NCBI GenBank assembly: GCA_020831485.1
Contig: JAFIGG010000002.1
Span: 62,001 to 126,000 of the forward strand
Length of the DNA stretch: 64,000 nucleotides
Direction of reading: 5' to 3'
From: Opitutales bacterium
Lineage (GTDB): Bacteria > Verrucomicrobiota > Verrucomicrobiia > Opitutales > Oceanipulchritudinaceae
Shown: piece by piece, positions 1 to 64,000 of the stretch
How the letters are laid out: each line of letters starts with the position of its first letter
Position numbering within the stretch: the first letter of the stretch is position 1
Position numbers and translations under genes: made by a program
The notes under the pieces: generated by a model
The model's input: only the letters and a program-made list of their open reading frames with translations
Database searches by the model: none
Told to the model about the DNA's origin: nothing

Positions 1-1418
1 GTTCGCCTATTTCCGGAATCGGGATTGAGCTTTCAGACTCGCCCTACGTGTTTGTGAACATGCGTATCATGACCCGAGTAGGAAAAGCCGTTTGGGATGC
101 CCTCGGCGACAGCCGCAACTACGTGCGCTGTGTGCATTCGGTTGGCTGCCCTATCCAGAGTCCTGAGGACGACGTCGCATGGCCTTGCGACCCGCAAAAT
201 ACATGCATTGCCCACTTCCCCGAGGAGCGAACCATTTTGAGTTATGGATCGGGCTATGGCGGCAATGCACTGCTTGGGAAAAAATGCTTCGCCCTGCGCA
301 TTGCTTCGGCGATGGCCCGGGATGAGGGCTGGCTGGCAGAGCACATGCTGATCCTCGGGGTCAAGGATCCCGAGGGCAGAAAGACTTATGTTTCTGCAGC
401 CTTTCCGAGTGCCTGTGGGAAGACCAATTTTGCCATGTTGATCCCGCCGAAGGAACTTCAAAAGGACGGCTGGGAAGTCAGCTGCGTTGGAGATGACATC
501 GCCTGGATCAAACCTGGTCCCGATGGAAGACTGCGTGCGATCAATCCCGAAACCGGATTTTTTGGTGTGGCGCCTGGCACCAGCGATGCAACCAATCCAA
601 TGGCCATGGCGTCCTGTAGCCGGGACACAATTTTCACGAATGTGGCACTCACCGACGACGGTGATGTTTGGTGGGAAGGAATGACGCCTACCCCACCGGA
701 ACATTTGATAGACTGGCAGGGCGAGGATTGGACGCCGGATACCGGACGTCCCAGCAGCCATCCGAACAGCCGCTTTACAGCGCCGGCGGAGAATTGTCCG
801 ATCATTGACGAAGCCTGGCAGGATCCTGAAGGTGTTGAATTGGGGGCCATTGTTTTCGGGGGTCGTCGCATGAGTACAATCCCCCTCGTGTTTCAATCAT
901 TCAATTGGCAACACGGTGTTTATTTGGGAGCCACGGTTGGCTCCGAGCAGACCGCTGCCGCTGAAGGAAAAGTGGGTGCCATGCGGAGGGATCCCTTTGC
1001 CATGCTGCCATTTTGTGGATACCACATGGGCGACTATTTCCGTCATTGGCTAAAAATGGGGAAGAAGGTAAATGACCCACCGCGTATTTTCCATGTCAAT
1101 TGGTTCCGGAAGTCCGAGGACGGTCAGTTCCTGTGGCCTGGCTTCGGGGAAAATATGCGGATTCTCCGCTGGATTGTTGAGCGGGTTCGGGGAGAAGGAC
1201 ATGCCAGCGAAACACCAATCGGTTGGATGCCCCGTTACAAGGACATTGATTGGCGAGGTCTGGATTACCCGGAAAGCCAGTGGGACGAGGCCATGAAAAT
1301 CGATTCTGAAACCCTCAAGGTGCAAACCCTGGGCCACGAGGAACTGTTTCTTAAACTCTGGGATCACATTCCAAAGGAGCTGCTCTGGCAGCGGGATCTG
1401 TTGATCTCACGCTACTGA
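1..1418 (+). CDS. pckG: phosphoenolpyruvate carboxykinase (GTP), 5' partial
   Basis: GTP-dependent PEP carboxykinase, the cytosolic enzyme converting oxaloacetate and GTP to PEP, GDP and CO2, the first committed step of gluconeogenesis. The reading frame is open from base 3 with no stop, and the residues before the first GTG ([14 protein letters not shown]) match the family, so the gene begins upstream of the window. About 470 of the usual 600 or so residues are present. The kinase-1a P-loop PSACGKTN, diagnostic of the GTP family, is clear, followed by the GDDIAW metal-binding stretch. The C-terminus is intact and the downstream hydrolase starts 11 bases later. Family assignment is secure; the missing N-terminus is a window artefact. 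Confidence 0.97.
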
Positions 1419-1429
1419 GCGAGATTCCT

Positions 1430-2542
1430 ATGAGTCCGAACTTTGTCACCAAATGTTGGTTATTAGCCGGCTGCCTTTGCCTGCTCACATGGTCTGCTAT
1501 CCATGCTGAGCAGGCATTCAGGCAGGGCTATGGTCTGGCTGGGGAGATTGATCGACTGGTGCCGGACTTGATGGAAAAATGGCAGATTCCAGGGATTTCG
1601 ATCGCACTGATTGAATCTGGAGAAATAGCCTGGACCGGCAGCTACGGTATCAAACAGACGGGAAATCCGGCACCTGTCTCCGAGGACACCGTTTTTGAAG
1701 CCGCATCAATGTCCAAACCGTTTTTTGCCTACCTGGTCATGCAACTGGTGGAAGCTGGTTTGCTGGAACTGGATCGGCCTCTGGTCGAATACTATGAGGC
1801 TGACTACATGGACGACCCCCGACACCGCAAGATGACGGCCCGCATGGTGTTGTCACACAAAGGAGGATTCCCAAATTGGCGTCCGGGTGGCAGACGCGGA
1901 GGCCAACCCCTACCCTTGCTCTTCGAACCTGGCAGCGACTATACCTACTCCGGTGAAGGCTACTGGTATCTTCAGCGGGTTGTCGAAAAACTGACAGGCT
2001 CAACACTCGAAACATTGAGTCAGCAAAAGCTAAAGATTCCGCTGAGCATGTTGAACAGCAGCTTCGTCTGGCAGGACTCGTTCGCGACTCAGGCGGCCGG
2101 TGGGCATTCCGCTGACGATGCCAAGCCCATTCTTCCCCGGCGCATTTACGAAAACGGAAACGCTGCATTCACTCTTTATACCACCGGATCGGATTATGCC
2201 CGCTTCATCGTCGAAATGATGAAACACGACAGATCCAGGGGCGGCTTGTTGTCACCAGAAGGACGTGATTTGATGCTTCAACCTGAAACACAGGTCAAAA
2301 ATCGTGATCCAATCGCACGGTCCGATCAGGAAGGCCAAGGTGAGGTCTATTTTGGGCTTGGCTGGAGGATCGACAAGGTCGCCGGAGCTCTGCATTTTTG
2401 CCACAGTGGTTCAAACCGAACTGGATTTCGCTGCTATTCGGAATTCAACCCCGAGACACAAAGGGGTATCGTTGTTTTGACGAACTCTGCCGGAGGTCAT
2501 AGGCTTTGGCAGACCCTTATTCGGGAAATCGGACCTCTCTGA
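1430..2542 (+). CDS. serine hydrolase, class C beta-lactamase-like family
   Basis: A 370-residue secreted serine hydrolase of the beta-lactamase/D-alanyl-D-alanine carboxypeptidase/esterase superfamily (Pfam Beta-lactamase, PF00144). A signal peptide is visible (residues 1-26, hydrophobic core LLAGCLCLLT, possible cut after IHA). The catalytic SxxK is S93-M-S-K96. The second motif reads YSGEGY instead of the penicillinase YxN, as is common in esterase-like members, and the third is HSG near the C-terminus. Substrate cannot be told from sequence; this family includes peptidases, esterases and transacylases as well as beta-lactamases. It starts 11 bases after pckG and may be co-transcribed, without an obvious functional link. 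Confidence 0.88.
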   Translation: MSPNFVTKCWLLAGCLCLLTWSAIHAEQAFRQGYGLAGEIDRLVPDLMEKWQIPGISIALIESGEIAWTGSYGIKQTGNPAPVSEDTVFEAASMSKPFFAYLVMQLVEAGLLELDRPLVEYYEADYMDDPRHRKMTARMVLSHKGGFPNWRPGGRRGGQPLPLLFEPGSDYTYSGEGYWYLQRVVEKLTGSTLETLSQQKLKIPLSMLNSSFVWQDSFATQAAGGHSADDAKPILPRRIYENGNAAFTLYTTGSDYARFIVEMMKHDRSRGGLLSPEGRDLMLQPETQVKNRDPIARSDQEGQGEVYFGLGWRIDKVAGALHFCHSGSNRTGFRCYSEFNPETQRGIVVLTNSAGGHRLWQTLIREIGPL

Positions 2543-2563
2543 AGCTGATAACCGGGCCAACTC

Positions 2564-3553
2564 TCAATAAGGCCGTACCAGACGGTCAGCAAGACTGGCG
2601 CCGCTGATGGCCGCCGCTTCGATGCGGGGGCCGTTGAAGCCATCGCCGCAAAGGGCGATACGGTGGTCTTCATCGAGGTAGTATGGCACCCGGAAGGGCT
2701 GCTTCTCTTTGTAGATTCGCGTGGGCTCACTGAAGCCCCAACGGTGGGAAGCACTTTCGACGACGTCGGACTTGAGAAAAGGTTTGGCTGCGGCAAGCAT
2801 GATCGGAATACGCTCCTCATCGGGGGCGTCCCAATAGCGTTCAGCAAATTTTGGGGATGAATGCAGCGTGATCGTGCCCTCGACTGGCGAAACGCCCTTG
2901 GCGTAATTGTCGCCAATCCAACGGAGAACGTCGTGATTGAGGTCCATGGCACCCGGATTGGGCAATCCGGCAGGACCCTTCAATTTGGCCATAACTGAAA
3001 TACAGCGGACGTATTTGATCCGGGAAAGCTCCTCTTCTTCATCGTAATCCAGCTCTATATTGCTCTCTTGTAAAAGCTTAAGTGACTGCGGTACCGGAGC
3101 TGTCAAAACTAGAAAATCACTTTGGTGGGTTCTGGTCTTGGTCTCTCCATGCGGGAGCACGGTGACGGTCCAGACATCCTTCCTGAAGCGGATCTTGGTG
3201 ACCTTCTCCGAATAGCGAACATTGAGCTCCTTGCTCAATAACTCGGGAATGCTGCGCATGCCGGTGATTCCCACATAGCGCATATTTCCGAGCGGGCCCA
3301 CATACCAGGGTTTCACCGCATTTTTATCCACCCAGTTTTCCACCCGCTCGCGAAAGACCTGTTCACGGGTGGTCACAAACTGAGCGCCGTGATCAAAAAT
3401 CGAAGCGCCTTCGGTGCGTGTTGCCATGCGGCCACCTGGACTCCGACCCTTTTCAATGAGCGTCAGGTCAACTGCGTATTCACGCAGTTTCCGGGCGACA
3501 CTGAGGCCGCTTATTCCGCTGCCTACAATAATACAAGACTGGATGTTCAACAT
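2564..3553 (-). CDS. FAD-dependent oxidoreductase, renalase-like
   Basis: A 329-residue flavoprotein. The N-terminal dinucleotide-binding motif GSGISGLSVARKL is followed by an acidic strand end (LIEKG) and GRSPGGRMATR, then DHGAQF. This pattern matches the renalase/amine-oxidase-like NAD(P)-binding Rossmann family. The C-terminal LCGDGFNGPRIEAAAISG is the second FAD contact. The ATG at 3553 is preferred over an in-frame TTG 24 bases upstream because it places the Rossmann strand at the N-terminus. The substrate is unknown. It runs convergently to the preceding hydrolase with a 21-base gap and no visible terminator. Confidence 0.85.
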   Translation of the reverse strand: MLNIQSCIIVGSGISGLSVARKLREYAVDLTLIEKGRSPGGRMATRTEGASIFDHGAQFVTTREQVFRERVENWVDKNAVKPWYVGPLGNMRYVGITGMRSIPELLSKELNVRYSEKVTKIRFRKDVWTVTVLPHGETKTRTHQSDFLVLTAPVPQSLKLLQESNIELDYDEEEELSRIKYVRCISVMAKLKGPAGLPNPGAMDLNHDVLRWIGDNYAKGVSPVEGTITLHSSPKFAERYWDAPDEERIPIMLAAAKPFLKSDVVESASHRWGFSEPTRIYKEKQPFRVPYYLDEDHRIALCGDGFNGPRIEAAAISGASLADRLVRPY

Positions 3554-3660
3554 AGCTAAATCAGGGGATCTTACCAAAGGTCAGGTTTATGGCAGCTTCT
3601 GACACAGACTGCAACCATATAACGGTTCTGAATCCAGGTGTTTTTTTACAAATCCAGGCC

Positions 3661-3690
3661 TTGCAAAAATTGCAAATTTTTGGCTAAATA
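3661..3690 (+). promoter_or_regulatory. possible promoter/operator upstream of the S9 peptidase gene
   Basis: TTGCAA at 3661-3666 could be a -35 box and TAAATA at 3685-3690 a -10 box, with 18 bases between. The palindrome TTGCAA recurs at 3670-3675, so the element could instead bind a dimeric regulator. The -10 lies only 7 bases before the ATG at 3698, which would give an almost leaderless transcript. Seen by eye only. Confidence 0.25.
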
Positions 3691-3697
3691 GCGCTGA

Positions 3698-5686
3698 ATG
3701 CTTCGTTTGTTGCTCTACCCTGTCGCTGTTTTGTTCTTGGCTGTATCCTCCCTTGATGGACAAGTCCTAAGTCGACTGCTGGGCTATTTCCCCGAGGATT
3801 TCTTCCGCGGCCATGGCATGAGTCCACCGGCGATCTCACCTGACGGAGATACCGTAGCCTTTTTTGTCAGTTCAAGAGACCGCAATCAGATCCGTCTTTT
3901 CCATGTTGGGGAAAAACGTGAAACCGTTTTGCACTCAACGGCTTCGGCTGATCAATCCTTCCATTCGGCTGCTTGGGCCGGGCAATCCCGCCTGGTCTAT
4001 CAGGATCAGAGGGGCAACTGGTATTCCATCCAGACACCGAATGGCAACCCCACGCAGATTTTCAGTTCCAGAGGCCATTACATTGGTTGGGGTTTGATCG
4101 CCATTGGTGATTTCTGGTCCGCCCAGTTGTTTTCCAGGCTTCTGAATGACGATGAGCATGTGCTTCTTCAAACAGAGGACCGCCGTGGTCGGGCCCAGGT
4201 TGTTCGCGTCAACCTGAAGGATGGCAGCGAAACAGTCATCCAACGTCCTCACGGCTCCATCGACGAATGGATCCCCACCCTGTCCGGCGATGTGATTGCC
4301 GGGACTCGGTATTTGAGAGACCGCATAGAGTTCCGCTATCGCAGTCCGGGAACCAGACGTTGGCAGAATCTTGATCGCTTTGTGCCTGAACGCAGGCATT
4401 CGTTCTCCTACTCCGGCCGGAGTTTGCCAACCCGCCGGTTTCAGTTCCTGACTTTTGCGGAAGACAATCACAGTCTCTACTATGCCTCGGACACCCGAAC
4501 CGATACCCGGGCGATCTATCGGATGGACATACGGACAGGGGAACAATCGCAGATAGCTTATGACCCTGACTACGATTTGTTCTCAGACCACAATCCCGGT
4601 CAGGGACCCCTGTTCAGCGCCAAAGGCAACCGCCTGGTCGGAATCCACTACCATCGGGAGAAACCACATACACACTGGCTGGATCCGGCTTTTGAGGAAG
4701 TTCAGCAACGAGTTGATCAGTTGAATCCAAATAGCATCAACCGGATCCTCGATTTCGATAATTCGGAGAACCATTTTGTCGTCGCTTCCATCTCCAGTCG
4801 TTCCAAGGGAAGCTATTTTCTATATGATAAAAATGCCGATTCAATCGTGGAGTTCGGTGTTGTGGACGAGCGGCTGGATCCAGAGCTGCTTGGATTGATG
4901 CAGCCGGTCTCCTTTGAAGGTCGCCACGGGCATCAAATCCCGTCCTACCTGACCATGCCCAAAGGGGTATCGACTGAAGATACTGCCTCAGTGCCGCTGG
5001 TTGTTCTCGTTCACGGGGGACCCTGGGTCCGGGATATCTACGGATACCATCCGGAAGTACAATTGCTCGCTTACAAAGGCTATGCGGTGCTGCAAGTGAA
5101 CTTCCGCGGATCGACCGGTTACGGGTTCGAGCATTTTGACGCCATACGCCAACGTTACGGGAGCGTTGCGGTTGAGGATATCGAGGACGCTATGGACGCG
5201 GCGTTGATTCAATTTCCGCAACTGAACTCCGAAGCTGTCGCTGTGATGGGGGCCAGTTACGGTGCTTACGCGGGCATGAATCTTTTGCTTTCCCGCCCGG
5301 ACAGGTACAAGGCGGGGATCCTGATAATGGGGCTTTACGATATCGAAAAACAGGCTCGGTACCTGAGAGAAATAGACCGCCACTACTCCTCTGGATATTG
5401 GGACGAAATGGTTGGCTCGGTGTGGGATTCTGACGCCTTGCGCAGTATTTCTCCACTACACCGTGTATCTGAGCTGCAATCTCCCATACTGGTGATTCAT
5501 GGCGAAGAAGATGATATTGTTCCTGTGGAACAGAGCCGACAGCTTGTTCGAAAACTTAATGATGCGGACAAGCCCAACCAAAGCTATCTGATGCGATCTG
5601 AAGGCCATGGCATTGAATCAGAGCAAGAGATTATCGCCGTCTACAGTCGTGTACTCGACTTCCTGGAAACTCAATTTAGAGAATGA
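3698..5686 (+). CDS. S9 family (prolyl oligopeptidase) peptidase, secreted
   Basis: A 662-residue serine peptidase of the acylaminoacyl-peptidase/dipeptidyl-peptidase branch. It begins with a signal peptide (LLLYPVAVLFLAVSSLDG). Residues ~35-390 have a beta-propeller character (repeated DGDTVAF- and TGE-like strands) and ~400-662 form the alpha/beta hydrolase domain. Catalytic residues are readable: Ser520 in GASYGAYAGM, Asp605/606 in GEEDDIVP and His637 in GHGIES. HGGP, the oxyanion stretch, precedes them. The expected role is cleavage of short peptides in the periplasm. The stop overlaps the next start (ATGA at 5683), so it is translationally coupled to the Sel1-repeat protein. Confidence 0.93.
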   Translation: MLRLLLYPVAVLFLAVSSLDGQVLSRLLGYFPEDFFRGHGMSPPAISPDGDTVAFFVSSRDRNQIRLFHVGEKRETVLHSTASADQSFHSAAWAGQSRLVYQDQRGNWYSIQTPNGNPTQIFSSRGHYIGWGLIAIGDFWSAQLFSRLLNDDEHVLLQTEDRRGRAQVVRVNLKDGSETVIQRPHGSIDEWIPTLSGDVIAGTRYLRDRIEFRYRSPGTRRWQNLDRFVPERRHSFSYSGRSLPTRRFQFLTFAEDNHSLYYASDTRTDTRAIYRMDIRTGEQSQIAYDPDYDLFSDHNPGQGPLFSAKGNRLVGIHYHREKPHTHWLDPAFEEVQQRVDQLNPNSINRILDFDNSENHFVVASISSRSKGSYFLYDKNADSIVEFGVVDERLDPELLGLMQPVSFEGRHGHQIPSYLTMPKGVSTEDTASVPLVVLVHGGPWVRDIYGYHPEVQLLAYKGYAVLQVNFRGSTGYGFEHFDAIRQRYGSVAVEDIEDAMDAALIQFPQLNSEAVAVMGASYGAYAGMNLLLSRPDRYKAGILIMGLYDIEKQARYLREIDRHYSSGYWDEMVGSVWDSDALRSISPLHRVSELQSPILVIHGEEDDIVPVEQSRQLVRKLNDADKPNQSYLMRSEGHGIESEQEIIAVYSRVLDFLETQFRE

Positions 5687-8600
5687 AAAAAGCAATCATT
5701 GCCGTATCAGGTGTAATGGCGCTCGCCTGCCTCGCTGGAGCTTTCATCTGGTGGCAAGAACCGGTTCGAAAGCTGGAACGCCAAGCCCAGGCTGGCCAAA
5801 TCAGCGCCATGATCGAGCTCGCCGATCACTACCTGGCCGCCGAACCGGCAGAGCTGGAACCAGCGGCGCATTGGCTTGAGCAGGCAGCCCGGTCCGGACA
5901 CCTCGCAACGGCTCGACGCCTGGTCAAGGCTTACGCAGACCCGAAGCATCCATTGGGTGCAGACCCCGCAAAGCAGAGGGAATGGACGCACTACCTGGCC
6001 AGGCGGGGCGACGCCGCTTCGCAATTTGAGTATGCAGAACTGGAGCGTAGCGATGAGCGTCTGACCGAAGAAGGCGTCAACTGGATGAGACAGAGTGCCC
6101 GGCAGGATTATGCACCCGCAGCCTTCGCTTTGGCAGAGCACAAGATTGCGAGCGAGGGCTATAGTCTCCGGGCCATGCGCAGCCTTCGGCAGGCGGCGGA
6201 CCTCTATCATCCGCCTGCTCGATACAAATTGGGGCTCTACCAGTTGGAGAATGCAAAAACAGAGCGCCAACGCTTTGATGCGGCGCGGATGCTCATCACT
6301 GCCGCGCAGGCAGGGGTCGATGAGGCGCTTCTACCAGCTGTCGAAATCCTGCTGAAACGACCCACACGGAGTGTGCGCTCCTATCTGAGGCCGGTTCTGA
6401 TGAAGGCCTGGGAAGACGGACGCAGCGATGTGGTGCCACACATCGCAACCCTGCGCCGCGCCTCTCGCAGCGACGACGCAATGCGTTGGCATCTGAAATC
6501 TGCCGCATTAGGCTACAGTGACTGGCTGCCGACAGTGGCGGCAATGAAGGCCGCCGAAACCACTGCGACTGATTGGGAGATCGCGGCATGGCGTGCACTT
6601 GAGGAATTGCAGGGAGATACCTTTACCGGTTTGCCGGCTTTCCTTGAAGAATTGGAGAACTGGCAATGGCTGCAGGCGATGGCCTTGATTGAAGCCGTTC
6701 TGGATTTAGTGCCTGAATCTGCCTCGCCGCCCTTTACTTTGGAAGCAGTTCCGGAGATTGAAGACCGAATCCACCGGCTGCATTTAGAAAGTCATGACCG
6801 ATTGCTTGAGTTAGCGGGTTCATATGAAATGCTGGCCACCGGTTTTGTTGTCACTACTCCGGAATCGCTCCTTGAACATATGCAGGCTGAGAATTGGCCG
6901 ATTCAGAATCCCCATCTGAATGTGCGGTTTTCCCTGCACCTCTATGCCCAGGGCCTTGTTTCAGCCTGGCAGGATGCCTACCACCGATTGTTGGATCTGG
7001 AGCAGGATGCACAGGCTCAAAACCTGCTTACAATCGGCTTCAGCCGCCGAGTTCCAGCCGCTCTGTGGATCTGGGCGAATAGTGCCATGAACGATCCGGC
7101 CCACCCGGCAGGCGACAGCCGAATCAATGATTGGCTGGCGATGGCTGCCAGTGAACAGGAGGAGGCTGAATCTGCACTGCGGATGCGGCTGCACAGTGCT
7201 ATTGGTATAAGCGCTGAGTCTGAGCTGCAGCGGCCATTTCTGATCGAGCTTGCCAGTGAGGGTCATGCGGAATCACAAACCGCCTTGGCATTGTGGGCGA
7301 GGACTGCAACTGCTGAGGCTGAGTCGACCATAGGCAGAGATATTATCCATACCTATCTGCGCGCGGCCGCCGATCGAGGGCATGCAGAGGCGGCATACCT
7401 GATGTCAGATGACCTGAGAGTGTCGCTGGGTGATGGAGAGTATGGATACTCGGAAAAGGCGCGGCACTATTTGGAAATGGCTGCAGAGAACGGTCACGTG
7501 GATGCCATGTTCTGGCTGGGCTCTCTGCTCCTGAGCATGGATCGTGAGGACAGGGATCTGATGGCGTCTTACAAATGGATTCGCCGGGCCGCAGAGGGAG
7601 GGCACCGCCACGCACGCCATTTTTTCACTGATTTCAGCGAGGGGGAACGGGTCGGAGCCCATCGAAGCCTATTCAACGCGTTCTACCGGGCGACAGTACT
7701 GGATGAACCTGAAGCGATGGTGGAAATCGGCAACTACTACCTTTGGAACCAATACAGCCCCAGTATTGAGGAAGGCCTGCATTGGCTGGAGCGAGCGGCT
7801 GAACAACATTATTTCCCGGCCTTTCATGCCATCGCAGGCCTTTATGTTCGCGGGACACGTGTTGAGAGGGATCCCCTGCGGGCCCTGCGCTGGCTGGAGG
7901 CGGCTGCAGAACTGGGCGATGGCGAATCAAGCTTTGTAATCGCAAACCAATACCTTGCCGGCACCCACCTGCCCAGGGATACGGACCGGGCCCAGCGACA
8001 CCTGCTGCGCGCAGCCGAGCAAGGGCATCTGCCTGCAATCGAGATGATCCGCTATTCAGAGGACTTCCGCGGCATGGTCCGGGAGTCCGGTGCCACAGCG
8101 CAACTGGATCAGCTGGAAGGCCAGATCGACCTCAGGGCATTCTATCCGGTGCGCCCTGTGACAGTCCTGAGGGGCCAAGCACAATCCATTATAAATGTAA
8201 GTCGATTGAGGCCCATCATTGATCTGGGCAATCGAAACCTGCGCCTGAGTGCGGATGTGAGTCAACACCTGATGCCTGCGCAGGCGTATCACTCAGCGAC
8301 GATCACCGAGCTCAAGCTGACATACGAAACGCCATATTGGCGGGACGGAGAAAACTTTGTCGTTACCGGAGGCGACCCACGTCTGGTCGGCGAAATCCGG
8401 GTAGACCGCGATCTGCAGGATGTATTGATGTTGGTGGTCAACGAGAACAAAGCCCATGAACCAAAGTTTCACTGGTTCCGCATCGGAAATCTGAGAGCGG
8501 ATCGCTCGTCCCGAATCAGTGAGTTCCTTCCGGAAATAATCTGGGATCGCAATGATCTTTCGATCTTCTTTTTCAGCGGTGGTAAGGAGTTGCTCAGTCC

Positions 8601-8949
8601 TTTGCGAAAGCAGGCCATTTATCGCAACCGCCCGGTCGACAGCCGATTCCAATCGGCAAAGCTGGACGGACAAAGGAATACGGATCCCACTGAAACAAGG
8701 GGGGCCGAACTGTGGAGTGCCGCGGACACGCGATTTGTCAGCGACCGCCTGGAATCGGGAACCGAGATTGAATTTCTGCTCAACATCAATTCACTCGGCC
8801 TGGTCGACGGCTTCGAATTGATCAGCGAGGGTTTTGAGGAAATCCCGGATTCCGTTATCCAAGGGCTGCTGAAACTGCAATTCTACCCTGCCCTGGAGGA
8901 AGGGATTCCAGTGGCATCCACGAAGATCCGAACACTGACTGTTTTTTGA
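5683..8949 (+). CDS. Sel1-repeat protein with TonB C-terminal-like domain
   Basis: A 1088-residue protein, membrane anchored by one N-terminal segment (residues 3-24) and otherwise probably periplasmic. Most of it is tandem Sel1-like (TPR-type) repeats, recognisable as AxxxLGxxY/AxxWxxxAAxxGH units around residues 45-300 and again around 480-800. The last ~63 residues (from GTEIEF through FYPALEEG) resemble TonB_C: a strand with hydrophobic spacing, ..LGLVDGFEL.., then a helix and the L-Q-F-Y-P-A motif corresponding to WRFxPA. Sel1 repeats usually scaffold protein complexes, and TonB_C domains contact outer-membrane receptors or act in energy transduction. The start overlaps the S9 peptidase stop by 4 bases. 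The function is unknown; linking the repeats to TonB is my inference. Confidence 0.8.
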   Translation: MKKAIIAVSGVMALACLAGAFIWWQEPVRKLERQAQAGQISAMIELADHYLAAEPAELEPAAHWLEQAARSGHLATARRLVKAYADPKHPLGADPAKQREWTHYLARRGDAASQFEYAELERSDERLTEEGVNWMRQSARQDYAPAAFALAEHKIASEGYSLRAMRSLRQAADLYHPPARYKLGLYQLENAKTERQRFDAARMLITAAQAGVDEALLPAVEILLKRPTRSVRSYLRPVLMKAWEDGRSDVVPHIATLRRASRSDDAMRWHLKSAALGYSDWLPTVAAMKAAETTATDWEIAAWRALEELQGDTFTGLPAFLEELENWQWLQAMALIEAVLDLVPESASPPFTLEAVPEIEDRIHRLHLESHDRLLELAGSYEMLATGFVVTTPESLLEHMQAENWPIQNPHLNVRFSLHLYAQGLVSAWQDAYHRLLDLEQDAQAQNLLTIGFSRRVPAALWIWANSAMNDPAHPAGDSRINDWLAMAASEQEEAESALRMRLHSAIGISAESELQRPFLIELASEGHAESQTALALWARTATAEAESTIGRDIIHTYLRAAADRGHAEAAYLMSDDLRVSLGDGEYGYSEKARHYLEMAAENGHVDAMFWLGSLLLSMDREDRDLMASYKWIRRAAEGGHRHARHFFTDFSEGERVGAHRSLFNAFYRATVLDEPEAMVEIGNYYLWNQYSPSIEEGLHWLERAAEQHYFPAFHAIAGLYVRGTRVERDPLRALRWLEAAAELGDGESSFVIANQYLAGTHLPRDTDRAQRHLLRAAEQGHLPAIEMIRYSEDFRGMVRESGATAQLDQLEGQIDLRAFYPVRPVTVLRGQAQSIINVSRLRPIIDLGNRNLRLSADVSQHLMPAQAYHSATITELKLTYETPYWRDGENFVVTGGDPRLVGEIRVDRDLQDVLMLVVNENKAHEPKFHWFRIGNLRADRSSRISEFLPEIIWDRNDLSIFFFSGGKELLSPLRKQAIYRNRPVDSRFQSAKLDGQRNTDPTETRGAELWSAADTRFVSDRLESGTEIEFLLNINSLGLVDGFELISEGFEEIPDSVIQGLLKLQFYPALEEGIPVASTKIRTLTVF

Positions 8950-8956
8950 TCCCGAT

Positions 8957-10348
8957 TCAGGCTTTCGGCCGAATCATGTCCATTGGATCCAGCGCCTTGT
9001 CGAGAGTGGCCTCGTCGAGCAACTGCTCCTCCAGAATGACTTCGCGCAGGGTCTTGTTTTCAGCAAAAGCCTTCTTGGCTACCCTGGCGGCATTGTCATA
9101 GCCGATGTATGGATTCAATGCAGTCACCAGCATCAGGCTGCGCTTGACCAGCTGGTCGCATTGATCGCGATTGGCTTCGATGCCCTCGACACAGCGTTCG
9201 GCGAAGGTGCGGCTGCCATTGCTGAGAATAGTGATGGAATCCAGCAGTGCCTTGCCGATCAAGGGAATGGTGACATTCAATTCGAAATGCCCATCGCGGC
9301 CGCTGACAGCGACGACTTGTGACATGCCCTGCACGTAGATGGATGCCTGCACGAGCATTTCGCTCATGACCGGATTCACTTTGCCCGGCATGATCGAGGA
9401 GCCGGGTTGGGTTGAGGGTAAAGCAATCTCTCCGATACCGGAGCGGGGTCCGCTACCGAGGAGACGGATGTCGTTGGCTATCTTGGTCAGGCTTGCAGCG
9501 ATGGTGCTCAAATAGCCTGCAACTTCAACCGAGTCGTCGCGACCGCCCTGTGCCTCAAAGTGATTGTCTGCCTCGCGGAAGGCAATGCCGGTACGTTCTG
9601 TCAGCAAGCGTGAAACCTTGCCAGCAAACTCGGGATGACAATTGATTCCGGTTCCCACTGCAGTCCCACCAATGGCCAATTCGCTGAGCGCCTCGATGCC
9701 TTTTTCAACGCGGGCAATGCCTTTGCGTACCTGTGCGGCATAGCCACTGAACTCCTGACCCAAAGTCAGCGGTGTGGCGTCCATCAAGTGGGTTCGGCCG
9801 ATTTTCACCACATCGGCGAATTCCTCCGACTTTTTCGCCAAAGATCCATGTAATTGCCTCAGCGCCGGCAGCAAATCGTTCTTCAGCGCGACCGCAACCG
9901 CCACGTGCAGCGTGGTGGGAATGATGTCGTTCGATGACTGCCCCATGTTGCAGTCGTCATTAGGATGAATGGGGTCTTTTGAGCCAATTGGTTTCCCGAG
10001 TTTTTCGCAGACACGGTTCGAAATGACCTCGTTGACATTCATATTAGACGAGGTTCCGGATCCGGTCTGGAACACATCGACGGGAAAATGCTGATCCAGT
10101 TTGCCCTGGAAGACTTCGTCAGCTGCTTCACGGATGTGATCGGCCTTCTCTTTGGAAAGACGCCCCAGTTCCTCATTTGCACTGGCGCAGGCCCACTTGA
10201 CCAGACCGAGGCCGTGGATAAATGCGGGTGGCATCGGCTGTCCGCTAATCGGAAAGTTCAGCACTGCCCGTTGAGTGGAGGCACCATAGAGCGCCTGCTC
10301 CGGAACCTGCATTTCGCCCATTGAATCTTTTTCAATACGTGTCGTCAT
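8957..10348 (-). CDS. fumC: fumarate hydratase class II
   Basis: Class II (iron-independent) fumarase, hydrating fumarate to L-malate in the TCA cycle; cytosolic homotetramer. At 463 residues it has the family's usual length. The superfamily signature GSSIMPGKVNPV is present, as are SSNDIIPT and GRTHLMDATPLTLGQEF. The ATG at 10348 (MTTRIEKDSMGE) was chosen over a start 45 bases upstream because the family begins here and the longer form nearly abuts the preceding gene. No Shine-Dalgarno sequence is visible. It is the last gene of the minus-strand run leuC-leuD-exbB-exbD-zincin-AsmA-like-fumC. Confidence 0.97.
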   Translation of the reverse strand: MTTRIEKDSMGEMQVPEQALYGASTQRAVLNFPISGQPMPPAFIHGLGLVKWACASANEELGRLSKEKADHIREAADEVFQGKLDQHFPVDVFQTGSGTSSNMNVNEVISNRVCEKLGKPIGSKDPIHPNDDCNMGQSSNDIIPTTLHVAVAVALKNDLLPALRQLHGSLAKKSEEFADVVKIGRTHLMDATPLTLGQEFSGYAAQVRKGIARVEKGIEALSELAIGGTAVGTGINCHPEFAGKVSRLLTERTGIAFREADNHFEAQGGRDDSVEVAGYLSTIAASLTKIANDIRLLGSGPRSGIGEIALPSTQPGSSIMPGKVNPVMSEMLVQASIYVQGMSQVVAVSGRDGHFELNVTIPLIGKALLDSITILSNGSRTFAERCVEGIEANRDQCDQLVKRSLMLVTALNPYIGYDNAARVAKKAFAENKTLREVILEEQLLDEATLDKALDPMDMIRPKA

Positions 10349-10389
10349 GATTCGTTCAGTTTTGCCAACTGGCGTGAAAATGCAAAGGT

Positions 10390-11091
10390 TCAATCACCAT
10401 TTTCGCGTTGAAATATTCCGCGAATCCGGTCGAACACGTTTCCCGGCACGTCAGTGACGGCATCCCCTACGCTGCGGCCAATAATCCGTAGCACAAGCAG
10501 TACCGTCTGATCCAGGGTCAATCCCCTGCCCTCCGAACCCATTTCACTCATATCCACCTGAGGCAGGGTCAAGCGCACTGCTCCCGGTCCGACCCCGATA
10601 GCTATCCGACCTTCCTCGATCAGCAGTCGATCAATGCGGAAGCGGACTTCATCCTTTTCACCGATCCGTTCAGTCTGGGGTCGGTCGCTGCGCGTCGAAG
10701 CTTCGATGTTCTCGACGAGCTTACTGATGTTGCTGCTGCGCAACCGCCGCTCGTAAAACACTTCCGGTTCGCGCAGTCGGATTTCGCGGATATGGATTTC
10801 ATTGCTGAAAAGAGACCCCAGCCGAATCAGGACGCCGACTTCGCCGAAAGTGAAAGCTTGGCCGTCGCTGAAGCCTTCTGGGTTGTCGACCTCGGCACCT
10901 TTGAGGCGAATCCGCCCAATCAGGGGATTGAAATGCGCTGATTCAATTCGCACCTCAGTTTCAGTCATCTGCGGAACGTAGTGTTCGATACTGATCTTCA
11001 CCAAGCGCCCGAGCAACAGGGAAAACACAATGACACCTATCAGCAGGACCAGCGGTACCGCAATCATCAGAATTCGCACTAATCGTCTCAT
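10390..11091 (-). CDS. AsmA-like inner-membrane protein
   Basis: A 233-residue protein with one N-terminal transmembrane helix (IAVPLVLLIGVIVFSLLLG), then a segment typical of AsmA/DUF748-type proteins: amphipathic strands with VRIESAHFNPLIGRIRLKG and VDNPEGF, the SLFSNEIHIREIRLREPEVFYE pattern repeated in that superfamily. Such proteins sit in the inner membrane with a periplasmic beta-rich part and influence outer-membrane lipid or protein assembly. This one is much shorter than AsmA itself. The ATG at 11091 with GGACAAACA upstream puts the helix at the N-terminus; a longer in-frame form would overlap the preceding gene. Precise role unknown. Confidence 0.72.
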   Translation of the reverse strand: MRRLVRILMIAVPLVLLIGVIVFSLLLGRLVKISIEHYVPQMTETEVRIESAHFNPLIGRIRLKGAEVDNPEGFSDGQAFTFGEVGVLIRLGSLFSNEIHIREIRLREPEVFYERRLRSSNISKLVENIEASTRSDRPQTERIGEKDEVRFRIDRLLIEEGRIAIGVGPGAVRLTLPQVDMSEMGSEGRGLTLDQTVLLVLRIIGRSVGDAVTDVPGNVFDRIRGIFQRENGD

Positions 11092-11113
11092 TGTTTGTCC
11101 AGTGCCAGTCTCA

Positions 11114-11458
11114 TCAATCCAAATCCCGTTCCTCAAGCTCTTCTTCGTCAAGGCCCAAATGGTGTCCAAGCTCGTGCAGGAAGGTGCGCTCCACCTCGTC
11201 TCCAAAGTCCCTTCCCCATGCTTCGGAGGAGGTCTGGATCGGGCCTAGGAACAAAAAGATTGGACCCTTTTCCTCACCTACCCGGTCGTTTTCAAAAGCC
11301 GGATAATAGCCCAGGATATCCGGTTCAAGTCCCTCCGGGGGCCAGCGTTCGAGGATGCAGGGTACCGCTTCAACTTCCGCTTTAAGCGCATCCGGAAACG
11401 ATTCGCAGACTGCTGCCACGCGTGCTTCGGCCACAGCGAACAGGCGGTCCCAATCCAT
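11114..11458 (-). CDS. zincin-like metallopeptidase (PF06262 type)
   Basis: A compact 114-residue protein with the zinc motif HELGHH-LGLDEEEL (His95, Glu96, His99, and an acidic residue further on), matching the small bacterial zincin family PF06262. The fold is usually a single domain of 110-130 residues, so this is full length. Substrates in this family are not established. Its stop lies 22 bases before the AsmA-like start and its start 4 bases after exbD, so it belongs to the exbB-exbD transcription unit. Confidence 0.85.
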   Translation of the reverse strand: MDWDRLFAVAEARVAAVCESFPDALKAEVEAVPCILERWPPEGLEPDILGYYPAFENDRVGEEKGPIFLFLGPIQTSSEAWGRDFGDEVERTFLHELGHHLGLDEEELEERDLD

Positions 11459-11462
11459 CGTA

Positions 11463-11861
11463 TCAGCGGGTTTGCAGGCGGATGGTTTCCAGTCCTGATT
11501 TGCGCGCGAGGTCCATGACGTACGTTACGTGGCGGAGAAAACTATTTTCATCGGCGACAATGACAACCGGAATGCGCGGGTTGGCCTGGCCGTAGAGCCG
11601 CACTTGTTCGGTCAACGCATCCATTTCCATTGGGTCACCGTTGAAGAAGAACTGGCCCTCGGCATCGATAGCGATCTCCAGACGGTCGGGGGCTTCCTCA
11701 TGGCCGGCCGTTTCCACTCTGGGTAAGGTCAGATTAAGGACCGTGAGGTTGCGAAACTGCATGGAAACCAGGAAAAAGAAGATGAGCACGACGAGCACAT
11801 CGATCAGTGGAACGATGTTGATCTCGGCCTTGCGCCGCTTCCTCGTCGAAATAACACTCAT
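11463..11861 (-). CDS. exbD: ExbD/TolR-family biopolymer transport protein
   Basis: A 132-residue protein with one N-terminal transmembrane helix containing INIVPLIDVLVVLIFFFLVSM. The Asp in PLIDVLVVL corresponds to the proton-pathway Asp conserved in ExbD/TolR. The remainder is a small periplasmic domain. With ExbB it forms a proton-motive-force-driven motor energising TonB or Tol-type proteins. Its start overlaps the exbB stop by 4 bases, giving translational coupling and supporting stoichiometric assembly. ExbD and TolR cannot be separated by eye; no tonB, tolA, tolB or pal lies next to it. Confidence 0.92.
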   Translation of the reverse strand: MSVISTRKRRKAEINIVPLIDVLVVLIFFFLVSMQFRNLTVLNLTLPRVETAGHEEAPDRLEIAIDAEGQFFFNGDPMEMDALTEQVRLYGQANPRIPVVIVADENSFLRHVTYVMDLARKSGLETIRLQTR

Positions 11862-12442
11862 GCACGCTTGTTTTGACGCGCCTTGTCGGCAACCAGACGC
11901 TCAACTCCGACTCCAATCTGTGCGGTGTAGGTGTCGATCCGGCGGTTCAGGTAGCGGTCAAAGGCCAGAGCTGGAATGGCAATGGATAAGCCAATTACAG
12001 TCGTGGTCAAAGCCATGGCCACACCCTCGACGAAGGCCGATGGGTCCGGCAGGCCGGTTTCCGGAGAAATCTGCGCGAACACTTTGACCAGTCCTGTGAC
12101 CGTCCCTAGCAGACCCAGCAGCGGCGCTGCGCTGACCACGATCTCGAGAATGAACAGTCCCCGTTCCATGCCGGTAATCTGCAGCCGTGTGAAGGCCTTC
12201 AACTGCTCGGAGTCGTGATTCGGATTCTGGTAGAACTGGATGATGCGACCCGCAACGGATTGTTCCTCACCAACCTGCGGGATTTCGCCGCGGACAAAGT
12301 CCTCTTCCATGTCATCCGGCAATACCCGGTTCTTCCGGAGCGCAAACAAGCGCTCAAGAATGATGAAAACCGCTAATACGGAGCACAGGCCGAGTGGCCA
12401 GGCGAAAATTCCAGCGTTGGCCAACAGGTCATTCATCTCCAC
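11858..12442 (-). CDS. exbB: MotA/TolQ/ExbB proton channel family protein
   Basis: A 194-residue inner-membrane protein with three predicted helices: one near the N-terminus (IFAWPLGLCSVLAVFIILERLFAL) and two flanking the conserved core around VVSAAPLLGLLGTVTGLVKVF and MALTTTVIGLSIAIPALA. The LGLLGTVTG motif is diagnostic for the TolQ/ExbB/MotA family. It partners with the overlapping exbD. It begins 3 bases after the leuD stop, so it is probably transcribed with the leucine genes, an unusual pairing. The likely client is the TonB-dependent receptor system, of which one receptor lies at 48626. Confidence 0.93.
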   Translation of the reverse strand: MEMNDLLANAGIFAWPLGLCSVLAVFIILERLFALRKNRVLPDDMEEDFVRGEIPQVGEEQSVAGRIIQFYQNPNHDSEQLKAFTRLQITGMERGLFILEIVVSAAPLLGLLGTVTGLVKVFAQISPETGLPDPSAFVEGVAMALTTTVIGLSIAIPALAFDRYLNRRIDTYTAQIGVGVERLVADKARQNKRA

Positions 12443-12445
12443 TCC

Positions 12446-13051
12446 TTATTTCTCAGCCATGTAGGCCAAGGACCCGGCAACCGCTTCGACCTGCTCTTCG
12501 CTGGCCAGCAAGTCCTGCAGTGGATCCCAGTGCCCGTTCAGCAAAACTGAGCGCGCGCCTTCACGGATTTCACAGTCTATCGCAGCAATGCCGAAGCGTA
12601 TTTTTTTCGCCTCAAGGTCAATCGTCACTTCGGTGCTCGGATCTGCTTCAATGGCTGCAACCAGCTTTTCGATGTCCTTGCCCTCGGCGGTCACACATGG
12701 CATACCCAGTTGCGTGGAATTGCCGAAGAAAATCTCGGCAAATCCTTCAGCGATGACCCCGCGGAAGCCCGCTCTGTAGATCGCCTGAGGGGCGTGCTCG
12801 CGGGAACTTCCGCAGCCAAAGTTGTTGCCGCTGATCAGAATACTGGCGCCCTCGTAGCTGGGATCATTCAAAGGATGCTTGCGGTCGTTACCGTCGGCAT
12901 CCTTGCGCACGTCGTAAAACATGTATTCGCCCAGGCCGTCGAAGGTGACGCACTTCATGAAGCGCGCTGGAATGATGCGATCGGTATCGATGTCGTCACC
13001 CGGGACATGCACAGCACGACCGGTAACCTTAGAGATTTCTTTTAAAGACAT
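12446..13051 (-). CDS. leuD: 3-isopropylmalate dehydratase small subunit
   Basis: Small (swivel-domain) subunit of isopropylmalate isomerase, which with LeuC interconverts 2- and 3-isopropylmalate in leucine synthesis. It has 201 residues, the usual length. Family motifs are visible: DDIDTDRIIPARFMK and GNNFGCGSSREHAPQA. It lies 15 bases downstream of leuC in the order leuC-leuD, the normal arrangement. No Shine-Dalgarno sequence is apparent upstream of the ATG. Confidence 0.97.
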   Translation of the reverse strand: MSLKEISKVTGRAVHVPGDDIDTDRIIPARFMKCVTFDGLGEYMFYDVRKDADGNDRKHPLNDPSYEGASILISGNNFGCGSSREHAPQAIYRAGFRGVIAEGFAEIFFGNSTQLGMPCVTAEGKDIEKLVAAIEADPSTEVTIDLEAKKIRFGIAAIDCEIREGARSVLLNGHWDPLQDLLASEEQVEAVAGSLAYMAEK

Positions 13052-13066
13052 ATGCGTTATGACCCG

Positions 13067-14494
13067 TTAAACGGTTGCAGGTTCTAAAATTCCAAAAACT
13101 TCACGGGCATCCGAGATTTCCCCGGTCACCGCAGCGGCAGCCACCATCAAAGGACTCATCAAGACCGTGCGTCCGGTGATACTGCCCTGGCGGCCCTTGA
13201 AGTTACGATTGCTGGAACTGGCGCAGAGTTGATCGCCAACCAATTTGTCCGGATTCATAGCCAGACACATCGAACAGCCGGCACCCCGCCACTCGAAGCC
13301 CGCATCCTTGAAAATCTGGTCGATGCCCATCTCTTCGGCGATTCGTGAGACCCCCTGGGAGCCCGGCACGCAGATCGCCTGAACGTCTGGATGCACTTTG
13401 CGGCCCTTGAGGTATTGAGCGACTTCCCTCAAGTCTGACAGACGCCCATTGGTGCAGGAACCGAGGAAGGCAACATTCACTTTGACGCCCTTGATCGCTG
13501 TGCCGCCCTCAAACTGCATGTGTTCCAGTGCTTCGGCGATCGAAGCCCGTTCGCTGACAGTTTTGCCTTCTTCCTTTTTCGGCACGCTTTGGTCGATAAA
13601 GACCGCCTGTCCAGGATTGATGCCCCAGGTTACAGTGGGTGCGATGTCTTCGGCGCGGATATTGACCACATCGTCGTAGTCGCAATCAGCGTCCGAGGCG
13701 AAGGACTGCCAACGCTCGACAGCTGCATCCCAATCCTTACCCTTGGGCGCGTAGGGACGGCCCTTCAGGTATTCAAATGTCGTCTCGTCGGGATTCACAT
13801 AGCCGACGCGGGCGCCGCCTTCAATGGACATATTGCACACGGTCATGCGCTCTTCCATGGTGAAATTATCGAAAACTTCGCCGCCGTATTCATAGGCGAA
13901 GCCCGTTCCACCATTCACGCCGAGCGTGCGGATGATGTGCAGGATCACGTCCTTGGCATACACACCGGGGGCGAGTTTGCCGTCGACATTGATGCGCCGC
14001 ACTTTCAGTGGATTCAGCGCCATTGTCTGGGTCGCCAATACGTCGCGCACCTGACTGGTGCCAATACCGAAGGCGACGGCACCGAAGGCACCGTGGGTCG
14101 AAGTGTGGGAATCGCCGCAGGCAATCGTGGTGCCCGGCTGGGTGATTCCCTGCTCAGGGCCGACAATGTGGACGATGCCCTGCATTCCGGTCGTGGTGTC
14201 AAAGAACTTGACGCCATACTCTTCGCAGTTTTTGCGCAGCTCTGTGATCATCGCCTGAGCGAGCGGGTCGCTATAGGGCTCGGCCAGTTCATTCGTCGGC
14301 ACAATGTGGTCGACCGTGGCGAAAGTGCGGTGAGGATATTTAACCGGAATGCCCTTTTCGCGGAGCATGCCAAAGGCCTGCGGGCTCGTCACCTCGTGAA
14401 TGAGGTGCGTTCCGATCAATAATTGAGTCTGGCCGTTTGGCAGCTGACGAACGCTGTGAGCATCCCAGACTTTTTGGAAAAGACTTTTACCCAT
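13067..14494 (-). CDS. leuC: 3-isopropylmalate dehydratase large subunit
   Basis: Large subunit of isopropylmalate isomerase, an aconitase-family enzyme carrying a [4Fe-4S] cluster. At 475 residues it is full length. Cluster-ligand regions are GSCTNGR and [11 protein letters not shown], and [13 protein letters not shown] is the aconitase signature. The ATG at 14494 ([13 protein letters not shown]) was chosen because the family starts exactly so; a longer in-frame start 63 bases upstream adds unrelated residues. The leader of about 80 bases contains a likely -10 box and an inverted repeat, listed separately. Confidence 0.97.
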
Positions 14495-14516
14495 AAAAAT
14501 TACTGCTTGGCTGTTT

Positions 14517-14535
14517 TTGAGATAAGCTGTCTCAA
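14517..14535 (-). promoter_or_regulatory. inverted repeat in the leuC leader
   Basis: A perfect 6-base inverted repeat (TTGAGA / TCTCAA, 7-base spacer) lies between the proposed leuC -10 box and the leuC start codon. It is not followed by a T-run, so it is not an intrinsic terminator. It could be an operator or an mRNA hairpin. I found no leucine-rich leader peptide: the only ATG after the -10 box reaches a stop after five codons without a Leu codon. Confidence 0.3.
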
Positions 14536-14573
14536 TAAAGCCGGTTTTTTTGCACAATCAAGCGAAAACACCC

Positions 14574-14603
14574 ATTATAAGCCACGCTCGATTTCGGTGT
14601 CCG
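14574..14603 (-). promoter_or_regulatory. candidate leuC promoter
   Basis: On the minus strand TATAAT (14574-14579) is preceded, after 18 bases, by CGGACA (14598-14603), which matches four of six -35 consensus positions. The -10 box overlaps the stop codon of fabV, so the promoter is embedded in the end of that gene and would drive leuC-leuD and the downstream exb genes. Confidence 0.42.
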
Positions 14604-15756
14604 CTTCGTAATCGACGCCCGCCAAGCCGAAGCCGAACAGTTTTAGAAAGTTCTGCTGGTAGCCTTCGAAATCGGTCAATTCGTCGATGGTCTCGGTTTT
14701 GACCTTTGGCCAGAGGTCTTTGACGGCCTGCTGGATTTCGGGTTTCATCTCCCAGTCGTCCATGCGCACACGGCCTTCTTCGTCGAAATCAACCGACTGA
14801 CCGTTGAACAGCTGGGTGCGGAACAGGCGGTCGATCTGCTGGATGCAGTCCTCGTGCAGACCGGCTTCCTTCATCACCTTGAACAAAATGGAAATGTATA
14901 GCGGCACAACCGGGATGGCGCTACTGGCTTGGGTAACGACAGCTTTGTTGACGGAAATGAAAGCCCGCCCGCGTTCAATTTTCAGCAGGCTGTCGATGCG
15001 TTTGGCGGTTTCCCGCAAGTGCTTTTTTGCCGCTCCAATCGAGCCATTGGTGTAAACCGGCCAGGTGATTTCGGGCCCGATGTAATCGTAGGCCACCGAG
15101 GTGCAACCAGGCGCGAGAAGGCCGGCACTATGAAGGGCTTCCATCCAGAGTTCCCAGTCCTCTCCGCCCATAACCTTAACCGTCCCCTGGATTTCTTCGT
15201 CCGTGGCCGGCTCCAAAGTAATGGGCTCAATGCGCTTGCGGTCGGTGTCGAGGTTGTTTGCAGTGTAGGACTGGCCGATCGGCTTCAGCACACTGCGGTA
15301 GCTCTCACCGCTTTTGGGGTCCGTACGGCGGGGGGAAGCCAGACTGTAAATTACCATGTCGACCTGGCCCATTTCCTCGCGGATTAAATCGAGGGTCTGC
15401 TGCTTGATCTCGTCGGAAAAGGCATCGCCGTTGATGGAACGTGCCCAGAGGCCTTCCTTGCGGGCCGCCTCTTCCAGGGCGACAGTGTTGTACCAACCGG
15501 CCGAAGCGGGTTTGCCATTGCTCGAAGGCCGCTCGAAAAAGACTCCAAGCGTCGCTGACCCGCTACCAAATGCACTGGCAATGCGGCTGGCGAGTCCGTA
15601 GCCGGTGGAGGCTCCCAGCACCAGCACCTTCTTGGGGCCGTCCTTGATAGGGCCCTGCGCACGCACATGGTCAATCTGCTCCTGAATATGAGCGGCACAA
15701 CCTTCAGGATGTGCGGTTACACAAACAAATCCACGAATCTTGGGCTTGATAATCAT
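14575..15756 (-). CDS. fabV: enoyl-[acyl-carrier-protein] reductase FabV
   Basis: NADH-dependent enoyl-ACP/trans-2-enoyl-CoA reductase of the FabV type, catalysing the last reductive step of fatty-acid elongation. It has 393 residues, the usual FabV length. The long-SDR cofactor motif is VLVLGASTGYGLASRI, and the active-site Tyr-(8 residues)-Lys appears as YTNGSIGAAK. FabV enzymes are known for low sensitivity to triclosan compared with FabI. It lies upstream of leuC on the same strand with an 80-base gap containing a promoter-like sequence, so it probably forms its own unit. Confidence 0.96.
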   Translation of the reverse strand: MIIKPKIRGFVCVTAHPEGCAAHIQEQIDHVRAQGPIKDGPKKVLVLGASTGYGLASRIASAFGSGSATLGVFFERPSSNGKPASAGWYNTVALEEAARKEGLWARSINGDAFSDEIKQQTLDLIREEMGQVDMVIYSLASPRRTDPKSGESYRSVLKPIGQSYTANNLDTDRKRIEPITLEPATDEEIQGTVKVMGGEDWELWMEALHSAGLLAPGCTSVAYDYIGPEITWPVYTNGSIGAAKKHLRETAKRIDSLLKIERGRAFISVNKAVVTQASSAIPVVPLYISILFKVMKEAGLHEDCIQQIDRLFRTQLFNGQSVDFDEEGRVRMDDWEMKPEIQQAVKDLWPKVKTETIDELTDFEGYQQNFLKLFGFGLAGVDYEADTEIERGL

Positions 15757-15844
15757 GGGTTGGTTTCAATGGAAAAGGCCGGCGGCTGCAATGGCAAAAT
15801 GAGTTGCCTTCAGCCTGCTGTACGGCATAACCAGAAGGCTCTCT

Positions 15845-17146
15845 ATGTCTGATGACGCTTCACACTCCGCGAAAAGCCGCAAGCGGCTGACGAAACAAAT
15901 CATCATTGGTATGATTGCGGGGGCCTTAACAGGCTTCCTGATCAATCAATACGGAAATCTGCGCGGCGAGGATGCGGTGTATGGGTTTCTAATGGCGGCC
16001 GGTCCTGATGGCCTATTTGAGATTCTCGGCCAGGGATTCATCTCCCTGTTGCAGGTGCTCGTGGTGCCGCTGGTGTTTGTCTCACTGGTCTGCGGGACCG
16101 CTGCGCTGGATGACATTCGCCGACTGGGTAAAATCGGTCTGAAGACGGTTGGACTCTATCTAATGACAACTGCTATTGCTATTTCCCTTGCGCTGTCGGC
16201 AGCTTTACTGGTTCGTCCGGGTGCGGGCCTTGACCGCACGACGGATGCAAGTTACGAGGCAGCGGAAGCGCCTTCACTGGTCGAGGTCATCGTGAACATC
16301 TTTCCGCGCAATGTCATTGATGCGATGGCTTCGGGGAACATGCTGCAGATAATTCTGTTTTCGGTGCTGCTCGGCATTGCGTTGAGTTTTTCAGGGGAAG
16401 CCGGCAAGCGTCTACTGAAACTGTTTGAGGATGCTAACGCGGTTATCATGAAGCTGGTCATGCTGATCATGTTGATTGCTCCCTACGGTGTCTTCGCCTT
16501 GCTTGCGCGGACCTTTGCCGATCTGGGACTGGGTGGCATACTACCTCTGGCAAAATACTTCTTTCTGGTGCTGGGGGTCCTGATTCTGCATGCTATGGTC
16601 ACCTACCCTGCTCTCCTCACCGTTTTTGCTCAGTTGAACCCCCGCCGGTTCCTGAAAAAGATGCAGCAGGTTCAGGTCTTTGCCTTTTCGACAGCAAGCA
16701 GCAATGCCACCATTCCGGTGACCCTGCAGGCGGTAGAGCACCGTCTGGGAGTTAAAAACTCAGTGGCCTCTTTCACCGTGCCATTGGGGGCAACCATCAA
16801 CATGGATGGCACTGCCATTATGCAGGGGGTTGCGACGGCCTTTATCGCGCAGGCCTACGGAATCCCCTTGGGCGTGTCGGATTATATGGTTGTCATTCTT
16901 ACGGCAACTCTGGCCTCTATTGGCACCGCGGGCGTTCCTGGTGTGGGCATGATCATGTTGAGTATGGTGCTGCTGCAGGTAGGTTTGCCGGTAGAAGGCA
17001 TCGCGCTGATCATTGGCATCGATCGCTTGCTGGACATGGTTCGCACGGCCGTCAACGTAACCGGCGACGCCACGGTGACCGCCATTGTAGCCAAGGGCGA
17101 GGGCGCGCTCGACGAGTCGGTCTTCGACTCCGAAGAAGAGGCTTGA
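15845..17146 (+). CDS. dicarboxylate/amino acid:cation symporter (DAACS family)
   Basis: A 433-residue inner-membrane sodium/proton-coupled transporter (SDF family, GltP/DctA-like). Eight hydrophobic segments are readable. The re-entrant hairpin serine motif appears as FSTASSNATIPVT, and the TM7 substrate-binding stretch as NMDGTAIMQG with Gly-rich GTAGVPGVG after it. The substrate is probably glutamate/aspartate or C4-dicarboxylates but cannot be fixed by eye. The gene runs divergently from fabV across an 88-base spacer and is followed by rlmB after 51 bases. Confidence 0.94.
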   Translation: MSDDASHSAKSRKRLTKQIIIGMIAGALTGFLINQYGNLRGEDAVYGFLMAAGPDGLFEILGQGFISLLQVLVVPLVFVSLVCGTAALDDIRRLGKIGLKTVGLYLMTTAIAISLALSAALLVRPGAGLDRTTDASYEAAEAPSLVEVIVNIFPRNVIDAMASGNMLQIILFSVLLGIALSFSGEAGKRLLKLFEDANAVIMKLVMLIMLIAPYGVFALLARTFADLGLGGILPLAKYFFLVLGVLILHAMVTYPALLTVFAQLNPRRFLKKMQQVQVFAFSTASSNATIPVTLQAVEHRLGVKNSVASFTVPLGATINMDGTAIMQGVATAFIAQAYGIPLGVSDYMVVILTATLASIGTAGVPGVGMIMLSMVLLQVGLPVEGIALIIGIDRLLDMVRTAVNVTGDATVTAIVAKGEGALDESVFDSEEEA

Positions 17147-17197
17147 GCGGCAGTTTTCTGCATTGCCAGTTCAGAACTCAAAACAAATGCTATCCCT

Positions 17198-17932
17198 GTG
17201 CAAAAAAGTGCCTCCATCGAATATTTATACGGATTGAATCCTGCTTTCGAGTGCCTCCGGTCCGGACGGCGCAAGGTTTCGACGGCCTTGTTCAACGAAT
17301 TGACGGTTGACTCAGGGCGACTGAAGAAGCTGCGCAGTCTCGTTGAAGACCGGGGCATCCCGGTCGAATTGGTCGACAAGGGTAAACTACACCAACTCAC
17401 GGGCAGCAAGGAGCACCAGGGGGTGGCCTTTCGGGTCAGTCGATACCCTTACACGTCTCTAAGTGAATTGTTTCAGTCGAAGCGCATGCTCCTTCTCGAC
17501 AACATTGAGGATCCTCACAATGCAGGTGCGATTTTGCGCAGCGCGGAAGTGCTCGGCTTTCACGATGTTATGCTTCCGCTGAAAGGCGTCCCCGAGGTAT
17601 ATCCATCGGTTTCGAAGGTGTCCGCAGGGGCCGTCGAGTTTCTCCGGATCGCCCGTGAATGCAACGCCCAGCGCTACGTCGACAAGGCGATCGAAGCGGG
17701 CTACGCGGTTGCCGCCCTTGATGCAAAGGGCAATGTGGATTTGGAAAGCTTTGCGGCCTCAGCACCCGAGAAACTCCTGCTGGTTATCGGTGGTGAAGAT
17801 AAGGGCGTGCGCCAGTATATTTTGAACAAAGCAGATGCGGTGATTTCGCTCGAGCAGAGCGGTCGCATCAACAGTCTGAATGCTTCAGTCGCGGCGGGAA
17901 TCGCCATGTATCGACTGCGGGTTCCGACCTAA
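17198..17932 (+). CDS. rlmB: 23S rRNA 2'-O-ribose methyltransferase, TrmH/SpoU family (RlmB-like)
   Basis: A 244-residue SPOUT-class methyltransferase that uses SAM to methylate a ribose 2'-OH, most likely G2251 of 23S rRNA. The N-terminal substrate-binding domain (YGLNPAFECLRSGRR) is typical of RlmB. The three SpoU motifs follow in order: DNIEDPHNAGAILRSAEVLG, GGEDKGV and NSLNASVAAGIAMY. The start is a GTG at 17198; no in-frame ATG lies immediately upstream. RlmB is favoured over other TrmH members because of the N-terminal domain. Confidence 0.9.
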   Translation: MQKSASIEYLYGLNPAFECLRSGRRKVSTALFNELTVDSGRLKKLRSLVEDRGIPVELVDKGKLHQLTGSKEHQGVAFRVSRYPYTSLSELFQSKRMLLLDNIEDPHNAGAILRSAEVLGFHDVMLPLKGVPEVYPSVSKVSAGAVEFLRIARECNAQRYVDKAIEAGYAVAALDAKGNVDLESFAASAPEKLLLVIGGEDKGVRQYILNKADAVISLEQSGRINSLNASVAAGIAMYRLRVPT

Positions 17933-17955
17933 ATCCCACAAACCTTGATAATGGT

Positions 17956-18837
17956 ATGAAACGCAAACTGATCCTTTTCTATCGGGAAAACGCCCTAGCC
18001 CTGCAGATCCTTGGGATCCTGGGTTTGATGGCCTGTGCGGTGGCCTTTGTTGCAGCGATTGTGATGATGGCTCCGGATCGTAGCTCCAGTAACGATCCGG
18101 ATCTCTCACCCGAGGCCTTGCTGGAGCAAGAACCGCAGGGCTTGCCCCCGGAACGCCCATTGAGCCTGGACGGTCTGCTCGAGGAAATTTTCCGTGCGCA
18201 CGGCGGCCAGCAAGCGATGGAACGGATGCAGTCGCTGGCGCGTAGAGGAAGCCTGAATCTGCCGGATGGATCGAGGGTGAGCGCATTTTACCTATTTCAG
18301 CAGCCTAACATGGTTAGCTACACCCTGGGATTTCCGACCTATGACTTACGAATCAGCTACGATGGTAACAAAGGATGGCGCAAGGTTGAAAGGCGTCGCG
18401 GTGCTGACGTGCAGGTAGAAGAATTGTCCACCGAAGACACGCGTTCCCTGGCGAATGATGCCAGTATCAATCTTCCTTTGAGCGCGGCCCTGAGGGATCG
18501 CTCGCGCTTGCGTTGGGTCGCTGACCAGACCATAGGAGGGCGCGAGGTCTATGTCGTGGAATCGCGGGGCGACGATCAATCGGTGGAGGAACGTTTCTAC
18601 GTTGATAAACACAGTTTTCTGTTGATGAAACGTGAACGCTTCTCCGCTCCAGACACGGCTGATGGAGACAGCATACACCTGGTTTTCGAATTATCCGATT
18701 ACCGCGAAGTCAACGGAGCACGTTATCCTTTTCGGGAACGGGTGACGCGCAATGGCAAGTTTCTCAATGAACTGATTACTCGTGAATTGAGAGTTAATCC
18801 CGGTGTTCTGCGGGAGTATTTCAGCCTCACTCGTTGA
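17956..18837 (+). CDS. membrane-anchored LolA/LppX-like protein
   Basis: A 293-residue protein with one N-terminal transmembrane segment (ILGILGLMACAVAFVAAIVMM), a Ser/Pro/Glu-rich linker, and a periplasmic domain from about residue 75. That domain starts with LLEEIFRAHGGQQAMERMQSL and continues with strands such as ISYDGNKGWRK, REVYVVESRG, FYVDKHSFLLMKRE and YREVNGARYPFRERV. The order and the Y-x-D-x-x-S/F-x-L-x-K pattern resemble outer-membrane lipoprotein-sorting-like folds (LolA/LolB/LppX superfamily). It has no lipobox. It follows rlmB by 23 bases, and its 3' end overlaps the convergent DAHP synthase gene by 11 bases. Function not known. Confidence 0.7.
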   Translation: MKRKLILFYRENALALQILGILGLMACAVAFVAAIVMMAPDRSSSNDPDLSPEALLEQEPQGLPPERPLSLDGLLEEIFRAHGGQQAMERMQSLARRGSLNLPDGSRVSAFYLFQQPNMVSYTLGFPTYDLRISYDGNKGWRKVERRRGADVQVEELSTEDTRSLANDASINLPLSAALRDRSRLRWVADQTIGGREVYVVESRGDDQSVEERFYVDKHSFLLMKRERFSAPDTADGDSIHLVFELSDYREVNGARYPFRERVTRNGKFLNELITRELRVNPGVLREYFSLTR

Positions 18838-19867
18838 AACGGCTGCGAAGCTTCCAGACCGCTTTTACATCGCGGATAATACCAGCGAGCACGTCTGGGG
18901 TGATACTCTGCTTGGGATCGTCTCCAATGCCACTGATTGGATTGACGTGGGATTCGATAATGAGTCCATCGGCACCATACGCAATCGCCGCCAGTGCCGC
19001 AGCAGGTACATAGCGGGCGCGTCCCACTGAATGGGACGGATCGGCGATAACCGGTGCCCAGGAACGCTCTTTCAACAGCGGCGTGATCGATTCGTCGGGA
19101 TGGTTGCGGTATCCGTCCAGAGCGGGCATCGAGCCCCTTGGACAAAAAACAACGTTGGGGTTGCCATTGGCAACCACGTATTCAGCCGCTGATATGAATT
19201 CATCCACTGGCCCCATGTGCCGGCCCCGCTTGAGTAAAACAGGAATGCCCTGTTCGGCGGTTGCCCGTCCGATTTCTGCGAGCAGAGTATAATTCAGGGC
19301 GTTGCGGGTACCCACTTGAAGCATGTCAACTCGCGCTTCCACCGCGATCCTGAGTTGGGACTCATCCATGACTTCCGCGATCACCGGCAAGCCAGTGCGC
19401 TCACGGGCTTCCAATAAGGTGCCCATGGAAGCGCTGGTTCCCTGAAAGCTATGCGGCGAGGTCCGGGGCTTCCAAATCCCACCGCGCAGCGCGTGCGCCC
19501 CCGCTTCCTTAACCCCCGCAGCCGTCTCAAGAAATGTCTGAGGGTTTTTGGGGTCGATGGTGCATTGACCGGCGATTATCAACGGTTCGCTGCCGATATC
19601 CACTGTGCCCACCCGAATTCGGTGGTTGGACAAGTCCGAACGCTTGTCCATCAGCTTGTAAACTGACTCCATGCGATCCACCCGGTCCACATAATCCAGA
19701 CCGAGAATCCGGTTGACCATGGTCTCGCTGCGTTCGTCGCCAATGATAGCATAGATATTGCGATGAGCACCGTAGATCACCTGGATCTTGCAATTGAATT
19801 CACCGACAATCGCCTCAACTTCTGCAAGCTGCGCGTCGGTCAACGTTGGAGCTTTGGAAATGATCAT
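18827..19867 (-). CDS. aroF: 3-deoxy-7-phosphoheptulonate (DAHP) synthase, type I-beta-like
   Basis: Condenses PEP with erythrose 4-phosphate at the entrance of the shikimate pathway. It has 346 residues: an N-terminal ferredoxin-like (ACT-type) regulatory domain (1-75) and the TIM barrel. KPRTSPHSFQG (133-143), QVGTRN, LLKRG and DPSHSVGR are all present. Metal ligands can be assigned: Cys102, His279, Glu305 and Asp316/317. Two usually invariant stretches differ: AGPCSVES reads AGQCTID, and CERG reads CPRG. I therefore call the family firmly but the reaction a little less so. The 3' end overlaps the convergent LolA-like gene. Confidence 0.87.
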   Translation of the reverse strand: MIISKAPTLTDAQLAEVEAIVGEFNCKIQVIYGAHRNIYAIIGDERSETMVNRILGLDYVDRVDRMESVYKLMDKRSDLSNHRIRVGTVDIGSEPLIIAGQCTIDPKNPQTFLETAAGVKEAGAHALRGGIWKPRTSPHSFQGTSASMGTLLEARERTGLPVIAEVMDESQLRIAVEARVDMLQVGTRNALNYTLLAEIGRATAEQGIPVLLKRGRHMGPVDEFISAAEYVVANGNPNVVFCPRGSMPALDGYRNHPDESITPLLKERSWAPVIADPSHSVGRARYVPAAALAAIAYGADGLIIESHVNPISGIGDDPKQSITPDVLAGIIRDVKAVWKLRSRFNE

Positions 19868-19928
19868 GCCTTGTTATTAGCGGTTGCTCTGGCAAATGCA
19901 ACTGTGGAAGCCGGGCTCAGGCCTTGCC

Positions 19929-20696
19929 TTAGAACAAGCGTACTACCCCGAGGATGACACGTGGCAACACCCGCTTGTCGACAATTGGGCTGTTCCGTAG
20001 ATCCGACGACAAAAAGGTCAGAGCCAGATCCATTTGTCCCAGCCAATCTTCATTGAAACGGTAGTTCCCGCTGAGCCCAATGCCTCCAGTGTAGCTGCGC
20101 CCGGGGCGATACACCGGGCGACCCGGCGCACTCTCGCCAGGGCGGATACCGTAGTGATAATTCGCTTTGCTCCCGCTCAGCAAGGTGCCTTCTATTCGTG
20201 AAATCAACATCAATTGATCCGACAAGCGATGTGGATAGGCCAGGCTGACGGAACTCTCCCACCCCCCGTGCCGGTCAAAGGCGTCCTGCCAGACGGACAG
20301 GTTCAAAATCACCGGATTGAAGCGATAGCTTGCGGAGGCTCCGAACTCGACAGTCATTTCACGTCGCTCCATTCCTGCCAATGCAGGTGAATCATCCGGC
20401 TTCCAGGATTGAAAGTCGACCCGGGCATTCAGTCCGATCCGGACCCGCTGATTCTGGTAGGCTCGGTAACCGGCCAATGGCCCGCGAACATACCAATTAG
20501 GTGCTTCGTAAAAAAAGAAGGGAACGACAATGAGTGTGTCACTTGCATCGGCAATGGCATTTGCGGAATAGATCATACCGAGCCCAGCGCCGAATTGGGG
20601 GCCCGTTTCGGACGGCGGCTGTTGAGCCTGGAGCGGACCGGCTGCCAGAGCCGTCAGAATTGCAAAAGTGAATTTTTTAAGAGGAATGCAGCGCAT
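19929..20696 (-). CDS. MipA/OmpV family outer-membrane protein
   Basis: A 255-residue outer-membrane protein with a signal peptide (KKFTFAILTALAAGPLQAQ). The mature part alternates hydrophobic and polar residues as expected of a beta-barrel, and has the MipA/OmpV hallmarks: an early GLGMIYS.., the VVPFFFYEAPNWYVRG stretch, and a C-terminal segment SPIVDKRVLPRVILGVVRLF ending in Phe. MipA is a scaffold protein for murein synthesis in E. coli; other members are general porin-like proteins, so the role here is open. It lies upstream of the divergent sugar isomerase gene with a 126-base spacer. Confidence 0.87.
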   Translation of the reverse strand: MRCIPLKKFTFAILTALAAGPLQAQQPPSETGPQFGAGLGMIYSANAIADASDTLIVVPFFFYEAPNWYVRGPLAGYRAYQNQRVRIGLNARVDFQSWKPDDSPALAGMERREMTVEFGASASYRFNPVILNLSVWQDAFDRHGGWESSVSLAYPHRLSDQLMLISRIEGTLLSGSKANYHYGIRPGESAPGRPVYRPGRSYTGGIGLSGNYRFNEDWLGQMDLALTFLSSDLRNSPIVDKRVLPRVILGVVRLF

Positions 20697-20822
20697 TGCT
20701 TTACTGAAGCCCTGTTTTTCTTCGATGCAAGCGACTAAGGAAGCATTTTTAACGTTTTAAATCGATTATTTCCCTATTGGGTTGAATCGTTGAAAACTAG
20801 ACACTAGCGTTATTAATCAACC

Positions 20823-21596
20823 ATGAAAATCGATCAAGTTGCCGTACAGCTGTACACCCTGAGGGATCACCTTCAATCCAAAGATTCGTATGCAGAGAGC
20901 ATGCGAAAGATCCGCGAAATCGGGTTCCGGTCCGTTCAAGTCTCGGGACCGCGTCCCTGTGAGCCGGACGAAATCGCCGCCCTTTGCAAGGAGGTTGGCC
21001 TGGTTATCAACTCGTCGCACGAGAGTCCGGAGCTGATTCTTAACAACCCGGAACAGGTCGTGAAGAATTTAGATGCATTTGGCTGCAAATACACGGCCTA
21101 CCCATTTCCCGGTGGCATTGATTTTGGGTCAAAATCCGCAGTGGATACATTGATTGAAGGGCTCGATCGCTCGGGAAAAGTTCTTGCTGAATCGGGGAAG
21201 GTGTTGACCTACCACAATCACCATATGGAGTTTCGCAAGATTGATGGCGAAATTATTCTCGAGCGCATTTACCGGGCCACCAATCCGGACTTCGTTCAGG
21301 CCGAAATCGACACCTACTGGGTTCAATACGGCGGCGGTAATCCAACCCAGTGGTGCCAGAAGCTGAAGGGTCGTTTACCCCTGTTGCACTTAAAGGATTT
21401 TCGCATCGATGAGGAAAATCAGATCGTTTTCTCCGAGATCGGCAATGGAGTACTGGACTTCCCCGGCATTATCGAAGCTGCCGAATCCGCCGGCTGCGGG
21501 TGGTTCATTGTCGAACAGGACCGCTGCCCGGGCGATCCATTTGATTCTTTGGAAATGAGTTTCCGCTACATTAGCGACCATTTAATCGACCGCTGA
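20823..21596 (+). CDS. sugar phosphate isomerase/epimerase family protein
   Basis: A 257-residue TIM-barrel protein of the xylose isomerase-like AP-endonuclease-2 superfamily. Typical features are the N-terminal VQLYTLRDHL, the TYHNHHMEF strand with metal-binding His, the EIDTYWVQYGG strand, and LLHLKDF. The C-terminus (GWFIVEQDRC) provides the last acidic metal ligand. The substrate is not identifiable. No Shine-Dalgarno sequence is seen; the AT-rich upstream region has a -10-like TATTAA 7 bases from the start. Its stop overlaps the start of the Fur-family gene (TGATG), so the two are translationally coupled. Confidence 0.88.
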   Translation: MKIDQVAVQLYTLRDHLQSKDSYAESMRKIREIGFRSVQVSGPRPCEPDEIAALCKEVGLVINSSHESPELILNNPEQVVKNLDAFGCKYTAYPFPGGIDFGSKSAVDTLIEGLDRSGKVLAESGKVLTYHNHHMEFRKIDGEIILERIYRATNPDFVQAEIDTYWVQYGGGNPTQWCQKLKGRLPLLHLKDFRIDEENQIVFSEIGNGVLDFPGIIEAAESAGCGWFIVEQDRCPGDPFDSLEMSFRYISDHLIDR

Positions 21597-21979
21597 TGCC
21601 TGTAATTCGTCAGACGCGCCAGCGTGAAGCTATTGAATGGGTTCTGCGCAGAGAGAAGCGACCGCTGACGCCGCCGGAGATCCACGAACTGGCGAAGCAG
21701 AAGCTGCCAGGGATTGGGCTCCGCACCATTTACCGTCACATTAAGGACTTGTGTGACGAAGGCCAGATGGTCGGCATTGATTACCCGGGACAACCTCTGC
21801 GCTATGAAATGGTCGGAGGCAACCACCACTCCCACTTCATTTGTCGTGGATGCAACCGAACTCTCGACCTTCAGGTGGAGGTCGAGGAAGTTGAAGTGAC
21901 ACCGCCCAAGGGGTTTAATGTAACGGGTCAGGAAACGATATTCTACGGTCTGTGTCCGGATTGCAATCCGGATGCCTGA
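21596..21979 (+). CDS. Fur family transcriptional regulator
   Basis: A 127-residue metalloregulator. The N-terminal winged helix is RQREAIEWVLRRE..LTPPEIHELA..GLRTIYRHIKDL, with the recognition helix at TIYRHIK. The dimerisation domain has the metal-site HHSHF segment and two CxxC pairs, CRGC and CPDC, that would hold structural zinc. Length is slightly below the usual 135-150. Whether it senses iron, zinc, manganese or peroxide cannot be told. Its coupling to a sugar isomerase/epimerase gene is unusual for a Fur-family member. Confidence 0.92.
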   Translation: MPVIRQTRQREAIEWVLRREKRPLTPPEIHELAKQKLPGIGLRTIYRHIKDLCDEGQMVGIDYPGQPLRYEMVGGNHHSHFICRGCNRTLDLQVEVEEVEVTPPKGFNVTGQETIFYGLCPDCNPDA

Positions 21980-21987
21980 AGGCCTGA

Positions 21988-22260
21988 TCAACGACGGCGA
22001 GGGCCGTAGCTGCGGATCGGAGCATTGCGATTGGCCTGAGCATTGCGCAGACGGTAGACAATGCGTGCCTTATCAATATCCTTCGGCGTCATTTCCATCT
22101 TCACCAAGTCACCCACAGTAATCTTGATAAAGTGCTTGCGCAGTTTGCCGGAAATGTGAGCGAGCACCTGGTGCCCATTCTGTAATTCAACCCGAAACAT
22201 CGTTCCGGGTAAGACAGCAACAATTTTGCCTTCTACTTCAACAACTTCGTCTTCAGGCAT
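21988..22260 (-). CDS. infA: translation initiation factor IF-1
   Basis: IF-1 binds the ribosomal A site during initiation. The single OB-fold domain is clear: [48 protein letters not shown], followed by RIVYR. At 90 residues it carries a basic C-terminal extension of about 17 residues ([18 protein letters not shown]) beyond the canonical 72. It is a lone gene, convergent with the Fur-family gene (8-base gap). No Shine-Dalgarno sequence precedes the start. Confidence 0.97.
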
Positions 22261-22392
22261 ACAGTTCGAATAATGGATGAATTTGGTCTTTGCATTTGGT
22301 TAACAAGCCTGTGACTCAGTAATCTTGGATTGCCAAAGTCAAGATAAAGCTTGGATTCCAGGCTTTATCGCGCTGAATTCGATGATAATCCC

Positions 22393-22908
22393 ATGAAATC
22401 CGAACCGCCGCCCCCCTGCCCTTTTGAACCCATGCGCCCGTCCGAACTAGTTCGGGACGATGCCTATTTCATGCAACACGCCTTTAATCAGGCCTTAAAG
22501 GCTTGGGCGGAGAATGAGGTGCCGATCGGTGCTGTGATTGTGCACGAAGGGGTGATCATCGGCCGTGGATACAACCGCGTGGAGGGACTGAACGACCCAA
22601 CGGCACACGCCGAGACGCTTGCAATTACAGCCGCAACCCAAACGGTTGGAGACTGGCGTTTGACAGGCACAACCCTCTACGTGACCAAGGAACCCTGTCC
22701 GATGTGTTCCGGGGCGATCCTATTGTCCCGGGTAGACCGGGTAGTCCATGCGCTGGCCGACCCCAAGATGGGATGCCTCGGCGGTGCGGCGTCCCTGCAC
22801 GAGCTGCCGAGGATCAATCACCGGATTGCAGTGACCGTTGGCGTGCTGGAAGCGGAATGCAAGGCCCTTATCCAGTCGTATTTCCAATTAAAGCGTGCGG
22901 ACGGTTGA
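22393..22908 (+). CDS. tadA: tRNA-specific adenosine deaminase TadA
   Basis: Zinc deaminase converting adenosine-34 to inosine in the anticodon of tRNA-Arg(ACG). The zinc/catalytic motif is H72-A-E74 with PCPMC (Cys102, Cys105), and IGAVIV, VEGLNDPTAHAE and ALADPKMGC..GG are typical. The ATG at 22393 gives 171 residues, including an N-terminal extension of about 26 residues before MQHAFNQALKAW, where most TadA proteins begin; the upstream in-frame TTG is disfavoured. The next gene, sodA, starts 70 bases further on. Confidence 0.94.
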   Translation: MKSEPPPPCPFEPMRPSELVRDDAYFMQHAFNQALKAWAENEVPIGAVIVHEGVIIGRGYNRVEGLNDPTAHAETLAITAATQTVGDWRLTGTTLYVTKEPCPMCSGAILLSRVDRVVHALADPKMGCLGGAASLHELPRINHRIAVTVGVLEAECKALIQSYFQLKRADG

Positions 22909-22978
22909 CGAAAGGGCTGCTGGGCTTCATATTTTTTACCCTCTCAGTTTGAACTCGAACTGTTAAAACTATCTAATT

Positions 22979-23611
22979 ATGGCATACACACTTCCCGAAC
23001 TCGATTACGCCAAGGACGCCTTGGAACCACACTTTGATGCGAAGACCATGGAGATTCACCATGGCAAGCATCACAACACTTACATCACGAACCTGAATAA
23101 GGCTCTCGAAGATGCCGGGGTTGATGCCCCGGAATGCATCTCCGACCTGATTTCAAACATCGGAGCGCTGCCAGAGTCGGTCCAGACTGCAGTCCGCAAC
23201 AATGGCGGTGGCCACGCGAACCACAGCCTGTTCTGGAAGGTCATCGGCCCCAATGCCGGAGGCAAACCTTCCGGCAAGCTGGCGTCCAAGATTGATGCGA
23301 CCTTCGGCTCCTTTGAAAAATTTCAGGATGCATTCGCCAAAGCCGCAACCACCCGCTTCGGCAGTGGCTGGGCCTGGCTGATTGCGGAAAAGGATGGCAG
23401 CCTTAAAGTTGCCAGCACGCCGAATCAGGACAACCCGCAGATGGGCGCCATCTACGGCTACTGTGGCTGCACTCCTATTCTCGGCCTCGATGTCTGGGAG
23501 CACGCCTATTACCTGAACTACCAGAATCGCCGTCCTGACTACATTAAAGGCTTCTGGAATGTGGTGAACTGGGCCGCGGTAGAGGATTTCTACGCAAAAG
23601 CCAGCAGCTGA
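22979..23611 (+). CDS. sodA: superoxide dismutase, Fe/Mn family (Mn-type signature)
   Basis: Dismutates superoxide to oxygen and hydrogen peroxide in the cytosol. It has 210 residues. Metal ligands are the His in MEIHHGKHH, the His in [11 protein letters not shown], and the Asp and His of [15 protein letters not shown] and the Gln in PNQDNP favour the manganese type over the iron type, although cambialistic activity is possible. A CGC pair just before [11 protein letters not shown] is uncommon. Upstream is AT-rich without a Shine-Dalgarno sequence, and a strong intrinsic terminator follows. Confidence 0.95.
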
Positions 23612-23636
23612 GTTCAGCCCTAACAATTTATTCAAC

Positions 23637-23671
23637 AAAAAACCGGATCCGATAAGGGGTCCGGTTTTTTT
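23637..23671 (+). terminator. intrinsic terminator after sodA
   Basis: A 10-base-pair stem (23641-23650 with 23657-23666, including one G-T wobble, loop GATAAG) is preceded by four A and followed by seven T. This is a textbook rho-independent terminator 30 bases after the sodA stop. The flanking A- and T-runs could let it work in both directions, ending the short minus-strand gene at 23696 as well. Confidence 0.9.
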
Positions 23672-23695
23672 CTTAAACGGCGTGCAGATAAATTC

Positions 23696-23797
23696 TTATT
23701 TCGCCTTCTTCGCAGTCTGCGAAGCCCGCTGTTTCTGGCGGGCGAGATAAGCCTTCCGGCGACGACGTTTAACGATTTTTTTGAGTTGTTGTCCCAT
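23696..23797 (-). CDS. small, highly basic 33-residue protein
   Basis: A 33-codon ORF starting MGQQLKKIVKRRRRKAYL and ending ..QTAKKAK. About 14 of 33 residues are Lys or Arg and none are acidic. It fills most of an otherwise empty gap between the sodA terminator and the ThuA gene. I recall similar short basic proteins beginning MGQ-LKK with an RRRR-AY core in other Verrucomicrobiota/Planctomycetota genomes, but cannot confirm this here. The composition suggests binding to RNA or the ribosome. No Shine-Dalgarno sequence precedes its ATG. Function unknown. Confidence 0.6.
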   Translation of the reverse strand: MGQQLKKIVKRRRRKAYLARQKQRASQTAKKAK

Positions 23798-23855
23798 AAT
23801 GGAGAGCATTCAGCCGAGAATTTTGGCCTGGGTCAACTCAAAGCTTTAGCAGTAT

Positions 23856-24581
23856 TCAGGCTTCCAGAGGGGCTACCGGGTCGCAGGAATCCTCAATGCG
23901 GACGGTTTGGCGAGCCCAGCGAACGGCGTTGATAATCACCGTTTGGACTTCGCTCTGATGGTAGCTGGGGTAACTCTCGTGCCCGGGTCGGAAATAGAAG
24001 ACGCGACCATGGCCCCGGTGCCAGGTGGCACCGCTGCGAAAGACTTCCCCTCCGCTAAACCACGACACAAACAAAAGTTCGTCGGGAGTTGGAATACCAA
24101 AAGGCTCGCCGTACATTTCCTCCGCCGGGATCTCAAAATACTCACCGATACCCTGCGTGATCGGATGCGAAGGCATAATGTTCCAGAGGCGCTCCTTGTC
24201 ATCGGCTTCGCGCCATTTCAGCGAGCAATGACTGCCCATCAGGCGACGGAAGATCTTGGAGTGGTGGCCTGAATGGAGGACAATCAGGCCCATCCCTTCC
24301 AAGACCCGGCGTTGTACCCGCTCGACGACGGTGTCGCTGACTTCATGATGCGCCATGTGGCCCCACCAAATAAGGACTTCCGTTTCGTCGAGGACCGCCT
24401 CCGTCAAGCCATGTTCGGGTTGGTCCAGCCATGCGGTATGAACATTGAGGTCGGCTTCATTGTCAAGGAACCCGGCAATGCATTGGTGGATTCCCTCGGG
24501 ATAGATCTCCGCGACGCGGGCGTTCTTCAACTCGTGTCGGTATTCATTCCAGACGGTGACGCGGATAGCAGGATTTTGCAT
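23856..24581 (-). CDS. ThuA domain-containing protein (trehalose utilization family)
   Basis: A 241-residue class I glutamine-amidotransferase-like fold protein of the ThuA family (PF06283). It shows the typical [10 protein letters not shown] start, the [13 protein letters not shown] strand-turn, [14 protein letters not shown], the PSHPITQGI segment and the Gly-rich [15 protein letters not shown]. ThuA proteins are linked to trehalose-like disaccharide catabolism in rhizobia, but many members occur in unrelated settings. Here it trails tsaD by 28 bases at the end of a minus-strand operon and has no sugar genes nearby. Confidence 0.9.
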
Positions 24582-24609
24582 GATGGATCAATTTCTTTCG
24601 TTAATAGAG

Positions 24610-25650
24610 TCAATAGGAGGTTAACGGGAGTGCGGGTTGAAAACCAGGCAAGCCCTTTGCATTCAGGTCATGACAACCGGCTGGGTCAACCCAGGAGGCA
24701 AAGGCGATCATGGTAGCATTGTCGCCGGTATGCCTGGGCTCTGCGATGTGAACCGGCAGGCGCTGGGATTTACCAAGCTGCTGAAAGGCCTCTCTCAAAA
24801 CGCTGTTGTTCGCAACGCCGCCGGAGAGGCCAAGGCTGCGCCATCCACCACCCTGCAGGACCTGACGGGTTTTCAGGACCAGGGCATCCACAACCGCCTG
24901 CTGGTAGCTGGCACAGATGTCTGCAAATGCGGATTCGAGTTCGGCATCCGCAAGCTTCTCTAGGGTGTAGCGCAGACTGGTCTTTAAGCCGGAGAAGGAA
25001 AACCGCTGTTGTCTATTGTTAGCAAATGCCCTCGGGAAATCAAAGGCCTTCGGGTTGCCCAAGGCTCCCTGCTTCTCGATCAGAGGACCTCCGGGATAGG
25101 GCAATCCAAGCAGCTTTGCGCCTTTATCCAGGGCTTCGCCCGCGGCATCGTCGATGGTCTGTGCCTCAATGCGCAGGTTTCGCTTACGGTCGATTGAGAA
25201 TAAAACTGTATTTCCACCCGACACAATTAGACCCAGGTGCGGCAGCGCCGTTTCCAGAGTGCTCACAAAAGCATCCGGGTCCTGCCCATGAACGGGAATG
25301 AATGGAGACCAAGCGTGGCCTCGCAAGTGATTTACTCCAACGAGTGGTTTTTCTAGGGCGAAGGCCAGTGCTTTAGCCATGGAAATGCCCAGCGCCAGGC
25401 AGCCGGCCAGGCCGGGCCCGCAGGTGACCGCAATCGCATTCAGCGATGAAGCCGGCGCCTGTTCCATGCATGTCTTCAAAAGCCAGGGGAAATTCTGCAA
25501 GTGTTCACGGCTGGCGAGGTCGGGAACAATTCCACCGTATTCACTGTGTATCGCTATCTGCGAATGCACCCATTCGTTGACAACGCCCTGTCGCGGATCC
25601 CAAAGGGCCAACGCCGACTCATCGCATGAACTTTCAACAGCCAAAATCAT
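24610..25650 (-). CDS. tsaD: tRNA N6-adenosine threonylcarbamoyltransferase TsaD
   Basis: Transfers threonylcarbamoyl to A37 of ANN-decoding tRNAs, working with TsaB/TsaC/TsaE; cytosolic ASKHA-fold ATPase. It has 346 residues, the normal length. The metal-binding HLRGH, the N-terminal LAVESSCDESALAL, IVSGGNTVLF and LSGGVANN are all present. The stop of the upstream alpha/beta hydrolase overlaps its start by 4 bases. An essential housekeeping gene. Confidence 0.97.
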   Translation of the reverse strand: MILAVESSCDESALALWDPRQGVVNEWVHSQIAIHSEYGGIVPDLASREHLQNFPWLLKTCMEQAPASSLNAIAVTCGPGLAGCLALGISMAKALAFALEKPLVGVNHLRGHAWSPFIPVHGQDPDAFVSTLETALPHLGLIVSGGNTVLFSIDRKRNLRIEAQTIDDAAGEALDKGAKLLGLPYPGGPLIEKQGALGNPKAFDFPRAFANNRQQRFSFSGLKTSLRYTLEKLADAELESAFADICASYQQAVVDALVLKTRQVLQGGGWRSLGLSGGVANNSVLREAFQQLGKSQRLPVHIAEPRHTGDNATMIAFASWVDPAGCHDLNAKGLPGFQPALPLTSY

Positions 25651-26414
25651 AGCGATTGGACCGCATCCACGAAGGACTGCATTTGTTCAAAATGCACATT
25701 GTGGCCAGCTCCATTGATGGTTTCGATCCGCGCACGGGGGAAGTGTTTGCGAATCTGCTCGAAATCCGACTCTGTAACAAAGTCCGAACGTTCACCGCGC
25801 AACCACAATACGGGCCCGTCGTAACGGGCCTCGTCATCGATCGGCTGAGTAAACAACTGAGGCAAACTCGCTTGGAGTACCTCGAGGTTGATTGTCCAGC
25901 GGAAGCCACTGCTCTCATCTCTTTCCAGGTTTGTGATCAGAAACTTGCGGAAGGCCCAGTCTGAAACGCCTTCGGACTCAAGCCAGTTCTCCGCCTCAGA
26001 CCGGCTCTTCAGCGCCGTCAGCGGCATTTTGAGCATCGCGGCGAACTCCTTCTCCCAGCGGGGTTTATAAGCGCGTACGGCGATGTCGACGACCACCAAA
26101 GCTTCAACCCGATTCGGGTATGTGCAGGCGTAACGCATCGCCGTCTTTCCACCCATACTGTGTCCAACCAGGCGAAACGACCGGTCTGCGAGAACCGACT
26201 CCCGCCACTCCTCGAGGTCGCCAACCATCGCGCCATAATCCATCTGATCGCAATGCAGGCTCTCGCCGTGATTGCGGGCATCGAGTGCATATACAGCGAA
26301 ATGACGTGCAAGAGCTTTGCCTACGGTCAACCAGTTTCGGGAGGATCCCAAGAGGCCGTGCAAAATCACGCACGGAGGCATACCTTCCCCGCCAAGGAAG
26401 CGGTGCTTAATCAT
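25647..26414 (-). CDS. alpha/beta fold hydrolase (YbfF/ABHD11-like)
   Basis: A 255-residue alpha/beta hydrolase. The oxyanion HGLLGSSRNW, the acid-side strand YALDARNHGES, the nucleophile elbow GHSMGG and the C-terminal GAGHNVHFEQ give a complete catalytic triad. ARNHG plus GHSMGGK is typical of the YbfF/ABHD11 esterase branch. Natural substrate unknown. It overlaps both panC (upstream) and tsaD (downstream) by 4 bases, so it is translationally coupled to both. Confidence 0.92.
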   Translation of the reverse strand: MIKHRFLGGEGMPPCVILHGLLGSSRNWLTVGKALARHFAVYALDARNHGESLHCDQMDYGAMVGDLEEWRESVLADRSFRLVGHSMGGKTAMRYACTYPNRVEALVVVDIAVRAYKPRWEKEFAAMLKMPLTALKSRSEAENWLESEGVSDWAFRKFLITNLERDESSGFRWTINLEVLQASLPQLFTQPIDDEARYDGPVLWLRGERSDFVTESDFEQIRKHFPRARIETINGAGHNVHFEQMQSFVDAVQSL

Positions 26415-27253
26415 AACAAAATGTTATCAATCAATCGAACTTCGTCACACCAAACCGCTGTCGCTATCAGGGTCTTGCCAGCGATAACCTCCCGCATCGG
26501 CTCCATTGTAACGACGTCGACCGCTACCACATAAATTACCCTCAGTCTGCGATTCTGGGTAATGTGGTGAGTGACTTCGGCCAAAACTCTGTCCACACTG
26601 CGAATCCCACTGTCCATCAGCTTCTGCCCCTCTGTCAGTGCTTCGAATATGCGCACGGCATCCCGCCTTTGAAACTCATTCAGGTAGGCGTTGCGGGCAT
26701 TGAACGGCAATCCATCATGGTCCCGAACCGTGGGTTCCTGCAAGACTTCAACCGGAAAATTCAGCTCTTCGACCAGTTTGCGCAGAATAGTCGTCTTCTG
26801 GGCATCCCGCCGGCCAGTCACAATGACATCCGGGCGGACCAGATTGAAGAGCTTGGCGTGGTAGGTGCAGACTCCGCGAAAATAATGGGGACGGGAAATG
26901 CCGCACATGACCGTCGACACTGCCTCCTCAGAGGCAAAACAGGAAAAGCCAGCTGGATAAACTTCTTCGACCGAAGGCATAAACAGACAGTCGACTCCGG
27001 TCGCCCGCGCTTTTTCTATATCCGCTTCCCGGTCCCGCGGGAAACGGGCGTAATCCTCGTTCGGTCCAAACTCCTTGGGATTAACAAATGCTGAGAGTAC
27101 CACTATGTCCGATTGCTCCTTTGCCTTTTCAATCAACTGGTCGTGCCCCTGATGCAAGGCACCGGCTGTGGAGACAAGGCCGATCAGTTTTCCCTGGGTT
27201 CGCCAGCGGACCGCCGCTGCCTGCATTTCGTTAACGGATTCAATAATTTGCAT
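26411..27253 (-). CDS. panC: pantothenate synthetase (pantoate--beta-alanine ligase)
   Basis: Joins pantoate and beta-alanine with ATP to make pantothenate, the precursor of coenzyme A. It has 280 residues. Nucleotidyltransferase motifs are visible: STAGALHQGHDQLI (with HxGH), FVNPKEFGPNEDYARFPR, and the second site GRRDAQKTTILRKL. The ATG at 27253 was chosen because AAAGGTGG lies 8 bases upstream, one of the few clear Shine-Dalgarno sequences here; the alternative GTG lies inside that sequence. It heads the operon panC-hydrolase-tsaD-thuA. The KMSKS-like position reads TAGALHQGH where many PanC have TMGALHxGH. Confidence 0.95.
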   Translation of the reverse strand: MQIIESVNEMQAAAVRWRTQGKLIGLVSTAGALHQGHDQLIEKAKEQSDIVVLSAFVNPKEFGPNEDYARFPRDREADIEKARATGVDCLFMPSVEEVYPAGFSCFASEEAVSTVMCGISRPHYFRGVCTYHAKLFNLVRPDVIVTGRRDAQKTTILRKLVEELNFPVEVLQEPTVRDHDGLPFNARNAYLNEFQRRDAVRIFEALTEGQKLMDSGIRSVDRVLAEVTHHITQNRRLRVIYVVAVDVVTMEPMREVIAGKTLIATAVWCDEVRLIDNILL

Positions 27254-27389
27254 AGCGCTATCCACCTTTCAATAATAGCTTTGTGAAAGGATCAAGACCA
27301 ATTCACCGCCGCCCTCTTTCATCAAGATTCAGCTTTGTGTTGAAGTGGCATCGGATTCGCTTAACAAATACAACTTTAAGATTATTTCT

Positions 27390-28430
27390 ATGTCCCTCCT
27401 CGACCAACTCCAAGCCAAACTCCAACGCCATCCCAAGCGTGTGGTATTCCCCGAAGGCGAAGACCCCCGGATCATTCAGGCTGCCCGTCAATTTGCCACC
27501 CGCCGCTGTGGTGTTCCCGTACTCCTGGGTGACCGCGCTGAGATTAAGGACCGCGCCATGCGCCTTGATATTCGTCTGGAAGGTATCCGTATCATGGAAC
27601 CGGAACGCAGTGACGATGTGGATCTCTTTTTGCCGATGGTTGAAAGCCAGCAGCGATTTGAGGACCTGTCACTCGAAGAAAAGCGTGAGCTGGTCCTGAA
27701 CCGTCACAACTTCGCTGCCTTTATGCTGGCCTCAGGGCGGGCGGATGCACTCGTTGGCGGTGCGACACTCACCGCCTCCAGCGGACTGCGTTCCCTCTTC
27801 CGCATCGTGCCTAAGGCACAGGGCGTTAAAACAGCTTCGTCGGTGATGATTCTTGATCAGGAGAACCCAAACTTCGGTACGGATGGCATCCTCTTTCTCG
27901 CGGACTGTGGCGTTATTCCCGAGCCCAATGCATCGGAGCTTGCGGACATCGCCGTTTCTACCGCGCACATTTCATCCCACCTGACGAATAAAATCCCACG
28001 TGTGGCATTTCTCAGTTTCGCGACCAGCGCACAAAAGTTGGTGCACCCTTCAATCGGCAAGATACGCGAAGCGCTTAGTCTGGCCAGAGATCGGGCCCAG
28101 GCATTAAACATTCATGCCGAAATGGACGGTGAACTGCAGCTGGACGCAGCCCTCAATCCGGGGGTTGCAGAGCAGAAAGGCATGGCCGGTTCTCCCGTCG
28201 CCGGGCGTGCAAACGTTCTGGTATTTCCGGATCTGAACTCGGGGAATATTGCCTCCAAGATGATTCAGGTTGTTGCCGGTGCACGGACATATGGCCAGAT
28301 CATAGTGGGCCTGAGCCGGCCCTGTGCGGAAATCAGCCGCGGGGCTCACGCTTACGACGTTTACGGCACAGCGGTGATCACTGCTTGCCAGGCCATTGAC
28401 CGGAAATTCCTTTACGGCCCGAGCAATTGA
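27390..28430 (+). CDS. pta: phosphate acetyltransferase, catalytic domain only
   Basis: Interconverts acetyl-CoA and acetyl phosphate. The 346-residue protein is the catalytic PTA_PTB domain alone, lacking the N-terminal regulatory part of E. coli Pta, which is encoded by the next gene. Start motif KRVVFPEGEDPRIIQAA, DALVGGATLTASSGLRS, and the C-terminal NVLVFPDLNSGNI and GLSRPCAEISRGA are typical. The ATG at 27390 (MSLLDQLQ) is preferred over a start 45 bases upstream. The gene is divergent from panC with a ~135-base intergenic region. Confidence 0.96.
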   Translation: MSLLDQLQAKLQRHPKRVVFPEGEDPRIIQAARQFATRRCGVPVLLGDRAEIKDRAMRLDIRLEGIRIMEPERSDDVDLFLPMVESQQRFEDLSLEEKRELVLNRHNFAAFMLASGRADALVGGATLTASSGLRSLFRIVPKAQGVKTASSVMILDQENPNFGTDGILFLADCGVIPEPNASELADIAVSTAHISSHLTNKIPRVAFLSFATSAQKLVHPSIGKIREALSLARDRAQALNIHAEMDGELQLDAALNPGVAEQKGMAGSPVAGRANVLVFPDLNSGNIASKMIQVVAGARTYGQIIVGLSRPCAEISRGAHAYDVYGTAVITACQAIDRKFLYGPSN

Positions 28431-28460
28431 TTTCCATTCCACACTTTAAGGCTGCACTGC

Positions 28461-29636
28461 ATGAAATCTGAAACCGATCTGCTGACTAACCCGAAAAACA
28501 GCATGACGCCGCGTCTTTTCGTTGCTGCGACGCGTCAGAATGATGGCAAGACGACAACCTGCCTGGGTCTGTACGCCGCCCTCCAGCAAGTTTACAGCAA
28601 GGTTGGTTACATCAAACCCATTGGCCAGCGTTTTATCGATATTGAGGGCTTGATGGTCGATGAGGATTCCTACCTCTTTGACCAGATTTATCCGGTTGGA
28701 ACACCGATTGAGGCGATGAGCCCAGTCGCGATCGACGCCACCTTTACCCGCCGTTTTCTGGACAACCCTGACGAAACCCATCCTCAGCTGGTCAACCGGA
28801 TCGTGAAGGCATTTGACCGGGCTGCCTATGAAAAGGATGTGATCATCATTGAAGGTTCAGGGCACGCCGGTGTGGGTGCCATCTGCGACCTCTCCAACGC
28901 ACAAGTGGCCAAGCTCCTGGGGGCAAAGGCGATAATAGTATCCCGCGGAGGCATCGGCAAACCGGTGGACGAAATAGCCCTGAATAAATCGCTCTTCGAC
29001 AAATATGGGGTGGAGGTTATCGGGGCAATCCTCAACAAGGTGCAGCCGGACAAAATCGAAATCGTCCGTAAATACACGACAAAAGCCCTAGAGCGCATGG
29101 GTGTGCCCCTTCTTGGATTGATTCCCGAACAGGAACAGTTGGCCCTGCCAAACATGAGCCAGATTGTGGAAACGGTCAATGGCCGTTGGCTCAATGCCCA
29201 GAAAATTGGCCGCCACAACCGTGTTACCCAAGTCGTGGTCGGTGCCATGACGCCTCAGGGGCTTCTCGAATACATCCGTCCAGGTGTCCTGATTATCACA
29301 CCCGGAGACCGTGAGGATGTCCTCTTGCTTGCCATTGCAGCTGCCGGCCTCAACAAGCAGCACATCCTTTCGGGCATCGTCCTGACGCGAAATATTTTAC
29401 CCTCGCCCCACCTCATGGAAATGCTCTCACAAACCGATATTCCAGTGGTGATCTGCAATGAGGAGAGCTATAAAGTCGCATCGCAAATCCACTCAATGAC
29501 GGTGAAGACCCAGCCAGAGGATGAAGACAAGATTCCTCTCATCAAAAAGCTGATCATGGAGAATGTCGCCATCGACAAACTCACTCACTACCTTGCCGAC
29601 AATTCTAGCGCAACTGGCGTCGGCGACGGTATTTGA
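28461..29636 (+). CDS. BioD-like P-loop ATPase with DRTGG domain (Pta regulatory half)
   Basis: A 391-residue protein equivalent to the N-terminal half of long-form phosphotransacetylases. The dethiobiotin-synthetase-like P-loop is ATRQNDGKTTTCLGL (~23-37), with IIEGSGHAGVG and IVSRGGIGKPVDE following. The DRTGG domain lies about residues 210-330, with VLIITPGDREDVLL recognisable. In E. coli Pta this region senses metabolites and controls the catalytic domain. It lies 30 bases after pta, so the two probably form a two-polypeptide enzyme. The 3' end overlaps the convergent STAS gene by 32 bases. Confidence 0.9.
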   Translation: MKSETDLLTNPKNSMTPRLFVAATRQNDGKTTTCLGLYAALQQVYSKVGYIKPIGQRFIDIEGLMVDEDSYLFDQIYPVGTPIEAMSPVAIDATFTRRFLDNPDETHPQLVNRIVKAFDRAAYEKDVIIIEGSGHAGVGAICDLSNAQVAKLLGAKAIIVSRGGIGKPVDEIALNKSLFDKYGVEVIGAILNKVQPDKIEIVRKYTTKALERMGVPLLGLIPEQEQLALPNMSQIVETVNGRWLNAQKIGRHNRVTQVVVGAMTPQGLLEYIRPGVLIITPGDREDVLLLAIAAAGLNKQHILSGIVLTRNILPSPHLMEMLSQTDIPVVICNEESYKVASQIHSMTVKTQPEDEDKIPLIKKLIMENVAIDKLTHYLADNSSATGVGDGI

Positions 29637-29946
29637 TCACAGCAATCTTGTCGAAGCGGGCAAACTCAAGCACTCTGTTGATAGCCGGGCTGGCCACCCG
29701 GATGACAAATTCCTTGTCTTTTTCCCGCAGCGATCGGCTTTCTGCAAGTAGCCAATTCAAGCCCATCGAGTCTATAACCCGTGCATTTCTAACATCCAGA
29801 TACAAAGAATCCCATGCATCGTCAGGATGCTGCTTCTTGATCTGCGATATACCTTCCCGCAAAGGCTGCGCCAAGGTTCCGGTCAATTCAGATTTGACCT
29901 CCACTTTTAACCGCCGTTTACGCCCGTCCAACTGTCCCGTAATCAT
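29605..29946 (-). CDS. STAS-domain anti-sigma factor antagonist
   Basis: A 113-residue single STAS domain of the SpoIIAA/RsbV type. The phosphorylatable serine is Ser60 in the motif RVIDSMGLNWLL (canonical DSxG). Such proteins switch between a phosphorylated inactive form and an unphosphorylated form that binds the anti-sigma kinase. It follows the response regulator-phosphatase-kinase gene after 35 bases and is its likely partner. The C-terminus is strongly basic (KYRRRRQLR), which is unusual. Its 3' end overlaps the convergent DRTGG gene. Confidence 0.9.
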   Translation of the reverse strand: MITGQLDGRKRRLKVEVKSELTGTLAQPLREGISQIKKQHPDDAWDSLYLDVRNARVIDSMGLNWLLAESRSLREKDKEFVIRVASPAINRVLEFARFDKIAVIKYRRRRQLR

Positions 29947-29981
29947 AAAATCGTCCCTTTAGATTGAATCCTTAGTCTGCC

Positions 29982-31541
29982 TCAGTTTGTAGGAGCCTCT
30001 TCAGGAGTGACATAAAAATCAAAAACCAGAGAAGTGCCCTTGTTCTCAATATTGAATTCGTCGCTCAGGTGCTGAACAATACCCAGCCCGAGTTGTCGGC
30101 CCTCCGGCAAATTGTCCAAATCACGTAAACGCTCAGAAATCTTGAAATTATGTCCTTTGCCCGGATCGTCGATACGCACCCGTACGCAGTTCGCCTCTCG
30201 ATTGTAGCTAATCAGCAAATGACAAAACTTTTCGGAGGATCCTGCACAACCATGGATGAGGGCATTCAACATGCCTTCGCGGATGCAGATCAAAAGGTCA
30301 TAAAGCCGGTCGCCGATTAGATCTTCCTCAAGCGCATACTGAAGACTTCGGCGCCAGACGGATTGAAGATTGTCGACATGCACATATTCTGCACCAGAAT
30401 ACTGCTCATCAATGATCGGTTCAAAAGTATTATTCACGGATGTAATGGGTTGAAGCTGATAGGTAAGACAAAGGATATCATCTGGTGGTGGGGGCTGATT
30501 TGCGTCGCCTGCTGGAATCGTTCCACGTGAGAGCCGGTAGGCTAAACTCAAGGGATTAATCCCGAGCTGGTCTGCGTAGTCGACCACCCCATCAGTGAAG
30601 ATATGAAGGAATGTAGCCTTTTCAAGCGGAACTTCCTGCTTTGCAAGCGGTAAATTTTCAAACCAGCCCAACGGATGAGTCCCGAGTTGTCCGCGGCGGA
30701 CCGATCCGTTAGCATCGCTAAGGTAAAAGGGCGGAAAACCACAATTGTAAACGGTCAGCAGTTGCTGCGTATAATCAATCTCAAACCAACTCATGGCCAG
30801 CGTCGACGGGACGACCGCAGCCTCCCGGATCAACTGGTTATTGAAGGAATGCAAGCTGGTCTCCAGAGCACTCCCCGACTCCACATGCCCGCGGAAAATC
30901 CCCTGAAAGTACGCCGCCACGTAGGCTGAGCGGAGATCATGCCCGGATACGTCACCTACAAGAATCATCAGGCGATTGTCATTATCGACCGTCCAGACAT
31001 TGATGAAATCTCCCCCCATTTTGTGCAAGGGGAGGTAACTGAGGCGAAAGCGCTCCCGCAAAGAGTCTGGTATATAACTGTTCAGCTGATGATCGACGAC
31101 CGACGCGTCATCCAAGGCGCGGGCCGAACTGAGGACGCGGCGCTGCCGGCGGGTCCTGTCAACCGCCCGCTCCATCGCATCGACCAAGGGTTTGTGCTGA
31201 ATGGGTTTCTCCAAAAAACCGGCGCCTCCGAGGTCCAGAGTCCGTTTAACCAACTCTTTTTCACCCTGCGCGGTTACCACTACGGTTGCCAGACTGGGAT
31301 CCTTATCCTGGATCCATTGCAAAAGTTCCAGCCCCGTCCGTTCGGGCATGCGAAAATCCGTCAAGACGGCGTCAATTTGATTGAAGCCATGCGTTTGGCA
31401 GGTTCGCTCCGCCTCAAAAGCGCTTTTTGCCGTAAGGGTCTGGAATCCAGCGGTTCGTAAACTGGTCTCGAAGTAGCACAGCCCCTCAGGATCGTCTTCC
31501 ACGACAAGCACACAGCCTCGACTCTCTCTGGAATCCACCAT
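29982..31541 (-). CDS. response regulator-PP2C phosphatase-HATPase kinase fusion
   Basis: A 519-residue cytosolic signalling protein with three modules. Residues 1-125 are a receiver domain (acidic pocket E15-D17, phospho-acceptor Asp62, Lys112). Residues ~165-365 are a SpoIIE/RsbU PP2C phosphatase with metal Asp residues in GGDF (176-179), GDVSGHD, TDGV and DD (354-355). Residues ~385-512 are an RsbW-type HATPase with N-box E422/N426/H430, G1 box DPGKG and G2 box GLGI. It thus holds the phosphatase and kinase that act oppositely on one STAS protein, whose gene lies just downstream. The input is presumably phosphorylation of Asp62 by an unknown histidine kinase. TATAAA lies 4 bases before the ATG. 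Confidence 0.92.
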   Translation of the reverse strand: MVDSRESRGCVLVVEDDPEGLCYFETSLRTAGFQTLTAKSAFEAERTCQTHGFNQIDAVLTDFRMPERTGLELLQWIQDKDPSLATVVVTAQGEKELVKRTLDLGGAGFLEKPIQHKPLVDAMERAVDRTRRQRRVLSSARALDDASVVDHQLNSYIPDSLRERFRLSYLPLHKMGGDFINVWTVDNDNRLMILVGDVSGHDLRSAYVAAYFQGIFRGHVESGSALETSLHSFNNQLIREAAVVPSTLAMSWFEIDYTQQLLTVYNCGFPPFYLSDANGSVRRGQLGTHPLGWFENLPLAKQEVPLEKATFLHIFTDGVVDYADQLGINPLSLAYRLSRGTIPAGDANQPPPPDDILCLTYQLQPITSVNNTFEPIIDEQYSGAEYVHVDNLQSVWRRSLQYALEEDLIGDRLYDLLICIREGMLNALIHGCAGSSEKFCHLLISYNREANCVRVRIDDPGKGHNFKISERLRDLDNLPEGRQLGLGIVQHLSDEFNIENKGTSLVFDFYVTPEEAPTN

Positions 31542-31651
31542 AGTTTATATTGAGGATGAGAACTTCATAAAGTATCGAGCAATATAGGCAGGATTCGCCG
31601 AAAAACAATGGATTGTTAAGCTTTACGTAAAAACAGATTAAAATCCGCAGC

Positions 31652-32074
31652 TTAAGGTTCCATGTTCTCCAATCGTCCTTCTGGATGCAGTCGGCGATAA
31701 TAGCAACCGCTGCGAGTTCGTCCATCTGCACGCCGGGTATGACAGGACCCATCTCCGCTGCGGCGCACTCGGTACAGCAAGGAGTTCTGTTCACAGTTAA
31801 CGCGGATTTCTTCAAGTTTGAGAGTATCCCCGCTGCTCGCCCCCTTCACCCAGAGTTCATTGCGGCTGGTACTCCAGAATACGGCGATTCCCCTGCGCTG
31901 ACTCTCATCCAGCGCCCTGCGGTTCGCATATGCGACGATCAGCACTTGCTCGGTTTCGGCACACTGCACCACTACCGGTACAACGGCTTGATCCGTCGAT
32001 GCGATTTTGCGCAGTTTTTGAAAATCCAGCTGCAGCCGGTTGCCCTCTTCCAGTTCCTTGTGTGAATCACTCAT
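31652..32074 (-). CDS. hisI: phosphoribosyl-AMP cyclohydrolase family protein (HisI-like)
   Basis: A 140-residue protein of the HisI family, which opens the purine ring of phosphoribosyl-AMP in histidine synthesis. AYANRRALDES, FWSTSRNELWVKGASSGDTLKL and the zinc cysteines Cys94, Cys111 (CHT) and Cys124 (CYYR) are conserved. The metal-binding Asp triad usually written DCDxD reads N93-C-E95-Q-N97 here, and the loop between CHT and CYYR is longer than usual. No other his gene is present in the window. It may be a genuine HisI variant of this lineage or a paralogue with another role. It lies 6 bases after the Nif3-like gene. Confidence 0.8.
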   Translation of the reverse strand: MSDSHKELEEGNRLQLDFQKLRKIASTDQAVVPVVVQCAETEQVLIVAYANRRALDESQRRGIAVFWSTSRNELWVKGASSGDTLKLEEIRVNCEQNSLLYRVRRSGDGSCHTRRADGRTRSGCYYRRLHPEGRLENMEP

Positions 32075-32080
32075 TGGTGC

Positions 32081-32839
32081 TTACAAGGGACAATCGGTGC
32101 CAATAAAGCTCCAATCAAGCCCGAATTTTGCCGCACACTCGGCGGCAAGCGCCTTTACTCCAAATACTTCCGTGGCATAGTGGCCACAAGTGTAGAGGTT
32201 TAACTGCTGCTCCTGAGCAAAGTTGAAATGTTCCTGACGCAATTCGCCTGTGATCAAGGTATCCACCCCCTGCTGTGTCAGGGTTGCCAGGGCACTTCTT
32301 CCACTGCCAGTCAGAATGGCCGCCCTGCGGATTTCCGCTGATCCGAATTCGATCGACTGGAAGCCCGCTGGAAAAGCCTTTCTCAGGCGCTGCTTTAGAT
32401 CATCCCGGCCTTCCAGCCCACCGGCTATTGCCGCAATCGGTGTGCCCTCATGTTCAAGAAACCAATCCTCAACGGCTAACCCCAAGGCGTTGGCCAACAG
32501 TCGATTGTTGCCAATCTCAGGGTGTGCATCCAGCGGCAGGTGCGAACTGTATACTGCCAGATTGCCATCCATAGCCGTTTTCAATTTTGCGTAATTGGCG
32601 CCAGTGATTGGCTGAACCGGGTTCCAAAACAGCCCATGGTGAACGATTAAAAAATCAACTCCGGTGGCCACGGCCTTTTGGAAAGGCACCAGACCCGCAT
32701 CGACAGCAGCGGCGACACGCGTCACCTGACCTGAGTTTTCGATCTGAAGACCGTTTTCCGCCCCGGGAAAGTCTGCAACTTCCGTGCGGCGGCAGCGTGT
32801 GTCACAAAATTGCACCAGAGTTTTGAGATCTACGGACAT
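32081..32839 (-). CDS. Nif3-like dinuclear metal center protein
   Basis: A 252-residue protein of the NIF3/YbgI family (GTP cyclohydrolase I type 2 superfamily, hexameric toroids with a di-metal site). Metal-ligand regions are visible: FLIVHHGLFW, YSSHLPLDAHPEIGNN, and the C-terminal CGHYATEVFGVKAL. Length is normal. The molecular function of the family is not settled. It is in a three-gene minus-strand unit: peroxiredoxin, Nif3-like, HisI-like. Confidence 0.92.
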   Translation of the reverse strand: MSVDLKTLVQFCDTRCRRTEVADFPGAENGLQIENSGQVTRVAAAVDAGLVPFQKAVATGVDFLIVHHGLFWNPVQPITGANYAKLKTAMDGNLAVYSSHLPLDAHPEIGNNRLLANALGLAVEDWFLEHEGTPIAAIAGGLEGRDDLKQRLRKAFPAGFQSIEFGSAEIRRAAILTGSGRSALATLTQQGVDTLITGELRQEHFNFAQEQQLNLYTCGHYATEVFGVKALAAECAAKFGLDWSFIGTDCPL

Positions 32840-32885
32840 GTCCCGGATTCAAAACCTGCTAAAGGCCCTGGCGCAATGCGAAAAC

Positions 32886-33389
32886 TCAATTCATTGCCCG
32901 CAGGGCAGCCAGCGCATCTTCACTCTGGCTATCTGGAGAAGCTGACAGATCCCTCCAGGCAACGACGCCATCGACCACTAAAAAGGTCTGGCGGCGATAG
33001 GCCATGCCCATCCAGCTACCGACTTTGAAGGCTCCACCCAGAACTCTGTCCTCATCGGCGATAAGGGTAAACGGAAGTTCATGGTTACTCTGGAATTCAG
33101 CCAGTTTCTCAACAGAGTCGCGGCTGACCCCGAGAATGGTCAATCCATAGGATTCAATGGCGTCAAAGTTGTCGCGGATATTACATGCCTGGCGAGTGCA
33201 ACCGGGTGTTTCCGCCCGGGGATAAAAATAGATAAGCACTGGACCTATGGCATAGGCTTCGGCCAGATCCAACTGCTCACCTGTATGAGTCGTTACGGTG
33301 ACCGTCGGTGCTTTTTCTCCGACTTCGATCGGATTGGCGATTAAAAATGAAGGAATAAACATAACAAACAGAGCGAAGAGTCGATTCAT
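32886..33389 (-). CDS. exported peroxiredoxin, BCP/PrxQ type
   Basis: A thiol peroxidase of 167 residues. The peroxidatic Cys64 is in ETPGCTRQAC and a resolving Cys69 follows five residues later, the BCP/PrxQ spacing. VLIYFYPRAETPGC and GVSRDS are typical. An N-terminal signal-like sequence (LFALFVMFIPSFLIANP) indicates export, unlike the cytosolic E. coli BCP. The ATG at 33389 gives a proper signal sequence; a TTG 9 bases upstream is the alternative. It is divergent from the LuxR-type regulator across a ~135-base gap. Confidence 0.9.
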   Translation of the reverse strand: MNRLFALFVMFIPSFLIANPIEVGEKAPTVTVTTHTGEQLDLAEAYAIGPVLIYFYPRAETPGCTRQACNIRDNFDAIESYGLTILGVSRDSVEKLAEFQSNHELPFTLIADEDRVLGGAFKVGSWMGMAYRRQTFLVVDGVVAWRDLSASPDSQSEDALAALRAMN

Positions 33390-33523
33390 ATCCTGCAATA
33401 TAGCCTATTTTTCAGAATAGTCTTAAGATATTGGAGTATTTTGCGTGGAACGGACCGATTTTCATCATTGCCAAATGGTTCGGCCCGCTGGATAGTCACT
33501 TCCACACAGGCAGTGTTGCAGTC

Positions 33524-34198
33524 ATGCAGGTCGTTATTGTTGAAGATCAGGCTATGTTTAGAGAATTCATTCACCAGGTGGTGGAGCAGGATCTAAACCT
33601 GAGAGTAATAGGTGAAGCCTCCGATGGCGTTGAAGCGGTGGAGGTCTGCCGTAGGCTGCGCCCACAGTTGGTTATTTTGGATATCCTTATTCCCAAGCTG
33701 TCGGGTTTGCATGTGGCCCGGACCGTTATTGAGGAAATACAGGGGTGCAAGGTCTTGGCCCTTTCCGCTGAATTCGATCAAACCACTCTTCACCAGTTGC
33801 ATCAACTCGGGGTCCACGGGTTTGTCGACAAGACGGCCAAAACCACCGCAACCCTAAAAGAAGCCATTTCATTGGTTGCCAGTGGCAAGACCTATTATTC
33901 CGATGTGCTGCGCGAGACTATTTCCGCCATGCGCCAAACGCCATTCTCCTTTGAAAAAATCCTGACCCGGCGCGAGTCCCAGGTGCTCAGTTTTGTTGGC
34001 GGCGGCCTCACGGATTTGGAAATCGGCAAAATCATCGGTTTGAGTGCGTCATCGGTGCAGTCCCACCGCCGCAACCTGATGAAAAAACTCGACGTGCATA
34101 GTACGCCCGAGCTGATTCAGTTCGCGCAAGACAAAGGTTTCTGGAAGCCCGCCTTCAACCAGATGGAGTTGACCCACTCCTACCATATCTTCAAGTAG
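33524..34198 (+). CDS. LuxR/NarL-family response regulator
   Basis: A 224-residue two-component response regulator. The receiver domain begins MQVVIVEDQAMFRE and has the phospho-acceptor Asp in VILDILIPKLSG, with Lys in VDKTAK. The C-terminal LuxR-type helix-turn-helix is LTRRESQVLSFVGGGLTDLEIGKIIGLSASSVQSHRRNLMKKLDV. The ATG at 33524 is chosen because the longer in-frame start adds 31 residues unlike any receiver domain. No histidine kinase lies nearby, so its input is unknown. Confidence 0.94.
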   Translation: MQVVIVEDQAMFREFIHQVVEQDLNLRVIGEASDGVEAVEVCRRLRPQLVILDILIPKLSGLHVARTVIEEIQGCKVLALSAEFDQTTLHQLHQLGVHGFVDKTAKTTATLKEAISLVASGKTYYSDVLRETISAMRQTPFSFEKILTRRESQVLSFVGGGLTDLEIGKIIGLSASSVQSHRRNLMKKLDVHSTPELIQFAQDKGFWKPAFNQMELTHSYHIFK

Positions 34199-34212
34199 GG
34201 TTCGGGATGCAC

Positions 34213-35136
34213 TCAGTGCGGATCCGGGTGAATCTGCCGGTGCGCCTCTTTCGGCTCCAAATGGGTCGTCACCCGACTTCGCCGGGGCAAGGCGGCATTG
34301 AGTTTTTTTTCTACTTCTGTTGCCCGCTCGTGTGCCTCCTTGATCGATATATGATCAGCAAACAGCAGGTGTAAATCCACCCAATAGCCACCATTTCCGA
34401 GGCTCCGGTGGCGAAGAGCGTGATAGCGGATACCCTTTTGCACTGCCTCTTTGTCCAGTACATCTTCAAGGAGCATCTGCACCTCAGGGTTGGCTTCGTC
34501 CATAAGCCCGGCGATGCTTCTTCGAATCAGGCTGTAGCCGGAAACCAGAATATTGATTGCCACCAGAATTGCCAGAATGGGATCCCATGGCAACCAACCG
34601 GTCACGAGGATCAGTCCAAGTGCCAAAATCACTCCCAGACTGGTCCAGGCGTCGGTGAGCACATGCTTGCCGTTGGCTTCCAGAACAATCGAACCGCTGC
34701 GTTTTCCCAGAACAACAAGATAGATACCGAGCGCCCCATTGATGGCAATGGTCACGGCGGTCAGCCCTACCCCAAGAGTCAGGTTTTCAAGGTGCAGGCC
34801 GGCGATCCACTTGGATATGGCATCATAGATAATAAAGACTGCTGCGGCGATGATCAACGCACCCTCAACACCGGCAGAGAAAAACCCGATTTTCGCATGC
34901 CCATAGGGATGCGATGGATCGGCCGGTTTAAGAGACAGGCGCAAACTGTATGAGGCGAAACCCACTGCAAGAATGTGCACGACGGTCTCAACCGCATCGG
35001 CGAAAATTGCCGCGGACCCGGTCATCCAATAAGCCCCGAACTTGAGCAGCAGCATCATGAACCCAACCCCAAGGGAAAGGTTCATGGCTTTGATCAACAA
35101 GCGACGCTCGCGTTCACTGGCCGGAATGACGTCCAT
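34213..35136 (-). CDS. cation diffusion facilitator (CDF) family transporter
   Basis: A 307-residue inner-membrane divalent-metal/proton antiporter. Transmembrane segments start at MNLSLGVGFMMLLLKFGAYWMTGSAAIFADAVETVVH, where the FADAVETVVH helix carries the family's metal-site residues, and HVLTDAWTSLGVILALG provides the second set. The C-terminal cytoplasmic domain (YWVDLHLLFADHISIKEAHERATEVE) is also present. The metal (zinc, iron or cobalt) cannot be fixed. The start at 35136 follows the MFS stop with a single base between (TGAAATG), which decides against a longer form. Confidence 0.93.
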   Translation of the reverse strand: MDVIPASERERRLLIKAMNLSLGVGFMMLLLKFGAYWMTGSAAIFADAVETVVHILAVGFASYSLRLSLKPADPSHPYGHAKIGFFSAGVEGALIIAAAVFIIYDAISKWIAGLHLENLTLGVGLTAVTIAINGALGIYLVVLGKRSGSIVLEANGKHVLTDAWTSLGVILALGLILVTGWLPWDPILAILVAINILVSGYSLIRRSIAGLMDEANPEVQMLLEDVLDKEAVQKGIRYHALRHRSLGNGGYWVDLHLLFADHISIKEAHERATEVEKKLNAALPRRSRVTTHLEPKEAHRQIHPDPH

Positions 35137-35137
35137 T

Positions 35138-36466
35138 TCATTTGCTTTCCAAATCCGTTTCAGGTTTTGGTAGCGTAAGGGCATACAGCAAAGTCGCAAG
35201 GATAACTCCAGCCCCGCCGACATAGGCGAAGTTCGACCCGAAAGACCAGAACACTCCGGCGGCAATCAATGGGCCAAAGGCGCGGGCGAGCGATCCAGCC
35301 GATCGAAAAGCCCCCAGCTCCGCACCTTGTTCATTGTCTCCCGCATACCGCGAAACCAAGGCGTTCAGCGATGGGTTGCTTAGACCAATCCCCACTGCCA
35401 GCAGCGCGAGGCCTGTGTAAAACCAACCACTTTCCCAGGCAAAACTCAGACAGACCATGCCGAGGACGAGCGCCAGAAAACCACTGAACACACAATTCAG
35501 CTCGCCGATGCGTTCCCCGTAGCGGCGGACGATAACCCCCTGGGTAAGGACGAGCATGAATCCCACAAAGAGGAAAATCAGCGCGATTTGCCCGGGTCCA
35601 TAGGCAAGACGCTCGACCGCTAGAAAAGACAGAGTAAATTCCATGCCGGAGAAGGCCAGCATCAGGCAAAAATAAGTTCGCACTGCCTGTCGGACCCGCG
35701 GGTTGCGGGATCGCAGTCGAACCAGCTGGCGGAACTGGACTTTAGGCGAGCGGCGCTCGTCAGGTAGAGTCTCGCGAAAAACACGGAATACCCAGTAGGT
35801 GTTGAGCAGCGCTATCAGCAGTGCCAGCAATGCAGGGAATGAAAACGGATTCAGTCCAAAACCTGGCTCTGAAGCCACGAAGGTAAACGGACTCCAGACA
35901 GATGCCAGACCACCGATGGCTGGCCCTAGAATGAATCCCAGGCCAAATGCAACACCGACCAGAGCCATGCCGCGGGCGCGGGCCTTGGATTCGGTTAAGT
36001 CCGCCATGGCTGCATTCGCCACCGAGATGTTGCCGGCCATCGCGCCGGCCAGCACCCGTGAAACCAGAAACAGAGCAAAACTTCCACTGAATACCCACAA
36101 AAGGTAGCTTAGGGCCGTGCCTGTGACCGTCAACCGCAGCACTGCGCGCCGGCCATAGTGGTCCGACAGTCTCCCCCAGATTGGTGCACAGATGAACTGG
36201 AGGATGCTGTAGAGCGAACCCAGAATTCCTCCGAAAAGGACAGTAACAAAGAACAACTGATTGTGCTCGGGACTCACCCGCTCGAGAAGATCAACGAAGC
36301 GGCCAATCAGGCTCTCGGATCCCTCCAGTCGCAGGTAATAGTCCAGCAACGCTGGGAAAATCGGAAATATAATCGAGAACCCAACCAGATCCAGAAAGAC
36401 CGTCATAAAGACGATCCCTTTTTCCTTGCGGTTCCCGTCGCTCTTTTGGGGCTCAGGACTCTTCAC
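35138..36466 (-). CDS. MFS transporter, DHA1/TetA-like
   Basis: About 442 residues with 12 hydrophobic segments. It begins near FMTVFLDLVGFSIIFPIFPALLDYYL; the loop GRLSDHYGRRAVL is the major-facilitator A-motif (G-x-x-S-D-x-x-G-R-R), and GLGFILGPAIGG is the C-motif of drug-proton antiporters. Substrates cannot be inferred; tetracycline-type efflux proteins share this arrangement. The start is uncertain: a GTG at 36466 overlaps coaD by 14 bases, while a longer frame would run deeper into coaD. Confidence 0.9.
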   Translation of the reverse strand: MKSPEPQKSDGNRKEKGIVFMTVFLDLVGFSIIFPIFPALLDYYLRLEGSESLIGRFVDLLERVSPEHNQLFFVTVLFGGILGSLYSILQFICAPIWGRLSDHYGRRAVLRLTVTGTALSYLLWVFSGSFALFLVSRVLAGAMAGNISVANAAMADLTESKARARGMALVGVAFGLGFILGPAIGGLASVWSPFTFVASEPGFGLNPFSFPALLALLIALLNTYWVFRVFRETLPDERRSPKVQFRQLVRLRSRNPRVRQAVRTYFCLMLAFSGMEFTLSFLAVERLAYGPGQIALIFLFVGFMLVLTQGVIVRRYGERIGELNCVFSGFLALVLGMVCLSFAWESGWFYTGLALLAVGIGLSNPSLNALVSRYAGDNEQGAELGAFRSAGSLARAFGPLIAAGVFWSFGSNFAYVGGAGVILATLLYALTLPKPETDLESK

Positions 36467-36947
36467 TTTGTCGATAACGTTTGTGCAATGCCTTAGCCAC
36501 ATTTGCCGGGATGAATTTTTCAATCCGGCTGGCGTTGTAGTACGCGACCTGCTTTATCAAATTGGAACTGGTGAAAAAATAGCGGGCTCCAGGCATAAAA
36601 AAGATGGTCTCAATCCCGTCGTCCAGATCCCGGTTCATTTGTGTCATCTGGAATTCATATTCGAAATCCGACACCGCCCTAAGTCCGCGGATCAAGGCTA
36701 TGGCGCCCACATCGCGAGCGAAATCAACCACCAGGCCCTCGAATGAGCGAACCTCGGCGTTGATGTCGGTAACGTTTTCACGGATTAGTTCAATGCGCTC
36801 CTCCACCGGAAATAACGGGCCTTTGGGGTGGTTCGGGGCTACACCAATCACGATCTTGTCAAAGATTCGGGCAGCCCTGCGCATGATATCCAGATGTCCA
36901 TTTGTAATGGGGTCGAAGGTCCCCGGGTAGATTGCTATATTCTTCAT
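36453..36947 (-). CDS. coaD: phosphopantetheine adenylyltransferase
   Basis: Penultimate step of coenzyme A synthesis, converting 4'-phosphopantetheine and ATP to dephospho-CoA. It has 164 residues. The nucleotidyltransferase motif GTFDPITNGHLDI, the GVAPNHPKGPLFPVEERI loop, ALIRGLRAVSDFEYE and FTSSNLIKQV are all diagnostic. The ATG at 36947 forms an ATGA overlap with the pgpA stop, deciding the start. PanC at 26411 is another step of the same pathway. Confidence 0.97.
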   Translation of the reverse strand: MKNIAIYPGTFDPITNGHLDIMRRAARIFDKIVIGVAPNHPKGPLFPVEERIELIRENVTDINAEVRSFEGLVVDFARDVGAIALIRGLRAVSDFEYEFQMTQMNRDLDDGIETIFFMPGARYFFTSSNLIKQVAYYNASRIEKFIPANVAKALHKRYRQSEES

Positions 36948-37468
36948 AGGAAATGGACCGCGAGGTAACCCCCGAGATGTAGACATGCTGCGGTTGCGGC
37001 GGCCGCGGCCACATCATCGACCACTACCCCCCAGCCGCCCGGCCAGGACTGTAGCTTGCGGATTCCGAATGGCTTCATTATATCGAAAAGGCGGAACAGC
37101 AGGAAGCCGGCCAGCAGATACAACCAGACATAACCCGTCTGGTTCATCCAAAAATGGACGCCAACAAAACAAAGTGGAACAGCGATGATTTCATCGAGGA
37201 TGATTTCCCCCGGATCCCGCTTCTGCAGACGCCGCTCGCCCTCGTCGCACAAGGCGGAGGCGAGCCATACCAGAAACAAGCCCGCCATCACATGGGTGAA
37301 TACCGGTGCCTGATAGAAGAACAAGGTATAGAAAACGATGCCAACGACCGAACCATTGGTTCCGGGCGCTTTACCCCAGTAGCCAACCGGGCCACAGGTC
37401 ACCAGATTCTGCACGCTGCGGTCCGACAGCAGTCGTGTCCATCCCCAACCATAGCGATGCACATTCAT
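36944..37468 (-). CDS. pgpA: phosphatidylglycerophosphatase A
   Basis: Removes the phosphate from phosphatidylglycerol phosphate to give phosphatidylglycerol. The 174-residue membrane protein shows GYWGKAPGTNGSVVG near the start, DPGEIILDEIIAVPL (the acidic metal-site segment) and FRLFDIMKPFGIRKLQ..GGWGVVVDDVAAA, all PgpA hallmarks. The ATG at 37468 overlaps the pgsA stop (ATGA), and its own stop overlaps coaD the same way. The pgsA-pgpA pair covers two successive steps. Confidence 0.95.
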   Translation of the reverse strand: MNVHRYGWGWTRLLSDRSVQNLVTCGPVGYWGKAPGTNGSVVGIVFYTLFFYQAPVFTHVMAGLFLVWLASALCDEGERRLQKRDPGEIILDEIIAVPLCFVGVHFWMNQTGYVWLYLLAGFLLFRLFDIMKPFGIRKLQSWPGGWGVVVDDVAAAAATAACLHLGGYLAVHFL

Positions 37469-38082
37469 GCGGCCATACTCCCGTTTTCGGGTCGAAAAAC
37501 AAATGCGTAGCGCTTGAGGTAAAAGGCACCGGACCAAAGGGTCAGAAAGGTCGACAGGGCAAAATACAACATGGCGTTCACCCAAACATAGAAGGCGAAA
37601 AGGCTCAAGTCAGCACCCAGAACCTCGGCCAAATCCCGCTCGAACATCGGCACGGCAAAAAACACGCAGATTGCGGTGATCTGCCAGATGGTTTTACGCT
37701 TACCCATTGATTCAGCCGCCAGGACAATGCCTTTGCGAGCCGCGATCATTCGGATCACGGTGATTCCAATTTCGCGTGCGGCGATCAGAAACACCAGGAT
37801 GGACATCAGCAGGACAGGCCCCAGAAGGCCCACGACGATAAGCAGGATAAACGAACCCAGAACCATAACTTTATCGACCAGGGCGTCCATGATCTTACCG
37901 AAATTCGTGATTAACTGGTATTTGCGAGCCAGGTAACCATCGAGGAAATCCGAGATGGCACCGTACAGAATGCAGAAGAAGGCCAGCGTTGCAGCCCCAA
38001 GCCAGGGCTGGTAAACCAACCAGACTATCAGGGCCAGCACGACGATGCGGGAGAATGTTATGATGTTGGGAAGTGCGCGCAT
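37465..38082 (-). CDS. pgsA: CDP-diacylglycerol--glycerol-3-phosphate 3-phosphatidyltransferase
   Basis: Makes phosphatidylglycerol phosphate from CDP-diacylglycerol and glycerol 3-phosphate at the inner membrane. About 205 residues with several membrane helices. The CDP-alcohol phosphotransferase motif is complete: D-G-x-x-A-R, eight residues, G-x-x-x-D-x-x-x-D (DGYLARKYQLITNFGKIMDA and the following LVD). The ATG at 38082 (MRALPNIITFSRI) is the family start; the longer frame would run back to the Xer recombinase gene. It overlaps pgpA by 4 bases. Confidence 0.96.
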   Translation of the reverse strand: MRALPNIITFSRIVVLALIVWLVYQPWLGAATLAFFCILYGAISDFLDGYLARKYQLITNFGKIMDALVDKVMVLGSFILLIVVGLLGPVLLMSILVFLIAAREIGITVIRMIAARKGIVLAAESMGKRKTIWQITAICVFFAVPMFERDLAEVLGADLSLFAFYVWVNAMLYFALSTFLTLWSGAFYLKRYAFVFRPENGSMAA

Positions 38083-38150
38083 ATATTGCAAAGAGACGGA
38101 AAGTACCGGAGCAAGGCATTCCAGCTGAATGCGCTTGCGCGTCAATCTTT

Positions 38151-39101
38151 TCATCCGTGCGGGTGTGCCTTCCGGTGGGCATCCTTCAAGCGCCGCATGT
38201 CCAAATGGGTGTAAACCTGAGTGGTCGAAAGGCTCTGGTGTCCCAGTAATTCCTGCACCAAACGCAGGTCCGCACCGGCGTTTAGCATGTGCGTGGCGTA
38301 GGAGTGACGTATCTTGTGCGGAGTCAGGTCGCCGGGAAGTTCGGCCAGTTCAAGGTAGAGCTTCATTCGCTTTTGCACCCATGCGGCCGTTAACGGCTTT
38401 CCGCCTAAAAAGCACAGAACGACGTCCTCCGGCTGGTATGCCTCGCGGTGATAACGGGTCCATGCCTGCAGCAGCTGCTCCAGAGTCGGGCCGTAGGGCA
38501 CCAGCCTCACTCGGCCGCCCTTGCCCTTTACCCGGATGATCCGGCTGCGCATGTCCACCTGAGCATAGCGCCAGTCAACCAGCTCACTGATGCGCAATCC
38601 GCCTGCGTAGAGGGCTTCAAAAATCATTTGATCCAGCAGGGCCTGGCGCGGAGTGATCTGATCCTCTCCAAGGAGCTTCATTGGGCCCTCGAGAAAGCGT
38701 TCCATTTCCTGCTCAGTCAGGAACTTCGGCAAGGGTTTGGCAAAGCGAGGGGCCTTAATTCCCAGCATCGGATTGCTTGAAACCCAGCCTTGCTGGATCA
38801 GGTAACGGAAAAAACTGCGGGCCGCAGACAGATGCAGATGCAGCGTGCGGCGGGCAACTCCGGAGCGCTGGGCGTCGATCAGGTAGGAACGCAAACTGCG
38901 CTCCGGTATGGCCTCAAGTGGTCCGCTGTAGCGGCCGTCGTGGCGCACGTAGGTCAGTAAAGCGACCAGCGCCTGACGATAATTGCGGACCGTTCGCGGC
39001 GATAGCCTGCGCTCCGCCTCCATCCACCGGCAAAATGCCTGAATCCAGTCAGCATCGCCGGTGGGCAGTTCAGCAAGGTCTGAGGCGCCGTCTTCCGCCA
39101 T
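38151..39101 (-). CDS. XerC/XerD-type tyrosine recombinase
   Basis: A 316-residue site-specific recombinase. The N-terminal SAM-like core-binding domain spans about 20-110 (FCRWMEAERRLSPRTVRNYRQAL). The catalytic domain holds all expected residues: Arg in AGGLRISELV, Lys in VKGKGGRVRLVP, H-x-x-R in HKIRHSYATHML, His in ELLGHQSLSTTQ and the nucleophile Tyr in VYTHL. Length and context among housekeeping genes point to a chromosome-dimer-resolution recombinase, but XerC and XerD cannot be separated by eye. It starts 6 bases after sufT. Confidence 0.93.
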   Translation of the reverse strand: MAEDGASDLAELPTGDADWIQAFCRWMEAERRLSPRTVRNYRQALVALLTYVRHDGRYSGPLEAIPERSLRSYLIDAQRSGVARRTLHLHLSAARSFFRYLIQQGWVSSNPMLGIKAPRFAKPLPKFLTEQEMERFLEGPMKLLGEDQITPRQALLDQMIFEALYAGGLRISELVDWRYAQVDMRSRIIRVKGKGGRVRLVPYGPTLEQLLQAWTRYHREAYQPEDVVLCFLGGKPLTAAWVQKRMKLYLELAELPGDLTPHKIRHSYATHMLNAGADLRLVQELLGHQSLSTTQVYTHLDMRRLKDAHRKAHPHG

Positions 39102-39107
39102 GCGGCT

Positions 39108-39659
39108 TTACTCCAGACCCATGATCCGCCGGCCTTCCGGTGAAATCATGTGCGGGGTCCACTGAGGATCCCAGACAATGTCCACCTCGGCAGAATCAAC
39201 GCTTGGCAGCGCTTCAATCTTGGACTTTGCATCGGCGGCAATCGTTGGTCCCATACCGCAACCGGTAGCCGTCAAGGTCATCTTCACTGAGACTTTGTGG
39301 CGGCCGTTGCCAAGGGCTTCACTGGACAGGTCATAGATCAATCCGAGGTCCACGATGTTGATCGGAATCTCGGGATCAAAACACTGCCGCAGTGCGTCCC
39401 AGACGCGCTCTTCGCTGAAAGTAGAATCGGCGGAAATCGATTCCGCGTCCGCCTTTACCTTTGCGGCGACTTCCGGTCCGAGAGCGTCGGCGGATTCCGC
39501 TGCGATGCGGAACAGTCCATTGTCGGCCCTGACCGTGACTGAACCGCCCAGGGCTTGAGTGACGACGACGGGGAAGCCGACTGGCAAGGTAACCTCCTCG
39601 CCCGAGGGAATCCGGGTGGCTTCACAATCACTCAAAAGGGTAACTTCTAGTCCATTCAT
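39108..39659 (-). CDS. sufT: putative Fe-S cluster assembly protein SufT (MIP18/DUF59 family)
   Basis: A 183-residue protein with a short N-terminal beta domain (residues 1-60, GEEVTLPVGFPVVVTQALGGSVTVRAD) and a C-terminal MIP18/DUF59 domain: VWDALRQCFDPEIPINIVDLGLIYD, VKMTLTATGCGMG and VDIVWDPQWTPHMIS. The long form with this N-terminus is the SufT type, which helps mature or load Fe-S clusters. The Cys in TATGCGMG is the conserved one. A SufE homologue sits elsewhere in the window (52615). Confidence 0.92.
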   Translation of the reverse strand: MNGLEVTLLSDCEATRIPSGEEVTLPVGFPVVVTQALGGSVTVRADNGLFRIAAESADALGPEVAAKVKADAESISADSTFSEERVWDALRQCFDPEIPINIVDLGLIYDLSSEALGNGRHKVSVKMTLTATGCGMGPTIAADAKSKIEALPSVDSAEVDIVWDPQWTPHMISPEGRRIMGLE

Positions 39660-39679
39660 AGGGTCGGCAATACTCGGGG

Positions 39680-41416
39680 TTAACGCAGGTCGGGAACGAT
39701 GGGTTTCACTTCCGGCTGAGGCGATTCAGCTGTTTTTTTTTCGTCGGATTCCTTCTTTTCCGATGCTTCTGCCTCAACAATGGGCTCCACCTTTTCCTGC
39801 TCGTCTTGCGCGGATGCTTCAGGTTCTTTTTTCAAGGGCTCTTCAGCAAGGGGCTCCTCTTTGGTCTCAAGTTCAGCATTCTGCTTGGATGGCTCAGCTT
39901 GAGATTCAGCTGAAGGCTCCTTATCTGCCTCCGACTTAGCCTGGGCGGATGAATCAACCGCTTTGGGGGCATCTTCCTCCCCGGGCTTTTCAGTTGCCGT
40001 CGAAGCTGCAGGCGCTGCCTTTTTCGGTTTTTCACCTTCCTTGGGAGGTGGAACGAAGAGGCGACCGTCACTAAACTCGATCAAATATCCTTCCCCAATC
40101 AGGTAGCGCAAGTCGCGCTTCAAATCCTGATACCGCTGCGCTGCATCCTTGTCCAGACTCTCCGGCTTGGTCGAATCCACTTCTATGCCCAGATAAGCTT
40201 TGGCGAGGTTCTTTACTGGAAATTCCGGATGGGCTTCAATGAATGCGATAAGGTCTTCAAGATTGTCTGCCAGTCGTTCATTGGGTTCACGAAAGCGACG
40301 TTTGACCGCGCAAACATAGGAGACTCCCTTGGAGCCCTTTTTGTAGACGGCAAAATTCAACTTTCGTAGACGGCCCCGCAGGTGATTGGCTGTATCCAGA
40401 GGGAAGCGAAGTTGCCGTTGCAAGTGAAAGTCCACGGAACGGCGGATCGGATCCTGAGGATGCAGCAATGCGAGATCTCTGCCGGAGAATCGGGCCGAGT
40501 ATGCCGGGCGCACGAGCTTGTCCTTGCAGTTCCCAACCAGATAGAGGCGGGCATCCTCCAGATTGTTAAACTGTAATGGCTCCTGCCCTTCCTTTACTTC
40601 AACCCCTTCCATTGGCTTCAAGGTGTAGCGAGTCTGCTTTTTCATCTGATCCAACCATTCCTGGATCAACTCTGGCTCCTTTACGCTTTCCAGGCGGTCC
40701 TTGAACTGCGCAAAAGGCAGGTGTGCCAGATGACGGGAATGGTGCTCAACACACAAAGCCCCGTAACGGTGATAGTTGGGAGGACCGATCAGTTTCCCGG
40801 TCAGACCACAGCGGTGGACCATGGAAAACGCTCCGGAAGGAGGCTCAACCTCGATATCTTCGGTATTGAAAAATGCTTCGACCCGATTCTGGAAAACATG
40901 ATGCAAGGCCTCCTCCTCTGAACGGAATGGCAAGCCATCAGGAACCGACGCATACAGCATTGGTTCCTCGCCCTCTTTTTGCCTTGGATCTTTCACGACA
41001 CATACGAAGCGCTCGGGCTTTTCCAAAATGAGTCGCGCAATTTCGAAAAGCTCGAAGGTCCGCAAGGACGTGCGAACTGCCTGAGTAAGAACTTTAAAAG
41101 GCTCTTCTTCCGGATAGAATTGAACTTCCACCACCGGCTCGAAAGGTTCCCGCTCCTGACGTTGCGGCCTCCGCTCTCCGCGGGACGCAGGCGGACGATC
41201 ACCGCTCTTGCGTTTAAAACCCTTACGGTCTCTGCGGACCGGCCCTCCCTCCTGCTTGGAGTCGCCAGAGGGACGCTGCCCACGGTCGAAGTTTCGACCC
41301 GAGGCGCCTTGCGGTTTGTCGGAGCCCCATTTGGGTCCTAGGGATAGACTCTGAAGAGAGTCCAGGTCCAACTTGTCAGATCCGGATTTCTCAGGTTGCG
41401 ATTCGTTATCAGCCAT
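39680..41416 (-). CDS. unknown 578-residue protein with basic head, His/Cys-rich core and acidic tail
   Basis: I do not recognise this family. Residues 1-92 are low-complexity, rich in Gly, Arg, Lys and Ser (RGQRPSGDSKQ.., RRDRKGFKRKSGDR). Residues ~93-457 look folded; within them 201-232 hold an unusual cluster of His and Cys (H201-R-C203 .. H216 .. C222 .. H225-H226 .. H229 .. H232) that could bind zinc. Residues ~385-456 resemble a winged helix. The tail from ~460 is Glu/Ala/Lys-rich and probably disordered. The design suggests nucleic-acid binding. It heads the eight-gene minus-strand run and starts at the ATG at 41416 (MADNES). Confidence 0.75.
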   Translation of the reverse strand: MADNESQPEKSGSDKLDLDSLQSLSLGPKWGSDKPQGASGRNFDRGQRPSGDSKQEGGPVRRDRKGFKRKSGDRPPASRGERRPQRQEREPFEPVVEVQFYPEEEPFKVLTQAVRTSLRTFELFEIARLILEKPERFVCVVKDPRQKEGEEPMLYASVPDGLPFRSEEEALHHVFQNRVEAFFNTEDIEVEPPSGAFSMVHRCGLTGKLIGPPNYHRYGALCVEHHSRHLAHLPFAQFKDRLESVKEPELIQEWLDQMKKQTRYTLKPMEGVEVKEGQEPLQFNNLEDARLYLVGNCKDKLVRPAYSARFSGRDLALLHPQDPIRRSVDFHLQRQLRFPLDTANHLRGRLRKLNFAVYKKGSKGVSYVCAVKRRFREPNERLADNLEDLIAFIEAHPEFPVKNLAKAYLGIEVDSTKPESLDKDAAQRYQDLKRDLRYLIGEGYLIEFSDGRLFVPPPKEGEKPKKAAPAASTATEKPGEEDAPKAVDSSAQAKSEADKEPSAESQAEPSKQNAELETKEEPLAEEPLKKEPEASAQDEQEKVEPIVEAEASEKKESDEKKTAESPQPEVKPIVPDLR

Positions 41417-41557
41417 TGTTGCGCGCAGATGAGAGGGCATTCACTCGCAAAAGAAAGTTCAGGTCAAGCCCTCAACCTATCGACCTGTGGAATTATCCCC
41501 GAAAGTAAGCACTCCGTAAAATCACCCAAAATGTAAATTATCCTCGACAGAACGGTA

Positions 41558-41563
41558 TATAAT
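41558..41563 (+). promoter_or_regulatory. candidate -10 box for the phosphorylase-like gene
   Basis: A perfect TATAAT lies 52 bases upstream of the ATG at 41616, in the AT-rich half of the 199-base divergent intergenic region. The -35 position (around 41535-41540, AAATTA) is weak. No Shine-Dalgarno sequence precedes the start codon. I found no clear promoter for the opposite gene in the same gap. Confidence 0.42.
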
Positions 41564-41615
41564 GTTCTATTACCTAGCGGTTTACGGGTTTAAATAAATC
41601 CGAAACCAAATTAAA

Positions 41616-42953
41616 ATGAGAAAGAAAATTATTTCCCCGCGCAAATTCGTTAAACCCTCCTTCGCCTATTTGATTGAAAAAAAGCGCGACGGCGGCGAAT
41701 TCAATCACGACGAAATACGCTTCATCGTCGATTCCATTATCGACAAGGAAATGCCGCAACACCAGTTGGCAGCCCTTTGCATGGCAATTTACTTCCAGGG
41801 CATGAGTGCCCAGGAGACCGCAATGCTGTCGGAGGAAATGATGTATTCCGGCGAAGTCATCGACCTCTCCCGGATCACAAAGCCCAAGATCGACAAATAT
41901 TCCACTGGTGGCGTCGGCGACAAGACTTCCCTGGTATTGGTTCCCTTGGCCGCGGCTTGCGGCGTTGTGATGCCCAACATGAATGGCGTGGATGAGGAAT
42001 TTGTGATCAGCAATCTGGACAAATTGAGTGCAATCCCCGGCTTCAATCCCAAAATGAGTCTGGATGACTTTGTTGAACGCCTCTCGACCATTGGCTGTGT
42101 CATAGCCGAACAGTCTGATGAGATAGCTCCGGTGGATGGGATCATCTACAACATGCGTCAACTCACCAGCACGATCCCTAGTCTGCCTTTGATAACCGGA
42201 TCGGTCCTGAGCCGCAAGCTCGCCCAGGGCGCTGAAGGATTGGTTGTGGATGTTAAATGGGGCAATGGTTCCTTTATCAAGGACGTTGAGCAGGCAAAGC
42301 AACTGGCCCGCTCTATCACGCGTGTTGGCCGATCCATGAAACGCCGCTGCGTGGCATTGGTCACCGACATGAATCAACCACTTGGCGATACCGTTGGCAC
42401 CGCTCTGGAAATTCAGGAAGCGATCCAACTGCTAAAGGGACAAGGCCCGGAGGACCTCCAGGAGCTGGTACTGAAACTGGGCATGGAGATTGTGCGTCTG
42501 GCCGGTGTTGCAGGATCAACCCTATCAGCCAAACAAACGGTTCAGCGGGCTCTCAAGGAGGGCCAGGCGCTTGACAAGTTCAAGGAGATGATAGCAAGCC
42601 AGGGTGGCAAGACTGACTTTATTGACGACCCGGACAAATTCCCGAAGGCCAAGTATGTGCGTAAGCTGCCGGCTCCGAAGCGTGGCTACGTGCACACCAT
42701 CAACGCGGGCATGATTGCGCGCGGCGTGCAGTTGCTTGCCCAGGCGAGCAAGGGTAAAAAGTTGGATCCTGCGGTTGGAGTCTCCGAGATCAAAAAGGTG
42801 GGCACGCAGGTCAAACAGGGTGAGCCCTTGATGATGATTCATTACAACGATGAGTCGAAGCTTGAGAGCGCGCTCGAATACTTGCGCAGCGCCTACCGCC
42901 TCGCTCCAAAGCGCCCCAATCCACCAGAGTTGGTAGTTGAGCGAGTCGCCTGA
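41616..42953 (+). CDS. divergent thymidine/pyrimidine-nucleoside phosphorylase-like protein
   Basis: A 445-residue protein clearly homologous to thymidine phosphorylase (DeoA) over its full length, including KYSTGGVGDKTSL, the glycosyltransferase-fold central part and the C-terminal domain. Key residues are changed, however. Compared from memory with E. coli DeoA (offset +10), Lys94, Ser96, Ser105, Arg181 and Ser196 are kept, but catalytic His85 is Tyr95, phosphate-binding Ser113 and Thr123 are Asn123 and Asn133, Lys190 is Arg200, and the signature SGRGLGHTGGT is replaced by NGVDEEFVISN. It is therefore probably not a standard phosphorylase. The reaction is unknown. Confidence 0.8.
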   Translation: MRKKIISPRKFVKPSFAYLIEKKRDGGEFNHDEIRFIVDSIIDKEMPQHQLAALCMAIYFQGMSAQETAMLSEEMMYSGEVIDLSRITKPKIDKYSTGGVGDKTSLVLVPLAAACGVVMPNMNGVDEEFVISNLDKLSAIPGFNPKMSLDDFVERLSTIGCVIAEQSDEIAPVDGIIYNMRQLTSTIPSLPLITGSVLSRKLAQGAEGLVVDVKWGNGSFIKDVEQAKQLARSITRVGRSMKRRCVALVTDMNQPLGDTVGTALEIQEAIQLLKGQGPEDLQELVLKLGMEIVRLAGVAGSTLSAKQTVQRALKEGQALDKFKEMIASQGGKTDFIDDPDKFPKAKYVRKLPAPKRGYVHTINAGMIARGVQLLAQASKGKKLDPAVGVSEIKKVGTQVKQGEPLMMIHYNDESKLESALEYLRSAYRLAPKRPNPPELVVERVA

Positions 42954-42969
42954 TTTATTTCATTAAGCG

Positions 42970-43353
42970 ATGCCTGAAAGCCGCATTCGCGTGAAGCAGC
43001 CTCCGGTTGGAAAACCGGTTATGCTGTGGGACGGCGAGTGCGGCTTTTGTCGTCGCTGGATACTGCGCTGGCAGCGCATTACCGGAGAGCGGGTCGATTA
43101 CCATCCCTGGCAAACGCTCTACAGCCGCTTCCCTGAAATAACTCCGAGTGAGTTTGAAGAGGCGGTATTTTTTGTCGATATCGATGGCAGCGTTACATCC
43201 GGTGCCGCAGCGGTACTGCGGGCACTTGCTGAGCATCCGGAGCGGAAAGTTCTCTACCGATGGTATCAGAAAAGTCCGGCCTTTGCAGCTGTCGCCGAAT
43301 GGATGTACCGCCGGGTGGCCAAAAACCGTCGGCTGCTCAGTCGTTTTAGCTGA
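42970..43353 (+). CDS. DCC-family thiol-disulfide oxidoreductase (DUF393)
   Basis: A 127-residue protein of the DCC family, named for the motif D-x-x-C-x-x-C, present here as WDGECGFCRRW. The C-terminal part (LRALAEHPERKVLYRWYQKSPAFAAVAEWMYRRVAKNR) is also typical. A thioredoxin-like redox role is presumed for the family but substrates are unknown. It begins 16 bases after the phosphorylase-like gene and is probably co-transcribed. Confidence 0.92.
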   Translation: MPESRIRVKQPPVGKPVMLWDGECGFCRRWILRWQRITGERVDYHPWQTLYSRFPEITPSEFEEAVFFVDIDGSVTSGAAAVLRALAEHPERKVLYRWYQKSPAFAAVAEWMYRRVAKNRRLLSRFS

Positions 43354-43371
43354 AGTTATTCCGGCGATCCA

Positions 43372-44241
43372 TTAGCGGGAAAACCGCTCCGTAATTCCTG
43401 AATAGCTGTCGATCCTGCGATCTCTGAAAAAAGGCCATATTCGGCGGAAGTCCTCGGCCGCCTGCAGGTCGCAGTCCTGAATCAGTAGATACGTATCCGA
43501 AACCGGAGCCCGCTGAAGGACTTCGCCATAAGGGTTGGTGACAAAGGATTGGCCCCAGAATTCTGTATTGCCCTCGACCCCCACCCGATTGACCGCCGCT
43601 ACAAAACAACCGTTGGCGACTGCGTGCCCGCGCTGCACTGTTTCCCATGCTGTATGCTGGGCTGCACCCAATTCCGCTTTCTCTTCGGGGAGCCAGCCAA
43701 TTGCAGTGGGATAAAAAAGGATCATTGCCCCTTTCATGGCCGTCAACCGGGCTGCTTCCGGATACCATTGATCCCAGCAAATCAAGACCCCTATACAACC
43801 ATACCTCGTTTCCCAGGCCCGGTAACCGAGGTCGCCCGGAGTGAAATAGAATTTCTCTTCGAATCCCGGATCCTGTGGAATGTGCATTTTGCGATATGAG
43901 CCCAGGAGTGTTCCATCCGCATCAATAACAACAGCTGTGTTGTGGTAGATTCCGGGCGCCCTTTTTTCGAAATATGGACCGATGAGAACCACATCCAATT
44001 CCCTGGCCAGGGATTGCAGACGTTTGCTACTGGGTCCGGGAATCGGCTCAGCCAGATCAAAATGATCGACGGACTGCTCCATGCAAAAGTAGAGCGTGGT
44101 AAACATCTCGGGCAGGCAGATGATCTGTGCTCCCTTTGCCGCGGCCTCGCGGATATGCACTTCAGCCTGCGCGCGATTGGCATCGGAATCAGAGGTGAAA
44201 GGCATTTGAATCAGGGCGATACGAACGGGTTGAGCAGACAT
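43372..44241 (-). CDS. aguB: N-carbamoylputrescine amidase-like carbon-nitrogen hydrolase
   Basis: A 289-residue nitrilase-superfamily amidase. The triad is Glu45 (ICLPEMFTTLYFC), Lys118 (SYRKMHIP) and Cys155 (VLICWDQWYPEAAR). The sequence EMFTTLYF and the HIPQDPGFEEKFYFTPGD insertion are characteristic of N-carbamoylputrescine amidase, which makes putrescine in the agmatine route. The usual neighbour, agmatine deiminase (aguA), is not in the window. The ATG at 44241 (MSAQPVRIA) fits the family start. Confidence 0.92.
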   Translation of the reverse strand: MSAQPVRIALIQMPFTSDSDANRAQAEVHIREAAAKGAQIICLPEMFTTLYFCMEQSVDHFDLAEPIPGPSSKRLQSLARELDVVLIGPYFEKRAPGIYHNTAVVIDADGTLLGSYRKMHIPQDPGFEEKFYFTPGDLGYRAWETRYGCIGVLICWDQWYPEAARLTAMKGAMILFYPTAIGWLPEEKAELGAAQHTAWETVQRGHAVANGCFVAAVNRVGVEGNTEFWGQSFVTNPYGEVLQRAPVSDTYLLIQDCDLQAAEDFRRIWPFFRDRRIDSYSGITERFSR

Positions 44242-44377
44242 ACTCCGAGCTTGTTGCAAGCGGGAACTACGTCAAGTCCCGCCGCCCTGGGTCGCTGCGG
44301 GCATTTCTTTGCAAATACCTACAACTTTTTCGCTTGCAGCCCAATGCTTTCAACGCCACCTTTTGCCGTTTTATTCA

Positions 44378-44463
44378 GCCCGGGTGGCGGAATTGGTAGA
44401 CGCACTGGACTTAGGATCCAGTGGAGCGTAAGCTCCGTGCAGGTTCAAGTCCTGTCCCGGGCA
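44378..44463 (+). tRNA. tRNA-Leu (anticodon UAG)
   Basis: An 86-base type II tRNA. Acceptor stem GCCCGGG/CCCGGGC, D-arm with GGTAGAC, a 5-base anticodon stem CTGGA/TCCAG around loop CTTAGGA (anticodon TAG, reading CUA and other CUN codons), long variable arm GGAGC-GTAA-GCTCC, T-arm with TTCAAGT, discriminator A. The 3' CCA is not encoded. A strong hairpin terminator follows within 10 bases. Confidence 0.97.
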
Positions 44464-44467
44464 CATA

Positions 44468-44498
44468 AAAAAAAGATCCGCTCAACGAGCGGATCTTT
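44468..44498. terminator. bidirectional intrinsic terminator between tRNA-Leu and tsf
   Basis: A 12-base-pair stem (44472-44483 with 44487-44498, loop AAC) is flanked by an A-run on the left and a T-run on the right. Read on the plus strand it ends the tRNA-Leu transcript; on the minus strand the A-run becomes a U-tract and can end the rpsB-tsf transcript, whose last stop is at 44532. Confidence 0.92.
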
Positions 44499-44531
44499 TT
44501 GTGTGATAAAATAGAATGAAGGCGTAACTGA

Positions 44532-45122
44532 TCAGGCACCAATCTGGAAGCGGGCAAAGCGGCGAACCACGATGTTCTCACCCAGCTTGGCGATACTTTC
44601 CTTGATCATTTCGCCAACGGTCTGGTCGGGATTCTTGACGAAGGGTTGTTCAAGAAGGCAGACCTGTTGGTAGACCTTCTCCAGCTTGCCTTCGACGATC
44701 TTTTCGACGATGTTGGCGGGTTTGCCCTCAACTTGACCGGCGGCGATTTCACGCTCCTTTTGCAACAATGCCTCGGGCACTTCATTGCGGTCAACGCACT
44801 CAGGGCTGGCTGCGGCAATGTGCATCGCAATGTCACGGGTCAAAGCCTTAAAATCGTCCGTCTTGGCTACGAAATCCGTTTCGCAGTTAACTTCGATCAG
44901 AACGCCTACCTTGCCACCCATGTGGATGTAGGATTCGACCAGGCCGTCACCCGCATCGCGGCCGGATTTTTTATCGGCACTGGCGATACCCTTTTTGCGC
45001 AGAAGCATGATGGCTTCCTCTTCATTGCCGTTGGTGCTTACCAAGGCTTTTTTGCAATCCATCAACCCGGCACCTGTCTTGGCACGCAGGTCGGCAACCA
45101 TTTTTGCATTAATGTTACTCAT
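44532..45122 (-). CDS. tsf: translation elongation factor Ts, short form
   Basis: Guanine-nucleotide exchange factor for EF-Tu. The N-terminal UBA-like domain [20 protein letters not shown] and the core [16 protein letters not shown] (with the TDFV motif contacting EF-Tu) are unmistakable. At 196 residues it is about 90 shorter than E. coli EF-Ts, having one core subdomain, a form known in several phyla. It lies 36 bases after rpsB in the usual rpsB-tsf order. Confidence 0.97.
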
Positions 45123-45158
45123 GATAAAATATCTTTCCCTGTTTAAAGGATGAAAAGT

Positions 45159-45986
45159 TTATTTCTCTTCGGGATCGGTGCTGAAGGTTTCCGGAACCGA
45201 CTCGTCAGCGGAGCTGGAACGATCGCTGACTGGAACCTGCTCTTCAGTGGCCGGAGCAGAAACAACAGGGCTGACCGTGCGGCTCTGGATCGGATCCACC
45301 TGAACACGGCGGGCCTGACCAGCTTGTGCAGCATCCATAATCGTTTCGACGATAACGCGAATTGACTTGATTGAGTCGTCATTGCCCGGGATCGGATACT
45401 GCGTCAGCGACGGGTCGCTATTGGTGTCGACGAGGGCGACCACCGGAATCTTCAAGCGGTTGGCTTCGGCAACAGCGATCGCTTCAGTGCGGGTGTCCAC
45501 AACAAACAAAGCAGCCGGCATTTGCTCGAGGTCAATGATGCCTTCAAAGTTGCGCTTCATCCGGGTCATTTCACGGCGGATAGCGGAGCTTTCCTTGTTG
45601 TGCATCTTATCTAGAGAACCATCGGACTCCATCCGCAGATAATTCTTGTATTTCTCGATCGAGCGACGAATCGTCACAAAATTGGTCAGTGTGCCGCCCA
45701 ACCAGCGGTCAGAGGCGAAAGGCATGTTCGAAGCCACAGCGGCTTCACGAACCATGTCGCGGGCTTGCTTCTTGGTGCCGACGAAGAGTACATCCTTGCC
45801 TGCGGCAACGGTTTCTTCGATGAAGGCATAGGCCTTCTCGAGACAATTATAGGTCTTTTCGAGGTCGATAACGCTAACCCCTTGCAGGTTCGCGTAGACG
45901 AATTTCTTCGACTTCGGGTTGAAACGACGGACCTGGTGTCCAAAGTGGACGCCGGCATCCAGAAGATCTTTTACCGTGATGTTCAT
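45159..45986 (-). CDS. rpsB: 30S ribosomal protein S2
   Basis: Primary-binding-late protein of the small subunit. DLLDAGVHFGHQVRRFNPK, FVGTKKQARDMV, RWLGGTLTNF and ALVDTNSDPSLTQYPIPGNDDS are classic S2 motifs. It is 275 residues, with a Ser/Pro/Glu-rich tail of about 45 residues after ARRVQVDP that is longer than in E. coli. There is no Shine-Dalgarno sequence; AGTATAT directly precedes the ATG. Confidence 0.98.
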   Translation of the reverse strand: MNITVKDLLDAGVHFGHQVRRFNPKSKKFVYANLQGVSVIDLEKTYNCLEKAYAFIEETVAAGKDVLFVGTKKQARDMVREAAVASNMPFASDRWLGGTLTNFVTIRRSIEKYKNYLRMESDGSLDKMHNKESSAIRREMTRMKRNFEGIIDLEQMPAALFVVDTRTEAIAVAEANRLKIPVVALVDTNSDPSLTQYPIPGNDDSIKSIRVIVETIMDAAQAGQARRVQVDPIQSRTVSPVVSAPATEEQVPVSDRSSSADESVPETFSTDPEEK

Positions 45987-46009
45987 ATATACTGTACTAA
46001 TTCTATTGA

Positions 46010-46052
46010 GCCCCGAAAATCAGGGCCAACCGACAAAAAGCACGTGCCGGTT
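46010..46052 (-). promoter_or_regulatory. possible structured rpsB leader
   Basis: In the untranslated region upstream of rpsB two short hairpins can be drawn: GCCCTG/CGGGGC around ATTTT (46010-46026) and AACCG/CGGTT (46028-46052) enclosing the palindrome GCACGTGC. Ribosomal protein S2 genes in other bacteria are autoregulated through 5' leader structures; whether this one corresponds is an inference without covariation support. Confidence 0.25.
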
Positions 46053-46169
46053 TACGAGGGTTACTGGTTTAATAGATTGCATCCGCCTCCGTGCTTGAAG
46101 CAGATGGAAAGCGGAGAAGCAAAGCCGCTGCGGGAGCAATAGCAAGCAAAATCACCCATCAAACCTCAA

Positions 46170-47999
46170 TCAACCGGCTGTCGGGTCCGCTGTCATACGT
46201 TTTTCCGCACGCTTGCGGTCGTTGGGGTCGAGCAGGCGCTTGCGCATGCGGATGTGCTTTGGCGTGGCTTCCACGAATTCATCCGGCTCGATGTACTCGA
46301 TCGCACGCTCGAGGCTGAAGCGAATCGGCGGCGACAGCATGATGCCCTTTCCGTCTCCGGAGCTGCGCACATTGACCAGGTGCTTGGCCTTGGTCGGGTT
46401 AACCGGAAGGTCGTGTTTGCGTGGGTTCTCACCCACAATCATGCCCACATAGATCTCGTCGCCCGGATCAATAAACAATTTACCGCGGTCCTGCAGGGTA
46501 TCCAGAGTATAGGCCATGGCCTTGCCACGTTCCATTGAAACCAGCACACCGCTTTGGCGGGTGACAATCTCCCCGGCAAAGGGGCGGTATTCAGCGAAAA
46601 GGTGACTCATCACACCGCGACCACTGGTCATGTTGACCAGGTCAAACTCAAAGCCGATCAGTCCGCGGGTCGGAATGGTCGCTTCCACGGTGACTCCTGC
46701 GGCATGGTGCACAATGTTGGTTATCTGCCCTTTGCGCCGAGACAGGTTTTCCATCACCCCGCCCAGGTGCTCGTCGGCCACCTCGACCCAGAGGTTTTCA
46801 AAGGGTTCGTGCAGTCCGCCGGGTCCATCCTGAAAGATAACCGTTGGGCGCGACACCAGCACCTCGAAACCTTCTCTGCGCATCTGCTCGACCAGAATAG
46901 CGATCTGCATGGCTCCCCGTGCGGACACGTAGAAACGAGTGCCATCTCCGGTCTCTTCGATCTGGATTGAAATATTTGTCTTCTTCTCGCGGAACAAACG
47001 CTCGCGGATCTGGCGCGATGTCACCAACTTGCCGTCCTGGCCTGCCAGGGGGCCGTCATTAACGGCAAACTCCATACGGATTGTCGGTGGATCGATTTCG
47101 ACAAAGGGCAGCGGTTCGGCATCTGCATTTGCAGCGACAGTATCGCCGATGTCCACCTCTTCGAAACCCGCAATGCCAATGATGTTGCCGGCCTCTCCCA
47201 AGCCCGAGCTTTGAACGGCCAAGCCGTTGTAAGCGAATACCTTGGTCACTTTGATGCGTTGGCGCGAGCCGTCTTTGCGAATTGCGGTGATGGATTCTCC
47301 GGTGCGGATTGCGCCACTGAGGACACGGCCAACGGCAACCCGGCCGACAAAGTCATCCCACTGGATATTGCTTACCAGCATACGGAAAGGCGCATCTTCG
47401 ATTTCAGGCGGGGAAATGTGCTCCACGATTTTGTCGAAGAGCCCCTTCATGTCTTTCCGTGGCCCATTCAGTTCGGCATCCGCCCAGCCATCTTTGGCGC
47501 TCGCATAGACAAAAGGTGCAGCAAACTGCTCCTCGTTCGCTTCCAGCTCCAGAAACAGTTCAAGTACCCGGTCATGTACCTCCTTAGGCCGGGCAAACTC
47601 ACGGTCGACCTTATTGATGACCACAATCGGCCGCAGACCATTCGCCAGCGCCTTTTTCAAAACAAAGCGGGTTTGCGCCTGCGGCCCTTCGTAGGCGTCG
47701 ACCAGCAGCAACACGCCGTCCACCATCTTCATAACCCGCTCCACTTCGGCGCCGAAATCGGCGTGCCCGGGTGTGTCCACGATATTAACCGTTTTCCCGT
47801 CCCAATGAACAGATGTGTTCTTTGCCTTGATGGTGATGCCCTTCTCTTTTTCCAGGTCCATGGAGTCCATAACCCGTTCGTCCACCCTCTGGTTATCGCG
47901 GAAGGTTCCGCTTTGGCGAAGCAATTGATCGACCAGGGTGGTTTTACCGTGGTCGACGTGGGCGATAATGGCGATGTTTCGAATGTTTTCTGCGTGCAT
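46170..47999 (-). CDS. typA: ribosome-associated GTPase TypA/BipA
   Basis: A 609-residue translational GTPase acting in ribosome assembly and stress. The G-domain motifs are AHVDHGKTTL (P-loop), DTPGHADFG (G3) and NKVD (G4); the effector region and the BipA C-terminal domain (YVGMIVGENPRKHDLPVNPTKAKHL, TNVRSSG-like) follow. The ATG at 47999 is supported by a strong GAGGAG 7 bases upstream, one of the best ribosome sites in the window, which excludes a start 108 bases earlier. It is divergent from the small membrane protein gene. Confidence 0.97.
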   Translation of the reverse strand: MHAENIRNIAIIAHVDHGKTTLVDQLLRQSGTFRDNQRVDERVMDSMDLEKEKGITIKAKNTSVHWDGKTVNIVDTPGHADFGAEVERVMKMVDGVLLLVDAYEGPQAQTRFVLKKALANGLRPIVVINKVDREFARPKEVHDRVLELFLELEANEEQFAAPFVYASAKDGWADAELNGPRKDMKGLFDKIVEHISPPEIEDAPFRMLVSNIQWDDFVGRVAVGRVLSGAIRTGESITAIRKDGSRQRIKVTKVFAYNGLAVQSSGLGEAGNIIGIAGFEEVDIGDTVAANADAEPLPFVEIDPPTIRMEFAVNDGPLAGQDGKLVTSRQIRERLFREKKTNISIQIEETGDGTRFYVSARGAMQIAILVEQMRREGFEVLVSRPTVIFQDGPGGLHEPFENLWVEVADEHLGGVMENLSRRKGQITNIVHHAAGVTVEATIPTRGLIGFEFDLVNMTSGRGVMSHLFAEYRPFAGEIVTRQSGVLVSMERGKAMAYTLDTLQDRGKLFIDPGDEIYVGMIVGENPRKHDLPVNPTKAKHLVNVRSSGDGKGIMLSPPIRFSLERAIEYIEPDEFVEATPKHIRMRKRLLDPNDRKRAEKRMTADPTAG

Positions 48000-48115
48000 G
48001 CGGCTCTCCTCAAATAGACAAAGGGTGCAGAAGATGACGCCTTTCGCCACCGTTACCAGCGAAAAAAACACGAAATTCAATTGCAGCCAGCGAAAGCAGC
48101 AATTCAATCAATGGG

Positions 48116-48466
48116 ATGCAAACTCTCGGAAAATGGTATCTCGCTTACGGTAGCTTTCTCATCCTCTGCGGTATCGCAGGCTATCTATCAAATCCTGAAG
48201 CCGCCCAAACTGCCCTTATGTCAGGGTCTGTTTTCGGCCTGCTGTCCATGCTGTGGGGCCTGTTGTTCCTCCGAGGTTACGCTTGGGCATGGTGGTTGGC
48301 TCTGATCATCACCACAATGCTTGTTGGCGCCTTCAGCTGGCGGGCGATCGTTGGTTGGCAGGAAACCATGGCCGGCGAGCCCAAAATGTTTGCCGCCTCC
48401 CTGATCAGCCTCATGTGGCTCGCTTCCGTGGTATCTATTTGGAAGCTGTTCAGGCACCGGCGCTGA
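48116..48466 (+). CDS. small four-helix membrane protein (TMEM14-like)
   Basis: A 116-residue integral membrane protein with four hydrophobic stretches (WYLAYGSFLILCGIAGYL, SGSVFGLLSMLWGLLFL, WWLALIITTMLVGAFSW, SLISLMWLASVVSIW). The SNPEAAQTALMSGSVFGLLSMLWG segment resembles the Tmemb_14 (TMEM14) family. Function unknown. A short hairpin (AGGCAAA/TTTGCCT, 48472-48487) lies just after the stop but lacks a T-run. Confidence 0.72.
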   Translation: MQTLGKWYLAYGSFLILCGIAGYLSNPEAAQTALMSGSVFGLLSMLWGLLFLRGYAWAWWLALIITTMLVGAFSWRAIVGWQETMAGEPKMFAASLISLMWLASVVSIWKLFRHRR

Positions 48467-48625
48467 GGCCCAGGCAAACCTTTGCCTCCGTTCGCCCCAG
48501 CCTATTTCTCCAGCTGTTTTTACTTAGGCCCTCCACCCGATGTGCCGTAGTACTCCTTTGGTTCCTTCACAAGCTTGCTTGCACCCTGATTCATTCCTTC
48601 GCCCTGCCGAAATACTGCTATAGCA

Positions 48626-51600
48626 ATGACCCATTCGATAGAAATAGCATGCACACAATTCATAACACCAGCGATTGGATTGTGCGCTGGCAGTTTAATA
48701 GTGTTGGCGGTGGACTTGAATGGCCAGGACCCGGACGACGAAGAAGTTTTTGATTTGTCGCCCTTCGTTGTGGAGGACCGCTATGACCGAGGCTACTTCG
48801 CTTCCAACTCCATCTCGGGAACCCGTCTCAACACCGCGATTCGCGATGTTCCGATGAACCTCGAAGTGGTTACCAGCGAATTCATCCGCGACACGGGGGC
48901 CACCAACCTCCGCGAAGCATTGCGCTACTCGGCCGGTGTGGTTCTGGAATCCCAGTCCGATGCCTTTGCTGAACCGGACTTTGACTCTTTGAGTGCCGGT
49001 GCCAACGATCCGCGTGGAGTGACCCGTTCGGCGGGAGACTCTTCGACCAAGTTGCGTGGGTTCATCGGCGACCAGACTTTGCGCGAAGGCTTCCGTCGAC
49101 AATTTGCCGCGGACAGCATCAAAATCGACCGTGTAGAAATCCTGCGTGGTCCGTCCGCGTTGCTCTACGGTATCGGCAACTTCGGCGGCGTAATCAACTT
49201 CGTGCCCAAGAAGCCCCAGTATGACTCCGAATACTATTATTTCGGAGCCCCCGTTGGCAACCACGGCTTCAAACGTGCGGAATTTGACGCGACCGGACCG
49301 TTGGAGGACAACGACACTTACCGACCGGCATATCGAATCACCGCTTCCGCTCAGGAACGCGGGAATTTCACCGAACATTATATTGACCGCTACTTCACGG
49401 TTTCTCCTTCGTTCAGTTTCAATTTGTTCCCGGGAACGCAGGTTCTGATCGAAAACGAATTCGGCTACCGCGAAGAATTTGGTGTTGGTTTTCAGAATAT
49501 CCGCAACAATTACGGTGATGAAGCTGCCAGCCCCGGGCGCAACGCCACTTGGGTTACAGATATCTTTGACGAAAACACCGGTGCCAAAATTGGTGAAAAT
49601 GTCGACAACCGAGCTTTCCGCTGGTCCGGCCCGGACGCCTACCTGAGAGGTCCCTACCGCAACCATTTGATAGACATCGAACAACAACTGGGTCCCGACG
49701 CCATTTTGAAGGTTGGGTATGCAATCTCGAATACAACTTTTAATTCCCGGCAAATCCAAGGGGGGCCAACCCGCAGTCCGTTTGACCACAATATCTCCTC
49801 TCAGGCGGCCCGTGGCAATGCTTTGGAAGCACCTCTTTATTCTGTTCCCATCAGTCGCCAGAACTCGGTTAACGAGGCACCTGAAGGACTCGACAATGCT
49901 GTGATCCAGTATGAATGGAAGGATGTGAATCGCGATGAGGAGCGTCAGCAGGTTCGCGCTGAATTGCTCTACTTCAAAGATACTGAAAGCCTGGGCATCC
50001 ATTCCGTTATACTTGGATCCCAATACATGCGCATGACTTCAGTGGAGTCTCTTTGGGGTCCACCGCGTGCCTACCCAGGGACCTTTGTTTCTCGTCTGGA
50101 TCGCTACAGCTATAAAAACCCGACTGATTATTCGCCATTCCGCTTCGGTGTTCAGGGCGACGGCCTTCCTGACAATCAGATGGTGCGGATAACCGACCTG
50201 AATCGCCGCAGCTGGGACCTCGGCTACTACGGTATCTATCAGGGGCAGTTTTTTAATCACCGCCTGACCATTGTAGGTGGCCTTCGCCATGACCGCAACG
50301 ATGCCCGCGAAACCACTCGGTTTGTCTGGGAAGACCGTAAGGATGACCTGCGTGACCGCATCGGCGACAAGGCTCCCTCATCTAAAAACTACCAGTTTGG
50401 TGTCAGTGTTGGACTTAACGATAATGTCAGCCTTTTCGCGGTCTATTCGACCGGTGTGGTGCCCAACCACTGGGCACGGGACGGAAATGGAAATATCATG
50501 AATCCGACCAAGGCCAAAAACCTTGAAATCGGCATCAAGTTCGATATGCTGGACCGGCGCGTGTCAGGCACTATCAGCTACTACCAGATCGAGCGCAAGG
50601 GGCATCCCCGCTTCCTCTGGTGGGCTCCAAGCCCTTACGAATCCATGCAGCAGGGCTGGGATCCGGACTTGCCCTCCACAACAGTTCTCTGGTATCCCAC
50701 GCCGGATGCTTTCCACTTCGGGATTCATGAAACCTCGGGCCGCAGCTCCGCTGAGATGGCGGAGGTCGCCAAACGCATTTTCCCTGAATACCGCTGGCAT
50801 GAGATGATCGACGAGATCGCTGCCAACCCGGATAACCTGGGTGAAGATTGGGCAAATTACGGCCCGCAGGCCGGCAGTTTCTGGGACTGGGCATGGGAAG
50901 CCGAAGGGCCAACCAACAACCCGCCTTCGACTACCAATGCACCTCAGTTCTACTTCCCACTGGTAAACTACAGTGATCCGGATGTTGCAGCCTTCATGGC
51001 TTCCATTCATGGTTCACCTGGCTGGAATGGCAACTACTACTATGAGGGAGGCCAGGTCTACTTTTACGGCGACGGAACTCCCGGTGAAGGCAACGCACCG
51101 TCTGGAAGTGGCGCTTCGGTCCCCATGGATGACAAGGCCACGGGTGTCGACGTCAACCTGTTCATCGAACCTATCGAAGGTATGCAGGTGGTCTTCAACT
51201 ACTCCTATCTCGACCGGAAAGTTACGACTCGAACCTATCAGTTTGTCGAAGCACCCTATTGGCCTGCCGGCTGGTGGTATCAGTCGGACCGAAACTTCGG
51301 CACGCTCAATCCGGACCTTTTGGCAGAAGACGTTTATACTGATGTCACTGACACGACTACTTACAACGCAACCATTCCTGATTACCAGCAACGGGGAGAT
51401 GACAGCCCAGAGCACACAATATCGCTTTGGGTTCGCTACCAACTGGGTTACATGGCTGAGCCGCTTGAAGGCTGGACTGTTGGATTCGGCGGCTACTGGC
51501 AGGATCGCCGCCAATGGTTCACCGGCTTTGTTGGTGGTGGCGGCAACGTAGCTTGGTCAGACGATGAGGATGATGAACAGCAACTGGTTCAGCTCTGGAC

Positions 51601-51772
51601 CCGTAGCCGTCTCACACTGAACAGTATGATCGAATACCGCACTCAGTTCAGGGATCGTTACAGCGCGCGCTTTGCACTGAACATAGATAACCTGACCAAC
51701 GATAAAAAACTCTACGGTTTGATCTACGCTCCGGGCATCAGCTACCGCCTGAGTGCGGGCATTGACTTCTGA
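48626..51772 (+). CDS. TonB-dependent outer-membrane receptor, siderophore-type
   Basis: A 1048-residue TonB-dependent receptor. Residues ~40-50 (EEVFDLSPFVVED) occupy the TonB-box region. The plug follows (GTRLNTAIRDVPMNLEVVTSEFIRD.., ILRGPSALLYGIGNFGGVINFVPKKP) and then a 22-strand barrel ending in ISYRLSAGIDF with terminal Phe. The plug type matches ferric-siderophore receptors (FhuE/FpvA-like), but in Opitutae such receptors can take other ligands. The start is uncertain: the putative signal sequence MTHSIEIACTQFITPAIGL.. has no positive charge at its beginning. ExbB/ExbD at 11463-12442 may energise it. Confidence 0.92.
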   Translation: MTHSIEIACTQFITPAIGLCAGSLIVLAVDLNGQDPDDEEVFDLSPFVVEDRYDRGYFASNSISGTRLNTAIRDVPMNLEVVTSEFIRDTGATNLREALRYSAGVVLESQSDAFAEPDFDSLSAGANDPRGVTRSAGDSSTKLRGFIGDQTLREGFRRQFAADSIKIDRVEILRGPSALLYGIGNFGGVINFVPKKPQYDSEYYYFGAPVGNHGFKRAEFDATGPLEDNDTYRPAYRITASAQERGNFTEHYIDRYFTVSPSFSFNLFPGTQVLIENEFGYREEFGVGFQNIRNNYGDEAASPGRNATWVTDIFDENTGAKIGENVDNRAFRWSGPDAYLRGPYRNHLIDIEQQLGPDAILKVGYAISNTTFNSRQIQGGPTRSPFDHNISSQAARGNALEAPLYSVPISRQNSVNEAPEGLDNAVIQYEWKDVNRDEERQQVRAELLYFKDTESLGIHSVILGSQYMRMTSVESLWGPPRAYPGTFVSRLDRYSYKNPTDYSPFRFGVQGDGLPDNQMVRITDLNRRSWDLGYYGIYQGQFFNHRLTIVGGLRHDRNDARETTRFVWEDRKDDLRDRIGDKAPSSKNYQFGVSVGLNDNVSLFAVYSTGVVPNHWARDGNGNIMNPTKAKNLEIGIKFDMLDRRVSGTISYYQIERKGHPRFLWWAPSPYESMQQGWDPDLPSTTVLWYPTPDAFHFGIHETSGRSSAEMAEVAKRIFPEYRWHEMIDEIAANPDNLGEDWANYGPQAGSFWDWAWEAEGPTNNPPSTTNAPQFYFPLVNYSDPDVAAFMASIHGSPGWNGNYYYEGGQVYFYGDGTPGEGNAPSGSGASVPMDDKATGVDVNLFIEPIEGMQVVFNYSYLDRKVTTRTYQFVEAPYWPAGWWYQSDRNFGTLNPDLLAEDVYTDVTDTTTYNATIPDYQQRGDDSPEHTISLWVRYQLGYMAEPLEGWTVGFGGYWQDRRQWFTGFVGGGGNVAWSDDEDDEQQLVQLWTRSRLTLNSMIEYRTQFRDRYSARFALNIDNLTNDKKLYGLIYAPGISYRLSAGIDF

Positions 51773-51778
51773 TTTACT

Positions 51779-52618
51779 TCATGGGCGTTGTGATTCAAAC
51801 GAATCTGCCTCAACGATTTGAAAAAAACTATAGAAATTGCTCCGCAACTGCCCGCAAAATTCTTCAAAAGCCAACCCCCTCATTTCTGCGGCCTTCCGAT
51901 AGAACTGAACGAGCGAGGCTGGGTGGTGCAAGCCTCTGACAAAACTGTCGCCATAGCAAAAATCTTCGGGTGGCAACATATCCGGAGCATCGGTTTCCAG
52001 CAGCAGGCGGTCCAGCGGAACTTTTTCAAAGCTAACGCGGGCTTTTTCTTTCCGCGGTTGCAGGATGGTGGCCGAGAAGGAAAACCAGGCCCCATGCGGC
52101 AACAGCTCATCAATCAGCTCCGGCGAGCCACTGTAGCTGTGAAGCAGGAACCCTTGCGGCAATGGCGGTAAACGTTTCAGCTGCTCCAGCAGCAAACCCC
52201 AGGCCCGCAGACAGTGCACCGTTGCCGGTAAAGCGCGCGCCCTCGCCTGCTCCCAATGCCAGCGAAAAGCGTCCACCTGAGCCTCGAGATCGGGATTCTC
52301 TATCCAGCGGTCCAGACCGAATTCGCCCACGCAGCAGGCCCCGCTGTCCAGTTTTTCCGTCAACAGCTCCCGCCAGTCGGGCGAGGCATCCGCGACCTTC
52401 CAGGGGTGCAGACCATAGGCAGGCAGTAGAGCCGGAAAGCGCTGGCACAATTCAGTTACCTGATCCCAATCCCCCGGATGAGTACCGTTTACGACCCCGC
52501 GCTGAACCCCGGCTGATTCGGCCTCCAGTAGCCACTCCAGGCGAACCGGATCCAAGCGACTGTCCTGCGGGTGGAAGTGCGCATCAAAGACTTCAGGCAA
52601 TTTGCCCGAGGCCTTCAT
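51779..52618 (-). CDS. TatD-family metal-dependent hydrolase
   Basis: A 279-residue TIM-barrel amidohydrolase of the TatD DNase family. The first metal motif is DAHFH, followed by YGLHPWKV, GEFGLDR (the Glu ligand), HCLRAWG, and LLLETDAPDM near the C-terminus. Family members are 3'-exonucleases or other phosphodiesterases acting on nucleic acids. Its start overlaps the sufE stop by 4 bases, and it is convergent with the TonB receptor gene (6-base gap). Confidence 0.92.
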   Translation of the reverse strand: MKASGKLPEVFDAHFHPQDSRLDPVRLEWLLEAESAGVQRGVVNGTHPGDWDQVTELCQRFPALLPAYGLHPWKVADASPDWRELLTEKLDSGACCVGEFGLDRWIENPDLEAQVDAFRWHWEQARARALPATVHCLRAWGLLLEQLKRLPPLPQGFLLHSYSGSPELIDELLPHGAWFSFSATILQPRKEKARVSFEKVPLDRLLLETDAPDMLPPEDFCYGDSFVRGLHHPASLVQFYRKAAEMRGLAFEEFCGQLRSNFYSFFQIVEADSFESQRP

Positions 52619-53046
52619 CCCCCCACTTTCTCGCGGGCGGAATCAGCAAAATGGACGATGCGTTCACGCACCTTGGACAAGCCATTGCGGCGATTCCCGG
52701 TCAGGTGTTTGAGCAAGCCCACCTCATCCAGGAAGTCCGGTTCGACCGCCAGAATAGCTTCCGGCGTCTCGCCGCTGTAAAAGTCGCAGAGGATTCCGGC
52801 CATGCCTTTTACAATCGAAGAGTCGGAATCCGCGTTGAAATAACACTTCCCATTGTCGAGAGAAGGCACCACCCACAGTTGTGACATACAGCCTTCAACT
52901 TTGAAGGAGTCTATGCGGTGTTCCGCAGGCAGGTCCGGCTTCTCCTTCGCCAGATCGACGATGTAGGTGAAGCGTTCATAGCTGTCGGGGAAGATCGACA
53001 AACTGTCGATCAGCTCCCTCTTTTTCTGTTCCAATGTGGCGCTCAT
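52615..53046 (-). CDS. sufE: SufE family Fe-S cluster assembly protein
   Basis: A 143-residue sulfur acceptor that takes persulfide from the cysteine desulfurase SufS. The active Cys53 lies in KVEGCMSQLWV, and FPDSYERFTYIVDLAK at the start and SSIVKGMAGILCDFYSG are family motifs. The ATG at 53046 is preferred over the TTG 6 bases upstream. No sufS or sufBCD is adjacent; the window's other Fe-S gene is sufT at 39108. It is coupled to tatD. Confidence 0.93.
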   Translation of the reverse strand: MSATLEQKKRELIDSLSIFPDSYERFTYIVDLAKEKPDLPAEHRIDSFKVEGCMSQLWVVPSLDNGKCYFNADSDSSIVKGMAGILCDFYSGETPEAILAVEPDFLDEVGLLKHLTGNRRNGLSKVRERIVHFADSAREKVGG

Positions 53047-53152
53047 GTTCAATGGGTTATTCAGGCTTTCCTTGCAAGGATTAGCAAACTTTGCATAACT
53101 TGCCCTTTAGCTCAACTCACAAAACCAAAACTCAAAAGAAAGAACTAGATAA

Positions 53153-54922
53153 ATGTGTGGCATTTGCGGGGAATTCGCATTTGGAGACCGCTCGGCGAAC
53201 GTCGGTGCGGTGGAACGAATGAACGCATGCATGACGCGGCGCGGTCCTGATGGAGCGGGTATGGTTGTGCGCAATCACGTTGCGCTCGGGCATCGTCGGC
53301 TGAAAATCATCGATCTCAGCGAGGCAGCTCAGCAGCCCATGGTCGATTCCGACCTGGGGCTCAGCATCGCCTACAATGGAGCGATTTACAACTACAGGGA
53401 ACTGCGCTCCGAGCTACAGTCCAAAGGCTATCGTTTCTTCAGCAATGGAGACACGGAAGTCATCCTCAAGGCCTATCATGCCTGGGGCCTTGGATTCGTC
53501 GAACGGCTGAACGGTATGTTCGCCTTTGCGATTTACGAGCGGGACAGCGGCAAATTGATCATTGGTCGTGACCGAGTGGGGATTAAGCCTTTTTATTACA
53601 GTCGTACGCAGAATGAATTTCGATTTGCATCAAGCCTCCCCGCTGTCCTGAAAAGCGGAGGCGTGGACACATCGATCGATCCGGTTGCCCTGAACTACTA
53701 CTTGAGTTTTCACGCGGTGGTTCCGGCACCTTACACCATCGTGAAGGGTGTGCGTAAGTTGCCGCCTGCAACAATCGCAGTGGTCGAGCCCAACGGGCGC
53801 ATGACCGAGCACAATTACTGGAAGTTGGAATACGGCACGCCGGGCGAGCGGGCCGGCTGGTCGGAGGACGACTGGAAGGCGGCCACTCTGGATGTACTTC
53901 GCCGCTCGGTTAAGCGCCGACTGGTAGCCGATGTTCCCGTCGGAGTGCTCCTCTCGGGAGGCTTGGATTCAAGTCTGATTGTTGGCTTGCTGGCGGAGCA
54001 AGGCGCGGCCGGCCTGGAGACCTTTTCCATTGGCTTCGAAACCGTGCGCGATGAAAAAGGCGACGAGTTCCAATACTCAGACATCATAGCAAAGCGTTTT
54101 GATACCAGTCATCACAAACTCTTTGTTGATTCCACCAAGGCATTGCCGGCATTGATCGAGTGCATCGGTCAGATGGCCGAACCAATGGTAAGCCACGACA
54201 ATGTCGGCTTTTTCATGCTTTCGCAAGAGGTGGCAAAGTTCGTGAAGGTGGTGCAGAGCGGTCAGGGTGCTGATGAAATCTTTGGCGGCTACCACTGGTA
54301 TCCTCCGATGCTGGAAAGCCAGAATGCAGTCGCCGACTACCTCAGGGTTTTCCGCGACCGCGACTTTGAGGAATACAAGCAAACGGTTCAGTCAAAATGG
54401 GTTGAGAAGGATTATTCGGCAGAGCTGGTTCAGAACCATTTCAATATGCCGGGTGCAACGCGACCTGTGGACCAGACGCTTCGGATCGATTCTCTGATCA
54501 TGCTGGTTGATGACCCGGTTAAACGCGTCGACAGCAATACCATGGCTGCCAGTCTCGAAGCACGGGTGCCCTTCCTCGACCACGAAGTCCTCGAGTTCGC
54601 CGCCACTATGCCCGCAGAGTTGAAGATACGCGATGGCGGAAAATACATCCTTGCGGAAGCTGCCCGTGAAGTGATCCCCCATGATGTCATCGACCGCCCG
54701 AAAGGCTATTTCCCGATGCCTTCGCTCAAATACCTCAGGGGCGAATTCCTGGACTTTGCAAAGTCCTCGCTCCTGAATGATGCCGCACGCGAGCGTGGCC
54801 TGTTTCAGCCGGACTACGTTGAAAAACTGCTGAAGGATCCGGAAAAGCACATCACGCCGCTTCAGGGTTCAAAACTCTGGCAGCTCTCCCTGCTCGAGCA
54901 CTGGTTGCAGACGCACATTTAA
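53153..54922 (+). CDS. asnO: N-acetylglutaminylglutamine amidotransferase (NAGGN synthesis)
   Basis: A 589-residue asparagine-synthetase-like amidotransferase. The N-terminal Ntn glutaminase starts MCGICGEF, so Cys2 becomes the nucleophile after Met removal; RRGPDGAG and YNGAIYNYRELR are typical. The ATP-pyrophosphatase domain has SGGLDSS near residue 265. The next gene is the matching ligase, so this enzyme most likely amidates N-acetylglutaminylglutamine to the dipeptide osmolyte NAGGN, known from Sinorhizobium and Pseudomonas. It is the first gene of the six-gene run 53153-62020. The upstream 106 bases hold no clear promoter. Confidence 0.92.
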   Translation: MCGICGEFAFGDRSANVGAVERMNACMTRRGPDGAGMVVRNHVALGHRRLKIIDLSEAAQQPMVDSDLGLSIAYNGAIYNYRELRSELQSKGYRFFSNGDTEVILKAYHAWGLGFVERLNGMFAFAIYERDSGKLIIGRDRVGIKPFYYSRTQNEFRFASSLPAVLKSGGVDTSIDPVALNYYLSFHAVVPAPYTIVKGVRKLPPATIAVVEPNGRMTEHNYWKLEYGTPGERAGWSEDDWKAATLDVLRRSVKRRLVADVPVGVLLSGGLDSSLIVGLLAEQGAAGLETFSIGFETVRDEKGDEFQYSDIIAKRFDTSHHKLFVDSTKALPALIECIGQMAEPMVSHDNVGFFMLSQEVAKFVKVVQSGQGADEIFGGYHWYPPMLESQNAVADYLRVFRDRDFEEYKQTVQSKWVEKDYSAELVQNHFNMPGATRPVDQTLRIDSLIMLVDDPVKRVDSNTMAASLEARVPFLDHEVLEFAATMPAELKIRDGGKYILAEAAREVIPHDVIDRPKGYFPMPSLKYLRGEFLDFAKSSLLNDAARERGLFQPDYVEKLLKDPEKHITPLQGSKLWQLSLLEHWLQTHI

Positions 54923-54933
54923 TCGTATTCCCT

Positions 54934-56610
54934 ATGAGCACCGACGATACCGCCGTCCCATCTGGAATCACCCTCCAATGTGGTTGGGGACGGTTGATCT
55001 TCGCCCACACCTTCCCTGACCCTCAATCCGTCGCGGAGTGTGTGTTGGATGAAAAGGAAGGCGAACGCGACATCGCATTCTACCTGACGGATCCGCACAT
55101 CGTCCTCAACACGGCCCCTCAGGCTTTGTTTCTGGACCCTTCCCATTCATTCAGGATCGAATTCAGCGATTATCAAAAGAAACCAGAGCCTCCGATGGGT
55201 TTCCGCATCGGCGGTGTTGAGAGCCGCGAGGACCTGAATGCGATCAATCGCATCTACCGCACACTCAACATGGTGCCTGTGGACACCAACTACGTCTGGG
55301 AAAAGCGCAACGAACCGGGCCTGCGCTACATTGTGGCCCGCCACAATGAAAGCGGTGCGATCCTGGGAGTTTCCATGGGTGTCGACCATTGCGCATTTTT
55401 TCCTGACATCCAGAACGGGTCCAGCCTGTGGTCGCTCGCGGTTGATCCACAGGCGGATTTGCCGGGCATTGGCGAGTGGCTCGTACGCCATCTAATTGAA
55501 TACTTCCAAAGCCGTGGCCGCAGTCAATTGGACCTCTCGGTCATGCATGACAACCGATCAGCAATCGGCCTTTACGAGAAGCTCGGCTTCAAACGCGTGG
55601 CGATTTTTGCTGTCAAGCGCTGCAACCCGATCAACGAGCAACTCTTTGTCCGCAAACCGGCGAACAATGGCTTCAATCCTTATGCTCAGATTATTGTCGA
55701 CGAGGCATTGAGGCGAGGAATCGAGGTCGAGCCGCTTGATCCGCGTCGAGGCTACTTTCGCCTGACCCTGGGAGGCCGCAGTGTTGTCTGCCGAGAGTCC
55801 CTAACCGATCAAACCTCAGCGATCGCCCTCAGTAGATGCGACGACAAGGAATTAACCCGCTCTATTATGGACAGCGCTGGGCTTAAAACCCCGGCCCAGC
55901 AGATTGCCGGCAACCCGGAGGCAGACGAAGCTTTCCTGAAACAACACCTGCATATCGTCGTCAAGCCGGCCCGGGGCGAACAAGGTCGCGGAATCGCAGT
56001 CGATATAACGAGCCGCGAGGACATGGAAGCTGCCATCGTCGAAGCACGCAAAGAAGATGAAACCGTTCTACTCGAAAAGTTTGTCGAAGGCCAGGACCTC
56101 CGTATCATCGTTATCAACGGCGAGGTGGTCGCAGCGGCGATTCGCAAGCCTGCAGAAATCACCGGAACCGGCAAGCATACGGTCAAGCAGTTGATCGAGC
56201 GCTTGAGTCGCAGGCGCAGCGCCGCAACCGGCGGAGAGAGTGTGATTCCAATGGATGCCGAAACCGAGCGCTGCGTACAGAATTCCGGACACCAGTTCGA
56301 CAGTATCCTCGAAGAAGGCAAAGTGCTGACGGTTCGCAAAGCGGCCAATCTGCACACGGGTGGCACCATTCACGATGTCACCAAAGAGCTTCATCCTGCA
56401 CTCGCAGAGGCTGCGGTCCGTGGGGCCAAAGCATTGGAAATCCCTGTTGTCGGATTCGATTTTCTTGTGCCCTCCGTTCGTTCAGAGGAGTATGTGATCA
56501 TTGAAGCCAATGAGCGCCCGGGGCTGGCCAACCACGAGCCAGCACCCACTGCCCGGCGGTTCATCGACTTCCTCTTTCCACAATCTGTTGAACCCCCGGT
56601 AAAATCCTGA
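54934..56610 (+). CDS. ngg: N-acetylglutaminylglutamine synthetase, GNAT plus ATP-grasp
   Basis: A 558-residue fusion. Residues ~100-230 are a GNAT acetyltransferase (WSLAVDPQADLPGIGEWLVRHL, DLSVMHDNRSAIGLYEKLGF), and ~245-550 an ATP-grasp ligase (VVKPARGEQGRGIAVDI, EKFVEGQDLRIIVINGEVVAAA, VVGFDFLVP, IIEANERPGL). The acetylase and ligase would make N-acetylglutaminylglutamine from glutamine and acetyl-CoA/ATP, matching the known ngg organisation. It starts 12 bases after asnO. The sequence before residue ~90 is unfamiliar but common in this family. Confidence 0.93.
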   Translation: MSTDDTAVPSGITLQCGWGRLIFAHTFPDPQSVAECVLDEKEGERDIAFYLTDPHIVLNTAPQALFLDPSHSFRIEFSDYQKKPEPPMGFRIGGVESREDLNAINRIYRTLNMVPVDTNYVWEKRNEPGLRYIVARHNESGAILGVSMGVDHCAFFPDIQNGSSLWSLAVDPQADLPGIGEWLVRHLIEYFQSRGRSQLDLSVMHDNRSAIGLYEKLGFKRVAIFAVKRCNPINEQLFVRKPANNGFNPYAQIIVDEALRRGIEVEPLDPRRGYFRLTLGGRSVVCRESLTDQTSAIALSRCDDKELTRSIMDSAGLKTPAQQIAGNPEADEAFLKQHLHIVVKPARGEQGRGIAVDITSREDMEAAIVEARKEDETVLLEKFVEGQDLRIIVINGEVVAAAIRKPAEITGTGKHTVKQLIERLSRRRSAATGGESVIPMDAETERCVQNSGHQFDSILEEGKVLTVRKAANLHTGGTIHDVTKELHPALAEAAVRGAKALEIPVVGFDFLVPSVRSEEYVIIEANERPGLANHEPAPTARRFIDFLFPQSVEPPVKS

Positions 56611-56617
56611 TTTGAGC

Positions 56618-57814
56618 ATGAACCACATTGACCGAGATTACCTGAAAGAAACCTTGCTTGAATTTCTGCAAATCCACAGTCCAACGGGCTACACGGACCC
56701 GATAGTGCGTATTCTTTGCAACAAACTCGATGAGCTCGAACTCAATTACGAGATTACCCGGCGCGGTGCCGTGCGCGCAACGATCCTCGGTGAATCGCAC
56801 AAGGCGGACCGGGCCATAGTAGCGCATCTTGATACGCTGGGGGCAATGGTTAAGGAATTGAAACCCAATGGGCGCCTGGCCGTAACCTCGGTCGGCACCT
56901 GGTCGGCGCGCTTTGCCGAAGGTGCCCGGGTATCGGTCTTCACCGACGACTCTATTTTTCGGGGCACAATTCTGCCGCTCAAAGCATCGGGGCATACCTT
57001 TGACAAGGGTGTCGACAGTCAGCCATCCGATTGGGACAATCTGGAGATCCGAGTCGACGCTCCCATGGAGAGCAAGAAAGACCTCATTGAAGCTGGTTTC
57101 AATATAGGCGACTTTGTCGGCGTCGATTCAGGCGCTGAAGTCGCGGGCAATGACTACATCAATGCCCGCCATTTGGATGACAAGGCGGGCGTAGCGGCCC
57201 TGCTGACTGCGGCCAAAGCGATTACGGAAGCCGGCGCAGTGCCGCCTGTCGATTGTCACCTGCTGTTCACGATCACTGAAGAGGTGGGATCCGGGGCCTC
57301 GGCGATACTGGATGGTGATATTGCGGAGATGGTTTCGATCGACAACGGCACCTGCGCACCCGGACAAAACTCGCACCCAACTGGCGTGACGGTTGCCATG
57401 GCCGATTCAACCGGACCCTTCGACTACCACCTGACGCACCACCTTCTGCATATCTGTCGGCAGAATGAAATCCCACACAGCCGGGATATATTTCGTTTCT
57501 ATCACTGCGACAGCGCATCTGCTGTCGCCGCAGGCAACGACATCCGCACGGGATTGCTGGCATTTGGCCTCGATGCTTCACACGGCTACGAGCGCTGCCA
57601 CATTCATTCGCTGGACGCGCTCTCTTGTGCTATTTTTCACTACATGTTGAGTGCACCGGTTTATGCAAAACAAACAGGGCTGCACAACACCCTGAAAGAC
57701 TTCCCGAAGACCCGTATGGTGGAGGTGGCCACGCGGCCGCTGGATGAACCCTGGCCGATTCTGCAGACGCACCCTGAAGACGACCCGGACGAAAAAAAGG
57801 AATCCGAGGACTGA
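56618..57814 (+). CDS. M42 family aminopeptidase of the NAGGN system
   Basis: A 398-residue M42 (DHE-type) metallopeptidase. Di-metal ligands are recognisable in VAHLDTLGAMV (His), HLDDKAGVAAL (Asp), TITEEVGSGAS (Glu-Glu), SIDNGT and CHIHSLDAL (His). It is the third member of the known osmoprotectant NAGGN trio and probably trims or recycles the peptide osmolyte; that role is inferred in the family. The ATG at 56618 was chosen over the TTG 6 bases upstream. The spacing to ngg is 7 bases and to the ABC lipoprotein 17. Confidence 0.9.
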   Translation: MNHIDRDYLKETLLEFLQIHSPTGYTDPIVRILCNKLDELELNYEITRRGAVRATILGESHKADRAIVAHLDTLGAMVKELKPNGRLAVTSVGTWSARFAEGARVSVFTDDSIFRGTILPLKASGHTFDKGVDSQPSDWDNLEIRVDAPMESKKDLIEAGFNIGDFVGVDSGAEVAGNDYINARHLDDKAGVAALLTAAKAITEAGAVPPVDCHLLFTITEEVGSGASAILDGDIAEMVSIDNGTCAPGQNSHPTGVTVAMADSTGPFDYHLTHHLLHICRQNEIPHSRDIFRFYHCDSASAVAAGNDIRTGLLAFGLDASHGYERCHIHSLDALSCAIFHYMLSAPVYAKQTGLHNTLKDFPKTRMVEVATRPLDEPWPILQTHPEDDPDEKKESED

Positions 57815-57831
57815 GCCCTTTCCCTCAACCA

Positions 57832-59394
57832 ATGCTGTCATTTACGCGTTTTTGGATCGTCGTTTGCGTGCTGTTGACCGCAGCTTGTGGGCGGGTGAAC
57901 GAAACGCCGGAGGACACATTGGTCATCGGCCAGGTTGCCGAGCCGCGGACACTTGATCCGCACGTGGCCACCTCGACCAACGACTTCCGCATCCTCGCCA
58001 ATATTTATGAGGGCCTCGTGCGTTTTGCCGATGGCAGTCTGGAGATTGAACCGGCACTGGCTCACAGTTGGACGGTATCTGAAGAGGCCACTGTCTATTC
58101 CTTCGAGCTGAGAGAGGATGTGTTTTTTCACGACGGATCTGCATTTGATGCCGAAGCTGTTCGTTTTAATTTCGAGAGAATGCTGGATCCGGAACATCCC
58201 TTCCGCCATACAGGGCCTTTTCCTTTGGCCTTCTTTTTCGAGGCGGTTGAAAAAATCGAAACGCCCGATCCCTACACCGTTGTCTTTCACCTCTCTGAGC
58301 CCTTTTCGCCGTTTCTGGCGAATTTGGCTTACCCCACCGGATATCTGGTGTCTCCTGAGTCGGTTCGGAATAAAGACAATGCCTTTGGGCGAAACCCCGT
58401 GGGCACCGGCCCTTTTCGCTTCGTTGATTGGGTGAGTCGGCGTCGCGTTCTATTGGAGCGAAATCCGGATTATTACGCTGAACCGGCTGCGATTAAGCAG
58501 CTGCTTTTCCGGCCACTTGCCGACGAGAATGCCCGCCTCACCGAAATGCTCGCGGGAAGTGTCGACCTTATCATGGAGGTCCCGCCGGATATCGTCGAGT
58601 TCTTCCGTTCAGCTGCCGAATTCAAGGTCATTGAAAGAGCAGGCCCCCACCTGTGGTTCTGTATTTTAAACACTCGGGAAGGTCCGTTTGCGGACCCCCG
58701 GATGCGCCGGGCTGTAAATCTGGCAGTGGATCGGAAATCCATTACCCGGGACTTGCTGCAGGGAACGGCTTCCGCCGCTTACAGTTTTTTCCCTGATGCC
58801 TTCGGTATTTACGGTGAAGGCAAACACCCGGAGTTTTGGCGTCAACGTGATTTGGACAAGGCGCGCGCACTGATCGACGATGCGGGCTACGCTGGAGCAA
58901 CAATTCGCTTTCTCGTGACAGATTCTGGTTCCGGTATGCTGGAGCCCCGGGCAATGGCCGAAGCAATTCAGGCAGATCTGGCACGAGTCGGATTGAACTT
59001 ACGCATTGAAACCTTTGAATGGAACACCTACCTCAGCATCGTCAACGGCGGACTGCAAGGCCATGGCGACATGGCACAAATGGCTTGGATGACCAACGAC
59101 CCGGACACCCTGCCCTACCTCACTCTGCGGCGGGCGGCCTGGCCTGAAGACGGTGGATTCAATTCGGGCTATTTTGCCAACGAAGCACTCGATGAACTGT
59201 TGGAAGAGGCGCGCCGCACCGCTGCACCCGAACAGCGCAACCGGCTCTACCGTGAAGCCGACCGGATTCTTCACGAAACAGCCCCCTGGATTCCTGTGGC
59301 CAGCTGGCGCCAGAATGCAGTCCTTTCCCGATCAGTGGAGGGTCTTGAGCTGCAGCCTTCATTTCTCCTCAAGCTGGAAAGGGCACGCAAATGA
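57832..59394 (+). CDS. peptide-type ABC transporter substrate-binding lipoprotein
   Basis: A 520-residue SBP_bac_5 (DppA/OppA) family protein. The lipobox LLTAAC-G gives a lipidated Cys at residue 19, then a mature domain with VAEPRTLDPHVATSTNDFRI, ANIYEGLVRF, FELREDVFFHDGSAFDAEAVRFNFERM and GTGPFRFVDW. It would catch oligopeptides or similar solutes in the periplasm. Its position directly after the NAGGN genes suggests it may take up NAGGN or its precursors, though this is inference. The next gene overlaps its stop by 4 bases. Confidence 0.94.
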   Translation: MLSFTRFWIVVCVLLTAACGRVNETPEDTLVIGQVAEPRTLDPHVATSTNDFRILANIYEGLVRFADGSLEIEPALAHSWTVSEEATVYSFELREDVFFHDGSAFDAEAVRFNFERMLDPEHPFRHTGPFPLAFFFEAVEKIETPDPYTVVFHLSEPFSPFLANLAYPTGYLVSPESVRNKDNAFGRNPVGTGPFRFVDWVSRRRVLLERNPDYYAEPAAIKQLLFRPLADENARLTEMLAGSVDLIMEVPPDIVEFFRSAAEFKVIERAGPHLWFCILNTREGPFADPRMRRAVNLAVDRKSITRDLLQGTASAAYSFFPDAFGIYGEGKHPEFWRQRDLDKARALIDDAGYAGATIRFLVTDSGSGMLEPRAMAEAIQADLARVGLNLRIETFEWNTYLSIVNGGLQGHGDMAQMAWMTNDPDTLPYLTLRRAAWPEDGGFNSGYFANEALDELLEEARRTAAPEQRNRLYREADRILHETAPWIPVASWRQNAVLSRSVEGLELQPSFLLKLERARK

Positions 59395-60338
59395 TCCGCG
59401 TATTGTTGCAGAGGCTCGCGATTGCGGTGCCTGTTCTGTTGGGCGTTTCCATCCTTGTTTTCGCCTTGATGGAGTGGATTCCCGGGGATCCGGCTCTGGC
59501 GATTCTCGGCCCAATGGCAACCGAAGAGAATTTGCAGAATCTGCGCGAGGAACTGAATCTCAACGAACCCCTGGTGGTTCGTTACGGCACTTGGATGCAG
59601 GGCATTCTGCAAGGCGACTGGGGCACCAGCTACAGCATGGAACGCCCAGTGTGGGAGGAAGTCCGCGAACGTTTCAGCGCAACTCTTATTTTGGCCGGTG
59701 TTGCGTTTATCCTCTGCATTTTGCTGGGCGTGCTGGCCGGAGTGGCTATGGCTGTGCGGCAAAACAGCCTGCTGGAGAAAGTGATAATGGTTGCTGTCAC
59801 AGCCGGTATTTCGACACCGGCTTTCTGGCTGGGGCTCGTGCTTATCCAGATCTTTGCAATTCATCTCGGCTGGCTCCCGACCGGCGGAATGGGTCCGGCA
59901 ATGGGTGAAGTAGGCTGGATGGAGTTGCTGCCTTATCTGGTGCTGCCCGCGCTCACCCTGTCACTGGTTGCAGCCAGCATCATTGCCAGGATTTTGCGCG
60001 CCCGCATGATTGAGTTGCTGCGCATGGATTTCATCCGCACGGCCCGCGCCAAAGGGCTTCCGGAGCGAACCATCATATGGCGTCACGCCTTTCGCAACGC
60101 ACTCCCGCCGCTTCTGCCCCTGCTCGGTATTCAGGCCGGCTACGTGCTCGGCGGTGCGGTCTACGTTGAAAGCATTTTTCAATGGCCTGGAATTGGCAGC
60201 ATGCTCGTCGCAGCCATTCAGAGCCGGGATCTACTGCTGGTCCAGGGAGGCGTCCTTATCGTGGCGACGACCTACGTATTGCTCAACCTCCTGGCCGACA
60301 TCCTTCAACACGCGCTGGACCCGCGAACCCTGTCATGA
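59391..60338 (+). CDS. DppB-type ABC transporter permease
   Basis: A 315-residue inner-membrane permease of the Dpp/Opp family with six hydrophobic segments. It begins MIRVLLQRLAIAVPVLLGVSILVFALMEWIPGDPALAIL and carries the EAA-type loop DFIRTARAKGLPERTIIWRHAFRNALPPLL, contacting the ATPase. The C-terminal GGAVYVESIFQWPGIG is typical. It overlaps both its neighbours by 4 bases (ATGA), so the transporter genes are translationally coupled. Confidence 0.95.
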   Translation: MIRVLLQRLAIAVPVLLGVSILVFALMEWIPGDPALAILGPMATEENLQNLREELNLNEPLVVRYGTWMQGILQGDWGTSYSMERPVWEEVRERFSATLILAGVAFILCILLGVLAGVAMAVRQNSLLEKVIMVAVTAGISTPAFWLGLVLIQIFAIHLGWLPTGGMGPAMGEVGWMELLPYLVLPALTLSLVAASIIARILRARMIELLRMDFIRTARAKGLPERTIIWRHAFRNALPPLLPLLGIQAGYVLGGAVYVESIFQWPGIGSMLVAAIQSRDLLLVQGGVLIVATTYVLLNLLADILQHALDPRTLS

Positions 60339-62020
60339 GCAAATCACTCAACCAGTGGATTCTTTCGGTGGCGGCAGTACTGATTGCGGTCCTTGTCCTG
60401 CTGGCACTCACCGCACCCTGGCTCCCCATTGCCGATCCCAACGAAAGTCAGCTGGACCAGCGTCTCCTGCCGCCGCTGCACCCCGAAGCGCTACTTGGAA
60501 CGGATACGCTTGGCAGAGACATCTTCAGTCGTCTGATCTGGGGCTTGCGCGTCAGTCTGTTGGTGGCAATCGCCGCAACCCTGGTGGCTGCGGTCATCGG
60601 ATCCAGTATAGGCATTCTTGCCGGCTACGCGCGCAGCTGGTTTGATCAGCTTGCGATGCGGGGCATCGATCTGCTGATGGCCTTTCCCTACCTGATTCTG
60701 GCCCTCGCCATAGTGGCCATACTTGGTCCTGGATTGATCAATGCGCTGTTGGCCATTGCCATCGTCAACATTCCGTTTTTTGCCCGCACGGCCCGCGGCA
60801 TTACCCTCGGACTTACCCGCGAGCCCTTTATCGAGGCAGCCCGCATGGGCGGCCAGGGACATCTGTCGGTGTTGTTTAGAGAGGTTTTGCCGAACGTGTT
60901 TCCGACCCTGTTGATCACCTCTACAACCACACTAGGCTGGATGATCCTGGAAACAGCAGGATTGAGCTTCCTTGGCCTCGGCGCTCAACCGCCAACCGCC
61001 GACCTGGGGTCCATGCTTGCAGATGGACGCAAGTTGATGCTCGTTCACCCGCACGTGGCCTTGCTTCCTGGTTTACTCATTTTCGTGCTTGTTCTGGGTT
61101 TAAACCTGCTCGGGGACGGTCTGCGCGACCGACTGGATCCGCGCCTGCGCGGTGGTGCCCTGAATGCACCTGGTGCAGCCACTACGGTCGAAAGCATTGT
61201 GGTCAGCGCAAAGGGCCCGGAAACCGATTCCAAACAGTCATTGCTGAGTATCCGTGATCTGGTAATCGAATTCGGACAAGGTGCCGGGGTCGTTCGGGCA
61301 GTCGACGGCTTTCAGCTCGAAATTCATGCCGGCCAGTCGATCGGCCTGGTAGGCGAATCCGGATCGGGAAAATCGGCCACCGCGATGGCGATCACCCGCC
61401 TGCTACCCTCGCCCCCCGGGCGAATTGCCGCGGGCAGCATTGAGTTTGATGGACGCAATCTTCTAAGCATGAATGCGGAGCAGTTGCGTAGAGTTCGAGG
61501 GAAGGAAGTCGCCTATATTTTCCAGGATCCCCTTGGCAGCCTCAATCCATTGATGCCTGTAGGGCAACAAGTCGCGGAGGCGATTCACGGGGCCGAATCA
61601 ATGAATCGCAAGGCGCTCAATGAAAAAGTTGTCGCGCTGCTTGAGGAAACCGGACTGCCAGATCCGGCCACGCTGTGTAAGGTGCTGCCGCATGAACTGT
61701 CCGGGGGGCAGCGGCAGCGCATCGGAATTGCCATGGCTCTGGCAAATGACCCCCGGCTGATCATTGCTGACGAGCCGACAACCGCCCTGGATGTCACCGT
61801 GCAACGCAAAGTGCTGGAATTGCTCGATACCCTGCGTAAAAACCGGGGAACTGCGCTGCTTTTCATCAGCCATGACCTTGCCGTTGTGCAGGCAATGTGC
61901 AGTCAGATCGTCGTTCTTAAAGACGGCAGAATTGTCGAAGCCGGGGAAAGTGAAACGGTATTGCGGACGCCGAAAGCTGCTTACACCCGCCAGCTGATTG
62001 AAGCTATTCCAAGTCTTTGA
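60335..62020 (+). CDS. fused DppC permease-DppD ATPase of the peptide ABC importer
   Basis: One 561-residue polypeptide. Residues ~1-285 are a DppC-type permease (LLGTDTLGRDIFSRLIWGLRVSL, EAARMGGQGHLSVLFREVLPNV, FLGLGAQPPTADLGSML), and ~305-561 an ABC ATPase with Walker A GESGSGKSATA, signature LSGGQRQRIGIAMA, Walker B LIIADEPTTALD and HDLAVV. Permease and ATPase are usually separate genes, and most Dpp systems also have a second ATPase (DppF), absent here. The ATG at 60335 overlaps the upstream stop (ATGA) and decides against a longer frame. With no partner ATPase the fused subunit would presumably homodimerise or borrow one. Confidence 0.93.
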   Translation: MSKSLNQWILSVAAVLIAVLVLLALTAPWLPIADPNESQLDQRLLPPLHPEALLGTDTLGRDIFSRLIWGLRVSLLVAIAATLVAAVIGSSIGILAGYARSWFDQLAMRGIDLLMAFPYLILALAIVAILGPGLINALLAIAIVNIPFFARTARGITLGLTREPFIEAARMGGQGHLSVLFREVLPNVFPTLLITSTTTLGWMILETAGLSFLGLGAQPPTADLGSMLADGRKLMLVHPHVALLPGLLIFVLVLGLNLLGDGLRDRLDPRLRGGALNAPGAATTVESIVVSAKGPETDSKQSLLSIRDLVIEFGQGAGVVRAVDGFQLEIHAGQSIGLVGESGSGKSATAMAITRLLPSPPGRIAAGSIEFDGRNLLSMNAEQLRRVRGKEVAYIFQDPLGSLNPLMPVGQQVAEAIHGAESMNRKALNEKVVALLEETGLPDPATLCKVLPHELSGGQRQRIGIAMALANDPRLIIADEPTTALDVTVQRKVLELLDTLRKNRGTALLFISHDLAVVQAMCSQIVVLKDGRIVEAGESETVLRTPKAAYTRQLIEAIPSL

Positions 62021-62064
62021 GAATTACATCGCTTCTGCCGGTAGAATCCGTTTGAAACCTGCAC

Positions 62065-62709
62065 ATGCACTTTCGATCCCTCCGCAACTGGTTCATCTCG
62101 GGTTTGCTGCTGTTAACGCCTGTCGGCGTTACCCTATTTCTGATCAACTTTCTGATCCAGGAAGTGGGCATTCCGATGCGGAAATGGTTTTTCTTTTTCA
62201 TCCCCGAAGAATCCAGTCGCAATGTCGTAATTGAGTATGCGCTCTACCTTGCTGCTATCTTGATTGTAGCAGTGCTGATCACACTCCTGGGCTGGTTCTC
62301 CAAGCTTGTGTTGGGACGGCTGATTGTGAATTTGCTTGAAAGCCTGGTGAACAATCTGCCGCTTGTCCGCAATGTTTATAACTCGGTTAAGCAGATTCGC
62401 GATACCTTTATTGAGCAGGACAAAGCTGTTTTTCAAAAATCCGTGCTGGTGGAATATCCACGCAAAGGAGTCTGGGTGCTCGGGTTTTTGACCGGAACCG
62501 GCAAAGGCGAACCGCAGCACCGAACCTCTACCCCGCTCGTCAATGTCTTCATTCCCACCACACCCAATCCAACCAGCGGTTTCCTTTTGATGGTTCCCGA
62601 GGACGAGGTGATCGAACTGACCATGTCTGTTGGGGAGGGCATGAAACTGGTCATCAGCGGTGGCGCAGTAGTTCCTCCCTGGGACGTTGGAAAGCATGAG
62701 TCCGTCTGA
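62065..62709 (+). CDS. DUF502 family membrane protein
   Basis: A 214-residue protein of the DUF502 family with two N-terminal transmembrane helices (LRNWFISGLLLLTPVGVTLFLINFL and ALYLAAILIVAVLITLLGWF), then a soluble domain with PLVRNVYNSVKQIRD, VLVEYPRKGVWVLGFLTG and NVFIPTTPNPTSGFLLMVPEDEVIEL. These motifs are diagnostic, but the function is unknown. It follows the ABC ATPase after 44 bases, and the recO-like start overlaps its end by 14 bases. Confidence 0.95.
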   Translation: MHFRSLRNWFISGLLLLTPVGVTLFLINFLIQEVGIPMRKWFFFFIPEESSRNVVIEYALYLAAILIVAVLITLLGWFSKLVLGRLIVNLLESLVNNLPLVRNVYNSVKQIRDTFIEQDKAVFQKSVLVEYPRKGVWVLGFLTGTGKGEPQHRTSTPLVNVFIPTTPNPTSGFLLMVPEDEVIELTMSVGEGMKLVISGGAVVPPWDVGKHESV

Positions 62710-63340
62710 ATGGCAGGGAGACGGCCTTATTCTGCGCAAGGATCCGCATGGCGAATCTTACCTGAAATTATTGATCCTTTCGCCTGAATGGGGCCTTATG
62801 CATGTTCTCCTGCGCTTTTCGAGCGGTTCCTCGAGAAAGCGCAGTTCAGGCATGGAGCCCGACCTCTTTGACGAGATCCACGCCCGTTTTGCACCCGCCA
62901 AGAATCAACAGCTGGCTTTTATTCAGGAATGGCAACTGGTCCATCGCCTGAGCGGTTTGGGCAGCAGCTACCAGCGGCTTCTGTGGGCAGTCAAACTGGT
63001 CCAGGCCTTCATCCCGAATCTTGCACACATCGAAGAGACAGAATGGACCTACGGCTTGCTGAGAAAATCCTTGCGGGCGATGGCAGGCAAGGACTTGCCC
63101 GAAGCAAGCTATTGCAAAGCCCTTTTTCTGTTTGCCCGAGAACAAGGCTATCCCGTTGCCGAAGCCTGGCTCAATCGCCACCCGACTCAGCTCCAGTTAC
63201 AGGCTTTGGAACTCCTGCAGAAGCCGTTGCATCAGATCCAGATAGATCCAGGTGTGTTGAAGCGCATTCGCCTTAGTCTGGAAGGTTTCCTGAGAGCCAA
63301 CAGCGACTTCGAGATTCCCGAAGAACGCAATCAGCCCTGA
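62696..63340 (+). CDS. recO: RecO-like DNA repair protein (divergent)
   Basis: A 214-residue protein whose start (EWQGDGLILRKDPHGESYLKLLILSPEWGLMHVLLR) resembles the OB fold of RecO, which helps load RecA with RecR. The remaining helical part (QLVHRLSGLGSSYQRLLWAVKLVQAF..YGLLRKSLRAMA) fits the RecO C-terminal domain. The zinc-finger cysteines of many RecO proteins are missing, there being only one Cys. The ATG at 62696 lies inside the DUF502 end; GGAAAG precedes it. The name is tentative. Confidence 0.55.
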   Translation: MSPSEWQGDGLILRKDPHGESYLKLLILSPEWGLMHVLLRFSSGSSRKRSSGMEPDLFDEIHARFAPAKNQQLAFIQEWQLVHRLSGLGSSYQRLLWAVKLVQAFIPNLAHIEETEWTYGLLRKSLRAMAGKDLPEASYCKALFLFAREQGYPVAEAWLNRHPTQLQLQALELLQKPLHQIQIDPGVLKRIRLSLEGFLRANSDFEIPEERNQP

Positions 63341-63347
63341 ATTTTCG

Positions 63348-63962
63348 CTATTGCCGCCTGCGGACAACAAAGGCAAAGGTGATGAGACCGGCGAGCAAGG
63401 CAAAAGCTCCAGGCTCGGGAATCGGTGATACCGAGCCATAGAGTTTGAAATTATCCACTCTAAAGGTACCGGTTCCGGAGACTGCGCCGAGCGTCTCAAG
63501 CGTAAAAAGCACTTCGCCGCTGAGAGGCTCTGTGATCTCCGGTTCCAGCAATACATTGCTGAATTGAACACCTTCAGAAGCCTCCGACATGTCAATACCT
63601 GTAGCCTTGGGAGTGCCATTGACCGAAAATATCCAATCCGTGCTCCCAGCGCTGGATCGACGTGCCCAAAAACCAAGGGAATCCAGATTCAAGCCGTAGC
63701 CTGGGCTCACTTCCAGATTGAAACTAAAAACATTGTCTCCGTTGTGCGCAATCGCCTGGCCGGATTCTCCCGCGAAATTTCTGAGGATGCCACTGCTTTC
63801 CCAAGCCGAGGCAAATTCAATTTGGGGATCTGAATATTCCGCCTCCGGCGTAAACCCATTTGCATCGTCAAAGGTATACAAAATCAGGATCGAAGCAGAT
63901 GCGACCGCGGGTATAGCCGGAAGCCCCAACATAAACAGAGTGATATTGATTATTATTTTCAT
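63348..63962 (-). CDS. PEP-CTERM sorting-domain protein
   Basis: A 204-residue exported protein. The N-terminal signal sequence (IIINITLFMLGLPAIPAVASAS) is followed by a beta-rich, lectin- or discoidin-like domain (LYTFDDANGF.., FSFNLEVSPGYGLNLDSLGFWARRS, FRVDNFKLYGS). The C-terminus is the PEP-CTERM signal: IPEPGAFALLAGLITFAFVVRRRQ-like arrangement of PEP, hydrophobic helix and basic end. Such proteins are thought to be processed by an exosortase for surface or exopolysaccharide association. No exosortase gene lies in the window. The remaining 38 bases are its AT-rich upstream region. Confidence 0.9.
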   Translation of the reverse strand: MKIIINITLFMLGLPAIPAVASASILILYTFDDANGFTPEAEYSDPQIEFASAWESSGILRNFAGESGQAIAHNGDNVFSFNLEVSPGYGLNLDSLGFWARRSSAGSTDWIFSVNGTPKATGIDMSEASEGVQFSNVLLEPEITEPLSGEVLFTLETLGAVSGTGTFRVDNFKLYGSVSPIPEPGAFALLAGLITFAFVVRRRQ

Positions 63963-64000
63963 CACCCCTAGGCTATTTGTTATAACGTTAGCTAAGCAAG

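Follow-up and report, generated by a model that had tools for sequence, protein, structure and literature searches.

In partner switching, a GHKL kinase of the RsbW/SpoIIAB type phosphorylates a serine of a STAS protein, and a PP2C phosphatase of the SpoIIE/RsbU type removes the phosphate. In RsbU and RssB, a coiled-coil linker transmits signals. The phosphatases of the RsbY/RssB type consist of a receiver (REC) and a PP2C domain without a kinase domain, and RsbW is a separate protein there. On the other hand, some systems combine the activities in a single chain. HsbR of Pseudomonas aeruginosa and CrsR of Shewanella oneidensis each contain a receiver, a PP2C domain and a kinase/anti-sigma domain, and they act on the partners HsbA and CrsA, respectively (PMC6482189, PMC5085249). 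HsbR is a kinase when unphosphorylated and a phosphatase when phosphorylated, so that one response regulator holds both activities, and the HATPase domains of CrsR and HsbR bind RpoS, which that of CrsR sequesters (PMC6482189, PMC5085249). The authors of these studies describe homologues of CrsR-CrsA as widespread in proteobacteria (PMC6482189, PMC5085249). In Vibrio fischeri, the response regulator SypE comprises a serine kinase, a receiver and a phosphatase and controls the STAS protein SypA, with biofilm formation as the output (PMC10120452). Rv1364c of Mycobacterium tuberculosis carries a PP2C domain and an RsbW-type kinase in one chain (PMC9138534).

The window analysed here is a stretch of 64,000 nucleotides from an Opitutales bacterium, lying on contig C60 of its genome. 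It encodes a 519-residue protein with the same three domains followed by a STAS protein, and the coordinates are collected in Table 1. The domain order REC-PP2C-HATPase is that of HsbR (PA3346-PA3347 for the HsbR-HsbA pair), and as in HsbR-HsbA, where the phosphosite of the anti-sigma antagonist HsbA is Ser56, the STAS partner is encoded next to the regulator. CrsR-CrsA likewise has the three domains and an antagonist. The order in SypE differs, being kinase-receiver-phosphatase. Rv1364c resembles the Opitutales protein in joining PP2C and kinase, but it has a PAS domain in place of the receiver and its STAS domain is fused into the same chain. The RsbY/RssB-type phosphatases share only the REC-linker-PP2C part. 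The surroundings also differ: the genes of HsbR-HsbA cluster with hptB and flagellar genes and those of CrsR-CrsA lie in the che1 chemosensory locus, whereas the Opitutales pair has no such neighbours and sits isolated among housekeeping genes. According to the original prediction, partner switching as a rule keeps phosphatase and kinase in separate proteins, which is right for Bacillus, while HsbR, CrsR, SypE and Rv1364c are documented fused forms.

Table 1. Features of the regulator-STAS locus, with positions in the window.
Feature	Position	Strand	Basis
Response regulator of 519 aa, REC-PP2C-HATPase, with an architecture like HsbR/CrsR	29982..31541	minus	ORF, Pfam, alignment, AlphaFold
Receiver domain, residues 11-123, phosphoacceptor D62	31173..31511	minus	Pfam PF00072; D62 invariant
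Predicted long linker helix, residues 116-154, low confidence 142-151	31080..31196	minus	AlphaFold model
SpoIIE/PP2C phosphatase domain, residues ~165-362 in model	30456..31049	minus	Pfam PF07228, invariance, model
RsbW/SpoIIAB-type HATPase (predicted kinase) domain, residues ~374-510	30012..30422	minus	Pfam PF13581, SpoIIAB alignment, invariance
113-residue STAS protein with S60 (IDSMG) as its predicted substrate serine	29605..29946	minus	Pfam PF01740, conservation

All three modules named in the original prediction were recovered in the order REC, PP2C, HATPase on a single chain, both by Pfam (Response_reg at residues 11-123, E 4.6e-21; SpoIIE/PP2C at 188-324, E 8.8e-21; HATPase_c_2 at 391-506, E 1.5e-10) and in an AlphaFold model, which has a mean pLDDT of 78 and folds into three separate modules. 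The catalytic residues, which had been called intact, were examined in an alignment of 22 sequences whose relatives have 27-47% identity, and no essential residue is lost. Invariant in it are D16, D62, T90 and K112 of the receiver, the PP2C metal residues D178, D197, D317 and D354/D355, and, in the HATPase, E422 and N426 of the N box, D459-G461-G463 of the G1 box and G485 of the G2 box; the second glycine of the G2 box varies among relatives. In an alignment with SpoIIAB, E422 and N426 match its N-box Glu and Asn. A chance or frameshift artefact as the origin of the open reading frame was excluded by the E-values of the domains and the existence of conserved relatives.

The STAS gene had also been correctly placed, with its DSMG motif, as had D62: the 113-residue frame has a STAS domain (E 1.7e-7) and begins 35 bp downstream of the regulator on the same strand, with AGGGA preceding its start within this gap. 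At the level of sequence, a receiver, a PP2C domain and a GHKL kinase domain with intact active-site residues are established in one protein, together with a co-encoded STAS protein carrying a conserved serine. Ser60 is the predicted phosphosite. The protein ends in a basic tail (YRRRRQLR, window 29605-29640), and most close orthologues (L009-L020) have a similar one, approximately [KR][FY]RRR[KRS]Q[TLV]R, which is absent from the STAS partners of more distant homologues. An AAA_26-DRTGG gene at 28461-29636 on the plus strand converges on the STAS gene, and the 3' ends of the two share 32 bp (29605-29636). A separate phosphotransacetylase gene precedes the AAA_26-DRTGG gene; what a long-form Pta combines is here divided between two genes, and this pair lies beside the switch in three relatives as well (L063, L064 and L067).

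We then compared the model with solved structures. The top Foldseek matches are to the REC-PP2C protein RssB of P. aeruginosa, and Rv1364c RsbU-RsbW (structure 3ke6) is among the best matches, ranked under further RssB chains. A profile search of solved structures likewise placed the REC-PP2C part closest to RssB in sequence, and no full-length structure of the HsbR/CrsR type was found among its best 60 matches. The VIA-align matches listed are receiver domains and are uninformative about the PP2C and HATPase modules. Since RssB of P. aeruginosa also works with a STAS protein, RssC, these matches could point to an RssB-like adaptor for sigma-S turnover instead of a partner switch. However, RssB has no C-terminal HATPase, and the regulator scores 62 bits in the NCBIfam family RssB_Pseudo, for which the cut-off is 700, and we regard the adaptor reading as very unlikely. 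What the regulator appears to have in common with RsbU and RssB is the long helix between its REC and PP2C modules, residues 116-154 in the model, which recalls their coiled-coil linker.

Instead, we consider it likely that the pair is a partner-switching module working like HsbR-HsbA and CrsR-CrsA, a likeness drawn from architecture and the published descriptions. The three modules, their intact residues and the adjacent STAS protein with a conserved serine make a bifunctional kinase/phosphatase set by the receiver plausible. In the proposed mechanism, a histidine kinase or an Hpt phosphorelay would phosphorylate D62, and the long helix after the receiver would pass this signal to the PP2C domain. 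With the direction taken from HsbR, the HATPase would phosphorylate Ser60 when D62 is unphosphorylated, and the PP2C domain would dephosphorylate it when D62 is phosphorylated, so that one polypeptide probably performs both reactions on the STAS serine. We propose that D62 phosphorylation sets this balance because of the switching known for HsbR, the established roles of RsbW and RsbU and the resemblance of the linker helix. The STAS protein may in turn switch between the HATPase and a second partner according to its phosphorylation state. As for the input, no kinase gene was recognised at the regulator-STAS locus, and a stand-alone Hpt protein is encoded elsewhere in the genome (contig C68), where nothing was seen to connect it with the regulator. 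About 1.9 kb from the switch, on the other strand, is a NarL/LuxR-type response regulator gene (33431-34198), and no histidine kinase was recognised beside it.

Kinase activity is a prediction here, as the boxes by themselves are not proof. The match of the HATPase domain to solved anti-sigma factors is weak overall, the best relatives in the PDB having E values of about 0.2, and such divergence could mean that just one catalytic activity acts on the adjacent STAS protein, with the HATPase serving mainly as a binding domain, anti-sigma or adaptor, of little or no kinase activity and a canonical RsbW elsewhere acting as the kinase. The genome does encode a separate RsbW of the ordinary kind, adjacent to an RsbV and close to a dCache-HAMP-PP2C phosphatase, and the title of one study on Rv1364c claims a loss of kinase activity. 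Nevertheless, all 22 sequences retain the N-box Glu and Asn as well as the G1 motif, which is not expected of a dead kinase; we find the single-activity explanation improbable.

The reading of one bifunctional regulator is also consistent with the gene order in relatives. Among the 12 other close orthologues, 11 have a STAS gene with the DS dipeptide directly 3' of the regulator, and at least 8 divergent copies adjoin a STAS gene as well; the two genes often overlap or are at most ~120 bp apart. In the twelfth orthologue (L011, identical to L059), the STAS frame is apparently broken (L059:4508-4850), possibly by a sequencing error in the assembly, and a gene resembling a SulP-type transporter follows it. 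The adjacency is not universal, because no STAS gene was recognised alongside 8 more distant homologues. The presence of a STAS neighbour is clustered on the protein tree (3 changes). Three of the homologues without one (L024, L026 and L027) are preceded by a gene encoding 417-475 aa, which in L024 and L026 contains a receiver-like segment by eye; it is possibly an input partner. In one relative (G023, L033:899-2962), STAS, REC-PP2C and RsbW-like HATPase_c_2 proteins are encoded as separate genes in a row, and this split arrangement supports the view that the 519-residue protein is a fusion of a phosphatase and a kinase that both serve the STAS protein.

The switch ends in its output. The likeliest candidate for the final target is a sigma factor that the HATPase domain would hold. 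As had been noted, no sigma factor lies nearby: contig C60 gave no match to sigma-70 region 2. Elsewhere the genome encodes a 340-residue RpoS-like sigma factor, whose best NCBIfam match, TIGR02394, scores 311 bits and is below the cut-off of 378.7, and a FliA-family sigma factor beside genes that resemble FlhF and MotA by eye. The RpoS-like sigma is the best candidate, and its holding by the HATPase may be put forward tentatively as the output step. The outputs of HsbR-HsbA are FlgM and HsbD; in the Opitutales genome, no FlgM was detected. A rival for this last step only, with the switch operating as described above, is that the STAS protein controls another effector, for example a diguanylate cyclase or a polysaccharide system. 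The lack of a sigma match on the contig is in line with it, as are the published non-sigma outputs of HsbA-P/HsbD and SypA, and the basic tail conserved among close orthologues could be a docking site. On the other hand, no effector gene was seen consistently beside the pair, and an RpoS-like sigma factor is present in the genome. We give a non-sigma output appreciable weight, somewhat short of an even chance. A stronger form, in which the module has been rewired in Opitutales to an output unlike those of Pseudomonas and Shewanella, with the basic-tailed STAS protein acting on a non-sigma target and some distant homologues of the regulator operating with no STAS partner beside them, appears rather unlikely.

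The named relatives of the regulator come from metagenome genomes of Opitutales/Puniceicoccaceae in the Verrucomicrobiota. When named genomes were scanned with close sequences, nine Opitutales/Verrucomicrobia loci and one Rokubacteria match confined to the receiver were obtained. All 17 genomes examined in the family have a match, 13 with a close orthologue and 4 with divergent copies only. Beyond the family the occurrence is sporadic, with 26 of the 89 sampled genomes of relatives having a match overall, and in a sample of the phylum 7 of 289 genomes exceeded the strict cut-off. In a tblastn search of plasmids, no record covered 80% of the regulator query; matches in Methylomonas and Parabacteroides plasmids were rejected, their annotated proteins of ~365-390 aa being too short for three domains.

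The original prediction of one receiver-set protein that adds and removes phosphate is thus plausible and well backed by its modules and residues, by the recurrent STAS neighbour and by the separate genes of the relative, but the novelty that it implied is not borne out: HsbR-HsbA, CrsR-CrsA, SypE-SypA and Rv1364c have already been described, and therefore a one-protein kinase/phosphatase switch is not a new kind. What would be new, judged by architecture and predicted way of working, is the HsbR/CrsR-type arrangement in another phylum, the Verrucomicrobiota, and no paper came up when the open literature was searched for partner switching in combination with this phylum. The interest that remains is in the output and in the basic tail of the STAS protein, which is specific to the lineage. 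The HsbR/CrsR-type switch would be extended to Verrucomicrobiota, and a compact system of two genes, which has a natural counterpart in split form, would suit the study of how a receiver sets the balance of kinase and phosphatase on one substrate.
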